Of a stretch of DNA of 35,052 nucleotides, positions 1 to 35,052 are shown one piece after another (position 1 is the stretch's first letter; each line of letters opens with the position of its first letter). The position numbers were made by a program, and so were the translations under genes. The stretch is taken from IMG/VR virus record IMGVR_UViG_3300043398_000349, positions 1-35,052 of that record, one strand, 5' to 3'. The stretch comes from a virus. Below the pieces are notes generated by a model. It worked only from the letters and a program-made list of their open reading frames with translations, had not been told where the DNA came from and searched no databases.

Positions 1-49
1 AGAGTCCGGTGAATCCGCAAAGTGCGCCGAAGCCGCCGGCATTAAGCCT

Positions 50-304
50 TTGCCAGAGCCGACAAAGATATACATCGGGATGAGCAAGGCCCAGGTCCTG
101 AAAATATTAGGGTCACCGTCCGAGGTCAACGTCATATCATATGTTGGCACAGAGGAATGGCTTTGGTTCGAGAAAGCCGGCGAAGATAAAATCTGCTTCC
201 CGGAGTACCCCGGAGATAATGAGTGCAGTGTTTATTTCAGGTCCGATGGCGTCTTGATAAGACAGAGAGGAATCAAATCAGAGTTTGTAGACCTAACAAA
301 ATAA
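50..304 (+). CDS. BamE/SmpA-like small protein, possibly partial at 5' end
   Basis: The 84-residue product carries the pattern of the BamE/SmpA (OmlA) fold: a segment reading IYIGMSKAQVLKILGSPSEV, followed by a tryptophan-containing strand (EEWLWF) and a terminal strand (CSVYFRSDGVL). In this family the G-M-s-k-a-q-V-l-k-i-L-G-x-P motif forms the first helix pair. BamE proteins act in outer-membrane assembly, but many small phage and bacterial proteins share the fold without that role. The chosen start is a TTG at 50 with no clear Shine-Dalgarno sequence. The frame stays open to the left edge, so the true start may lie outside the window, or across the junction if the genome is circular. It is followed after 13 bp by another plus-strand gene. 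The fold is fairly sure; the function is not. Confidence 0.55.
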   Translation: MPEPTKIYIGMSKAQVLKILGSPSEVNVISYVGTEEWLWFEKAGEDKICFPEYPGDNECSVYFRSDGVLIRQRGIKSEFVDLTK

Positions 305-317
305 GAGGGGGTTTGTC

Positions 318-590
318 ATGGAAAATTGCAAGACATGGAAGGCGGAAGAAGAGGAAGAGCTGATGAGCAGGCTCGACGTAGCTGAAAGATTTGCAATGGA
401 GCTTGAGAAGCAACTGCTCCAACGCTACATCACCGCTATTAATGATCTCTACGTAATGCGAGCCAATTACGGGCAAGAGACCGATATCGTCGACACGGTG
501 GAAGATATCCTGGAGAGAGCTAAGAGGAGGGCTAGATCGGAAAAATCGGATCCTTTTTCTGGTTTGCTTTCAAAGCCCGCTCCTCGATAA
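318..590 (+). CDS. Small charged helical protein of unknown function
   Basis: A 90-residue hypothetical protein. It starts at an ATG 13 bp after the preceding gene, with a purine-rich AGAGGGGG ribosome site upstream. The sequence is rich in Glu, Lys and Arg and is probably all helix; residues 8 to 15 are an acidic KAEEEEEL stretch. I do not recognise a family. Its last 59 bases overlap the 3' end of the convergent minus-strand gene at 532-840, so the two transcription units meet tail to tail here. Confidence 0.5.
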   Translation: MENCKTWKAEEEEELMSRLDVAERFAMELEKQLLQRYITAINDLYVMRANYGQETDIVDTVEDILERAKRRARSEKSDPFSGLLSKPAPR

Positions 591-840
591 GAGCCGCCCG
601 CTCATCGTCGATGTGAATCGGCTTGAACTTAGTCATGGCCTTGGCTTTCGGGGAAACTACTCCATCAAGAACCGTTTTTGGGATCTCGTATTTTGTCGGC
701 TCTCCATTGACATACATCCCCCGCGCCTTCCTCATCCCCCAGGCGATCATCACGATTCGGTGGATTTCGGCGCCGAGCAATCCTGCAAGGAAGCCTCCGA
801 TTGCAGACCCGATAATATATTCGATGAATTGGCTTTCCAT
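532..840 (-). CDS. Small single-span membrane protein, end of the sugar operon
   Basis: The 102-residue product has one hydrophobic segment near its N-terminus (about residues 8-34, including IIGSAIGGFLAGLLGAEI) followed by a basic cytoplasmic-type tail. It starts at an ATG preceded by GGGGGAAG. The start lies 91 bp inside the 3' end of the acetyltransferase gene, so the two overlap in different frames. No family is recognised. Size and topology would allow a holin or a membrane accessory of the sugar pathway, but nothing in the sequence decides this. It is the last gene of the minus-strand run. Confidence 0.5.
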   Translation of the reverse strand: MESQFIEYIIGSAIGGFLAGLLGAEIHRIVMIAWGMRKARGMYVNGEPTKYEIPKTVLDGVVSPKAKAMTKFKPIHIDDERAALIEERALKANQKKDPIFPI

Positions 841-1433
841 TCTTCCCCCAGGATATCGACGAAAATGGAGTCGATAAATTTTCCGCCTTTAAAATACGCG
901 CGGCGGCGTAAACCGCCCAGTTTGAATCCTAACTTCTGGTACATGTCCAGGGCTGGGTTACCAGCAAGGACTTCACCATAAATCATCTCAATCGGGTAGT
1001 GGGTGAAGGCATGTTCGAGGAGCAAGGAGAGAGCCCCCTTCCCAAATCCTAGACCCTGCAGCTCCGGAGCGATATAGAGGGAGAACTCTGCATTCGAGTG
1101 TCCGAATCTGAGAGATGTTAACCCCGCAACGCCTACGATGCCCTGGGGATTGATCGAACGGTCACCGATGGTGCCACGGATAGCATACATTCGGATAGAA
1201 GGATCATCGGTTTGCCGTTGAAACCAGCAATTCTGCTCTATATCACTGATAAAATCATTTTGACGACACCAGGAATAAATCCGGGGATCATTCCGCCATT
1301 TGCGAATGGTGGGAACGTCCGTTGAATCTAGCGGGCCGAGACTGATATCAAACTTTATTTGCGCATCATCTGCGCTTTCGGTGGAACTGGCATTTTCCCC
1401 TCCAACCGCACCGCTCCCGACTTGATTTTCCAT
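750..1433 (-). CDS. GNAT N-acetyltransferase, PseH-like
   Basis: This 227-residue protein is a GNAT-fold acetyltransferase of the PseH/RimJ-like type. An IRKWRNDPRI segment after the N-terminal extension resembles the WRN motif of sugar-amine acetyltransferases. IAPELQGLGFGKGALSLLLE is the acetyl-CoA binding motif (Q/R-x-x-G-x-G/A), and LAGNPALDMYQKLGF is the usual C-terminal GNAT strand-helix. In nonulosonic acid pathways this enzyme acetylates the amino group placed on the 4-keto sugar by the aminotransferase. The ATG has a good GAGGAG site, and the gene overlaps the 3' end of the aminotransferase by 79 bp. The first 25 residues are low-complexity (Ser, Ala, Gly, Glu) and contain one copy of the CCAACCGCACC 11-mer. 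GNAT is sure; the exact substrate is inferred from the operon. Confidence 0.8.
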   Translation of the reverse strand: MENQVGSGAVGGENASSTESADDAQIKFDISLGPLDSTDVPTIRKWRNDPRIYSWCRQNDFISDIEQNCWFQRQTDDPSIRMYAIRGTIGDRSINPQGIVGVAGLTSLRFGHSNAEFSLYIAPELQGLGFGKGALSLLLEHAFTHYPIEMIYGEVLAGNPALDMYQKLGFKLGGLRRRAYFKGGKFIDSIFVDILGEEWKANSSNILSGLQSEASLQDCSAPKSTES

Positions 1434-2584
1434 ATGATCTCCTCAAACGTTCTAAAGTGGGTATCCGAATCAAGTTCAGCCAACGGGAAGTTATAAAACC
1501 AGCTCGGACCAAAAAGAAAGCCCGCTTTGCAGGCCTCCTGCCAGAAGAGAGCGCGGAAATTCTCATCACCCTCGAAGGCGCCGCGCGTTGGATACCCCTT
1601 GATGCGGATCAGCTCCGGGCAGAGGGTATTGAACCGGTCGAGCCAGGCCTGGCCCTTGCGCCAAAGATCTGACATAGAGAAGTCCGGCTCGCGCAAGAGG
1701 GCCAGCAGCGTTAGGGCTTGAGTCATGGCCAGCGTTTCGCCGAAGAAGGTGCCAGAAACGAAATACTTTGGGTTATCCATGATGTCTTTGCGGCCGCCAA
1801 CGACCGAGATGGGGTGACCAGCGCCAAGGGCTTTCCCCAGGCAAATGATATCGGGCTGGATGCCCCAATAGTTTGACACCGACATTTTCGGGAAGCGGAA
1901 TCCGGTGATGACTTCATCGAAGATAAGAAGCGCGCCCAATCTGGTGCATTCAGCCCGAAGCTGCTGCAACCATTCTTTTCTACTTTCGGAATGATCGAGA
2001 ACTACAGGCTCAACGATGACAGCCGCTAGATTGTTATCATCGACGTACAAATCGAGAGAATCACCTTGGCGAATCGAACCAATGCGATATTCTTCGGCGC
2101 GACTCGCTGGGACCCCAGCGGCTGGCGACTGGAGCGAGATGAAATCATCACCCCAACCGTGATACCCCTCGGAGAGAATGTAGGTGTTCCCGGTATAAGC
2201 CCTGGCGATGCGAATGGCGGCGTTGCAGGCCTCGGTGCCGGTCTTGAGAAATTTGAGCCGCTCAATGCAATGGAACGTAGCCTGGAGTTTTTCCGCCAGA
2301 AGAACCTCGGTCTTAGTCGGTAGGCTGATGCTCTGCGCCTCTGATGCGTCCGCACCACGCATTTGTCTTGCGCCGTATCCAATGAGGTTTGTCCCCAATC
2401 CCCCGATGAAATCGATATAGGTCATCCCGTCTACATCTTGGATATAAGGCCCATGGCCAAAGATCGCAGTTTGGGGATAGACACCATCGATGAATGTGGC
2501 GGGACGCTTGGAGTTGGTCAAAGCACCTTGGGCGATGCAGTTGTTGCGGCGATCAATCCAGTTCTGCGCGGTCTCAGTCCTCAC
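1355..2584 (-). CDS. Class III PLP-dependent aminotransferase (glutamate-1-semialdehyde aminotransferase family)
   Basis: The 409-residue protein belongs to the class III (GSA/ornithine-type) aminotransferases. The PLP-binding aspartate lies in LIFDEVITGFRF (D223), and the Schiff-base lysine lies in CLGKALGAGHPISVVGG (K251). FLKTGTEACNAAIRIARAY binds the cofactor phosphate. Members occur in surface-sugar clusters beside SpsF/NeuA-type cytidylyltransferases, where they aminate keto-sugars; the tetrapyrrole role is unlikely here. The start is a GTG that overlaps the TGA of the upstream cytidylyltransferase (GTGA), which indicates translational coupling. Canonical pseudaminic acid loci use a DegT/AHBA-type PseC instead, so the exact product sugar is uncertain. 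Confidence 0.85.
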   Translation of the reverse strand: MRTETAQNWIDRRNNCIAQGALTNSKRPATFIDGVYPQTAIFGHGPYIQDVDGMTYIDFIGGLGTNLIGYGARQMRGADASEAQSISLPTKTEVLLAEKLQATFHCIERLKFLKTGTEACNAAIRIARAYTGNTYILSEGYHGWGDDFISLQSPAAGVPASRAEEYRIGSIRQGDSLDLYVDDNNLAAVIVEPVVLDHSESRKEWLQQLRAECTRLGALLIFDEVITGFRFPKMSVSNYWGIQPDIICLGKALGAGHPISVVGGRKDIMDNPKYFVSGTFFGETLAMTQALTLLALLREPDFSMSDLWRKGQAWLDRFNTLCPELIRIKGYPTRGAFEGDENFRALFWQEACKAGFLFGPSWFYNFPLAELDSDTHFRTFEEIIWKIKSGAVRLEGKMPVPPKAQMMRK

Positions 2585-3297
2585 AGGCGATGCACCTTTC
2601 TCTTGCCATACTTCTTCAGGGCAAGTGATTCGACCTTAGAGATTTTTGCCAGCTCCGACCGCGCTATTTCAAGGTCTTCTGGCGTGTCGACTGACAGCTT
2701 GATCGCCGAACGGTCAAAATAGCCTATTACGGCACCCATTTTGGCCCAAGCCGGCATGTCTCTGGTAATCATGGTCGTGACATGCTCGCGGTCATAAGTA
2801 GTTCTCGCCTTGTTATTAATCCAGGCGAGCATCGCACCGCTCATGACCTCGCAATCCAATCCATCCTCGCTTGATCGGCACTGAGGGTCGACATTGGATA
2901 CGTAGTCATAGCGATTCTTCACCGCGATAGAGATGACTTTGGAAATGACATAGTCTGGGATTAGAGGACAATCGCCAGTGATCCGGCATACGAAATCGGC
3001 CGGACCGTGTATGTCAACGGCTTTGGCGTAGCGCGACAGCACGTCCTTTTCATCTCCCTCGACAATATCCACCCAACCTTCAAATGCTCTCACCAAGGGG
3101 TCACCGTGAGGGCAAAGCAAAAGAACCTGCGGCCTGATCGGGGGGTTTTTGTAGGTCTGCGCAATATAGATCGCTGACCTTTGGCACGTCCTGATGACAT
3201 GCTCCATGATCGTCTTGCCGCCTAAAAGCTCCATATGCTTATTAGGAAACCTGACCGAGGTAGATCTAGCCTGGATGCCAATCAGGACTTTTGACAT
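2581..3297 (-). CDS. CMP-sugar cytidylyltransferase (SpsF/NeuA/PseF-like)
   Basis: The 238-residue protein is a nucleotidyltransferase of the CTP-using SpsF/NeuA/PseF group. The N-terminal signature is IQARSTSVRFPNKHMELLGG, in which the R-x-x-S-x-R-x-P-x-K nucleotide loop is visible. CRITGDCPLIP carries the metal-binding aspartate region, and LSVDTPEDLE near the C-terminus is the typical sugar-side motif. In nonulosonic acid pathways this enzyme activates the nine-carbon acid as a CMP-sugar. Its ATG overlaps the end of the oxidoreductase gene by 16 bp, and its stop overlaps the GTG of the aminotransferase. Family assignment is strong; the choice between NeuA, PseF and SpsF is not resolved. 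Confidence 0.85.
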   Translation of the reverse strand: MSKVLIGIQARSTSVRFPNKHMELLGGKTIMEHVIRTCQRSAIYIAQTYKNPPIRPQVLLLCPHGDPLVRAFEGWVDIVEGDEKDVLSRYAKAVDIHGPADFVCRITGDCPLIPDYVISKVISIAVKNRYDYVSNVDPQCRSSEDGLDCEVMSGAMLAWINNKARTTYDREHVTTMITRDMPAWAKMGAVIGYFDRSAIKLSVDTPEDLEIARSELAKISKVESLALKKYGKRKVHRL

Positions 3298-3965
3298 GCG
3301 TCACCTGCGGGGTATCTCGTCGCTTGTTCGAAGGCCGCCACTTTCTTGTGCGCAGAAAGAATTGCTTCCGGACCCCAGAGATTTGGGCCAGGAAATGGAA
3401 CGAGGAAAGTTTTCATCATGCGAATATATGAGAAATCTACCGAGCTTCTATGAACCCATTGCCCATTGATCTGGCATTGCCAAACGGGGCTTTCGTTTCT
3501 GAGATGCCATTCTCCGCGAGCAAGATAGATCAACTGGATGCAATCCCAATTGAGCCCGTCCCTACCGCTGCAGCAATAATCGTATGAGGTAACGCCTTCA
3601 TGGTCGGGTATCAAGTCAGTGAATGAATAGTTGTTGACCATGAATGTTCTCTCAGAGAGACAAACAAGATTGGTCATCAATTCTTTGTTATATTCGTCAC
3701 TAGCCTTGGCAATAGGTTTTTCACAGAGAATCGGGGTATGCTTATGGACACCCAAACGCAGCATCATCAAGTTAGTTAGGTGCTGGTCCGTTGGGGATGT
3801 AATGATTATGTGGCTCAGACTGCGATCGGTAAAAAACCCATCCCATACAGAGTCCTTCAACATCGGATCATAACCAACGCTATCAAACCCTAGATGCTTG
3901 CAAATGGCGGCATAGCGCCTACCCATGTTCCCTTCGGATCCGATGATACCTACCTTGATCGTCAT
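3282..3965 (-). CDS. Gfo/Idh/MocA-type NAD(P)-binding oxidoreductase, short form
   Basis: The N-terminal VGIIGSEGNMGRRY is a Rossmann G-x-x-G-x-x-G loop, and ILCEKPIAK matches the conserved E-K-P motif of Gfo/Idh/MocA sugar oxidoreductases. The protein has 227 residues, about 100 fewer than usual for the family, so the C-terminal substrate domain is reduced. It may be a compact or degenerate form. The ATG overlaps the TGA of the upstream SDR gene (ATGA), so it is co-translated within the sugar operon. Related enzymes sit in legionaminic and other surface-sugar clusters. The exact step catalysed is unknown. Confidence 0.75.
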   Translation of the reverse strand: MTIKVGIIGSEGNMGRRYAAICKHLGFDSVGYDPMLKDSVWDGFFTDRSLSHIIITSPTDQHLTNLMMLRLGVHKHTPILCEKPIAKASDEYNKELMTNLVCLSERTFMVNNYSFTDLIPDHEGVTSYDYCCSGRDGLNWDCIQLIYLARGEWHLRNESPVWQCQINGQWVHRSSVDFSYIRMMKTFLVPFPGPNLWGPEAILSAHKKVAAFEQATRYPAGDACQKS

Positions 3966-4882
3966 TGAAGGCCTTTCAGCGCTCGCTCGATGAGTGTCTT
4001 CAGTTCTTTGCGCGACATGATTCGGTCATCTTGGTTGGAGAAGACACCCCGGCCAAGAACACCATTCTGCTCGGTCTCGTACTCAGTAGCCATGCATTCA
4101 TGGTATTTTTCGCCGGGCCTTTTTCCGATAGGCTTGCCGATCTCGTAGATTTTCACGCCGAGGACTTCGGCGGTGGCCTCGATGAAATCCAAAATGGCAC
4201 TAGATCTAATCCAATGCGGTATTTGCAGACCGTATCTCTCACCATAACCGCTCGAAATAACAAAATCCCTGGCGTCTTCCACGGTCCACCAAAAGCGCGT
4301 CATCTTGTAGTCGGTGACCGGAGCGGGGCGTTTGGCCTTTAATGCTTCAACCAGGTCGTGAAAATAGCTCATTCTTGAGCCGATTACGTTGCCATAACGC
4401 ACGACGGTGAAATCTTCATGGGCGAGAACAAGTTTCTCAGCCATCGCTTTCGCGGTGCCATACGCATTGATCGGGTATGCGGCCTTATCAGTAGAGACGT
4501 GAATCAGCCTAGCGAAGGTCTCTTTCGCGAGCCGAATCATATTCTCAGTCCCGCCTACGATCGATCGGTGGGCTGCGTGCGGTTGGAGTTCGAGCGTATC
4601 GACGCATTTATAAGCGGCGAAGTGGTAGATCTGATTGAAATGATGCCCCTCCCAGGCTTCTGTGGCCTGGGTCAGTGATCGGTAATCGGTCACGTCGCCA
4701 AGGCGGAGGGTGAGGCGGCGATCTCTAGGCATAAACCTTTGCTTCTGCTCGCAGCGGGATATGCCCATGATCGAGACATTGGGACCGCAGTCCTCCAAAA
4801 GGCGCCGACAAACCGCACGGCCGAGCGTGCCAGTGATGCCGGTAATCAGAATCTTCTGATGACCATGCTCAGACAAATTCAT
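3962..4882 (-). CDS. UDP-sugar 4,6-dehydratase of the PseB/CapD SDR family
   Basis: This 306-residue extended SDR enzyme shows the NAD(P) loop TGITGTLG (residues 14-21) and the catalytic stretch VSTDKAAYPINAYGTAKAMA, with D132, K133, Y141 and K145. It also has the MTRFWWTVEDA segment typical of PseB, FlaA1 and CapD-type proteins. These enzymes convert UDP-GlcNAc to a 4-keto-6-deoxy sugar, the first committed step of pseudaminic and related acids. It is the first gene of a five-gene chain joined by short overlaps (dehydratase, oxidoreductase, cytidylyltransferase, aminotransferase, acetyltransferase). The ATG has an AGGAT site three bases after the preceding stop. Family assignment is strong; whether it also epimerises C5 cannot be read from the sequence. 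Confidence 0.88.
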   Translation of the reverse strand: MNLSEHGHQKILITGITGTLGRAVCRRLLEDCGPNVSIMGISRCEQKQRFMPRDRRLTLRLGDVTDYRSLTQATEAWEGHHFNQIYHFAAYKCVDTLELQPHAAHRSIVGGTENMIRLAKETFARLIHVSTDKAAYPINAYGTAKAMAEKLVLAHEDFTVVRYGNVIGSRMSYFHDLVEALKAKRPAPVTDYKMTRFWWTVEDARDFVISSGYGERYGLQIPHWIRSSAILDFIEATAEVLGVKIYEIGKPIGKRPGEKYHECMATEYETEQNGVLGRGVFSNQDDRIMSRKELKTLIERALKGLQ

Positions 4883-4885
4883 TTT

Positions 4886-5122
4886 TTATCCTAGGTTGGG
4901 GCGTCGAATCTGGACACTGGTTGGCTCTACCCGCAGGAAAGAAAAGCCGTGCCGCTGGATGTCATAGAGAAACTCATCCAGTTGAAGCTCGTTCTTCTGC
5001 GGGTATTTGACGATGGTATTGCGTAAGGACTGGATCCGTTTCCGATATCGATCGGTGGCTATGATCAGGAAGGCGTTGGCAGTCGCAGAGAGGATGAGTA
5101 GACCCAGCCAGATGGCAGCCAT
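4886..5122 (-). CDS. Small membrane-anchored protein
   Basis: A hypothetical protein with an N-terminal transmembrane segment (MAAIWLGLLILSATANAFLI) followed by a basic helix and a soluble tail. The ATG at 5122 is preferred because a GGGGAC site lies just upstream; this gives 78 residues. A longer form starting with TTG at 5200 (104 residues) is possible but has no visible ribosome site. It lies between the tail fibre and the sugar operon, three bases before the dehydratase start. Size and one-span topology would suit a holin or spanin-like protein, but this is only a guess. Confidence 0.5.
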   Translation of the reverse strand: MAAIWLGLLILSATANAFLIIATDRYRKRIQSLRNTIVKYPQKNELQLDEFLYDIQRHGFSFLRVEPTSVQIRRPNLG

Positions 5123-5245
5123 AAGTTTGTCCCCGGGGTTAGGGTAAAAATCAGAGATATCGTTGGCGGTATTTTCAGCGGTCGGGATGGGTGCCGTCAA
5201 GGGTAGATGGACGGCGGCTTTTTTTTTCGCTTTTCAACGAAACCT

Positions 5246-6511
5246 TTAAATTTCGAAGGAAGCATCGATATACAATATATCGTTGAGGTCGAAGTCAGTA
5301 CCGATATAGTCACCGCTGTTGGCCACTTCCCCGATATAAATAGTTGTTGTCGATAGATCAGCCCGCAAAAATCCCCAAAGGTGTTTATAGTCAGACGCGG
5401 ACGAATCGTATTGAAGAATGCGAGCTACCCAGTACTTATCACTACCTGAGACTGGTAGAGCTGCTGCCACCGAATTAGGGATAGTAATGTTGATCGTTCC
5501 AGTGCCGGTCCCGTCGGCAGTGACGGTAATGCCCATTTTGAACTCAAAACCGTGTGAACCGACGTATCGGTAACGGGCGTATTGCGTCGAAAACGTACCC
5601 GTTCCACGGTTGCTAATTGATGGGGTAAACGTTGTCCAGCCCATCGACGTAACGCCCGTCCCCCCATTTGCTTCCGGCAACGTGCCGGTCACCCCAGTTG
5701 TCAGCGGCAGCCCGGTGCAGGAGGTCAAAGTGCCCGAGGAAGGCGTTCCTAGAACTGGTGTAGTTAAGACGGGGCTAGTGAAGGTCTTGTTCGTTGCCGT
5801 TTGCGCAAGTGCCAGATCCATCAGCGTCCCCGTCGCTGCCGGCAGCGTCCAGGCATAGGTGGACGCCGCAGCGGGGGGGAGAAGCGTTCCAGTGCCCGAG
5901 GATGACCCGTTTAAGGCGAGCTTGCCAGAATTGAAAGACTTAACCCCGGTGATGGTGTCGATTGAGGCAAGCGTCATCACCGTATCGGAGCTGCCCGGGA
6001 AAGCGAAGCTCGTTGAGTCGGTCCCCGTGAAGGTCAGAGAATTCGAGATCACTAAGGTCTTACCATCGGCGATGGTCAGCGTGGCGCTGGTAGCCGGTGC
6101 AGTGATCGTCACCTTGTTTATGGTCGAAGCCGTCGTCAACTTGCTGATCGAGAGATCTTTGGTCGCGTCGGTGTATCCGTTGAGCAAATCGTTGAAATTT
6201 TGCATCACTTGGGACTAAGTGACTGTTATCGTAGGGGTTTTTTATCCCCAACTTCTTGAGCTTCTTTCTTTCGCTCAAGGTCAGCGTACATTTTCACCCA
6301 CTGAGGGTGCCGGGCACTCTTGGGGGCTTATATTCCCTTTCGGGTTTCATCCCCTACGCGTTACGGTGGCCGAAGTTCGTTACCTCTTCGGCTTACCTCG
6401 GGATTGGCATCGCAGCTTTCCCCGATTTTGCCCAGTTTAGAGACGCCTCCCGTTTTAAGCGTCTGCCGAGGTTCCGTTCGTCAACGTATAGGTTAAGGAT
6501 GGCGCGGTCAT
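5246..6511 (-). CDS. Tail fibre protein, split gene: exon 1 6458-6511, exon 2 5246-6214, joined by group I intron splicing
   Basis: Exon 1 (ATG at 6511) encodes MTAPSLTYTLTNGTSADA and then runs into a stop inside the intron. Exon 2 continues SQVMQNFNDLLNGYTDATKD. The joined 340-residue protein has the usual N-terminus of phage fibres that attach to the tail by this module. Residues 150-210 carry the Thr/Gly-rich repeats common in fibres (TSPVLTTPVLGTPSSGTL, ATNKTF, EANGGTGVT), and the rest is a beta-rich receptor-binding or C-terminal domain. The ATG overlaps the TGA of the upstream ejection protein gene (ATGA) and has an AGGAGA site. Without splicing only an 18-residue peptide would be made, or a truncated fibre from the GTG/ATG at 6208/6205. 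Confidence 0.92.
6215..6457 (-). ncRNA. Group I intron (243 nt, no homing endonuclease) in the tail fibre gene
   Basis: The minus-strand RNA folds into a full group I core. P1: exon end AGACGCU pairs with the guide GGCGUCU (6441-6447), with the required U-G pair at the splice site. P10: GGGA (6448-6451) pairs with exon 2 UCCC. P3: CUGGGC (6430-6435) with GCCCGG (6310-6315). P4: UCGGG (6421-6425) with CCCGA (6398-6402), preceded by a CCAAU joint as in the T4 td intron. P6 and P6a: GGU/ACC and GCCGAAG (6386-6392) with CUUCGGC (6369-6375). P7: GCGUA (6355-6359) with UACGC (6284-6288). P8: CACCC/GGGUG (6295-6309). P9: CUUGAGC/GCUCAAG (6255-6279). The intron ends in G (6215). Extra hairpins between P7 and P3, such as CCCGAAAGGG, suggest subgroup IA. 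Confidence 0.95.
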
Positions 6512-8652
6512 TTCTTCTTTCTCCTATTTTGATCTTGGATCGTTTTTTCTTGTGCCGATCGGATACCGATATCCGCTGGGGTGATAACGGTTTCACCGAT
6601 CGGGTTTCGCATCGCCCGAATCGTGTTCATAATGACGCTGGATGATTCTTCCGGAGTCAGAACCCCAGCCCCCCCCTGGCTCATGCGAGCAGCACGGGTA
6701 TCTGCCCTGGCCTTGAGCCTTTCGAGAGCCATGCGGTCAGTAGAGGCGTTGACCACAGCGCGGCCCACGCCCTTAGTGGAAAGCTCGAGCGATGGCCCGG
6801 TGCCGGATGTCGAGAGAGGGAACTCCCCAAACCGGTCTCCCAACCGCACCACCTCGGCAAAGCCATTCGCCTCTTGGGGAGTGAAAAGCTCGGTGAACGC
6901 GGCGCGTTTATCGCGGAGCTGGTTGCGGATTTTAGCGAAGCCCACCCAGTCATCGGTGTTTCTGGCGCCATCGATCAGATTCTGAAAAGCGGCTGCTTTT
7001 ACGGTCTGCATCTCGTCTGGTGATATCACCTTCTTGAGCGCTTCAATCTTGCGCGTATCTCCGCGCATCACTAGCGATTTGAAAATCGTCTCAGCACCTA
7101 GGCTCGGGTTTCCAAGTACCTTCTCGACTATTTCACGGTCTTTGAGGAAGTTTGAAATGTTGAGGTTACTTTCACGTAGCCTGCTGGCTACCTCCAGGCC
7201 ATTGGGTAGATTCTCCTCAACCGAGGAACCCACCGATTTGATGATGGCATGGTAGAGATCGCGGAACTTCTCTACGTCCTGCGGGTCAAGTGAGATCTCG
7301 TTTTTGTTCTTTGGAAAGGCCTCTTTCCTGATATCGCGGAAAGCGCTGACTATTTTTTTCAGCGGGATCTCTTCGATGGAATCAATGCTTTTCTTTGTGA
7401 GTTTATCGGCGAGATTTAAAGCATCGGAAGCGGATATCTCACCAGAGTAGATCTTCCCCCCCAAATCATCGATCTTGCCAAGTTCATCGATCTTTCCCTT
7501 TTTCACGAGCCGATCGACAGCCTGGAGCAAAGCGGCGCCCTGAGCTTTGGCGGTATTTGTTAGACCCTCTTTGACCTGCTCTTCCGCGAAATCGGTCAAA
7601 CTGTGTAGATGGTCTTTCAAGCTATCGAGGCTTTGACCCTTAATCGATAGATCGGGGTTTTGTTCGATCAGCTTGTTGTAGGTCAGCTCGTTGTCCTGAA
7701 ACAGTTTGCTCCAGGCCTTTTCATAGCCGGCCTTCAAGGCCTCGCCGCCGTCAACGGCTGTGGGCAGCGCACCATTGCCGACTTTGGCTACCTGGTTCTG
7801 AAGCGCTCCTTGCACCTCTCGGTAGGCGTTCGAGTAGGTCTCGGAGGCCGCGTCGCTGATCTCGCGGTCCCTGCGCGCCAATGAATTGATCAAGCTCCTG
7901 CGGCCGTATTTGAAGCTCTCCGGCAAAATCTCCGGATCAATCCCGTTCTTTGCGGCGGACTCGGCTAGCACCCCCCAGTCGTCGGCGATTTTGGGATCGA
8001 GGGCGTACTCGAAGACGCTTTTGCCGCTGCTTAGAATACCTTTGACCGCACGAGACTCGGCGATGTTCTTAACCGGGGCGAGAACCACGTCGGCCGCCTT
8101 GCCAGCCAACTCCGCGCCTTTGCCTAGAACCTTGCCGCCAGCCTTAATGATCGAGCCGCCAACGACGTTGACCGGATCGGCTGCGAGGTCTACCGCGAGA
8201 CCCGTCAGGCCAGCGGGAGAAACGTCACCGATGACTGGTAACGTGAAGAGCGTTCGATCTTTTGAGAACCCCGCCTTCTCCGCGATCTCCTTGCCTGTCG
8301 GTGCTCGAACCCCCTCGGGCAAGTCCTTTTCCCCGTAAACCTCCTTTGCGCGGCGAACAGCCTCAATCAAGCCCTCGCCATGCTGGATGGCCCCAATAGC
8401 GGCGCGGGTCGAAGCGGAGCCGGAGTAGGCGTCATATGTCTTGCCCACTTCTTCAATCGCTCCCAGCACCCCGCTGGGCCGATCTTCCGCTACGCGAGTG
8501 CGCGCCGCCTCAACCTCAGCATCTTGCCGTGCCCTCGCGGCAGAAATCGCCTTGCTGAGTTCAGCATCAGTCATCGACGATATGGCCTGCTGTCGCTGCT
8601 TGCGGGCGATCGCCTCGCTTAGGTCCGCATCGCTCAATTCCGATAGGGGCAT
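6508..8652 (-). CDS. Large internal virion (DNA ejection) protein
   Basis: A 714-residue, mostly helical protein. It opens with two related short repeats (LSDADLSEAIARKQRQQA and MTDAELSKAISAARARQDA) and has an Ala/Gly/Val-rich amphipathic middle (about residues 155-200). Size, composition and position, directly between smaller ejection-type proteins and the tail fibre, fit the largest internal virion protein of short-tailed phages, which leaves the capsid with the DNA. No lysozyme motif is visible. The ATG follows a GGAGAAGG site, overlaps the previous stop (TAATG), and its own TGA overlaps the fibre ATG. It carries one copy of the CCAACCGCACC 11-mer at 6840. The functional call rests on context. 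Confidence 0.6.
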   Translation of the reverse strand: MPLSELSDADLSEAIARKQRQQAISSMTDAELSKAISAARARQDAEVEAARTRVAEDRPSGVLGAIEEVGKTYDAYSGSASTRAAIGAIQHGEGLIEAVRRAKEVYGEKDLPEGVRAPTGKEIAEKAGFSKDRTLFTLPVIGDVSPAGLTGLAVDLAADPVNVVGGSIIKAGGKVLGKGAELAGKAADVVLAPVKNIAESRAVKGILSSGKSVFEYALDPKIADDWGVLAESAAKNGIDPEILPESFKYGRRSLINSLARRDREISDAASETYSNAYREVQGALQNQVAKVGNGALPTAVDGGEALKAGYEKAWSKLFQDNELTYNKLIEQNPDLSIKGQSLDSLKDHLHSLTDFAEEQVKEGLTNTAKAQGAALLQAVDRLVKKGKIDELGKIDDLGGKIYSGEISASDALNLADKLTKKSIDSIEEIPLKKIVSAFRDIRKEAFPKNKNEISLDPQDVEKFRDLYHAIIKSVGSSVEENLPNGLEVASRLRESNLNISNFLKDREIVEKVLGNPSLGAETIFKSLVMRGDTRKIEALKKVISPDEMQTVKAAAFQNLIDGARNTDDWVGFAKIRNQLRDKRAAFTELFTPQEANGFAEVVRLGDRFGEFPLSTSGTGPSLELSTKGVGRAVVNASTDRMALERLKARADTRAARMSQGGAGVLTPEESSSVIMNTIRAMRNPIGETVITPADIGIRSAQEKTIQDQNRRKKK

Positions 8653-9839
8653 TACCTTCTCCCCCTTCTTCGCGCTTCTTCTCTAAGAAGATCTTCCAGA
8701 CTCATCTGATCAATGGACGGCGCTGCTTGCGCAGGCGGTGCGGTTGGTGCGCCAGCCGCTTGAGGGGCGAATCGACGGGAGGTGAAACCACCATACTGGT
8801 CGAGCCGGTCGACGACGTTCTTGCCTTCGATGTCGACGATTCCCCTATAGGGCGCTTCTACAGAGTTGAGAAGATCCGACGCTGCAGCTTTGTAGCGCTT
8901 TAATGCTGCGAGCATGTCGGCTTCGGTGTTGAATTTGCCGGTCTCGAATTCGTCTCTGAGGCGCTCAAGTTCGTTTGAAGTCACAGCGGCGCCCGATCGG
9001 TCCTTCAATTCGACGTTGAACACCTTAGCCATGGTTGATTGCAGTGTGCGGGCGTCCTTGTTGTAGAAGGATACCCGGCCGATCAGGGGCAACGATGTAC
9101 CGGGAAGATCCGGCGTATTGGCAATTGCGCCAGCCTTGCGATCAACCACGGTATCGGTACGAGGATCGTAGTCGTCCAGATTGAAACCGAGTTCCTTCTC
9201 GACAGAGCCCACAGCATTGAAGATCCGATTTAATGGTTCGGTCTTCTCGGAATACTTCTCCACCGATGCGTTGAAACTTCTCTGCTTTGCTTCCAAAGCG
9301 GCAGGGGACAACTCTTTCTCCCCCCGGATATACTTCTGGATGACGCGGCCGGTATCCTCGTCGATCAGGGCATTAACCGGCGTCGTCTCGCCAGGCAGGA
9401 CAATGTTTTCGGCCATGCGGGTCCGGCGAGGAAGGTTCTGGGTTTTAGGGGTGAACCATGTAGGCTCTTCCTCTCCCTGGATGGTCATGGCGATTGAGTT
9501 GGTCGAGTTCTTGGGCTGTGCCTTGCTCATGATAAAGGCCTTGCTCAGCTCAGCAGCCTCTTGCGGGAGGATGATGCCTTGCTGCTTTCGGTCCTCGGTC
9601 GCCGCACGCCGGGTAGCCTCCTCGGCCGCGCGTAGGTCGGCCTCCTCCGCCCGAGCGTCGCCCTTCTTAGACAGTTCGAGCTGCTGGTCCGCCCTCTGCC
9701 CCTGCTCGTAGCTATTATTCAGTCCATAGACGCCCTGGGCGATTTGCAGACCTTGGAGCACCTGCTCCATGGCGGTGGGTTGGCGATCCCTCTGGCGATC
9801 CCTCCCTACGGCTCCAGCTACTGAGATGATCCCGGCCAT
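8652..9839 (-). CDS. Internal virion / DNA ejection-type protein
   Basis: A 395-residue protein with an N-terminal Gln-rich and then strongly charged coiled-coil region (about residues 20-90, including GDARAEEADLRAAEEATRRA), and a helical C-terminal half ending in a Pro/Ala-rich linker and a basic tail. This layout is common in ejection proteins of short-tailed phages. It sits in a row with three other such genes, with 1-5 bp gaps or overlaps. The segment APTAPPAQ near the end is encoded by one copy of the recurrent GGTGCGGTTGG motif in antisense. I infer the role from order and composition; no specific family motif is visible. Confidence 0.5.
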   Translation of the reverse strand: MAGIISVAGAVGRDRQRDRQPTAMEQVLQGLQIAQGVYGLNNSYEQGQRADQQLELSKKGDARAEEADLRAAEEATRRAATEDRKQQGIILPQEAAELSKAFIMSKAQPKNSTNSIAMTIQGEEEPTWFTPKTQNLPRRTRMAENIVLPGETTPVNALIDEDTGRVIQKYIRGEKELSPAALEAKQRSFNASVEKYSEKTEPLNRIFNAVGSVEKELGFNLDDYDPRTDTVVDRKAGAIANTPDLPGTSLPLIGRVSFYNKDARTLQSTMAKVFNVELKDRSGAAVTSNELERLRDEFETGKFNTEADMLAALKRYKAAASDLLNSVEAPYRGIVDIEGKNVVDRLDQYGGFTSRRFAPQAAGAPTAPPAQAAPSIDQMSLEDLLREEARRRGRR

Positions 9840-9843
9840 GATG

Positions 9844-10332
9844 TCACCCGTAATATTGCTTCAAGCGCTGCTCTTCGAGCATTCGCGCTTGGGTTAAGGT
9901 CGGCATGTACTGCTGCCGTTGCACTTCCGGCAGAGACGCTGATGCATTCTCGGCCGCGACCAATGTTCGGTAATTGGCATCATCACCATTCTCGGCGGCT
10001 ATGTTATTCAGTCGCCTGGTGATCGCCGATGACTGGGACTGTGAAGACATCGGGGCAGCTTGCGCTCCCGGTGCTCCTGGAATCTTTGGCTTGTCGATCA
10101 AGGCCCCAGCCGTGCTACCAACCGCACCCCCGGTGGCGGCGCCGGAAATTGCGCCGCCTACCGCAGTCGCTACGGGCGCGGCAGCAGCGCCAGCCGTGAA
10201 ATATCCAGCGATCGCTCCGGCGATGATCCCTGCGGCCGTGGCAGCTTCCTTTTTCGATACCCCGCTGCCCCACAGACCCTTATCGGTCGGCGCGTCATCC
10301 TGCGGGCGCCTCACTTGAATGACGTCGCTCAT
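9844..10332 (-). CDS. Small Ala/Gly-rich ejection-type protein with a membrane-active segment
   Basis: A 162-residue protein with a long Gly/Ala-rich hydrophobic region (about residues 30-80: ATAAGIIAGAIAGYFTAGAA and so on) and GxxxG-like repeats, followed by a charged helical C-terminus. Such proteins in short-tailed phages are packed inside the capsid and are thought to form part of the channel across the host envelope. The ATG overlaps the stop of the upstream repeat protein gene (ATGA). A copy of the CCAACCGCACC 11-mer lies at 10118 within the Gly/Ala region. The call is by context and composition. Confidence 0.5.
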   Translation of the reverse strand: MSDVIQVRRPQDDAPTDKGLWGSGVSKKEAATAAGIIAGAIAGYFTAGAAAAPVATAVGGAISGAATGGAVGSTAGALIDKPKIPGAPGAQAAPMSSQSQSSAITRRLNNIAAENGDDANYRTLVAAENASASLPEVQRQQYMPTLTQARMLEEQRLKQYYG

Positions 10333-11276
10333 CGGGACGGCCCCCTTTGCGGAAATTGCGGCATTGAATAGTCGAAGGATCCAGTTAGTACCGGCGTTGG
10401 CTGTATGGGAGATGGTGCTCCGACCGTCTGTCCGAAACGCTCCTTGATGAGGATTGGCACCGCATCCTGGTATCCAAGCATTTGGGAGTTGAATAAGATG
10501 TTAGACTCGTTAACGGCCTGCTCTTCGCCGAAAGTCTTCTCGAACTGATCTTTTTGTTCAGTCAAGGTTGCGTCAAATTTCTCTTTGTCATACGCTCTTG
10601 CATCAAGGACTTGTTGAGCCGTAAACTCTCGCCCTTTCTCCGCCTCCTTCGAGGTGAAGCTTTCACTTCCCAACCGCTCCTGAGTCGTAAACTTCTGACC
10701 GGCCTCTCGCTCCGATTTAGAGAATATGCGCCCTTTTTCCGACTCCTTCGATGTGAAGCTCTCACTCCCCAATCTTTCCCCCGTTTGGAAAGTCTGGGAA
10801 CCCAATCTTTCCCCCGTTTGGAAAGTCTGGGAACCCAATCTTTCCCCCGTTTGGAAAGTCTGCGTACCTAACCGCTCAGAAGTGGTGAATGCCCGGCCCT
10901 TGTCAGCCTCCCCGGAAGCAAAGCTTTGCCCTCCCAATCGTTCAGAGGTCATGAACTCGCGACCCTTTTGGCTTTCTCCGGCACTGAAAAGCTGGCTCGA
11001 TTCACGTTCCTTCGTCTGATATTCGCGGCCTTGCTGAATCTCTCTTTGTCGTTGAGCTTCTTGCTGCTCCTGAGCGTTGATGCCCTCGTTAACGTCGGAA
11101 AGTTGCTGTGCGGTTTGCTGATCGATTTGGTTTTCGAGCTTGATTCGCGCACCGGAATCAAGACCGCCCAAAGCGGCGAATCTGCGTTCGAGCGCACCCT
11201 TGGCCGTCTGGCTTGAAACATTCGCCTGCTGCTGTGCCCGCTTTCTAGCGAGATCGAACTGATTTATATCAGCCAT
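10329..11276 (-). CDS. Coiled-coil repeat protein of the virion (11-residue repeats)
   Basis: A 315-residue protein whose middle (about residues 85-235) is built of 11-residue repeats on the pattern ERLGSQTFQTG and FTSKEAEKGR. Heavy charge and regular spacing suggest a long right-handed coiled coil or fibrous stalk. Flanking parts are Gln-rich at the N-terminus and Pro-rich at the C-terminus. It lies directly downstream of the tail nozzle gene, with TGATG coupling, and is followed by ejection-type proteins, so it is most likely a tail needle, plug or internal virion component. The 33-bp DNA repeats inside it imply that its length changes by recombination. Confidence 0.55.
   Translation of the reverse strand: MADINQFDLARKRAQQQANVSSQTAKGALERRFAALGGLDSGARIKLENQIDQQTAQQLSDVNEGINAQEQQEAQRQREIQQGREYQTKERESSQLFSAGESQKGREFMTSERLGGQSFASGEADKGRAFTTSERLGTQTFQTGERLGSQTFQTGERLGSQTFQTGERLGSESFTSKESEKGRIFSKSEREAGQKFTTQERLGSESFTSKEAEKGREFTAQQVLDARAYDKEKFDATLTEQKDQFEKTFGEEQAVNESNILFNSQMLGYQDAVPILIKERFGQTVGAPSPIQPTPVLTGSFDYSMPQFPQRGPSR
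10768..10863 (-). repeat. Tandem 33-bp repeat, about 2.9 units
   Basis: Units at 10768-10800 and 10801-10833 are identical, and a third, 10834-10863, matches over 30 bp. Each unit encodes 11 residues of the form ERLGSQTFQTG. Flanking coding sequence contains more diverged copies of the same protein repeat (for example at 10661-10760 and 10861-10975). Perfect identity points to recent unit duplication. Confidence 0.95.
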
Positions 11277-13189
11277 CAGGTAAACCCTCTGATGTTGTAA
11301 ATGAGGTTGATGCCATGCACCTTAAACCGGCGACTGGCCGTGTTCTTATTCGAGAACTTGAACTGGATTCGTTTGCCGTAAACAGCGCCAAGGGATACTT
11401 CGATCTCTTTCTGGAGGTATCCAGCACCCCAGTTCGAATTACCCCAGGTGAAAGAACCCCAAACAGCTTGGGGTGATGAGAGATCTATGTCGATTGTCAG
11501 GCCTTCGCTGTTATCCGAATCCACACGATACGTAAGGCCCATCGCATATGAACCAGCAAGATCGACGAGAAGCTTGACCTTGCGGAAATCCTTTATGAGA
11601 TTCTCATGTCCTTTGAGACCTGAAAATTCTTTAGTCCAGAAGTACGAATCGATGGCCGTAGACCCAGATCCATCGGTGTAGGAGCTTGTTTCAAGCTGAT
11701 AAACAAGACCGTTTGCGGTGGATGATCCGTAATAGAGTGAGCCGCCATAGATAGCGAATTGGGCCGCTGCTAGGCCTGAATAAACCGACCAGGAATATCT
11801 CTGATCGCGAGATAGATTCGAAGCTGAGAAATCAAAAACATAAATGCGGTTATTCGTCGTGTTTCCGCTTGTTTTCGTAACGGTGATATATCCCCTATTC
11901 TGGTAGGCGATGGCGGAGAAATTGCCGGCGTATGCCGATACGCAGTCCAGCATATCCGGTTCGATCTTATCCGATTGCAGAGTCCCGCCGGCGATCATCG
12001 TATCGAGGACCGAAGCAGCAGGATCAACGCTCGTTCCTGATATCGAAGCAAAACCAACAAACTTCGAGTTCTGGATTGCTGGCATCATGATCCGGTCGTT
12101 GAAAAGAAACGCACCAAACGGTGACTTAGAACCAAATGGCGACGCGATGCGCACAAGCGACCAATCAGCAGGATCGGACGACGGCATATAAATCAGCCAC
12201 GGGCTGTTTAGACACCCGATCACGACGTTGTTCTGATAGACCCATAGAGACTTGACGATATCGCCGGTGTTGTCCCCAGGGCGGAGGAAGTTGGTCACCT
12301 TGAACGTGTATGGTTCACCGAGTTCAGAATACCAGACATAGTTGGGGTTCGACGGGTCATTACAAAACAGCCGGTTTTGATGGTAGCAAAGCACCGAATA
12401 TTTAGGCGGCTCGCCTTGGTCAGTGGGAGCACTGATCCCTAAATTCGCGTCCGTCGCCGTGTCCTGATATGTGGTGGTCGTGTTGTCAGCGATCGTCGCG
12501 ACGAGCTTGAATGTCGATCCTCCGACTTCAGTTCGGTAAATTCTTCTGGAGGATACCCCATGGGATTGTGGTGCGATTGGAAGACAGATAAGTGAGACAG
12601 AACCCGAAGCAGAAAGCGTAATAGTAACTGCCGTACCAACATCGCCCTCCACCGCGAATGAGTTTCGATAAGTGACCTTGTACATGTAGGTGCCGGCAGC
12701 GATATCGCCGGCATAAGAAACGAGGGAAACAAGGCCGGTAGCAGCGGGAACACCATGACGGGTGAAATAGGTGCCGTTGTATTTGTAAGGCGTGATACCG
12801 CCGTTACCGATAAAGAGATGGTTCTGGTATTCAGCGGCGGCGACTCGCTGCCCGGCGGTGAAAACACTCTGTGCACTGGCTACGGTCGTAAATGTCGTGG
12901 TGCCGAGCTGCCACATTGTGCCGCCAAAAAAGGCGCACATGGTTTCTGCGGTCGTCAGTTGATCATGCTTGGTATAGATCCCGTCGCAGACATAGGAACC
13001 AACTGCTGTCGTGTTCAATTGACTAGAACCACCTCTAGTCGCTACGGCGCCGTTTCCAAACACAACGTTAAAGCATGAAGGGGATTCGTTGCCGGGAATG
13101 AGAGATCGTTCAAATTTGCTATCCAGGCCGCCATCGAGCATCTGGCGACCATCGTTGGGATATACAATGTTGAACCATTTGGAACTCAT
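11276..13189 (-). CDS. Tail nozzle / head-stabilisation protein (Gp10-like, beta-propeller type)
   Basis: A 637-residue, beta-rich protein that opens MSSKWFNIVYPNDGRQMLDG and contains repeated propeller-like strands (YQNHLFIGNGG, HQNRLFCNDPSN, YQNNVVIGC). These recall the packaged-DNA stabilisation/tail nozzle proteins of P22-like and T7-like phages. The frame is open for another 55 codons upstream, but the ATG at 13189 overlaps the stop of the adaptor gene (TAATG), and the extra N-terminus is Arg-rich and unlike protein, so 13189 is chosen. Its stop overlaps the next gene (TGATG). It follows the Gp4-like adaptor, the usual order for the tail hub. Confidence 0.7.
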   Translation of the reverse strand: MSSKWFNIVYPNDGRQMLDGGLDSKFERSLIPGNESPSCFNVVFGNGAVATRGGSSQLNTTAVGSYVCDGIYTKHDQLTTAETMCAFFGGTMWQLGTTTFTTVASAQSVFTAGQRVAAAEYQNHLFIGNGGITPYKYNGTYFTRHGVPAATGLVSLVSYAGDIAAGTYMYKVTYRNSFAVEGDVGTAVTITLSASGSVSLICLPIAPQSHGVSSRRIYRTEVGGSTFKLVATIADNTTTTYQDTATDANLGISAPTDQGEPPKYSVLCYHQNRLFCNDPSNPNYVWYSELGEPYTFKVTNFLRPGDNTGDIVKSLWVYQNNVVIGCLNSPWLIYMPSSDPADWSLVRIASPFGSKSPFGAFLFNDRIMMPAIQNSKFVGFASISGTSVDPAASVLDTMIAGGTLQSDKIEPDMLDCVSAYAGNFSAIAYQNRGYITVTKTSGNTTNNRIYVFDFSASNLSRDQRYSWSVYSGLAAAQFAIYGGSLYYGSSTANGLVYQLETSSYTDGSGSTAIDSYFWTKEFSGLKGHENLIKDFRKVKLLVDLAGSYAMGLTYRVDSDNSEGLTIDIDLSSPQAVWGSFTWGNSNWGAGYLQKEIEVSLGAVYGKRIQFKFSNKNTASRRFKVHGINLIYNIRGFT

Positions 13190-13833
13190 TACACCATCCC
13201 AAGGAAGGTCGAAGGCAAAGTATCGACATCGGTAACCACTTTGAAGGCACTCGCGCGCTTGCGTTTTTGCATGCGACTGATGGCGAGTCCCACCGTCTGG
13301 TTCCAGAGATCTCGGTAACGGTTTGCGCCGTCGTAATCCTTGTTTTTTGCGCACTTCTCGCTGAGTAGCAGGTCTACCAATCCCATGTGATATTCAACCG
13401 GGATCTCAAGCGTCGAGGAGGAGGTTATCTCTTGCGGACGGGCATAGATGTAGACCTTCAACGTCTTTGCGCTGTCCGGAGTCGGCCACAGCTTGATAAC
13501 GTCCTCCCATTCCTCCCAATAGGCCGGCGTGCCCGTCGTCGTGGTGAGGTCGTTATAGAGAGCGAGGCTATCGGCCTGTCTCGAATCAATCAGCGAGAGG
13601 CGCTTACTGTCATAGGTCACGCGACGAATGGCGAGAGTATTAGTCGGGAAATCGTATTCCTGCGTTCCGCTGACCGTCGTCGTCGTCAAAGAATCTTCGA
13701 TGGCATTCGCTTTCACCGCCAACTCCATGCAACCTTGGTACATCACCAGATAGGCCTCGGCGTCGGGGAAGAAGGAATCGCCAACGGAGTTAAACCTTTG
13801 GTTAGCTGCGGTGATGATGTCACTTGGCGTCAT
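13189..13833 (-). CDS. Head-tail adaptor (Gp4-like / tail tubular protein A type)
   Basis: A 214-residue protein with the features of the short-tail adaptor family. An N-terminal helix pair (MTPSDIITAANQRFNSVGDS) is followed by a strand reading QEYDFPTNTLAIRRVTYDS, an EEWEDVIKLWPTPDS turn, and a C-terminal helical region ending in a basic stretch. These proteins bind the portal ring and extend it to the nozzle. The ATG has a GGAG site four bases after the preceding gene. Order (capsid, small head genes, adaptor, nozzle) supports the call. Confidence 0.7.
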   Translation of the reverse strand: MTPSDIITAANQRFNSVGDSFFPDAEAYLVMYQGCMELAVKANAIEDSLTTTTVSGTQEYDFPTNTLAIRRVTYDSKRLSLIDSRQADSLALYNDLTTTTGTPAYWEEWEDVIKLWPTPDSAKTLKVYIYARPQEITSSSTLEIPVEYHMGLVDLLLSEKCAKNKDYDGANRYRDLWNQTVGLAISRMQKRKRASAFKVVTDVDTLPSTFLGMV

Positions 13834-13836
13834 TTC

Positions 13837-14280
13837 TTAACTCCAGGTGGTGGTAACACCAGCCGCAGAGGTCCACGTATTAGAGCCACCAGCAGCGGAT
13901 GCCCAAACCGCTGTATCTCGATCCTCCGCCTCAATCGTGTCGGACGTGAAGACGTAGGCATAACCCGACCCGTCTCTAAGGGTCTCGCTAGTAGTCTCAG
14001 ATGAAACCGAACAGGAATTTGAGAGATCGACGCGAGCATGCTTGATGAACTGGTCACCGCATGTGATCGTGTTCGCGTCCATATAGTGGACAACGTCTTT
14101 CTGGGCGAAAGCTTGCGTAACTGGAATACTATTCGAGTAAACATGCACCACATCCTGCCGGAATTCGACTGTGCCTTCACCCCAGAGAAACGCGTTCCAG
14201 TTGTACACACCCCAGAGGCTTGCCCCACCACCAGCGAAGACGCGGACCGGATTCGTCACGTTTTTGGTGAAGTCAGCCAT
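13837..14280 (-). CDS. Hypothetical structural protein
   Basis: A 147-residue, Ser/Thr/Gly-rich protein with aromatic strands (GGASLWGVYNWNAFLWGEGT) and a C-terminus of small residues ending TWTSAAGVTTTWS. The composition is that of a virion surface beta protein. It lies four bases before the adaptor gene and ten bases after another structural-type gene in the same operon. No family is recognised. An overlapping frame at 13830-14231 is judged a shadow because its Arg/Ser content is unlike a folded protein. Confidence 0.55.
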   Translation of the reverse strand: MADFTKNVTNPVRVFAGGGASLWGVYNWNAFLWGEGTVEFRQDVVHVYSNSIPVTQAFAQKDVVHYMDANTITCGDQFIKHARVDLSNSCSVSSETTSETLRDGSGYAYVFTSDTIEAEDRDTAVWASAAGGSNTWTSAAGVTTTWS

Positions 14281-14290
14281 CGAACCGCAC

Positions 14291-14743
14291 TCAGCTAAAA
14301 GTTAGCTGATAGACGACTTTCAAAGTGTCACTAGCGCCCTTCGTTATCACCGATTCGATATCACGCGAAATCATGGTCCCGGCCGTATTCGACGTGAAAA
14401 GACCATACTCGGTGATGGCACCCGTACCCGAGCCCGTCGCGAATGTCGCAGTGATCTGCACAATCTGATTTGAAACGTAACTCACCGTCGATGTATGCCG
14501 AGACACCTCGGTGTTCATCGCCGTATCGGAATCGCTCTCGGCCGTCGTATCAGTCCCGATCGCTAGATATTTTCCGGTGAATGTCGATGCTGCTACGGCC
14601 GCAGAATAGAGGAAAGATGCTAGAAACTCTTTGCCGACTCTAGTGACGACATTGTCACCCTCACGGTATGCCTTGATGTCGCCACCAGGACCGTAGAGAG
14701 TAACAAAATAGCGGCCTTTGAATGTGACACCACCTTGCGGCAT
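14291..14743 (-). CDS. Hypothetical structural protein, beta-rich
   Basis: A 150-residue protein starting MPQGGVTFKGRYFVTLYGPG. It contains AIGTDTTAESDSDTAMNTEV and ITEYGLFTSNTAGTMISR, which resemble Thr/Ser-rich strands of phage head or tail accessory proteins. The middle (about residues 35-60) carries a small hydrophobic FLYSAAVAASTF stretch. It sits between the 14.7-15.2 kb coiled-coil protein and the 13.8 kb structural protein. A role on the virion surface is inferred from position only. Confidence 0.55.
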   Translation of the reverse strand: MPQGGVTFKGRYFVTLYGPGGDIKAYREGDNVVTRVGKEFLASFLYSAAVAASTFTGKYLAIGTDTTAESDSDTAMNTEVSRHTSTVSYVSNQIVQITATFATGSGTGAITEYGLFTSNTAGTMISRDIESVITKGASDTLKVVYQLTFS

Positions 14744-14747
14744 GAGA

Positions 14748-15209
14748 TCACTCCTCTTTCCCGCCCTTCTTGGCGAGCAGTTTCGAGATCATCGCTTTCA
14801 TTTCGGCCAGCTCTTCGCGGTTCTTTGCCAGCTCATCACGCATGGAATCGACTTCGGCTTTTGCCGCCTTCTCCGCCTCTGGATCAGAGGCCTTGAGGTG
14901 CGCAAATTTAGCCAGCGTCGCCATCAAGGCTTCGGCGTTGGGTTGAACCTGACCGTTTGCATGGCAGAGGAGCGGGTTCTCTCGCATCGCCAAGGGCTCT
15001 TGATCTGACTCGATGCGCAGCATTTTAAAATATCGTGGATCGTCGATGCCCTGGCCGTTCTTCACGATCGGCTTGTAGGTCCCGAGCATCATATGAGCAT
15101 CGTCGAGATCCATCTCGATGAAACCGTGCGGTTCGATGACGTATTGTTCCCCTTTGAATTTCTCTTCGTAGAGGTAATCGTTATCGTTCCACATTTTGCA
15201 CTTCGGCAT
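14748..15209 (-). CDS. Hypothetical protein with C-terminal coiled coil
   Basis: A 153-residue protein with a globular N-terminus (MPKCKMWNDNDYLYEEKFKG) and a long charged helix from about residue 105 to the end (ASDPEAEKAAKAEVDSMRDE and onward, ending KKGGKEE). The N-terminal half contains FIEMDLDDAHMMLGTY and a Pro/Asn turn region. It is encoded among capsid-associated genes. No function is recognised. Confidence 0.55.
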   Translation of the reverse strand: MPKCKMWNDNDYLYEEKFKGEQYVIEPHGFIEMDLDDAHMMLGTYKPIVKNGQGIDDPRYFKMLRIESDQEPLAMRENPLLCHANGQVQPNAEALMATLAKFAHLKASDPEAEKAAKAEVDSMRDELAKNREELAEMKAMISKLLAKKGGKEE

Positions 15210-15222
15210 ACAACAAACCCTT

Positions 15223-15564
15223 CTAGTAATCTGAGCAGATCATCTTGATGGATGCGCCATCGGTCACAGTAGCACTTGCGGCAAAAGCTATATATTGAGC
15301 GCCAACATCGATCGGAACCATCTTGTTGTTGGCGCTCGATGCTACTGTTAGCGTCTGGTATTGCACCGGCGCAGTATTAACACGCTCGAAAACGACCTTC
15401 CACGTAGACCCGTCTGGGGAACCGTAAATGGTCAGCTCGGCGTTGGTTGACAGGGAGCCTATGAAAGCCTGTTTCTTACCCCAAGCTTTATCGAGGTTGA
15501 AATAGGCCGTCGAGGTCCCGGAAACTATGGAGGTGGAGTAAACCACCACTGGGCCAAAGCTCAT
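15223..15564 (-). CDS. Hypothetical head-associated protein
   Basis: A 113-residue protein; the ATG at 15564 is chosen because GGAGG lies seven bases upstream. A TTG four codons earlier would fall inside that site. The sequence is beta-rich (SFGPVVVYSTSIVSGTSTAY, IGSLSTNAELTIYGSPDGS) with small and hydroxyl residues, as in capsid decoration or head-surface proteins. It forms a pair with the 90-residue gene just upstream. Confidence 0.55.
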   Translation of the reverse strand: MSFGPVVVYSTSIVSGTSTAYFNLDKAWGKKQAFIGSLSTNAELTIYGSPDGSTWKVVFERVNTAPVQYQTLTVASSANNKMVPIDVGAQYIAFAASATVTDGASIKMICSDY

Positions 15565-15579
15565 GACAACCTCCAAAGG

Positions 15580-15852
15580 TTACCGGCCGAATACCGTGAT
15601 ATGGAGAAGGTCACCGGATGTTAGGCCCGACATGCCGATCACTCCGTATGACTGAACCCCAGACGCATTCGAGTTGATCGCAAAGTGCATGGAGGCGAGC
15701 GTCGTCGCAGAAAGAACCGCGATCCCGCCAATAAAGTCTACCTTCTGCAATCCGGTCTCGATGGCCTGCGTCGCAGCATCGGCGGTGATCGTCATGAATA
15801 CCGCTCTCTTGTTGCCGAAAACCGTGTTCTCGCGGCTTACCGTATAGGCCAT
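15580..15852 (-). CDS. Hypothetical head-associated protein
   Basis: A 90-residue protein beginning MAYTVSRENTVFGNKRAVFM and ending in a Gly/Ser-rich strand (GLTSGDLLHITVFGR). It is predicted to be mostly beta. It lies ten bases after the glycosyltransferase gene and fifteen before the next small structural gene. Position and composition suggest a minor capsid protein; no family is recognised. Confidence 0.55.
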   Translation of the reverse strand: MAYTVSRENTVFGNKRAVFMTITADAATQAIETGLQKVDFIGGIAVLSATTLASMHFAINSNASGVQSYGVIGMSGLTSGDLLHITVFGR

Positions 15853-15862
15853 GACTTACCCC

Positions 15863-16873
15863 CTAATAGAGAATCTTAAAGTCGTCTGTTTTCGGATTAT
15901 CGATCACCGATTGCATGTGGTTGCACATGCTATATCGATTCAGGAAATCTTTGAGATCCATTTGCTTGATCGCGGCGATGTTTCCATCTGGGTAGCTGCC
16001 TAGGCATCCGCCCTCGGTACAGTTGATGTACTCACCAGGAACCTGCTGCGCGACCCACTCGAAAAACGATTTGAAGTTGCGATACGATGGCCAGGTTTTG
16101 ACGCGGACGCCGTAAACATCCGTGAGATGGATCGCCTGGCCGATCTTCGCATCATATTGCGAATTCCAAGAGTGGAACTTCGAGTCATAAGAGAAGGAAA
16201 AGTCGGCGCCGAGAAATACGACCGTGGGACATCCGAGGAATGCCTTGGCGATATAGAGGCAAGCTCCGAGGACGTTTCCACCATTTGAAACGTGAATATT
16301 GAACTTCTCGATCTCGGCGAGCTGCTGCTGGATCCCAGCGTCTGGAATAGGGGCGTTAAAGAAAAGGATTTCACCCTGCCACTTTTCAAGAAGTTGTGGC
16401 CAAGATCCAGCATAAGCAAGAAGCGTTTTACCCTTGGTCTTTTCCCAGTAATCAGTCTCTGGATTGCCGCCTTCTGATACCTCATCAACGGTAATCGGTC
16501 CGCAATCCAGTGAGACGTAGTAGTCAACGCGAACCCCCAAATCTTCTAAGAAATGGAAGTTATGCAGACATGAAACGACCGGGATCTCCGCCGGAACATC
16601 CTTGAGCTGATGCGCGTTCTTCTTCAGAGAAGGACCTGAGCCAACCAGGATCGCTGTCTGCCCCAGGTGCTTCTTAAAGAGTTTAGCAATGGAGCGATCG
16701 GCGAAGGGTCCGAAGTGCTTCTGGTTGTGGCGATATTGATGGATCCAGTAATGGCGCCATGCATTGATCGTAACCTCATCATTTGAGGCCGCTTGGCGAT
16801 AGAGGTCGCCTTGCGCGATCGGTGCGTGAGGAATCACTGGACCATATTCAAGATTTATCGTCGCTTGAGCCAT
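15863..16873 (-). CDS. Maf/DUF115 (MptE-like) family protein, putative nonulosonic acid transferase
   Basis: The 336-residue protein has the core motifs of the DUF115/MptE-like family that includes flagellin Maf transferases. TAILVGSGPSLKKN (about residues 73-86) is the nucleotide-binding G-x-G-P-S-L loop. VRVDYYVSLDCGP follows, then VSNGGNVLGACLYIAKAFLG and VVFLGADFSFSYDSKFHS; EYINCTEGGCLGS is near the C-terminus. Maf proteins move pseudaminic or legionaminic acid from the CMP-sugar to Ser/Thr of flagellin. Here the gene lies directly after a decoration-type gene and the major capsid gene in the same operon. With the phage's own sugar genes, a role in glycosylating the virion is likely, but this is inference. 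Confidence 0.75.
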   Translation of the reverse strand: MAQATINLEYGPVIPHAPIAQGDLYRQAASNDEVTINAWRHYWIHQYRHNQKHFGPFADRSIAKLFKKHLGQTAILVGSGPSLKKNAHQLKDVPAEIPVVSCLHNFHFLEDLGVRVDYYVSLDCGPITVDEVSEGGNPETDYWEKTKGKTLLAYAGSWPQLLEKWQGEILFFNAPIPDAGIQQQLAEIEKFNIHVSNGGNVLGACLYIAKAFLGCPTVVFLGADFSFSYDSKFHSWNSQYDAKIGQAIHLTDVYGVRVKTWPSYRNFKSFFEWVAQQVPGEYINCTEGGCLGSYPDGNIAAIKQMDLKDFLNRYSMCNHMQSVIDNPKTDDFKILY

Positions 16874-16894
16874 AAACGCTTCGAACCCTTCTTC

Positions 16895-17368
16895 TTAGTA
16901 AAGTCGTAAGAACGCTGTGCCGGATGCGCCGGAAGCGATGGCAGCCATCGCTTTCCCAAGAATCGGGCCTGCGGCGATCGTCGTCTGGGTAACGTGAGCA
17001 AACGTACCATCGGTGCCGATACCGATAGGCACACCAGCCGCCGCTGAGTTGTCAGCACCCATCTTGATTTCGCAGAACCCGCGCGTCATGAGCCAGCCAT
17101 AGGTGCCGGTCGTTAGCGTCACGTGCTTGCAAACGCCGACAGCGATATCCACGCTCGTCGTGCTAGAAACCGTCACAGAATAGCCAGAAACAGCCGAAAC
17201 GGTAGCTGCATAGGCCGGGTTAATCTGCGAGTTTCCTGCATTGTAAACATAGATGTACTGCTCATCGCCGACATGACGAAGCGATCCAACCTGCACGCTT
17301 GGAGTAGCGGTAACAGCGGAGATCGATTCCATGTAGACGGGCGTATTACCGAAATACTGCGTAGCCAT
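16895..17368 (-). CDS. Capsid decoration or head-stabilising protein
   Basis: A 157-residue, Ala/Gly/Thr-rich beta protein (MATQYFGNTPVYMESISAVT at the N-terminus, GASGTAFLRLY at the end). It lies 21 bp after the major capsid gene, which is the usual place for a decoration protein in phage head operons. Ser/Thr are very abundant (for example VSAVSGYSVTVSSTTSVD), which would give many sites for O-glycosylation by the next gene in the operon. The role is inferred from order and composition. Confidence 0.6.
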   Translation of the reverse strand: MATQYFGNTPVYMESISAVTATPSVQVGSLRHVGDEQYIYVYNAGNSQINPAYAATVSAVSGYSVTVSSTTSVDIAVGVCKHVTLTTGTYGWLMTRGFCEIKMGADNSAAAGVPIGIGTDGTFAHVTQTTIAAGPILGKAMAAIASGASGTAFLRLY

Positions 17369-17389
17369 CTCAAAACCCTTTCTTTTTTG

Positions 17390-18313
17390 TTATGCAGCCA
17401 ATGCCGTGAATTTGGCGTGCATGCGGTTGTTGGATGACCCCAGGTTACCCATCCACAGAACCCGCGCGATCTTGATCTGCTGATTCGTTGGCATTTGGAA
17501 CGGCTGGAATCGCATGTTCTGATTCGGGTGGTAATAGAGGTGCAAGAATTCCTCGTTGAGGAGGAATAAGTGCTGACTTGGGCACTTCGGCGACGCGATG
17601 AGCGGAATGCCGTTCAACATGATCGAGCTAAAACCAGCCTGCGCCGTCTTCGCATCCACAAATCGCTGCTGTGGCTGAAGGAGAGCATATGCAGAGTTGT
17701 AGATCGATCGCGTAGCCACGGATACCGTTGGGCTCTTGCCGTTCACCGAAAGCTGGTTGAACTTGGTCTGATACGCCGACAACGAGAAAGTTGTCGTCGA
17801 GCTGTCTTCCGTCGAAGCCCACCAGGTGTAGGTGCTCTGGCTAATGCCACCAACCGTGTTTCCACTGTCCACGATGAGGCGAAGACCACCGATATCCGAG
17901 GCGGTGGTGCCGGCTGAATAGAGACCGTCCTGGAGTGAGTCCTTCAACGACATCTCGGCAGCCATCACCTTGTTTTTCACAAAGTTGAGGACCTGCGAAT
18001 CACCAGAGTTTTTCAACTCATCGGCTTCGGTAACCGAGATATTCGCGTAGTAGTGCTTCCAGTTGAACTCGGCACTCGTGAACTGATCCGAATCGCTCGT
18101 GTCCAGGGTATCCGTTGGGTTGTATGAACCAACCGCACCGTTCACCGCGTACATGAGCGGTTGCATGATGGTGGTCCCGCCATTTTTCGACTCGTACCAG
18201 CCGCGATCTCGCGCTCGCTGCCAGAGCGGGTCGGAGTCAAAAATGTTATCGACGAGACGCGGGATATAGTTCTTCTGCGTGGTGGCAGAAATCTGGTCAT
18301 AGGTCAGAGCCAT
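17390..18313 (-). CDS. Major capsid protein
   Basis: A 307-residue protein called as the major capsid protein because it follows a scaffold-like gene and the portal gene and has the expected size. Features are an N-terminal arm (MALTYDQISATTQKNYIPRL), a charged segment rich in Thr/Asp (PTDTLDTSDSDQFTSAEF), and a C-terminal region with LLNEEFLHLYYHPN and the hydrophobic end MHAKFTALAA. The ATG has an AAGGAG site. A diverged copy of its first 48 bases occurs at 24787-24834 in front of the NeuB-type gene. One copy of the CCAACCGCACC 11-mer lies in its coding region (18129). The fold is probably HK97-like, as in other tailed phages. Confidence 0.8.
   Translation of the reverse strand: MALTYDQISATTQKNYIPRLVDNIFDSDPLWQRARDRGWYESKNGGTTIMQPLMYAVNGAVGSYNPTDTLDTSDSDQFTSAEFNWKHYYANISVTEADELKNSGDSQVLNFVKNKVMAAEMSLKDSLQDGLYSAGTTASDIGGLRLIVDSGNTVGGISQSTYTWWASTEDSSTTTFSLSAYQTKFNQLSVNGKSPTVSVATRSIYNSAYALLQPQQRFVDAKTAQAGFSSIMLNGIPLIASPKCPSQHLFLLNEEFLHLYYHPNQNMRFQPFQMPTNQQIKIARVLWMGNLGSSNNRMHAKFTALAA
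18266..18313 (-). repeat. 5' end of the capsid gene, duplicated at 24787-24834
   Basis: The first 48 bases of the capsid gene match 24787-24834 at 44 positions. The differences are the start codon (ATG here, TTG there), one third-position change and two first-position changes. Similarity stops abruptly on both sides. Confidence 0.9.
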
Positions 18314-18326
18314 TTCTCCACTCCTT

Positions 18327-19193
18327 TTAGTTTGGATTTAGTCCGAGATCTTTCAGTGAAGCCTGGTAGGCCTCTTCGTAGTTTCGCGCTGGTCGGAGAG
18401 GGGCTTGCTGCGAAGGGGCTGGTGCTGTGCCCAGTAGTCCTTGCTGGCGAGCCTTCGCCAATTCCTTGCGCTCCGCTTCTCTTCCACGCATCTCGTAAAG
18501 ATTTGCAAAATGCGGCTGGTAGTAGGCGTTGAAGGCGATTTCAAAGTCCTTTGCCGGGTCACCAGTATCGATCCGGTTATCCCTGGCAAATTTGAGGACC
18601 TGAAACTCCAACGTCTGGCCAGATTGATCCCGCGATTGAAAATCAATCCCGTGACGCTTTTGGATATTTCCGACAGCCTCTTGCAAAGAGGTATCAGCCT
18701 GCTTCGCGGCTTGCTCAAGCTTTTCCTGGTGCCATTGGGCTTGGAATTGCTTAAGCTCGCGCTGCTCATTCAGAAGGTTTTCAAAAACCGGCTTGAATTG
18801 CTCAGGCAGTTGGGAAAGCATCTGCTGCTGCTGAATCTGCTCGCGGTTTTTCCAACCGGAATCGACGTGTGCCCACCAATCTGGATTGCGGCGCGCAAAA
18901 TCATCCATTTCCTGGAAAGGACGAAATTTAGTTTCGAGATCAGCCTTTTGTTGGTTGAACTCGCTCATGCGCTGCGAGTAATCGTAGCCTTGACTCGCCC
19001 ACTTGAGCAGATCCTGCTCGTTTGCGCGGATCTGGCGTCCATTCCAGTTTAAATCCCAGGTTTTCTCTGGGGGAGGCGCAGGCGGTGCGGTTGGTTCCGG
19101 CGGAGGGGCTGCCTGCTCTACCGGTGCCGGTTCCTGTGGTGCGGCGGCCTCAGCCGCGAGGAGTGACTCTGCGCTCGGATATTCCTGGCCCAT
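18327..19193 (-). CDS. Scaffolding-like protein
   Basis: A 288-residue protein with a Pro/Ala-rich N-terminus (AAPPPEPTAPPAPPPEKTWD), a long Gln/Glu-rich helical centre (about residues 75-190) and a basic C-terminal end. This is the composition of phage scaffolding proteins, which fill the procapsid and leave it or are digested. It lies between the portal-side small gene and the major capsid gene, the normal place for a scaffold. The Pro-rich part includes a copy of the GGTGCGGTTGG motif (19084), antisense to the gene. Confidence 0.7.
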   Translation of the reverse strand: MGQEYPSAESLLAAEAAAPQEPAPVEQAAPPPEPTAPPAPPPEKTWDLNWNGRQIRANEQDLLKWASQGYDYSQRMSEFNQQKADLETKFRPFQEMDDFARRNPDWWAHVDSGWKNREQIQQQQMLSQLPEQFKPVFENLLNEQRELKQFQAQWHQEKLEQAAKQADTSLQEAVGNIQKRHGIDFQSRDQSGQTLEFQVLKFARDNRIDTGDPAKDFEIAFNAYYQPHFANLYEMRGREAERKELAKARQQGLLGTAPAPSQQAPLRPARNYEEAYQASLKDLGLNPN

Positions 19194-19197
19194 TCAA

Positions 19198-19491
19198 TTA
19201 CCCCTGCGCCGGCTGAACGTTCGCGGCACCGGCCTCGGGTGAGCGCATATCTCCGGCTGGCTGACGAGCCCCGCCGCTGACCGCTGCTTGCACCGTCTGC
19301 TGAAACACCTGCTGAACTTGAGACATTTTCTCGGCAGCATCGGGGTCGATGCGCTGGAGGACCTGGCCGACCTGGGTAATCCCGTTATTGACTTGCACAG
19401 CCATCTGCCCAAAAGCCTTCATTTGCTCTGGCTGCAGTGGTTGACGCTGTCCCTGGCCCTGGTCATCACCTGGAGGTGGTCCTGGCTGCAT
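19198..19491 (-). CDS. Gln/Pro-rich small protein before the scaffold gene
   Basis: A 97-residue protein rich in Gln, Pro, Gly and Ala (starts MQPGPPPGDDQGQGQRQPLQ) with a central amphipathic helix (MAVQVNNGITQVGQVLQRID). It precedes the scaffold gene by four bases. No family is recognised. It could be an accessory to procapsid assembly. About 70 bp of noncoding T- and G-rich sequence (19492-19562) separates it from the portal gene. Confidence 0.5.
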   Translation of the reverse strand: MQPGPPPGDDQGQGQRQPLQPEQMKAFGQMAVQVNNGITQVGQVLQRIDPDAAEKMSQVQQVFQQTVQAAVSGGARQPAGDMRSPEAGAANVQPAQG

Positions 19492-19562
19492 AGGCGGATG
19501 CCCCTACGAGTTGGATTTTTTTGGTTGGTAAGTAGGCGGTATAAGTAGGGGGCGGGTAAGTT

Positions 19563-21392
19563 TTAGGCGGCCGGCTTGCCTGCCTGGGCGTTTGCCGCCT
19601 GCTGGGCGGCTTGTGCCATTCGTTCCAGGACGGCCTGGTAATTCGGATATTCGAGAGACTTTAGAAGCTCTTCTCGATCTATTGCGCCACGGTCAAATAA
19701 TGCCAACTGCTGGTCTCGATTCTGAGCCTTCGAGAAGGGCAGGCTTGATCCTGTGGTGACGCTGACATCTAGCTTACCGCGAAGCTGGTAGGTGTCAATG
19801 CCGCTGCGGGGCAATAGATCGCCGGTTTGAGGGTGCTGGTCGAAATACTGAACCTTTACGGTACGATTTCCTTCCTCATCCTGGCCGAACCAGGCCTTGA
19901 AGTATTGTTTCGCGCCGTCGTCGCCGGTCAACCGATAGATCATCGGCGCAGTGTAGAACTGCATCACGCGACTAGCATACTGCTGCCCAAATTCCTGCAG
20001 GAAGGCGTCGATGTTGCGCGATTTCTGCCGCAGGCGAGTCTGCGCAGCATTCTGCAAGCTCTCGATGGCGCTTGCGGCCGTCACACCACCGGGGGTGATC
20101 CCTCGGGTGATGTCCTGGGCGCCCGATATCTGATCAATCCACTCTTTAACCTGATTGATGAGCGAAAGAACGTAAGGCTGAAGCTGCACGCCAGTTTCGC
20201 GCCTAACCTCGCTCCCAGGATTCTTTTCGACGATGAGTCCGGGAGCTGACGTGAGATTGTCTGTGTCGATTCCGCTATTGCTATCGACAATCCAAATAGG
20301 ATTTCCGGTAAGGTGTAAGACATCCAAGACGAACGAGACCAGACGGTTAAATATCCGTTGGGGTCCTTCGATCGGCTCAAGCTCAGATATACCCCAAAAC
20401 TCATGAGGCGCAATGTAATTGACCATCTTTTGCCAAGGCCATTTTCCATCATCGTACTCGTTCTCCGTATCCTCGCAGACCACCCCATTTGCGACGACCA
20501 CCTTGCGGCCCTTCGGGAACCGCAGGCGGCGGTTTACCGTGTCGGTGCCGTCTTGCGCCTTCTCCTCGTCGACCGATTCAATATCGCGGTAATAGCAGGT
20601 CAAAAGAGTGACTTTTGACTCCTTTGATGGCCAATTGCTCCCCCCAGTTAGGTCGGTCATTAGGCGGTCATTCGCGGGAAGCTGCATGCGAATGGGCATC
20701 AATTCATTCTTATTGACGTTAAGAATCGATTCGGTGTCACCTTTAATGAATCTCGCGACTTTCGGGTACATTTTGCGTACTTTTTTCACCGAAAGCGGCT
20801 GGGCTCTGATGAAAAAATCGCAATCTTGCACCCCGTCACCCTCATCGCAGCCGTCGGGATCGGGAAACATGAAGTGGATTTCTTCGGGCTTGAAGCAGAT
20901 TCGACCTTGCCCGAAATCAGCCTCTCGATCAAAGCCCAGATAACTAAGAGCCGAGCCATAGATCTCGTTGCCGTAGATCATTTTAGCGAGTTCATAGTTA
21001 AAATTGCCGCGTTCCCAGTCGCTTTCCGTAATCTTATTCATGACCTCGGCAAAGGCTCTATCGTTGGGCTCTTGCGGCATGAATTCGATCTTGGGCCGTG
21101 CATCGGTGAGGATAGGAACCTGGGATTGGATCGTTTGGAACACCAGGTTAAACACCTCAGCGGACCTGTAAGAAGGCCTGTTCTGCAGCCATTGCTGGCC
21201 CCTAAACATTTTGTATCGTTCTATCCATCGATAGTCGTAATTGCTGCGGGCTGACTTGGCGCGCTGATACATTTTCTCGACCGCCTGAGCGAGTTTCTTC
21301 TCCTCCGGAGTCGGGTTGTACGCATCGACCTGATCTTTATCCGATGCGGTTGGTGCCTCGTGTTCGCTGAGGTAGGGCAAAGCCATGATCAT
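19563..21392 (-). CDS. Portal protein (P22/podovirus-like)
   Basis: A 609-residue protein with portal hallmarks. It opens with helices containing RWIERYKMFRGQQWLQNRPS, then VFNLVFQTIQSQVPILTDAR. IMGN-type strands include GNEIYGSALSYLGFDREADF and IHFMFPDPDGCDEGDG. The C-terminal crown is a helix-rich Gln/Ala region (EDQ-type, ending MAQAAQQAANAQAGKPAA). Portals form the dodecameric ring through which DNA is packed. It directly follows the terminase and zinc-ribbon genes; its ATG overlaps the previous stop (ATGA). The length is usual for P22-like portals. A second ATG two codons on could also serve. Confidence 0.85.
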   Translation of the reverse strand: MIMALPYLSEHEAPTASDKDQVDAYNPTPEEKKLAQAVEKMYQRAKSARSNYDYRWIERYKMFRGQQWLQNRPSYRSAEVFNLVFQTIQSQVPILTDARPKIEFMPQEPNDRAFAEVMNKITESDWERGNFNYELAKMIYGNEIYGSALSYLGFDREADFGQGRICFKPEEIHFMFPDPDGCDEGDGVQDCDFFIRAQPLSVKKVRKMYPKVARFIKGDTESILNVNKNELMPIRMQLPANDRLMTDLTGGSNWPSKESKVTLLTCYYRDIESVDEEKAQDGTDTVNRRLRFPKGRKVVVANGVVCEDTENEYDDGKWPWQKMVNYIAPHEFWGISELEPIEGPQRIFNRLVSFVLDVLHLTGNPIWIVDSNSGIDTDNLTSAPGLIVEKNPGSEVRRETGVQLQPYVLSLINQVKEWIDQISGAQDITRGITPGGVTAASAIESLQNAAQTRLRQKSRNIDAFLQEFGQQYASRVMQFYTAPMIYRLTGDDGAKQYFKAWFGQDEEGNRTVKVQYFDQHPQTGDLLPRSGIDTYQLRGKLDVSVTTGSSLPFSKAQNRDQQLALFDRGAIDREELLKSLEYPNYQAVLERMAQAAQQAANAQAGKPAA

Positions 21393-21778
21393 GCCTCCGG
21401 TATGCCGACTTCGCGAGCGGCTTGGCGCCAGCGGTCGTTGCGGGTTTGTTCGCGGGATGATTCCCCCGCCTTATGGATCTTCTCGACGGGCTCGTTTCCG
21501 ACTTCGATCATCTCGTAGCCGCGTGATTTAGCCTCCGCCAATTCTTTGCGCAGCATCGCTTTGGATCCGATGACCTTCCCGAATGCGGGGTTTACCGCGT
21601 GGTCATTCCAGCCATCGCCGGCATTCATGATCTGAGGCTTGCCAGGATTGAATATTCGCTCGGCTGGGTGCAAGCAGGTCGGGCATATTTCCTCGTCGTC
21701 GATCGCCTTAACTGATTTGGTGATGTCGAAGGTGCCCCGATCGCATTCGACCCGGAGGCAGCGATAGGTGTAGATCAT
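21389..21778 (-). CDS. Zinc-ribbon protein (FmdB-like) between terminase and portal
   Basis: A 129-residue protein that opens MIYTYRCLRVECDRGTF and has a CPTC pair 21 residues later. This is the arrangement of small FmdB-type zinc ribbons, with a C-x4-C knuckle in place of C-x2-C on the first side. The rest is charged and helical. Its ATG overlaps the terminase stop (ATGA) and its stop overlaps the portal ATG, so it is translated with both. Small zinc-ribbon genes next to terminases are frequent in phages; the function is unknown. Confidence 0.6.
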   Translation of the reverse strand: MIYTYRCLRVECDRGTFDITKSVKAIDDEEICPTCLHPAERIFNPGKPQIMNAGDGWNDHAVNPAFGKVIGSKAMLRKELAEAKSRGYEMIEVGNEPVEKIHKAGESSREQTRNDRWRQAAREVGIPEA

Positions 21779-23025
21779 ATCTCCGCTTTCGATGGCTTGA
21801 GCAGGGCCGCAATTTGCTGCTGCTGACTGAGGTTCTTGCGCTCCTCCGGAGGCAGACGGGGCTGCCTGATCTTCTCCATGTCGAGCGATGAGAGGACCAC
21901 ATAACGCAGGGCATCAACCAAGTGGTCATTTTGCTGCACAGGCATATCTTCCTTGATGTTCTTGTCGGGCTTGATGTCCTTCGGATCAGGATAGTGGTAG
22001 GTTTCGGCCTCGTCCAGGAAATGGGGGCACTGGCCCTTAACGACAAACAGTTTCTGAGACCGGAACAGCTCGTAAACCTTGTCGATCCCCAGCCGCACGG
22101 CGTTGTTGGCCGGGCTGGCCGATAACCCAGCCGCGTTGAATTCCTTGATATGCCCTGGCTGGTCTGGGCCGCAGAAGAAGTGCTCGATATTGAGCACCCG
22201 CTTCTTCTCCTTGGCGATCTCCAGGATCTGCGTCAGGCCCAGCCTGGCTTTCTTGACCTCCGAGATGAGGTAGCGGCGGCCATCGGGGTATATCGCCATG
22301 ATCGCCATCGCGAAGGGCTCGGTATACCCCCAATCTACGCCGGCAAAGACTCTCATCCCCTGGTTGTACATCGGCCAATCGACCATGTGATGGTCAGCCA
22401 GCACGTCGTAAACCAGCCCCTCCATGCGCTCCCACTCGCCACCGAACATCATCCGGAACCTACGAGGGTCCATGGTCCGCTTTTTGCGCTCGTATTCTTC
22501 CGCAGGGAAATACGGATTCTCGTTACTCGCTGCTTTTACGTAGAGAAGATCTTCGGGGCTTATGAGGCCTTTCTGGTGCGGTTTGATGAGGTCGTGGTAG
22601 ATCCAGTTCAGCGAGTAGGGGGAGGTGGTAAGATCGATGGGGCACTGCCTGAAAGCCGCTCGGGCCTGCAAATTTTCCCAGAAATAACGCGAATATTTCC
22701 CCGCCTCATCCCCCCAAATATGTCGCACGTTTGTTATCCCCACCACGCTATCCGGGTCGGTTTCTGTGCGGAAATAGACGGTGCCACCGCCAAATATCTC
22801 GAAAATGGCGTCGCTTTTGTTGTAGACACCACGACCCTTCATGAGGCGGAGGTATTCCGGCAGCGTTGATTGCCGCATGATTTTGTAATTGGGGGCTGTG
22901 ATAAGGAAAGCGTCATCGGGGGAGGTGAAGATATGGTTGGCGATCGTCTGTCGTGCTGCGCCGGTCTTGGTCTTACCCCACTGGATGCCTGTCGAGATCA
23001 GGTTGACCCGCGCTGTCGAGAACAT
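21775..23025 (-). CDS. Terminase large subunit (packaging ATPase/nuclease)
   Basis: The 416-residue frame has a Walker A-like loop STGIQWGKTKTGA near the N-terminus, the ATPase segment VRHIWGDEAGKYS (Walker B type), and the nuclease start VFAGVDWGYTEPFAMAIMAI with the RNase H-like aspartate. HLVDALRYVVLSS is the last nuclease motif. The chosen ATG at 23025 lies only 14 residues before the Walker A region, which is short. The same frame upstream still reads like terminase (VKALLIKPHSPKQDQA), yet it has no ATG, GTG or TTG before a stop. The gene therefore may start in the upstream zinc-finger frame through a +1 shift at GGGGG (see findings). Function is sure; the N-terminus is not. Confidence 0.9.
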   Translation of the reverse strand: MFSTARVNLISTGIQWGKTKTGAARQTIANHIFTSPDDAFLITAPNYKIMRQSTLPEYLRLMKGRGVYNKSDAIFEIFGGGTVYFRTETDPDSVVGITNVRHIWGDEAGKYSRYFWENLQARAAFRQCPIDLTTSPYSLNWIYHDLIKPHQKGLISPEDLLYVKAASNENPYFPAEEYERKKRTMDPRRFRMMFGGEWERMEGLVYDVLADHHMVDWPMYNQGMRVFAGVDWGYTEPFAMAIMAIYPDGRRYLISEVKKARLGLTQILEIAKEKKRVLNIEHFFCGPDQPGHIKEFNAAGLSASPANNAVRLGIDKVYELFRSQKLFVVKGQCPHFLDEAETYHYPDPKDIKPDKNIKEDMPVQQNDHLVDALRYVVLSSLDMEKIRQPRLPPEERKNLSQQQQIAALLKPSKAEI

Positions 23026-23212
23026 CGCCTGGTCCTGCTTCGGGCTGTGGGGCTTGATGAGCAGGGCTTTGACCCCCGAACCGCACCTCGACGACGCGGC
23101 CGCATGTACATGTGACTTGATCTTTACTCGGGCCAGTATACCAGAACCGCGTCACTAGGCCGCAAGCGCCACATATGGCCGATACTTCATGGGATTCCTT
23201 GGGATCGAACAT
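22973..23212 (-). CDS. Short zinc-finger ORF upstream of and overlapping terminase
   Basis: The frame starts at an ATG that overlaps the previous stop (TAATG) and has a GGAGG site. It encodes a zinc-ribbon pattern, AICGACG followed about 18 residues later by CTCG. After about residue 47 (EVRFGG) the sequence turns into a shadow of the terminase frame and is Pro/Ala/Gln-rich, so the genuine part is probably residues 1-47. Either it is a separate small protein, or it is the real N-terminus of the terminase joined by a frameshift. Confidence 0.5.
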   Translation of the reverse strand: MFDPKESHEVSAICGACGLVTRFWYTGPSKDQVTCTCGRVVEVRFGGQSPAHQAPQPEAGPGDVLDSAGQPDLDRHPVG

Positions 23213-23433
23213 TAATGAGCCTCCGAATCGTATCCATCTTCGATGGTCGAGCTGCGTGCCACACGCTGACTGATCATAAGCAGAACTTTCTCCGTGAAAG
23301 CCTCGCCCATCTTATCGTGGAGAATAGCCTTACAGTGCTCATCCATGATTCTACCAATCGCTCGCGGCAATTCTTCTCTGATGATCTCTTGCAGCTTTGT
23401 TCTTATCTGCGGCTCTAGATCGATCTTTATCAT
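23212..23433 (-). CDS. Small helical protein of the packaging region
   Basis: A 73-residue, mostly helical acidic/basic protein (MIKIDLEPQIRTKLQEIIRE; ISQRVARSSTIEDGYDSEAH at the end). The ATG is preceded by AGAGGA ten bases upstream. Its first 83 bases overlap the 3' end of the gene at 23351-23689 in another frame, and its stop overlaps the next ATG. No family is recognised. Confidence 0.5.
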   Translation of the reverse strand: MIKIDLEPQIRTKLQEIIREELPRAIGRIMDEHCKAILHDKMGEAFTEKVLLMISQRVARSSTIEDGYDSEAH

Positions 23434-23689
23434 CGCTGTAGTCCTCTTCCTGCGATTCAGGCAGATACCAAGTCATAACCGCATTTGATGGCCTTATCCA
23501 ACAAGGAAGATTTTGTTGTTCGGATGGCCCCTTATTTAGGTTGAAAGATTCCTTGATCTCGTCCCACTTCTTGCACATAGCGACCCTGTGCCTTTTAAAA
23601 TCGGCCATAAGGGTGGCGCGAGATGGGCTCTCGATCATCATCGAGTCCTTGTCACCCTGATCGTTTATCCATGCGCATAGAACTTTCAT
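23351..23689 (-). CDS. Hypothetical protein following the NeuB-type gene
   Basis: A 112-residue protein starting MKVLCAWINDQGDKDSMMIE, with a helical middle and a charged C-terminus. Its ATG overlaps the TGA of the NeuB-type gene (ATGA), with GGAGG upstream, so the two are translated together. The last 28 residues overlap the next gene and are rich in Asp, Arg and Lys, so part of the tail could be nonessential. No function is recognised. Confidence 0.5.
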   Translation of the reverse strand: MKVLCAWINDQGDKDSMMIESPSRATLMADFKRHRVAMCKKWDEIKESFNLNKGPSEQQNLPCWIRPSNAVMTWYLPESQEEDYSDDKDRSRAADKNKAARDHQRRIAASDW

Positions 23690-24753
23690 ATCAGGTGGGC
23701 CTCCGTGATCGTCTCTCCCTGAATTACCGCCCTGGCCAGAGTGCGCCCTTCCGGTGATTTATCTGTTCCCCAGGATGATGCTGGTATCCCGTTCGCTTGG
23801 GCCTCTGTTGCATCCTTGGCCCGGAAGAATCCGTAGTTGCGGTCGATCTCCAGGACCGCGCCCATGGGCATGTCGCGGATCGCTTTGGCACGGGGGCGCA
23901 CTATATGGCGGAAATCTGCTTCCGATGGTGCCGGCTTCCATTCAAACGGCTGACGTATTGCATCAACCATTCTGCGGAAATCTTCTGGCGGAAGGCTATG
24001 GCCCGCGTCGGGGAGATCAGCGGCGTGCCAAGCCGCTGCACGTGCTCTATGGAAGAGCTGTTCGCAAATGAAGTGCTTCTCGATGACTTGCGCGTTCTTG
24101 GCTGCGAAAACAGGGACACCCAGGACATCGAGACTATGGTCGGAGAGGCCGATGTTATCCCCAAAGCTGAAATGGTGAGTCAGCATTCGCATCTTTCTCA
24201 GGTCATGGTCGAAGGATGGGTAAGCTGCGTTGCAGTAGAGAGTGAAGAAATCTAAATTACATATCTCATCCTTTCGGAAAAGAATGGCTTCCAGCTTATC
24301 CATTTCTTCTTCATCCAATCCACCGGCTGAGATGAAGAAGGGCTTGCCGAGCCTTTGCACGTGCTCTATGAGGCGGGTATTCGTATTGTCGCTCGACGCG
24401 ATCTTGTGCGCCTTCACATACGGATCTACCGCGTTGTAACCTTCAATGCTGAAGGCCGTGCACATGAAGTCCACGTTGCTGCGCTCGCAGTGCTTTGCAA
24501 GCTTTGGCAGCCAAAGAGGATCAAGAGCGTGCGGTTCGAGGTCCGTTTTGCCGTTGTCATGTCCATAACGATTACCCTTCGGCCCGTATAGATCGGCATT
24601 TGTAAATAACTGAAACTTAACAGCGTTAGCGCCAGCCAATGACGCTTGCTCGATCGACATCATGCAGTCGTCTAGCGTTATCCAATTCGATCCAACCTCT
24701 GCGATGATATATGGCTTTGCACTTAAGATTTTGCGGAAATGTTTGGATGACAA
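23686..24753 (-). CDS. NeuB-family nonulosonic acid synthase (PseI/NeuB/LegI-like)
   Basis: The protein has a NeuB TIM-barrel domain and a C-terminal SAF (antifreeze-like) domain. Motifs are YIIAEVGSNW, ANAVKFQLF, KIASSDNTNTRLIEHVQRLG, FFISAGG, GLSDHSLDVLG and AQVIEKHF. The SAF part reads VRPRAKAIRDMPMGAVL and ends EGRTLARAVIQGETITEAHL. These enzymes condense a six-carbon amino sugar with phosphoenolpyruvate to give the nine-carbon acid. The TTG at 24753 is preferred because AGAGGAG lies five bases upstream, giving 355 residues. The frame also extends to 24834 through a copy of the capsid N-terminus. The gene is 19 kb from the other sugar genes. Confidence 0.88.
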   Translation of the reverse strand: MSSKHFRKILSAKPYIIAEVGSNWITLDDCMMSIEQASLAGANAVKFQLFTNADLYGPKGNRYGHDNGKTDLEPHALDPLWLPKLAKHCERSNVDFMCTAFSIEGYNAVDPYVKAHKIASSDNTNTRLIEHVQRLGKPFFISAGGLDEEEMDKLEAILFRKDEICNLDFFTLYCNAAYPSFDHDLRKMRMLTHHFSFGDNIGLSDHSLDVLGVPVFAAKNAQVIEKHFICEQLFHRARAAAWHAADLPDAGHSLPPEDFRRMVDAIRQPFEWKPAPSEADFRHIVRPRAKAIRDMPMGAVLEIDRNYGFFRAKDATEAQANGIPASSWGTDKSPEGRTLARAVIQGETITEAHLI

Positions 24754-24786
24754 AGTGTCTCCTCTTGATTGTGGCTCCGGGTAAAA

Positions 24787-24834
24787 ATAGTTCTTCTGCG
24801 TGGCGGCAGCGATCTGGTCATAGGTCAGAGCCAA
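24787..24834 (-). repeat. Copy of the capsid gene 5' end, in frame with the NeuB-type gene
   Basis: This 48-bp segment matches the first 48 bases of the capsid gene (18266-18313) with four changes, one of which turns the ATG into TTG. It would encode MALTYDQIAAATQKNY if TTG is used, and it continues in frame into the synthase. The capsid gene's own ribosome site is not copied. It marks a past recombination or insertion event. Confidence 0.9.
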
Positions 24835-24837
24835 TTT

Positions 24838-25044
24838 TTAATTCCCTGTATGAATCAGCTTCAAGAGATCGTCTGGGCTCATCTCCACTTCCATCCTCTG
24901 ACCCCATCCGTTATCCACTCCTACGAAAACGATCCAGGTACTCTTCTTCTTCTCGTCCTGCACGATCCAGGCGATCGCGTCTGGGTTTACCCAGCAATCC
25001 ATGTAGACGTTAAGATATTTAACCTTTAGCTTTACCGCTTTCAT
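24838..25044 (-). CDS. Small hypothetical protein
   Basis: A 68-residue protein (MKAVKLKVKYLNVYMDCWVN at the start) with a beta-rich, Trp-containing middle (WIVQDEKKKSTWIVFVGVDN) and a short C-terminal helix. It is directly abutted by the stop of the small-terminase-like gene on one side and lies three bases before the capsid-gene copy on the other. No family is recognised. Confidence 0.5.
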   Translation of the reverse strand: MKAVKLKVKYLNVYMDCWVNPDAIAWIVQDEKKKSTWIVFVGVDNGWGQRMEVEMSPDDLLKLIHTGN

Positions 25045-25449
25045 CTACTCTTCCTTCGCCGAACTACTCGTCATCTCGACTTTCTCCCCGCTTATGCGCT
25101 CTATCGTAAGCTTGTGCACAGCGCCCCCCGCATCCAAAGGCTGGGGCATCACTTTCCCACACAGCCGCTCTATCAACGGCAGGAGCTTCGTTATATCACC
25201 ATGGTTCGAGGCGTTGATCATCGTGCGCGCTAGTACCTTCTCGATCATCGGGATGTCCATCGCATCCTTAATCTTGTTCACCAGCTCGTGCGTCATTCGC
25301 AAATATTTAGAGATTAAGCGCTTCATCTCGGCGTCGTCCAGGTCTTTTATTCCCTTCAGAGAGTCGGGGATTTTAGGCCTTCCCCCAGGATTACCTGACT
25401 GACCCTTCTTGAATCTATACTCAGCCGGCGGGCCTTTAGGATTAGCCAT
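25045..25449 (-). CDS. Small terminase-like protein (DUF5681-type N-terminus)
   Basis: A 134-residue protein. The N-terminal RFKKGQSGNPGGRPKIPDSL is the signature of the DUF5681-type motif found in small terminase candidates and related phage proteins. A helical DNA-binding type domain follows (EMKRLISKYLRMTHELVNKI), with a charged C-terminal tail. It precedes the other packaging genes and starts inside the end of the methyltransferase gene (8-bp overlap). The motif is clear; a terminase small subunit role is inferred from order. Confidence 0.65.
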   Translation of the reverse strand: MANPKGPPAEYRFKKGQSGNPGGRPKIPDSLKGIKDLDDAEMKRLISKYLRMTHELVNKIKDAMDIPMIEKVLARTMINASNHGDITKLLPLIERLCGKVMPQPLDAGGAVHKLTIERISGEKVEMTSSSAKEE

Positions 25450-26659
25450 TCCCTGAACCCTCGCCTGTGCTGAGAATTGCCTTCTTACCTGTGAAGTTCT
25501 CCCAACGGGTTATGATGACGTCGCAGTAGTGAGGATCTATCTCCATGCCGTAGCAGGTGCGGTTGGTCTTCTCGCAGGCGATTAGGGTGGAGCCGGAGCC
25601 AGAAAACGGTTCGTAGACAACCTCTCCTGTTATGGTGTGGTTGGTTATACTCGGCGCCAAAAGATCAACGGGCTTCTGCGTCGGATGGATTTTGTCATTC
25701 TCTCTTGAGCATTCCCAAACCGTAGACTGGTTACGTTCACCATAAAACTCTGGCTCATTCCCTTGAAGCCAGCCCATAAGGCAAAGCTCGTGTCGCCAGT
25801 GGTAATGCCCGCGACCGAATACAAATTGGGGCTTGACCCAAATAATTTGCCGGTGAAAAAGTATTCCTGCTGCTGCTGCTGCTGCTGCTGCTGTATATCC
25901 TTGCATCTTCATTGCATGCCACATGTAGAAGGCGAATCCTTTCTTCATGTGTGGAAGAGACGCGCTGATCACAGCAAATATAAAGTCTTTGAACTCGTCA
26001 TCCTTAAGATCATCGTTGGCTATTTTCGCATAGCCTTTCGATTGTCCTTTTTCGTTTGAAACCTCCACGTGATTGATACCGTATGGCGGGTCGGAAAGCC
26101 AAACGGAGGCCTTCACCCCGCCCATAAGTCGCTCAACGCAAAGCACATCAGTGCTATCACCACAGAGCAGCCGATGATCGCCGAGCTGCCATAGATCGCC
26201 TAGTTGACATCGTGTTTCAACGACCTCCGGAACCGCGTCATCATCGGTCATCCCCTCCTTTGATACCTTGGGCCGGATCTTTTCTCGCTCTTTGTCATCC
26301 CAACCAAATTGGTCCATCTCCCATCCATCTTTCTCCAACTGATCAAGAGCCCCGGTCAGCTCGTCAACGTCCCATTCGGCTAGCTCAGCGGCTCGGTTAT
26401 CCAGGATCGCAAAAAGCTCTGCCCTTCCTGGATCCAGCGCGGTTCGGTGCACCCAAATCTCTTTCCAGCCGAGAAGCTTCGCTGCGGCGAGTGTGCCGTT
26501 GCCGGCGATAACCGTGTTGCCTGCATCGATAACAATCGGTTTCTGCTGCCCGCATTCTTCGAGCGATTTCTTGATCACATTCAAGTTTCGCTTGGAATGT
26601 TTTCGCGCGTTCTTTGGCAGTGGTTTTAGATCAGCAATCGCTACGGATTCGAAGTTCAC
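25442..26659 (-). CDS. ParB-like plus N4/N6 DNA methyltransferase (orphan)
   Basis: The 405-residue protein combines a ParB/RepB-type N-terminal domain (residues 1-120; NARKHSKRNLNVIKKSLEE, VIAGNGTLAAAKLLGW) with a beta-class DNA methyltransferase. The catalytic motif is SDPPYG (residues 189-194), and the S-adenosylmethionine motif FSGSGST (352-358) follows it. Such proteins methylate adenine N6 or cytosine N4 in phage genomes without a partner nuclease. Residues 257-264 are a run of eight alanines encoded by a CTG/CAG microsatellite. The start is a GTG with a weak GGAA site. No restriction enzyme gene is adjacent, so protection against host restriction is the likely role. Confidence 0.88.
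   Translation of the reverse strand: MNFESVAIADLKPLPKNARKHSKRNLNVIKKSLEECGQQKPIVIDAGNTVIAGNGTLAAAKLLGWKEIWVHRTALDPGRAELFAILDNRAAELAEWDVDELTGALDQLEKDGWEMDQFGWDDKEREKIRPKVSKEGMTDDDAVPEVVETRCQLGDLWQLGDHRLLCGDSTDVLCVERLMGGVKASVWLSDPPYGINHVEVSNEKGQSKGYAKIANDDLKDDEFKDFIFAVISASLPHMKKGFAFYMWHAMKMQGYTAAAAAAAAGILFHRQIIWVKPQFVFGRGHYHWRHELCLMGWLQGNEPEFYGERNQSTVWECSRENDKIHPTQKPVDLLAPSITNHTITGEVVYEPFSGSGSTLIACEKTNRTCYGMEIDPHYCDVIITRWENFTGKKAILSTGEGSGNG
25867..25893 (-). repeat. Trinucleotide microsatellite (CTG)9
   Basis: Nine perfect CTG units on the plus strand encode eight alanines (residues 257-264) within the methyltransferase domain, after the DPPY motif. Slippage by whole units would change only the length of the alanine run and keep the frame. 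Confidence 0.95.
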
Positions 26660-26701
26660 TTCCGATGCCTACGGTTATATTGATTTTGGGAGGTCAGTCG
26701 G

Positions 26702-26902
26702 CTAAGCGTTGAATGTCGTCCAGGTTTTCCAGCCCGACTCTGGCGTTTGTTGACTGGCCGGTGTCATCGGACCGACTGTCACTCGCTCTGAGCAGGCTGG
26801 TTCGGTCCACAGCTTGAGGATCTCGATCACTTCACCGACCGTTACTTTCTTGCGGGACTCTAAGAGAATCGAAACCTGCTCAAACTCGCGCTTCGTCAGC
26901 AT
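26702..26902 (-). CDS. Small hypothetical protein, first gene of the late run
   Basis: A 66-residue protein (MLTKREFEQVSILLESRKKV; then VGEVIEILKLWTEPAC). The ATG has a GGAG site. The N-terminal half looks like a compact helical or winged-helix-like domain and the C-terminal part is polar and disordered. It diverges from the plus-strand protease gene (26958), so the 55 bp between them must hold both promoters. A TATACT hexamer at 26925-26930 could serve the plus strand. No function is recognised. Confidence 0.5.
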   Translation of the reverse strand: MLTKREFEQVSILLESRKKVTVGEVIEILKLWTEPACSERVTVGPMTPASQQTPESGWKTWTTFNA

Positions 26903-26957
26903 CCAATTTCTCCGCTTTGTCGTTTATACTGCCTACAAATTTACAGTGGAGAAGGTA

Positions 26958-27740
26958 ATGGTAAAAGGATTTTTCCTGGCTATGGGGCTTTCATGGGGTG
27001 CGGTTGGTGTCGCGGATCTCGACACCGATCTCATAGGCGGGAGGGTAGTCAGCCGGCGGGACTTTCCCGAGCTGATCCGAATCAGGCAGGAGGGGGCAAC
27101 CTGCTCGGCGTCGATCATCGGACCGCGCGTGGTCCTCACCGCGGCGCACTGCTCTACCGCGGACGGTGCGATCGTGCCGGTATCCGAATCGGTTGATTAT
27201 TCGTTCGAGGTCCTTGGCGGAACTCGCTTCACCGCCCGATGCACCCTGGCCCCCGGCTACGCGCAAGATGACCACGACATGGCGCTGTGCCTCTCCAATG
27301 CCGAGCTGCCACCGCCCTACGCCTCGGTTGGAGCGGAGGTGCCCATGGTAGGGGCGATCGTAACGCTCACTGGCTACGGCTGCACGCAGCCCGGTGGTGG
27401 GGGCGGGAATAACGGCACCCTCAAAATCGGCGACGCGCGCGTGACATCGATCCCAGCGGGAAGACCGCACGGCTACTGGTTCGAGACCACAGCCGGCGCG
27501 GGGGGCGACGCTGCGATCTGTTTCGGCGACTCTGGCGGACCCGTCTACCGACAGTTGCATAACCGCCGCGAACCGCACGTCGTCATCGGGGTAAATAGCC
27601 GAGGCGATATTCGCCGTGTCTCTCTCCTCACGGCGCTGGGTCTGCGCGTCTCGAAAGACTTCATCGACGAGTATGCGCGTCTACGCGGTCTCAAAATCTG
27701 CGGCGTGAACGAGGACTGCGGGGGCAAAAAACCTCACTGA
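26958..27740 (+). CDS. Secreted trypsin-like (S1) serine protease
   Basis: The 260-residue protein has the full chymotrypsin-fold triad: His64 in VVLTAAHCS, Asp107 in DDHDMALC, and Ser192 in CFGDSGGPVY. IGGRVV (residues 26-31) resembles the mature N-terminus of trypsin-like enzymes. A signal peptide (MVKGFFLAMGLSWGAVGVA, cleavage near residue 19) suggests export. The ATG at 26958 has a GGAGAAGG site. The frame is open further upstream but overlaps the opposite gene. Such proteases are very uncommon in phages and common in bacteria such as predatory ones, so the gene is likely cargo from a host. It contains the GGTGCGGTTGG motif inside the signal-peptide coding region (26997). Confidence 0.88.
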   Translation: MVKGFFLAMGLSWGAVGVADLDTDLIGGRVVSRRDFPELIRIRQEGATCSASIIGPRVVLTAAHCSTADGAIVPVSESVDYSFEVLGGTRFTARCTLAPGYAQDDHDMALCLSNAELPPPYASVGAEVPMVGAIVTLTGYGCTQPGGGGGNNGTLKIGDARVTSIPAGRPHGYWFETTAGAGGDAAICFGDSGGPVYRQLHNRREPHVVIGVNSRGDIRRVSLLTALGLRVSKDFIDEYARLRGLKICGVNEDCGGKKPH

Positions 27741-27796
27741 CCGTATTCTTGTATGGCTCGGCGTGGGTGTTTCAACCCACCTGGAGACACCCCACC

Positions 27797-28065
27797 CTGT
27801 CCCCAGAATTTCACTGAAAATCCTTGAAACCCTTGAGCACCAGACTGGGGACAGGGGTCACGCTGGGGACAGGGTCCCCTACTCGATCCCATACCACCAC
27901 ACGCTCCCGCTTCCCCCCCTCTCTCTATCTCTCTTCTCTCTCTCTCTCTCTCTAAATATAGATATACCATGTCCCCAGTGTCCCCCAGTATGCAGATCAA
28001 GGGTTTGATGTGTCCCCAGACCCTGTCCCCACCAGGTCCCCAACCTGTCCCCAGCCTGTCCCCAG
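27797..28065. repeat. Cluster of CTGTCCCCAG-type repeats in a 399-bp noncoding region
   Basis: Direct copies of (C)TGTCCCCAG lie at 27797, 27970, 28011, 28023 (one end base different), 28045 and 28056. Inverted copies (CTGGGGACAG) lie at 27845 and 27863, and a near-copy with five C at 27979. The region 27741-28139 also holds a CT-rich tract at 27919-27953 and no credible gene; short frames here are products of the repeats. Iteron-like spacing beside the primase/helicase genes suggests a replication origin or a control region. Confidence 0.75.
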
Positions 28066-28070
28066 GACGC

Positions 28071-28107
28071 AAAAAAGGCCCGGCCAAGAGGATCCCCTCA
28101 GCCGGGC
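28071..28107 (-). terminator. Rho-independent terminator of the replication operon
   Basis: On the minus strand the stem GCCCGGC / GCCGGGC (28101-28107 with 28078-28084) is followed by CCTTTTTT (28071-28078). It lies just downstream of the helicase stop at 28140 and would end the primase-helicase transcript. Confidence 0.8.
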
Positions 28108-28139
28108 TGGAAAAACGGAGTCTTTGATGCAGGTAGATC

Positions 28140-29618
28140 TTATCGCGTTCCGCGCCAATCGTTCGACGGGGCGAAGGGGTCGGTGGTCGGCGACAGCCGC
28201 CGAATCCTGATTCCGTGATAAAGCTTGGGCCTGGGTGCTTCCTGAGACTCGGGATCGCGCGGAGCGTTGCGCCTGGTTACGCCGTTACGTCGCAGAAATT
28301 CCCGGCAGAGCTGTTGGTCGCGGTACTCGGTGAACGTCGCAGCGATCTTCGCCTCTAGGACCTTTGGCTCGAGCATGTCCTTGGTCCCCTTCGCTTCGCT
28401 GGCATCGACGAACTCGAGGCCTGCCGATCCCATCCAAATGCGGAACCGGTCATCTTTGATCCCCGCCTCCCCCGCGAGGGTCTCTCGGCTATCCTCCGAG
28501 GTGGGGATCGGGCCATGGTCCGGACATAGACGCTGATAGGCATCCCGACATCGATGCAGGATCACCGCCCGCTCCTCCCAGAGGTCGTCCTCGTATGAAG
28601 CGCTGTGATCACCCAGTTCACCGTAGCTCTTAATAGAAACGAAAATAGGCCGCCTCTGGTTCGATTTGGTGTCTGAGAGGTTTGGAAACCGGTTCGAGGT
28701 GAATATGAGCCGCCAGGTGGCCGGCGTGTCGAATGGCTCGCCACCGAGTGGACGTACCGGGTAATTGTCCCCCCCCGTCAGCATTTTCATGGCTGTGGTA
28801 TCAAGTGACTGGAAGTTTTCGAAGTCCGAAAAGATCAGAGCACGCTTGCCGACGAATGATGTACTCTCGTGCCGATCCTCTCCCGGAGGCTTGGCCAGGT
28901 TTAAGACATTGGCCAAGCCCAATATCCTACGCACGAACCGCACGAATGCACCCTTACCGTCGTTACCCTCTCCCTGGATCCAGAGGTAATGCTGCAAATA
29001 GGCTTTGGGCTCAAGCAACGACCAGATGAAAGCCTCCAGCGCGTCAGCATTACCGTTCGTTATGCGCGAGAGAAACTCCTCCCACAGCGAGCAGGTCCCA
29101 GGCCATGGGTCGAAATCGAGGCGATGAAACGCGACCCCAGGCGTGGATTTAAAAGCGATTGGTACAGGTGTTTCCGAAATCTCGACGTTATCCAACCAGT
29201 AATTCATCGCTGCCCCATTCTGCGCGCTCGTGAAGCGGTAGCGCATCGATTGGGTGAGCGAGAGCTGTCGGGCATAACGAGCGATCAACCGGCGGGTTTC
29301 GACATCATCCAACCGCACCGCTGTTTGGAATGGCTTATCGCCTTCAATCTTGATCGGGCCAAGCCCCTTCAGATGATAGGTCGCTTCGATCGTGAAATCC
29401 GGATCGGGAAACCCGGGGTCTTTTACGATGCTGCGGGTTAGACCCAGAAACATCCCTTCGTAAAGATCAGCCGCAGTCGGTTCCGGATCGGGCTTAGGCT
29501 TATCCGTCTCGCTCTCGCCATCTTTTGCCTTACCGGAACCGCGCTTATTTCCAGGGGGTTTTTTAAACTCGCGAACATTTGTTTCTTCCACCTTGACTTC
29601 AGGTAATATCTCATCCAT
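28140..29618 (-). CDS. Replicative helicase of the D5/SF3-like (DUF5906) type
   Basis: The 492-residue protein has a Walker A loop WIQGEGNDGKGAF (GEGNDGKG at residues 216-223), a Walker B-like LIFSDFENF (261-269) and the sensor segment WRLIFTSNRFPNLS (302-315). These match phage- and plasmid-type D5/DUF5906 helicases that open an origin for their own primase. The N-terminal 50 residues are a charged, Pro/Lys-rich linker. It follows the primase gene by 66 bp and ends before a strong terminator and the repeat cluster. The ATG has a GGAG site. One 11-mer copy lies within it (29309). Confidence 0.85.
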   Translation of the reverse strand: MDEILPEVKVEETNVREFKKPPGNKRGSGKAKDGESETDKPKPDPEPTAADLYEGMFLGLTRSIVKDPGFPDPDFTIEATYHLKGLGPIKIEGDKPFQTAVRLDDVETRRLIARYARQLSLTQSMRYRFTSAQNGAAMNYWLDNVEISETPVPIAFKSTPGVAFHRLDFDPWPGTCSLWEEFLSRITNGNADALEAFIWSLLEPKAYLQHYLWIQGEGNDGKGAFVRFVRRILGLANVLNLAKPPGEDRHESTSFVGKRALIFSDFENFQSLDTTAMKMLTGGDNYPVRPLGGEPFDTPATWRLIFTSNRFPNLSDTKSNQRRPIFVSIKSYGELGDHSASYEDDLWEERAVILHRCRDAYQRLCPDHGPIPTSEDSRETLAGEAGIKDDRFRIWMGSAGLEFVDASEAKGTKDMLEPKVLEAKIAATFTEYRDQQLCREFLRRNGVTRRNAPRDPESQEAPRPKLYHGIRIRRLSPTTDPFAPSNDWRGTR

Positions 29619-29684
29619 AGAGGACTCCGTTGTCGTGTGTCGGGGGGATATCGGGTGCCAATCCTACTCCCTTTTCACATGGTT

Positions 29685-30566
29685 TTAGCCCCGGCTCTCG
29701 TCGGGGCTATTTTCATTAATGGCATCGCGTGCGACGCGGTCGTACCCATCGCGCATAACCCGCTCAAGTTCTTCGAGAAGCTTCGGCGTAATCTCCTTGT
29801 CTTTGTAATTAGGGCTCATCAATAGCCGGTGCATCGCGTCATCGAAAGAGACACCAGCGCGGGCCAGCTCGCAGGCGAGATTGAATCGCGGCTTGTGCAG
29901 GCTGTTTCCCGGGAATACCGTTGTCAGAAACCTCGTCGAGTGAGTAGGCAATTGTCCACTCAGCTTGCGGGTCCGGTTGCGCGCCTCATATTTTCTCAGC
30001 CTCTCCCTTCTTTCCTCCTCGGTTGGTGGGGCGAGCACCTCCCACCTCAAGGCGTCATCCTCGATATTTTCGAGAATGATTTCATCGCAGCGATAGAAGT
30101 AATGTGCACCATCGATAGCTTGCGGGTCTGCGCCAGTATCGTTCACGATCTTTCTGATGTTGAACTCGTATTCTTCACAGCTCGTGATGCGGCGCTCCGC
30201 CTTCAATAGAAGCCGGAAACGATCACAGGGCGGATCACGATCGTTGCCGTTTAAATCCTTCTTCCACTTTTGGTGCGATCTCGTGATCCCTATCATAAAC
30301 CAGCAGTCACAGAACCTGCGCCTGATAACCTCAATGTTAAGATCGTTCCCCTCGTCATCAGCCGGCTTGTCATAGTCGAGCGCGTAGAAATCCGCGTAAA
30401 GGAAATTTCCCTTAGTCCTGTGTCCATCGGCCCAAATGATAGGCGACCAGGTGAATGTTTCGATGATCCGCCGCATCGTTTCGACCGAGGCGTCAACGTG
30501 ACGAAACCCTCGACTGACGGCCTTCTCGTATGGCTTATCCCGCGACGGCGGGTAGAAGGACAGCAT
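29685..30566 (-). CDS. PrimPol-type (archaeo-eukaryotic) primase
   Basis: The 293-residue protein shows the catalytic D-x-D of archaeo-eukaryotic primases in LYADFYALDYDKP (D64, D66), then CDRFRLLL for the nucleotide-binding part, and HYFYRCDEIILENI toward the end of the catalytic core. The C-terminus is charged and helical (RFNLACELARAGVSFDDAMH), as in the linker to the helicase. It is the first gene of the replication unit and precedes the D5-like helicase. Primase and helicase as separate genes is a known arrangement of plasmid/phage replicons. There is no DNA polymerase gene in the window, so host polymerase is probably recruited. Confidence 0.75.
   Translation of the reverse strand: MLSFYPPSRDKPYEKAVSRGFRHVDASVETMRRIIETFTWSPIIWADGHRTKGNFLYADFYALDYDKPADDEGNDLNIEVIRRRFCDCWFMIGITRSHQKWKKDLNGNDRDPPCDRFRLLLKAERRITSCEEYEFNIRKIVNDTGADPQAIDGAHYFYRCDEIILENIEDDALRWEVLAPPTEEERRERLRKYEARNRTRKLSGQLPTHSTRFLTTVFPGNSLHKPRFNLACELARAGVSFDDAMHRLLMSPNYKDKEITPKLLEELERVMRDGYDRVARDAINENSPDESRG
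29686..29709. other. Strong hairpin overlapping the primase stop
   Basis: TAGCCCCG (29686-29693) and CGGGGCTA (29702-29709) form an eight-base stem with an eight-base loop that covers the primase stop codon. On the plus strand it is followed by TTTTC. On the minus strand AAAACC follows, so it is not a classical terminator for the primase and may protect or pause the transcript. Confidence 0.5.
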
Positions 30567-30612
30567 GCCTAAACACCTAGAGGTTATGGTTAGTGCTACT
30601 CCGAAAATCCCC

Positions 30613-30641
30613 TTGCGACATCGATTACCATAAGGTATCGT
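30613..30641 (+). promoter_or_regulatory. Putative sigma70-like promoter with operator-like inverted repeat
   Basis: TTGCGA (30613-30618), a 17-bp spacer and TATCGT (30636-30641) resemble a -35/-10 pair reading into the plus-strand early operon. An imperfect inverted repeat, CGATTACC (30622-30629) with GGTATCG (30634-30640), lies inside the promoter. The first gene encodes a ribbon-helix-helix type protein, so autoregulation is plausible. The divergent primase gene starts 47 bp to the left. Confidence 0.5.
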
Positions 30642-30674
30642 GGAGAACTCTATTAAGGCCTAAGAGGGGGGATT

Positions 30675-30866
30675 ATGGAAGGAAAAAAACCGCTAGCGAA
30701 ACGGCGGCAGGGGGATGACAAACTGCGATGCCAGCAGGTGCGCATCACGCTAAGGGATTGGGTGATGCTTGAGAATCTCGGTATGGAGAAGGGCGGGATC
30801 CCGGTAGCGGTCATGATCCGCATGATAGTGCGCGAGCACCTTGAGAACCTCCAGAGGGCGGGGTAA
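30675..30866 (+). CDS. Small ribbon-helix-helix-like DNA-binding protein
   Basis: A 63-residue basic protein. After a Lys/Arg-rich arm, CQQVRITLRDWVMLENLGME and IPVAVMIRMIVREHLENL give the strand-helix-helix order of CopG/Arc-type regulators. The ATG follows GGGGGG and sits 34 bp after a putative promoter with an inverted repeat. It heads the plus-strand recombination operon and probably regulates it or the divergent primase gene. Confidence 0.6.
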   Translation: MEGKKPLAKRRQGDDKLRCQQVRITLRDWVMLENLGMEKGGIPVAVMIRMIVREHLENLQRAG

Positions 30867-30869
30867 GGC

Positions 30870-31340
30870 ATGGGCGCAATCATGGGCATCGACCCAGGGA
30901 AAAACGGTGCGGTTTGCGTGCTCGGGGAGCCGGAAGAGCCTTATATCTGGTCACTCGACGCCTTCGACTTGGAGAGCCCCAGCTGCAACAAAAATTTCTT
31001 TCAGGTCTGCGCTGAATTCCATGTAACCGGAATTTTCATTGAGCGGGTGACAGCATTCCACGGCGCCTCCTCCTCATCATCGTTCACCTTCGGCAAAGGA
31101 TTTGGTCGATTGATCGGATGGTGTGAGGCGATGATGGCCCGCTATACGCTGGTGCAGCCGAAGGTCTGGCAGAAAGAAATGCACGTGGGCACCGGGACGG
31201 GGACACCGAAAGAAAAAAGCTTTCGCGCAGCACGGCGCCTATTCCCCGAAGTGAATCTCATCCCAGAGGGGAAGAGAAAGCCGAACGATGGCTGGGCCGA
31301 TGCGCTTTTGATTGCTGAATACGGGAGGAGAGTATCTTGA
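30870..31340 (+). CDS. RuvC-like Holliday junction resolvase (phage type)
   Basis: The 156-residue protein has RNase H-fold resolvase motifs: IMGIDPGKNGAVCVLG at the N-terminus with the first catalytic Asp, GIFIERVTAFHGASSSSSF with the catalytic Glu, and PNDGWADALLIAEYGRR with the C-terminal acidic pair. FGKGFGRLIGW is the phage RuvC-type helix. It would resolve branched recombination or replication intermediates before packaging. It follows the small regulator by three bases in one operon. The ATG chosen is the first one; another lies four codons on and fits MGIDPG equally well. Confidence 0.85.
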   Translation: MGAIMGIDPGKNGAVCVLGEPEEPYIWSLDAFDLESPSCNKNFFQVCAEFHVTGIFIERVTAFHGASSSSSFTFGKGFGRLIGWCEAMMARYTLVQPKVWQKEMHVGTGTGTPKEKSFRAARRLFPEVNLIPEGKRKPNDGWADALLIAEYGRRVS

Positions 31341-31450
31341 AAGAGGCCGATCTTGGCAAGATTTTTAAAGGGAAATTAGAGGGGTGGAAATAAACCATGA
31401 GTACAACGACTACATCGATAGTCTTTACAGCGAGGAGGCTTGGATAGCCT
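31337..31450 (+). other. Short region with mini-ORFs, possible gene remnant
   Basis: Between the resolvase and ERF genes, a TTG overlapping the resolvase stop opens an 18-codon frame (MKEADLGKIFKGKLEGWK) ending at 31393. Its start resembles the N-terminus of small phage nuclease genes. A second frame from 31384 reads VEINHEYNDYIDSLYSEEAW and continues into the ERF gene out of frame. The GAGGAGG site for ERF lies at 31429-31437. I see no intact gene, and a remnant is likely. Confidence 0.3.
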
Positions 31451-32233
31451 ATGGAAACGAAAGAGATTGTGCCGGCGGCAGAATTGGAACCTCTCACGCC
31501 AGCGCCAATCAAGATCGCAGGAAGAACCCTCTCCTCGCCAAAGATAGAGCAGATTTGCTCTGCCCTATCCTTAGCGCAGGGCTCTTTCAAGGCCGTAATG
31601 AAGAATGCGATAAACCCCCATTTCAAGAACCGGTACGCCGATCTCTCTTCGATCATCGACTCGACAAGGGACGCTCTGACCGAAAACGGGCTTAGCTTTA
31701 GCCAATTCCCATCATTGGATCAGGGCCGTATTGTTCTAACGACCATTCTTTTTCACAAGTCCGGGCAGTACCTCACCAACGAAGTTAGCCTCAAGGCGAC
31801 CGCCGATACCCCTCAAGCAGCCGGTTCGACGATTACTTACGGGCGGCGATACGGATTGTCAACACTTTTGGGAATATGCGCCGATGACGACGACGACGCC
31901 AACGCGGGCTCTTTTAAGAAGCAGGACAATTTACCGAGATCGGAACAGCGAAATGCAACCGAGCCTAAACCTCCTCCTGCTGGAGCTTCCACAGCGGCGA
32001 AGTCCACAGCGAAGGAATTCGTTTTTAACCGTGATCGACATATTGCTAGTCTTCGTTCGCGCGTTGAGGCCGGGGGTTACTCCGGGGCTATCGCTGAAGA
32101 GATAGCGAACACGGCGGCCGATAAACTTAATGGCATGAAAATAGACGGGCCAGAACTTCTCGACCTTTCAATCAGAGAGGCGGAGATCGACATCAAATCT
32201 CGAAACGGGGTGATAGCGGAATGTCAGGGGTAA
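31451..32233 (+). CDS. ERF-family single-strand annealing protein
   Basis: The 260-residue protein carries the ERF recombinase core: MKNAINPHFKNRYADLSSII, then LTENGLSFSQFPSLDQGRIV, and the signature GSTITYGRRYGLSTLLGI followed by ADDDDDANAG. ERF proteins anneal complementary single strands and work with SSB and nucleases in phage recombination. The middle (about residues 160-195) is a Pro/Ala/Lys linker, and the C-terminus is helical. Its stop overlaps the SSB start by 13 bp, a common arrangement for an annealing protein and its SSB partner. Confidence 0.88.
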   Translation: METKEIVPAAELEPLTPAPIKIAGRTLSSPKIEQICSALSLAQGSFKAVMKNAINPHFKNRYADLSSIIDSTRDALTENGLSFSQFPSLDQGRIVLTTILFHKSGQYLTNEVSLKATADTPQAAGSTITYGRRYGLSTLLGICADDDDDANAGSFKKQDNLPRSEQRNATEPKPPPAGASTAAKSTAKEFVFNRDRHIASLRSRVEAGGYSGAIAEEIANTAADKLNGMKIDGPELLDLSIREAEIDIKSRNGVIAECQG

Positions 32234-32655
32234 ACAAAGCAATCGTTCTGGGGCGGCTCGGTGAGGATCCCAAGCTATCGTATACACCGTCGCAGCAGCC
32301 TGTGGCGAATATGTCGATAGCGACCTCCGAGGTCTGGGAAAAAAACGGCCAGAAGCAAGAGAATACGCAATGGCACAGGGTCATCGTCTGGGGAAAGCAA
32401 GCCGAGAACTGCCACAAGTACTTGACGAAAGGAGCGATGGTTTATGTCGAAGGCAGAATGGAAACTAGAAAATGGACGGATAAAAATGGTGTCGAACGCT
32501 TCACGACCGAGATCATCGCGAGTAACGTTCAATTCACGGGGTCAGCCGAGAAAAGAGAAAAACCACCTACTCCCTCTGATCCGGGCAATTTCAGGCCTAA
32601 TACGGAAGCTAAAAGAGAGCTAGCTCCGATGATGGAAGAGGATATCCCGTTTTGA
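32221..32655 (+). CDS. ssb: Single-stranded DNA-binding protein
   Basis: The 144-residue protein is a bacterial-type OB-fold SSB: NKAIVLGRLGEDPKLSYTPS, then TQWHRVIVWGKQAENCHKYL and KGAMVYVEGRMETRKWTDKN. The C-terminal EEDIPF is the acidic tip that binds partner proteins. The linker is short and polar. The ATG lies within the 3' end of the ERF gene, so the two are produced together. It protects single strands during replication and recombination. Confidence 0.95.
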   Translation: MSGVNKAIVLGRLGEDPKLSYTPSQQPVANMSIATSEVWEKNGQKQENTQWHRVIVWGKQAENCHKYLTKGAMVYVEGRMETRKWTDKNGVERFTTEIIASNVQFTGSAEKREKPPTPSDPGNFRPNTEAKRELAPMMEEDIPF

Positions 32656-32996
32656 ATTGGTGGAAGCGAACGAATTGGTGGAAGCGAACGAATTGGTGGA
32701 AGCGAACGCCAGGAACGGCGCCGACCGTGACGAAAGAGCAACGCGAGAAAAATCGGGTCGAAAAGCTACGAAAGAAATGGCCAGAGCCGAACCGCGTTTG
32801 CCCGGCGTGCGGCGGCAAAATTTTGAGCTTTGGCAGTATTTGCGATATGAGGGAATACCATGAAGGATACTATATTGCTGGCGCGAGCGCGATCCCGATC
32901 CTGCCAATAACCTGTACCAATTGCGGGTATACCTTTATGTTCAACGCAATTAAATTGGGCATCCTCGATGGAACCGGTAAGGAGCTTTTTGAATGA
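32652..32996 (+). CDS. Small zinc-finger protein with NWWKRT repeats
   Basis: A 114-residue protein. The first 19 residues are a triple repeat of NWWKRT produced by an 18-bp tandem repeat that begins over the SSB stop codon (the TTG start overlaps TGA). The rest has two knuckles, CPACGGK and, about 40 residues later, CTNCGYTF, typical of a zinc ribbon. The real start could be further on, after the repeat. It is followed by the DUF6948-like gene with an ATGA overlap. DNA or RNA binding is inferred from the zinc fingers only. Confidence 0.5.
   Translation: MNWWKRTNWWKRTNWWKRTPGTAPTVTKEQREKNRVEKLRKKWPEPNRVCPACGGKILSFGSICDMREYHEGYYIAGASAIPILPITCTNCGYTFMFNAIKLGILDGTGKELFE
32654..32707 (+). repeat. 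Tandem 18-bp repeat, three perfect units
   Basis: Units at 32654-32671, 32672-32689 and 32690-32707 are identical (GAATTGGTGGAAGCGAAC). Length 18 keeps the frame, and the first unit overlaps the SSB stop. In another frame the same repeat reads VEANEL. It probably arose by slippage. Confidence 0.97.
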
Positions 32997-33274
32997 AGTA
33001 CGTAATCTGTCGCACGTATTCGGCCGGTGTTTTCGCCGGCGAGTTTGAATCTCGCAACGGTCAGGAGGTGGTGCTGCGTAATGCCCGCAGGTTGTGGTTC
33101 TGGAAAGGCGCAGCGAGCCTGTCCCAACTCGCAATGGAGGGTGTCAAGAAACCCGATGAGTGCAAGTTCCCCTGCGAGGTGAACCGAGTTGAGTTGCTGC
33201 AGGCTATCGAAATTCTGGACGTCACGGACGCAGCGAGGGCTTCGATCGCGGGGGTCCCCGTATGGCAGGAGTAG
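32993..33274 (+). CDS. DUF6948-like phage protein
   Basis: A 93-residue protein (MKYVICRTYSAGVFAGEFES, then NARRLWFWKGAASLSQLAME) that I recognise as the DUF6948-type family, found mainly in phages and prophages. The end (ASIAGVPVWQE) matches the usual C-terminus. Its function is unknown. The ATG overlaps the stop of the zinc-finger gene (ATGA). It is the last well-supported gene of the early operon; the GGGTAC repeat array follows directly. Confidence 0.7.
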   Translation: MKYVICRTYSAGVFAGEFESRNGQEVVLRNARRLWFWKGAASLSQLAMEGVKKPDECKFPCEVNRVELLQAIEILDVTDAARASIAGVPVWQE

Positions 33275-33450
33275 TTGATTACGGGTACGGGTACGGGTAC
33301 GGGTCCGGGTACGGGTACGGGTACGGGTACGGGTACGGGTCCGGGTACGGGTCCGGGTACGGGTCCGGGTACGGGTCCGGGTACGGGTCCGGGTACGGGT
33401 ACGGGGACGGGTACGGGTACGGGTCCGGGGACGGGTCCGGGGACGGGTGA
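33262..33450 (+). CDS. Possible Tyr-Gly/Ser-Gly repeat peptide across the hexamer array
   Basis: The ATG at 33262 overlaps the DUF6948-like gene in another frame and opens a 62-codon frame made almost entirely of YG and SG dipeptides. It ends in TGA one base before the stop of the convergent minus-strand gene. No ribosome site is visible. It may be a translated low-complexity peptide, but the frame could equally be a by-product of the repeat, because a period of six keeps all six frames largely open. Confidence 0.25.
   Translation: MAGVVDYGYGYGYGSGYGYGYGYGYGSGYGSGYGSGYGSGYGSGYGYGDGYGYGSGDGSGDG
33283..33450 (+). repeat. Hexanucleotide array GGGTAC/GGGTCC, 27 units, G-quadruplex-like
   Basis: From 33283 to 33444 the plus strand is 27 consecutive hexamers, mostly GGGTAC, with interspersed GGGTCC and a few GGGGAC near the right end. 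Runs of three or more G recur every six bases with three-base loops, which meets the definition of a G-quadruplex motif many times over. It fills the junction between the converging early (plus) and lysis (minus) operons. No other element of this kind is seen in the window. Confidence 0.97.
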
Positions 33451-33582
33451 TTAGGCGGCAGGGGCCTCCTCAGGCGCCTTCTCATCGACTGTAGGCTCAT
33501 CGGCCTCGTAACCGAACACGTCGGCGAGAATCTCAGCAATGAACTCGAGTGCTTCGACTGCGCGAACCAGTAGAGCTTCCAT
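33451..33582 (-). CDS. Small acidic protein (43 aa) at the end of the lysis cassette
   Basis: This frame is shorter than usual gene cut-offs but well supported: an ATG at 33582 with a near-perfect AGGAGGT site seven bases upstream, which itself overlaps the stop of the transglycosylase gene. The 43-residue product is an N-terminal amphipathic helix (MEALLVRAVEALEFIAEILA) followed by an acidic Pro/Glu-rich tail (EADEPTVDEKAPEEAPAA). It ends at 33451, directly against the repeat array. No family is recognised. Confidence 0.75.
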   Translation of the reverse strand: MEALLVRAVEALEFIAEILADVFGYEADEPTVDEKAPEEAPAA

Positions 33583-33593
33583 GATTTTACCTC

Positions 33594-34049
33594 CTAAAGG
33601 TGTTTAAGAACCTTCTCGACGTAACCCTTGTTGATAAACTCACCCTTCGAATCCAACCGCACCGACCCAGCGTTGTAAGCCGCGATGCGGCCTTCGCGCT
33701 GGGGGTAGATCTTCTCTAGGCGCTTCATGTATTTGACCGCCCACAAGGCCCCCTGGTACGGGTCGCAAAGCTGGGGCAGGGGACCGGCAAAAGAAAGACC
33801 GCGAGCGGTTGCACCCATGATCTGCCCAAGCCCCCATGAGCAGGCGGCGAGCACTTTCTCGGTGTCTTCGGTCACGTGTAGGGCTTTGGCGTAGGTGGAA
33901 GCGGGATATCTGGAAAGGTCGAAGCGCGGCTCGTAACGCACCGCGTAAGGGTCCCAATTGGATTCGACGGTGAAGATCGCGGCCATCACCGCATGATCCA
34001 CCCCAAAGTTCTTCGTAATCGAGGAGAGCATTACGAGGTAGTCTTGCAT
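33594..34049 (-). CDS. Lytic transglycosylase / endolysin
   Basis: The 151-residue protein has the goose-lysozyme/SLT-type pattern: IFTVESNWDPYA with catalytic Glu29, CSWGLGQIMGATARGLS for the G-L-G-Q-I-M motif, and RIAAYNAGSVRL followed by YVEKVLKHL. It would cut peptidoglycan glycan strands and is probably the endolysin. No signal peptide is seen, so export would depend on a holin. It overlaps the preceding membrane/coiled-coil gene by 19 bp. An 11-mer copy lies in it (33653). Confidence 0.85.
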   Translation of the reverse strand: MQDYLVMLSSITKNFGVDHAVMAAIFTVESNWDPYAVRYEPRFDLSRYPASTYAKALHVTEDTEKVLAACSWGLGQIMGATARGLSFAGPLPQLCDPYQGALWAVKYMKRLEKIYPQREGRIAAYNAGSVRLDSKGEFINKGYVEKVLKHL

Positions 34050-34285
34050 TTACCACGGCCCTCGTAATAGGCGAATTTCTTCGCATGTTCCTTCAGGGTC
34101 GCCTCGTGCTCTTTCAGAGCCTCCAACCGCACCGAGAAGTCGACTAGTTTTTCCCGGAGTGCTCCGACCTGCTTGATGAGGTCTTCGACGTCCCGAAGGA
34201 CTTTCGCAACAGCCCACCGAGCAAGTAGGATCGCAAGAGAGAAACCCCCAGTCGCTGAAGCAGCGGCAGTAACCACATGGTCCAT
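34031..34285 (-). CDS. Membrane plus coiled-coil protein, candidate holin or spanin
   Basis: The ATG at 34285 is preferred (GGGAGGGAGG just upstream), giving 84 residues; a longer form from 34309 adds eight. The N-terminus has one transmembrane segment (VVTAAASATGGFSLAILLAR) and is followed by a long charged coiled coil (DLIKQVGALREKLVDFSVRL and onward). This layout fits class II-like holins or inner-membrane spanins, and the gene precedes the endolysin. It carries one CCAACCGCACC copy at 34123. Confidence 0.6.
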   Translation of the reverse strand: MDHVVTAAASATGGFSLAILLARWAVAKVLRDVEDLIKQVGALREKLVDFSVRLEALKEHEATLKEHAKKFAYYEGRGKCKTTS

Positions 34286-34321
34286 ACCTCCCTCCCCAGC
34301 ATTCATCAAGAAAAGCGGGGT

Positions 34322-34588
34322 TTAACGGCCAAGGGCGTCAACCAACGCCTTCACCAGGATATAAGCTTGGGTCGAGATCTCGCCAGCCTCAGCAGCATCA
34401 ATGTCCTTCAGCTCAGGCAAAGCCTTTGGCGCCTCGGTAGCAATGCGGCGGACTTCATCCAGAAGACCAAGGAGGGCCGGGATCGAGCGGAATCCGATGC
34501 CACCCTTAAAGATTTTGACCAACTCGACAGAGATGGTTTGGATGTCGCCAAGAACTTGTTTTGTATGGGCAATGCCAACTAGAGCCAT
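34322..34588 (-). CDS. Small hypothetical protein heading the lysis cassette
   Basis: An 88-residue, mostly helical protein (MALVGIAHTKQVLGDIQTIS at the start, YILVKALVDALGR at the end). The frame is open further upstream to a TTG at 34663, but that start lies exactly inside a promoter-like sequence, so the ATG at 34588 with an AAGGA site is chosen. It is the first gene behind this promoter. No family is recognised. Confidence 0.55.
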   Translation of the reverse strand: MALVGIAHTKQVLGDIQTISVELVKIFKGGIGFRSIPALLGLLDEVRRIATEAPKALPELKDIDAAEAGEISTQAYILVKALVDALGR

Positions 34589-34634
34589 GGCCTTGTAATC
34601 CTTATGGGAACTGATTTTGGTGGTTTCTAGGCCC

Positions 34635-34663
34635 AGTATACCCCCAAGGAATGCCCCCCTCAA
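34635..34663 (-). promoter_or_regulatory. Sigma70-like promoter of the lysis cassette
   Basis: On the minus strand TTGAGG (34658-34663), a 17-bp spacer and TATACT (34635-34640) form a good -35/-10 pair about 45 bp before the ATG at 34588. It is the clearest promoter in the window and supports separate transcription of the lysis genes. Confidence 0.65.
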
Positions 34664-34771
34664 ACCATCGCCGCATCGCCGGGTTGCAGCCCCCGCTCAA
34701 GTTCCCGAAACCACGTCCGTAAAGATATATGTGAGCGGCGACGGGGTTGCTCGCATAAGGGGGAGGGTCAA

Positions 34772-35052
34772 ATGATAACCACGCGAATTTTCATGATCTC
34801 GACAGTTTTAACGGGGATGGCTGGATGCGGTGACGTAAACGTCAATGGGGACCCGACAGTTACAGTCGCCAGCGATCAGGCGAGTGTTGCCTCTACCAAT
34901 TGGAGCGAAGAGGAGACGGCTGAAATTAGGGAGGAGTGCACCGACAGCAACTCAGATCGCCAGAATACCGCACCCGTCTTTTGCAAATGCTACGTGGAAG
35001 CGTTATCGAAGATGACCGACTATGAAACATTCGTTGAAAACAAAGACAAATA
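34772..35052 (+). CDS. Small lipoprotein, running to the right edge
   Basis: The frame starts at an ATG with a GGGAGGG site and encodes a signal peptide with lipobox (MITTRIFMISTVLTGMAGCG; the Cys after LTGMAG would be lipidated). The mature part is acidic and ends with two cysteines in VFCKCYVEALSKM. The frame has 93 codons and is still open at base 35052 (last two bases TA). If the window is a circular genome, base 1 (A) completes TAA and the gene is whole. The product could be a superinfection-exclusion or Rz1-like lipoprotein, but neither is shown. Confidence 0.65.
   Translation, partial: MITTRIFMISTVLTGMAGCGDVNVNGDPTVTVASDQASVASTNWSEEETAEIREECTDSNSDRQNTAPVFCKCYVEALSKMTDYETFVENKDK

Follow-up and report, generated by a model that had tools for sequence, protein, structure and literature searches.

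A phage gene set predicted to make a CMP-nonulosonic acid, with a Maf-like transferase gene beside the capsid gene

We examined a window of 35,052 bases, i.e., a single IMG/VR virus record taken at its full length, and found within its late gene block a glycosylation set of seven genes at three places: an operon of five genes, a gene for a NeuB-family nonulosonic acid synthase, and a gene for a Maf-like glycosyltransferase situated two genes after that for the major capsid protein. It appears to us rather probable that this phage makes a CMP-nonulosonic acid, perhaps best described as pseudaminic-like, and puts it on a protein of its own virion. Direct observations are the genes with their conservation and co-occurrence, and the fold predicted for the transferase. 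The original prediction had proposed a phage-borne set of nonulosonic acid type that frees the phage from host supply; the set was upheld, but full independence from the host is not supported, because a hydrolase to release the sugar was absent from every relative examined. The Maf-like transferase (15863–16873), which suggests where the sugar goes, had been overlooked.

The operon and the synthase

The late genes occupy the minus strand in the order terminase, portal, capsid, tail-like genes and, last, the operon (750–4882, minus strand). Its five overlapping ORFs encode, in the order of transcription, a dehydratase (3962–4882), a Gfo/Idh protein (3282–3965), a cytidylyltransferase (2581–3297), an aminotransferase (1355–2584) and a GNAT acetyltransferase (750–1433). 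The chain of overlapping genes was present as predicted, with the third and fourth genes exchanged relative to the original listing (the cytidylyltransferase precedes the aminotransferase), and it recurred in the same order and with conserved catalytic residues in 31 further IMG/VR contigs, which include near-duplicates such as G019/G020. The relatives often carry the operon behind the same tail-fibre-like gene. Elsewhere in the window, about a dozen 12-nt repeats of the type CGGGTACGGGTC form an array at 33282–33448.

Pfam matches agreed with the predicted domains for each protein, that of the Gfo/Idh protein just by way of a family profile and a model. The dehydratase is a PseB/FlaA1/CapE-type UDP-GlcNAc 4,6-dehydratase (PF02719, Polysacc_synt_2, 7e-49), of the inverting type by best match; its best NCBIfam model was TIGR03589 PseB (144 bits vs a cut-off of 408), and its nearest solved enzymes were inverting ones (4j2o, 5e-35; 2gn4 FlaA1, 7e-31), the retaining-type WlaL matching at just 4e-17. 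Residues T131, D132, K133, Y141 and K145 are kept across 32 phage copies. The window copy deviates at two otherwise conserved positions and sits on a very long branch; the tree was a quick one with long branches and was excluded from the argument on origin. The second protein (227 aa) belongs to a phage-specific family and gave a weak Gfo/Idh match from its single sequence (Pfam, 2.4e-3, under the cut-off), but the family profile matched Gfo/Idh enzymes in the PDB at 3e-11. Its predicted structure (pLDDT 80.6) aligned over 212 residues to 3euw with Z 18.3 and is a complete Gfo/Idh/MocA fold in small, with a Rossmann domain and a C-terminal sheet domain; E82-K83-P84 (the EKP motif), D141 and H206 are conserved across 42 copies.

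The cytidylyltransferase is of SpsF/KdsB type (PF02348, CTP_transf_3, 2e-15; in profile search 6oew cytidylyltransferase, 5e-26, and also KdsB) and presumably activates the sugar with CMP. The aminotransferase did not match the PseC family in Pfam, NCBIfam or PDB profile searches and is of class III instead (PF00202, Aminotran_3, 2e-34), with GSAM (6w80, 4e-40) as its nearest PDB match; the PLP lysine K251 is kept across 40 copies, and the enzyme probably takes the PseC role. The GNAT N-acetyltransferase (PF13302, 3e-13) is PseH-like, matching TIGR03585 PseH at 2e-16 (60 bits of the 93 needed); in the PDB it matched SpeG (1e-12) and PseH (4xpk, 1e-5).

The synthase gene (23686–24834, minus strand; PF03102, 2e-37, over the cut-off) lies upstream of the large terminase gene, and its probable start is a TTG at 24753, after AGAGGAGA. 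Profile search placed PseI (8h2c, 7e-18) as its nearest solved relative, followed by SpsE (1vli, 4e-15), and the metal and PEP ligands K46, K117, H206 and H227 are conserved. The window copy bears an 11-aa insert after EKHF, adjoining the metal-binding motif; the DNA of the insert resembles a second stretch of the same gene (24022–24051 vs 24341–24370, 30 nt, 87% identical), the two copies being read in different frames. Immediately upstream, at 24787–24850, there is an in-frame 64-nt near-copy (54/64) of the start of the window's capsid gene (18266–18329), absent from the NeuB genes of relatives; this could represent a recombination scar, or it could supply a capsid-like N-terminal tag. Given the insert and the long PseB branch, the operon/NeuB copy in this window may be impaired; the conclusion at the level of the family is independent of its activity.

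Two relatives that overlap each other's ends and appear nearly complete (G019 and G020) have Maf-like proteins and four operon proteins 98–100% identical, GNAT proteins 94% identical and NeuB proteins 79% identical, with the middle of NeuB far below that overall value. This looks like an allele swap, and the swap may change the sugar that is made. A search of phage and viral collections with NeuB alone found almost nothing, because NeuB is too divergent.

The proposed route and the missing hydrolase

The steps are assigned from enzyme family; every reaction is an inference, as are the product, its acceptor and any benefit to the phage. The PseB-type enzyme would form a UDP-4-keto-6-deoxy-HexNAc, which the class III aminotransferase would aminate at C4 and the GNAT protein would acetylate; the sugar would then leave UDP, a release for which the set holds neither PseG nor NeuC. 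NeuB would condense the free sugar with PEP to a nine-carbon acid, the SpsF-type enzyme would convert this acid to its CMP derivative, and the Maf-like protein would attach it to Ser/Thr residues in the product of an adjoining virion gene, either the capsid protein or its small neighbours. A pseudaminic-like product is favoured over a legionaminic one because the closest relatives of the dehydratase are C5-inverting enzymes. Points against this route include the lack of PseG/NeuC, the lack of any equivalog pass, the presence of pterin kinases within PF01973, and the Maf-like gene in a relative that lacks the pathway.

Comparison of the proteins with HMMs of the Pse, Leg and Neu families, which had been suggested as a check, returned PseB, PseH and NeuB-family matches, but no protein of the set reached the equivalog cut-offs of the PseB, PseH, PseF, PseI or NeuB models, so the pathway is not the textbook one. 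By family, the proteins would account for dehydration, amination, acetylation, condensation with PEP and activation with CMP. Relative to the canonical CMP-pseudaminic acid pathway (PseB-C-H-G-I-F), the phage has homologues of PseB, PseH and PseI, and its cytidylyltransferase and aminotransferase fill remaining roles; it differs in having no PseG, a class III enzyme in place of PseC, an SpsF type in place of PseF, and an extra Gfo/Idh protein. The legionaminic pathway of the Bacillus subtilis sps genes (PMC7439481) shares SpsF/SpsE-type enzymes, a dehydratase of the same superfamily and a GNAT; the phage, in contrast, uses a class III enzyme for SpsC, has no SpsG, and has a dehydratase whose best matches are inverting.

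The absence of a PseG-type hydrolase from the window, which had been anticipated, was borne out with TIGR03590, and neither PseG nor a NeuC/LegG hydrolysing 2-epimerase (PF02350) was detected in the window plus 35 relatives, these virus records being possible fragments, although G019 and G020 seem close to complete. Cells show the same gap. In cells, related SpsF genes frequently lie within clusters of the PseB/SpsF/aminotransferase/NeuB kind; one in Neptuniibacter caesariensis (L117), of the Maf-dependent flagellin glycosylation type, reads fliD-Maf-PseB-aldo/keto reductase-SpsF::aminotransferase fusion-SDR-NeuB (the labels fliD, reductase and SDR were assigned by eye), and thus shares Maf, PseB, SpsF, a class III aminotransferase and NeuB with the phage in one locus, the phage having its mini Gfo/Idh in place of the aldo/keto reductase or SDR. 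A search of the N. caesariensis genome did not find PseG. A class III aminotransferase occurs also in the Maf-dependent flagellin islands of Aeromonas (FGI group I) and Shewanella (sfm/Maf), and PseG is reported to be absent from Aeromonas subgroups ID and IE, which have that aminotransferase (PMC7874193). Since the gap in the phage set is found alike in Neptuniibacter and Aeromonas cells, it is a wider one and no accident of this window.

It is conceivable, though we rate it as quite doubtful, that the mini Gfo/Idh protein itself replaces PseG: an NAD-dependent oxidation-elimination of the kind used by GH109/GH188 glycosidases would free the sugar from UDP and make the route self-sufficient. 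The NAD-dependent glycosidases 8qc5 and 8qc2 were among its structural matches, as they would be in any Gfo/Idh search. In the Asp-x3-His motif, which was placed by hand after inositol dehydrogenase, Asp141 is kept and the +4 residue is mostly Ile/Leu/Val; the usual catalytic histidine seems to be lost. Were such release to occur, six enzymes would carry out six steps to a CMP-nonulosonate by chemistry of a new type, and the virion would end up coated with nonulosonic acid.

We also weighed whether the product is some other acidic or amino sugar, with NeuB and the KdsB-like SpsF enzyme using another aldose. The cytidylyltransferase is closer to KdsB-type models than to PseF, the aminotransferase is nearest GSAM, PseC, PseG and NeuC are all absent, and the NeuB of some relatives lacks much of the C-terminal region, each of which would fit such a product. 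PseB, a PseH-like GNAT, NeuB and Maf together, however, fit a nonulosonic set, and PseI is the nearest solved relative of NeuB; moreover, SpsF of B. subtilis belongs to the legionaminic acid route (PMC7439481) and a class III aminotransferase stands among the Aeromonas pse genes (PMC7874193). Another sugar is accordingly held to be improbable, and a nonulosonic acid is retained as the preferred product.

The Maf-like transferase beside the capsid gene

The transferase gene (15863–16873, minus strand) encodes a Maf/PseD-like protein with PF01973 at 2e-21, over the cut-off, and a PseD domain at 3e-8 against the PseD/Maf model. An AlphaFold model built from 24 phage homologues (pLDDT 93.6, pTM 0.92) was compared with the PDB by Foldseek; the best match was the Magnetospirillum Maf (5mu5, E 1.4e-9), with human ST8SiaIII and an archaeal HPPK ranking next. 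5mu5 was likewise the sole clear PDB match of the sequence profile (9e-4), and the Neptuniibacter Maf was matched by hhalign at 8e-7. PF01973 and the model thus indicate a central Maf_flag10 domain with a sialyltransferase-like fold, and the central Maf domain is known to resemble the sialyltransferase Cst-II (PMC11339370). The protein is presumed to be a CMP-nonulosonate:protein transferase acting on Ser/Thr. It has neither of the helper domains, N-terminal and C-terminal, that flank this domain in bacterial Maf, its 336 aa aligning just to residues 238–513 of 5mu5.

The Pfam name of PF01973 is MptE-like, and an archaeal HPPK was the second structural match (pterin kinase 8sd5, Z 14.7), so the protein might be a pterin or other kinase-like enzyme apart from the operon, leaving the phage with only a soluble sugar nucleotide. 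We judge this very improbable: upon realignment Maf scored Z 21.9 over 238 residues, 7 Z units better, and was alone in giving a clear sequence-profile match; the CMP-sialyltransferases CstII/ST8SiaIII matched as well (Z about 9 to 10), and the gene co-occurs with CMP-sugar genes. PHROGs gave no name for the protein. Many phage proteins annotated as MptE-like (BFVD A0A0F7L3H2, A0A6J5PG89 and others) also match the model, and these may be glycosyltransferases under a misleading name.

Candidate acceptors are the major capsid protein (17390–18313, minus strand; NF033394, 1.5e-73, over the cut-off), a small Ser/Thr-rich (21%) protein encoded between the capsid and transferase genes (16895–17368, minus strand), and a small conserved protein (20% Ser/Thr) encoded directly 3' of the transferase (15580–15852, minus strand). 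The profile of the 16895–17368 protein matched nothing useful in the PDB or PHROGs. The order capsid gene, small gene, Maf-like gene is kept in nearly all relatives, with the small 3' gene placed likewise in most, and a virion acceptor is preferred because of this position, the transferase having the capsid gene and the genes of both small Ser/Thr-rich proteins as neighbours in most relatives.

If the pathway is real, its target might instead be the host, a surface glycan or flagellin being modified during infection, e.g., to block superinfection. Maf proteins act on flagellin (PMC11339370), and the nonulosonic acid genes described in phages, epaA/epaB and the O-acetyltransferases of Acinetobacter prophages, modify the host capsule (PMC12053666; PMC6586298). 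We consider a host target unlikely: the transferase stands among structural genes (capsid, small, Maf, small) in nearly all relatives, it lacks the terminal domains of the bacterial proteins (336 vs 632–667 aa), and late genes seem ill-timed for altering the host. The phage arrangement also departs from the Maf-dependent flagellin islands in that the set is split over three places, with a transferase of the central domain only lying beside a capsid gene instead of fliD/flagellin. The epaA/epaB prophages (PMC12053666) likewise encode nonulosonic acid enzymes, but these alter host-made pseudaminic acid within the host capsule, whereas the present phage has nearly the whole route plus a transferase for what we take to be its own virion.

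Distribution, age and meaning

The phage family was recovered by searches with Maf, capsid, Gfo/Idh and SpsF. Of the relatives recovered with the Maf-like and capsid queries, 30/33 carried the Maf-like gene, two of the three lacking it being short fragments. When IMG/VR was searched with Gfo/Idh and SpsF alignments, neither Maf nor NeuB being used as query, many more came up, among them the 31 contigs with all five genes in order. The contigs of at least 30 kb had NeuB in 27/27, which supports the synthase as part of the set, as does its place within the operon of L203 and of L204, and the Maf-like gene in 26/27, vs 12/29 control viral contigs with only a distant SpsF (Fisher p 8e-6, which overstates the significance since the phages share ancestry, lineage was uncorrected, and 26/27 partly reflects shared lineage). 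Five relatives (G002, G005, G073, G079, G096) keep the Gfo/Idh gene, relocated beside the terminase gene.

The aminotransferases form a single phage clade (support 100/100) apart from 33 other rows, as do the SpsF proteins (100/99) apart from 45 other rows. From these clades the operon is an old phage-resident module, so far as the trees tell; a recent cargo from a host was rejected, the clades being deep and phage-only. One long contig (G007) has no NeuB and no other operon gene than an aminotransferase-like ORF (L080:10140–11090) with IGAA in place of the PLP lysine motif LGKA, as expected for a relic of pathway loss; the Maf-like protein, a core gene, is present there, and it may use another donor. 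By tblastn, the Maf-like protein, SpsF and Gfo/Idh had no match among 50,697 isolate phages. The capsid and portal relatives came from mixed hosts and shared no more than about 31% identity, and so indicated no host. A different SpsF/aminotransferase/NeuB/PseB cluster was seen in three other viral contigs of 39–76 kb (L018, L019, L020); PseG was not found in the L018 and L020 records, and L018 additionally has PIG-L, formyltransferase, SPASM and PhyH-like genes (named by eye).

What is new is the combination of enzymes and not the enzymes themselves. Searches of the open-access literature did not turn up a phage that combines a full nonulosonic acid pathway with Maf, which is weak evidence of absence, and the phage genes for nonulosonic sugars described there edit host glycans. 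The single-domain phage protein would provide a minimal Maf for study; release of the sugar without PseG, a gap shared with bacterial flagellar clusters, would become testable; and phage PF01973 proteins labelled MptE-like pterin kinases merit re-examination as glycosyltransferases. An uncultured, podovirus-like phage family seems to have retained two abilities as a near-core trait, the making of a sialic-acid-like bacterial sugar and its transfer, by a flagellin-type transferase, to the family's own particle. If true, this would be virion self-glycosylation with a charged sugar, from which we would infer a benefit such as altered adsorption or protection of the particle.

Follow-up and report, generated by a model that had tools for sequence, protein, structure and literature searches.

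Group I splicing consists of two transesterifications that are started by guanosine, with the exons aligned by the helices P1 and P10. Several of the group I introns of phages T4, Twort and SPO1 carry homing genes. According to passages of one paper, phage introns are biased towards genes for nucleotide metabolism and DNA (PMC11878797). Structural genes are also interrupted, for instance the capsid genes of LittleE and Tuc2009 (as given in passages of PMC3706429) and the tail tube gene orf142 of Twort (passages of PMC11878797). Mycobacteriophages BAKA and Optimus possess a 265-bp intron in a minor tail gene, described in passages of the same report as RT-PCR-verified and without a homing gene (PMC3706429).

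The window analyzed here is the whole of virus record IMGVR_UViG_3300043398_000349, an entire assembly of 35,052 bases, in which the element lies on the minus strand. A 243-nt interruption (6457-6215) separates codon 18 (GCT, Ala) from codon 19 (TCC, Ser) of a fibre-like gene:

6458-6511, minus strand: exon 1, 18 codons (MTAPSLTYTLTNGTSADA), followed by an in-frame TAA; placed from the sequence and the end of the upstream open reading frame at 6508
6215-6457, minus strand: group I intron, 243 nt, apparently IA-like, starting with TAA (an in-frame stop) and ending in G, without a homing endonuclease reading frame
5246-6214, minus strand: exon 2, codons 19-340 (SQVMQNFNDLLNGYTD...), stop codon at 5246-5248; placed from intronless homologues

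Exon 1 begins with an ATG that is preceded by AGGAG and shares bases with the upstream gene's TGA stop (ATGA). With the 5′ splice site after 6458 and the 3′ splice site before 6214, the predicted junction joins GACGCT to TCCCAAGTG, so that GCT meets TCC. Removal of the intron joins the exons in frame, and the joined frame, which encodes a restored protein of 340 amino acids (MTAPSLTYTLTNGTSADA-SQVMQNFN...), matches intronless homologues exactly. An earlier note on this DNA had given these coordinates, boundaries and 243-nt length together with a U-G pair, a terminal G, a P10 and a restored frame; all proved correct on recheck.

For the fibre-like protein, Pfam and PDB contain no match and PHROGs gives only a weak one, to a virion structural protein family (E 3e-5), so the name "tail fibre" is taken from how its relatives are built. 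Proteins that share this protein's N-terminal motif differ in their C-termini, and L129, which is among them, has matches to families of tail fibres and tail proteins. The label "tail-fibre-like" therefore seems reasonable. The upstream 714-aa protein, called an ejection gene in the earlier note, yielded no family match in profile searches, and searches for relatives of the portal and of this 714-aa protein found none.

An apparent nonulosonic (pseudaminic-like) acid pathway adjoins the fibre gene at 750-4882 and has a further member at 23686-24834, all on the minus strand. Each of its members scores below the NCBIfam cut-off:

3962-4882, minus strand: PseB-like dehydratase
1355-2584, minus strand: class III aminotransferase
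2581-3297, minus strand: cytidylyltransferase
750-1433, minus strand: PseH-like acetyltransferase
23686-24834, minus strand: NeuB/PseI-like synthase, distant from the others and near the packaging genes

A phage with sugar synthesis genes may alter the host surface or its own virion. Elsewhere in the window, the minus-strand gene at 25442-26659 encodes a DNA methyltransferase (PHROGs E 3e-127; Pfam N6_N4_Mtase) with a ParB-like domain at its N-terminus.

The interrupting RNA contains the group I core P3-P4-P6-P7-P8 with the P3/P7 pseudoknot. Its pairings, all on the minus strand, are as follows:

6458-6464: exon side of P1, AGACGCU, final U opposite G at the 5′ splice site
6441-6447: guide side of P1, GGCGUCU
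6448-6451: guide side of P10, GGGA, just upstream of the P1 guide; pairs with UCCC (6214-6211), the first four bases of exon 2
6430-6435 with 6310-6315: P3, CUGGGC with GCCCGG, covariation in 5 of 6 pairs
6398-6425: P4 (6421-6425 with 6398-6402) and P5 (6415-6416 with 6407-6408)
6365-6397: P6 (6395-6397 with 6365-6367) and P6a (6386-6392 with 6369-6375)
6284-6359: P7, the guanosine-binding helix, GCGUA 6355-6359 with UACGC 6284-6288; encloses P7.1, P7.2, P3′ and P8
6323-6354: P7.1 (6351-6354 with 6323-6326) and P7.2 (6342-6344 with 6335-6337), a hallmark of IA
6295-6309: P8, 6305-6309 with 6295-6299
6231-6279: P9 (6273-6279 with 6255-6261) and a P9.2-like hairpin (6246-6252 with 6231-6237)

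Every helix listed in the earlier note (P1, P3, P4, P6/P6a, P7, P8 and P9) was found, and P5, P7.1, P7.2 and the P9.2-like hairpin were found beyond that list. In P1, a 7-bp helix that is possible at only 74 of about 70,000 window positions, six pairs are Watson-Crick and the seventh is the U-G at the 5′ splice site; the 3′ end of the intron reads ...CACUUAG, with the terminal G. The P1 and P10 pairings are independent of homology, since the exon sequence differs from the exons of the intron's relatives. Two minor irregularities occur: an A-C mismatch in P5, alongside two standard pairs, and a single U-U mismatch in P9.2. A plain minimum-energy fold shows only part of the core, as expected because the RNA is pseudoknotted. 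Between P7 and P3′ lie P7.1 and P7.2, the latter weakly aligned, and their occurrence speaks for the IA subgroups. These two helices are counted among the classifying elements of group I introns in passages of a 2014 review (PMC3984707). The structure of the intron is thus group IA-like as far as its predicted fold tells; the IA2 subgroup appears heterogeneous in passages of PMC11878797.

Comparison with phage records by blastn found several unrelated phages in which most of the intron aligns at 67-76% identity; the matches in known phages include a Sextaecvirus tape measure gene (E 1e-11) and, in Bacillus phage PJN02, a gene for a RecD-like helicase (E 3e-7). Core-pattern scans of viral contigs yielded additional relatives. 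Where the interrupted gene is legible, it codes for a known phage protein, among them a RecD-like helicase (L002), the Sextaecvirus tape measure (L004-L006) and the large subunit of terminase (L090). A further clade member (223 bits), at 2208-2600 of L099 (IMG/VR contig 3300005613_003912), seems to split a tRNA-Leu(UAA) gene in its anticodon stem. ARAGORN detects this tRNA only once 254 nt are removed, and the putatively viral contig carries about 20 tRNA genes. By 2014, the phage introns seen were all in protein genes, as stated in passages of the review of that year (PMC3984707).

The group I structure was drawn from the window and its pairs were counted on an alignment of the window with 15 relatives (16 sequences), mostly unverified metagenomic or unannotated introns. 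Standard pairs occupy 97.6% of the 875 cells (56 pairs) vs 75.8% in shuffled and 31-45% in slid versions, the slid control being biased in favour of a structure that came from the window; covariation among the other fifteen is unaffected by this bias. Changes on both sides occur in 35 of the 56 pairs, a count reached by none of 500 shuffles. P3, for instance, varies from UCGGGC/GUCCGA to GAAACC/GGUUUC with every pair kept, and the cells of P3 and P7 are 100% paired across the 16 sequences, with covariation. P7.1 covaries in four of its five pairs (98.8% of cells paired), and covariation is also found in P7, P6a, P8, P9 and P9.2.

A covariance model was then built from the fifteen relatives with the window left out. 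It matches the window at 6442-6224 over the full model length with 202.8 bits and an E-value of 8.6e-58; E-values from the short calibration are rough, and 202.8 bits equals the relatives' own scores. The match is far beyond chance, and the model gives no second match elsewhere in the window at E up to 10. Independent evidence upholds the group I reading and the exact exon junction put forward in the earlier note: homology to phage introns, covariation, the window-free model and intronless fibre homologues.

That note had proposed a match to the Rfam group I model RF00028 as a check. Nothing in the window reaches its gathering score of 50, and the stretch gives 15.2 bits (E 0.37), because RF00028 scores the clade of this intron poorly. 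A joint 65-kb scan with RF00028 reported none of ten relative loci at E up to 1. These ten (L002, L003, L004, L007, L091, L092, L099, L104, L223 and L225) score about 190-223 bits in the clade model. In single-record scans, RF00028 gave 28.4 bits to L099 and 28.6 bits to the verified BAKA intron, against the gathering score of 50. The low score reflects the reach of the model and is not a biological defining feature; the conclusion that no intron is present, which Rfam alone would suggest, was rejected after the clade model. The authors of PMC11878797 state in a passage that phage variants may escape current models. A compact, IA-like clade of phage introns supported by covariation is therefore missed by the Rfam group I model or placed far below its threshold, with the consequence that the annotated start of carrier genes is wrong or truncated. 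In this window, the fibre gene would be called from the GTG at 6208, minus its conserved N-terminus.

Intronless homologues define the junction at the protein level. The uninterrupted sequence, ADA followed directly by (S/T)QVM, occurs in at least 111 viral-contig stretches (pattern ADA[S/T]QVMxN[F/Y]N). Close homologues are continuous across it at 87% (L016/L106), 80% (L020/L107) and 82% (L108) identity, the junction reading MAAPSLTYTLTNGSTADASQVMQNFNDLLNGYTD in L016/L106 and MPAPSVTYTLTNGTTADASQVMQNFNDLINGMSD in L020/L107. This confirms the claimed joining of ADA to SQVMQNF. Fibre homologues lacking the exon 1 residues had been named as grounds for dismissing the intron; the opposite was found, as close relatives have these residues. 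None of 99 fibre-type loci contains an intron of the clade model, and a second intron at the same junction was found neither in viral contigs nor in 84,980 prokaryote genomes. Three viral pattern matches at the junction were set aside, as the fibres are uninterrupted and their TAACA is fortuitous. The insertion is present in one genome only, while more than 100 relatives are without it, and its site appears new, not being met elsewhere in the collections searched. Within the N-terminal part of the gene, conservation is highest at this site; phage group I introns usually occupy conserved stretches, according to passages of PMC3984707.

Taken together, the best explanation is a group I intron that excises itself to restore the fibre-like protein and is most likely near-neutral, a reading to which we assign a probability of about 0.95. 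Judging from its sequence, the intron almost certainly excises itself from the transcript. P1 would set the last U of exon 1 opposite the guide G, and a guanosine held in P7 would attack at the 5′ splice site. The freed exon 1 would then attack after the terminal G, with P10 aligning exon 2, and the joining of GCT to TCC would yield the 340-aa protein. Translation of unspliced RNA would stop at the first intron codon, UAA, giving an 18-residue peptide and keeping ribosomes out of the ribozyme core. Because this codon is an in-frame stop, the full-length protein would need splicing, or else a weak internal start without a visible ribosome-binding site. The 243 nt leave no room for a homing endonuclease, and the scanned window proteins match no endonuclease family. 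A near-neutral insertion is the simplest account, since there is no endonuclease gene and no second example at the site; we infer that the element is most likely mobile or formerly mobile, its endonuclease gene lost or never present, and not a regulator.

A regulatory switch, in which splicing efficiency, tied to exon 1 translation and the growth state of the host, times or limits fibre production, is improbable. The intron opens with an in-frame stop and exon 1 begins at the ATGA overlap with the upstream gene, so that translation would end at the splice site; moreover, splicing is translation-dependent in T4 introns, and a regulatory role of phage introns has been suggested (passages of PMC11878797). 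However, these sequence features are no more than all such introns have, and more than 100 relatives manage without an insertion that is confined to one genome. The earlier note's suggestion that splicing could control fibre expression, while possible, is speculation that the analysis does not support. A conditional switch on adsorption proteins, by which phages from poorly growing hosts would bear fewer fibres or none, is a little less probable still.

Another possibility is that the core is intact and splicing dead or inefficient, exon 2 being translated from the GTG at 6208 or the ATG at 6205 into a fibre minus its first 20-21 residues. An open reading frame with a GTG and an ATG near its start does open directly behind the intron, but these codons are preceded by TAACAGTCACTTAGTCCCAAGTGATG, which contains no Shine-Dalgarno-like sequence. 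All core helices are intact, and exon 1 has kept both the conserved motif and a coupled start, the predicted N-terminal peptide of the spliced product being MTAPSLTYTLTNGTSADASQVM. Such internal initiation is therefore quite unlikely. An unrelated structured RNA between two genes, such as an attenuator, terminator or cis element, would suit the strong fold and a position between the open reading frames as usually called. Nevertheless, covariation and the covariance model assign the element to the group I clade and intronless homologues put both flanks in one gene, which refutes this reading and leaves it a negligible chance.

The self-splicing intron proposed here can be set against several known systems. 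The introns of T4 (td, nrdB, nrdD), Twort and SPO1 share its ribozyme class and splicing chemistry and also interrupt phage protein genes; they belong to other branches, since their scores in the clade model are poor or nil (T4 15.8 bits, Twort 29.4 bits, SPO1 none). The Sextaecvirus tape-measure introns (L004-L006) and L223-L225 belong to the same clade (about 200-210 bits), and are likewise compact, have the same arrangement of P7.1 and P7.2, and interrupt a structural gene. They differ from the window in their host gene, the tape measure, and are identified by similarity only, the records consulted annotating no intron. The intron of BAKA and Optimus resembles that of the window in interrupting a virion tail gene, in having no homing endonuclease gene, and in its similar length, exon 1 U and final intron G. 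The window-free model finds it in BAKA at 28227-28431 (35.2 bits, E 1.9e-8), within the published 28186-28450 (PMC3706429). It is unlike the window's intron in its gene, site and distant sequence, and its splicing is proven, whereas here splicing is deduced from the sequence. The location stressed in the earlier note stands insofar as no earlier report of a tail fibre gene intron was found in the open-access literature searched by titles, abstracts and passages, and is softened by this minor tail intron (PMC3706429). The element is thus a group I intron of a known kind in a type of gene for which no earlier report was found, and a tail-fibre-like gene joins the list of interrupted phage genes, contrary to the bias reported in passages of PMC11878797.
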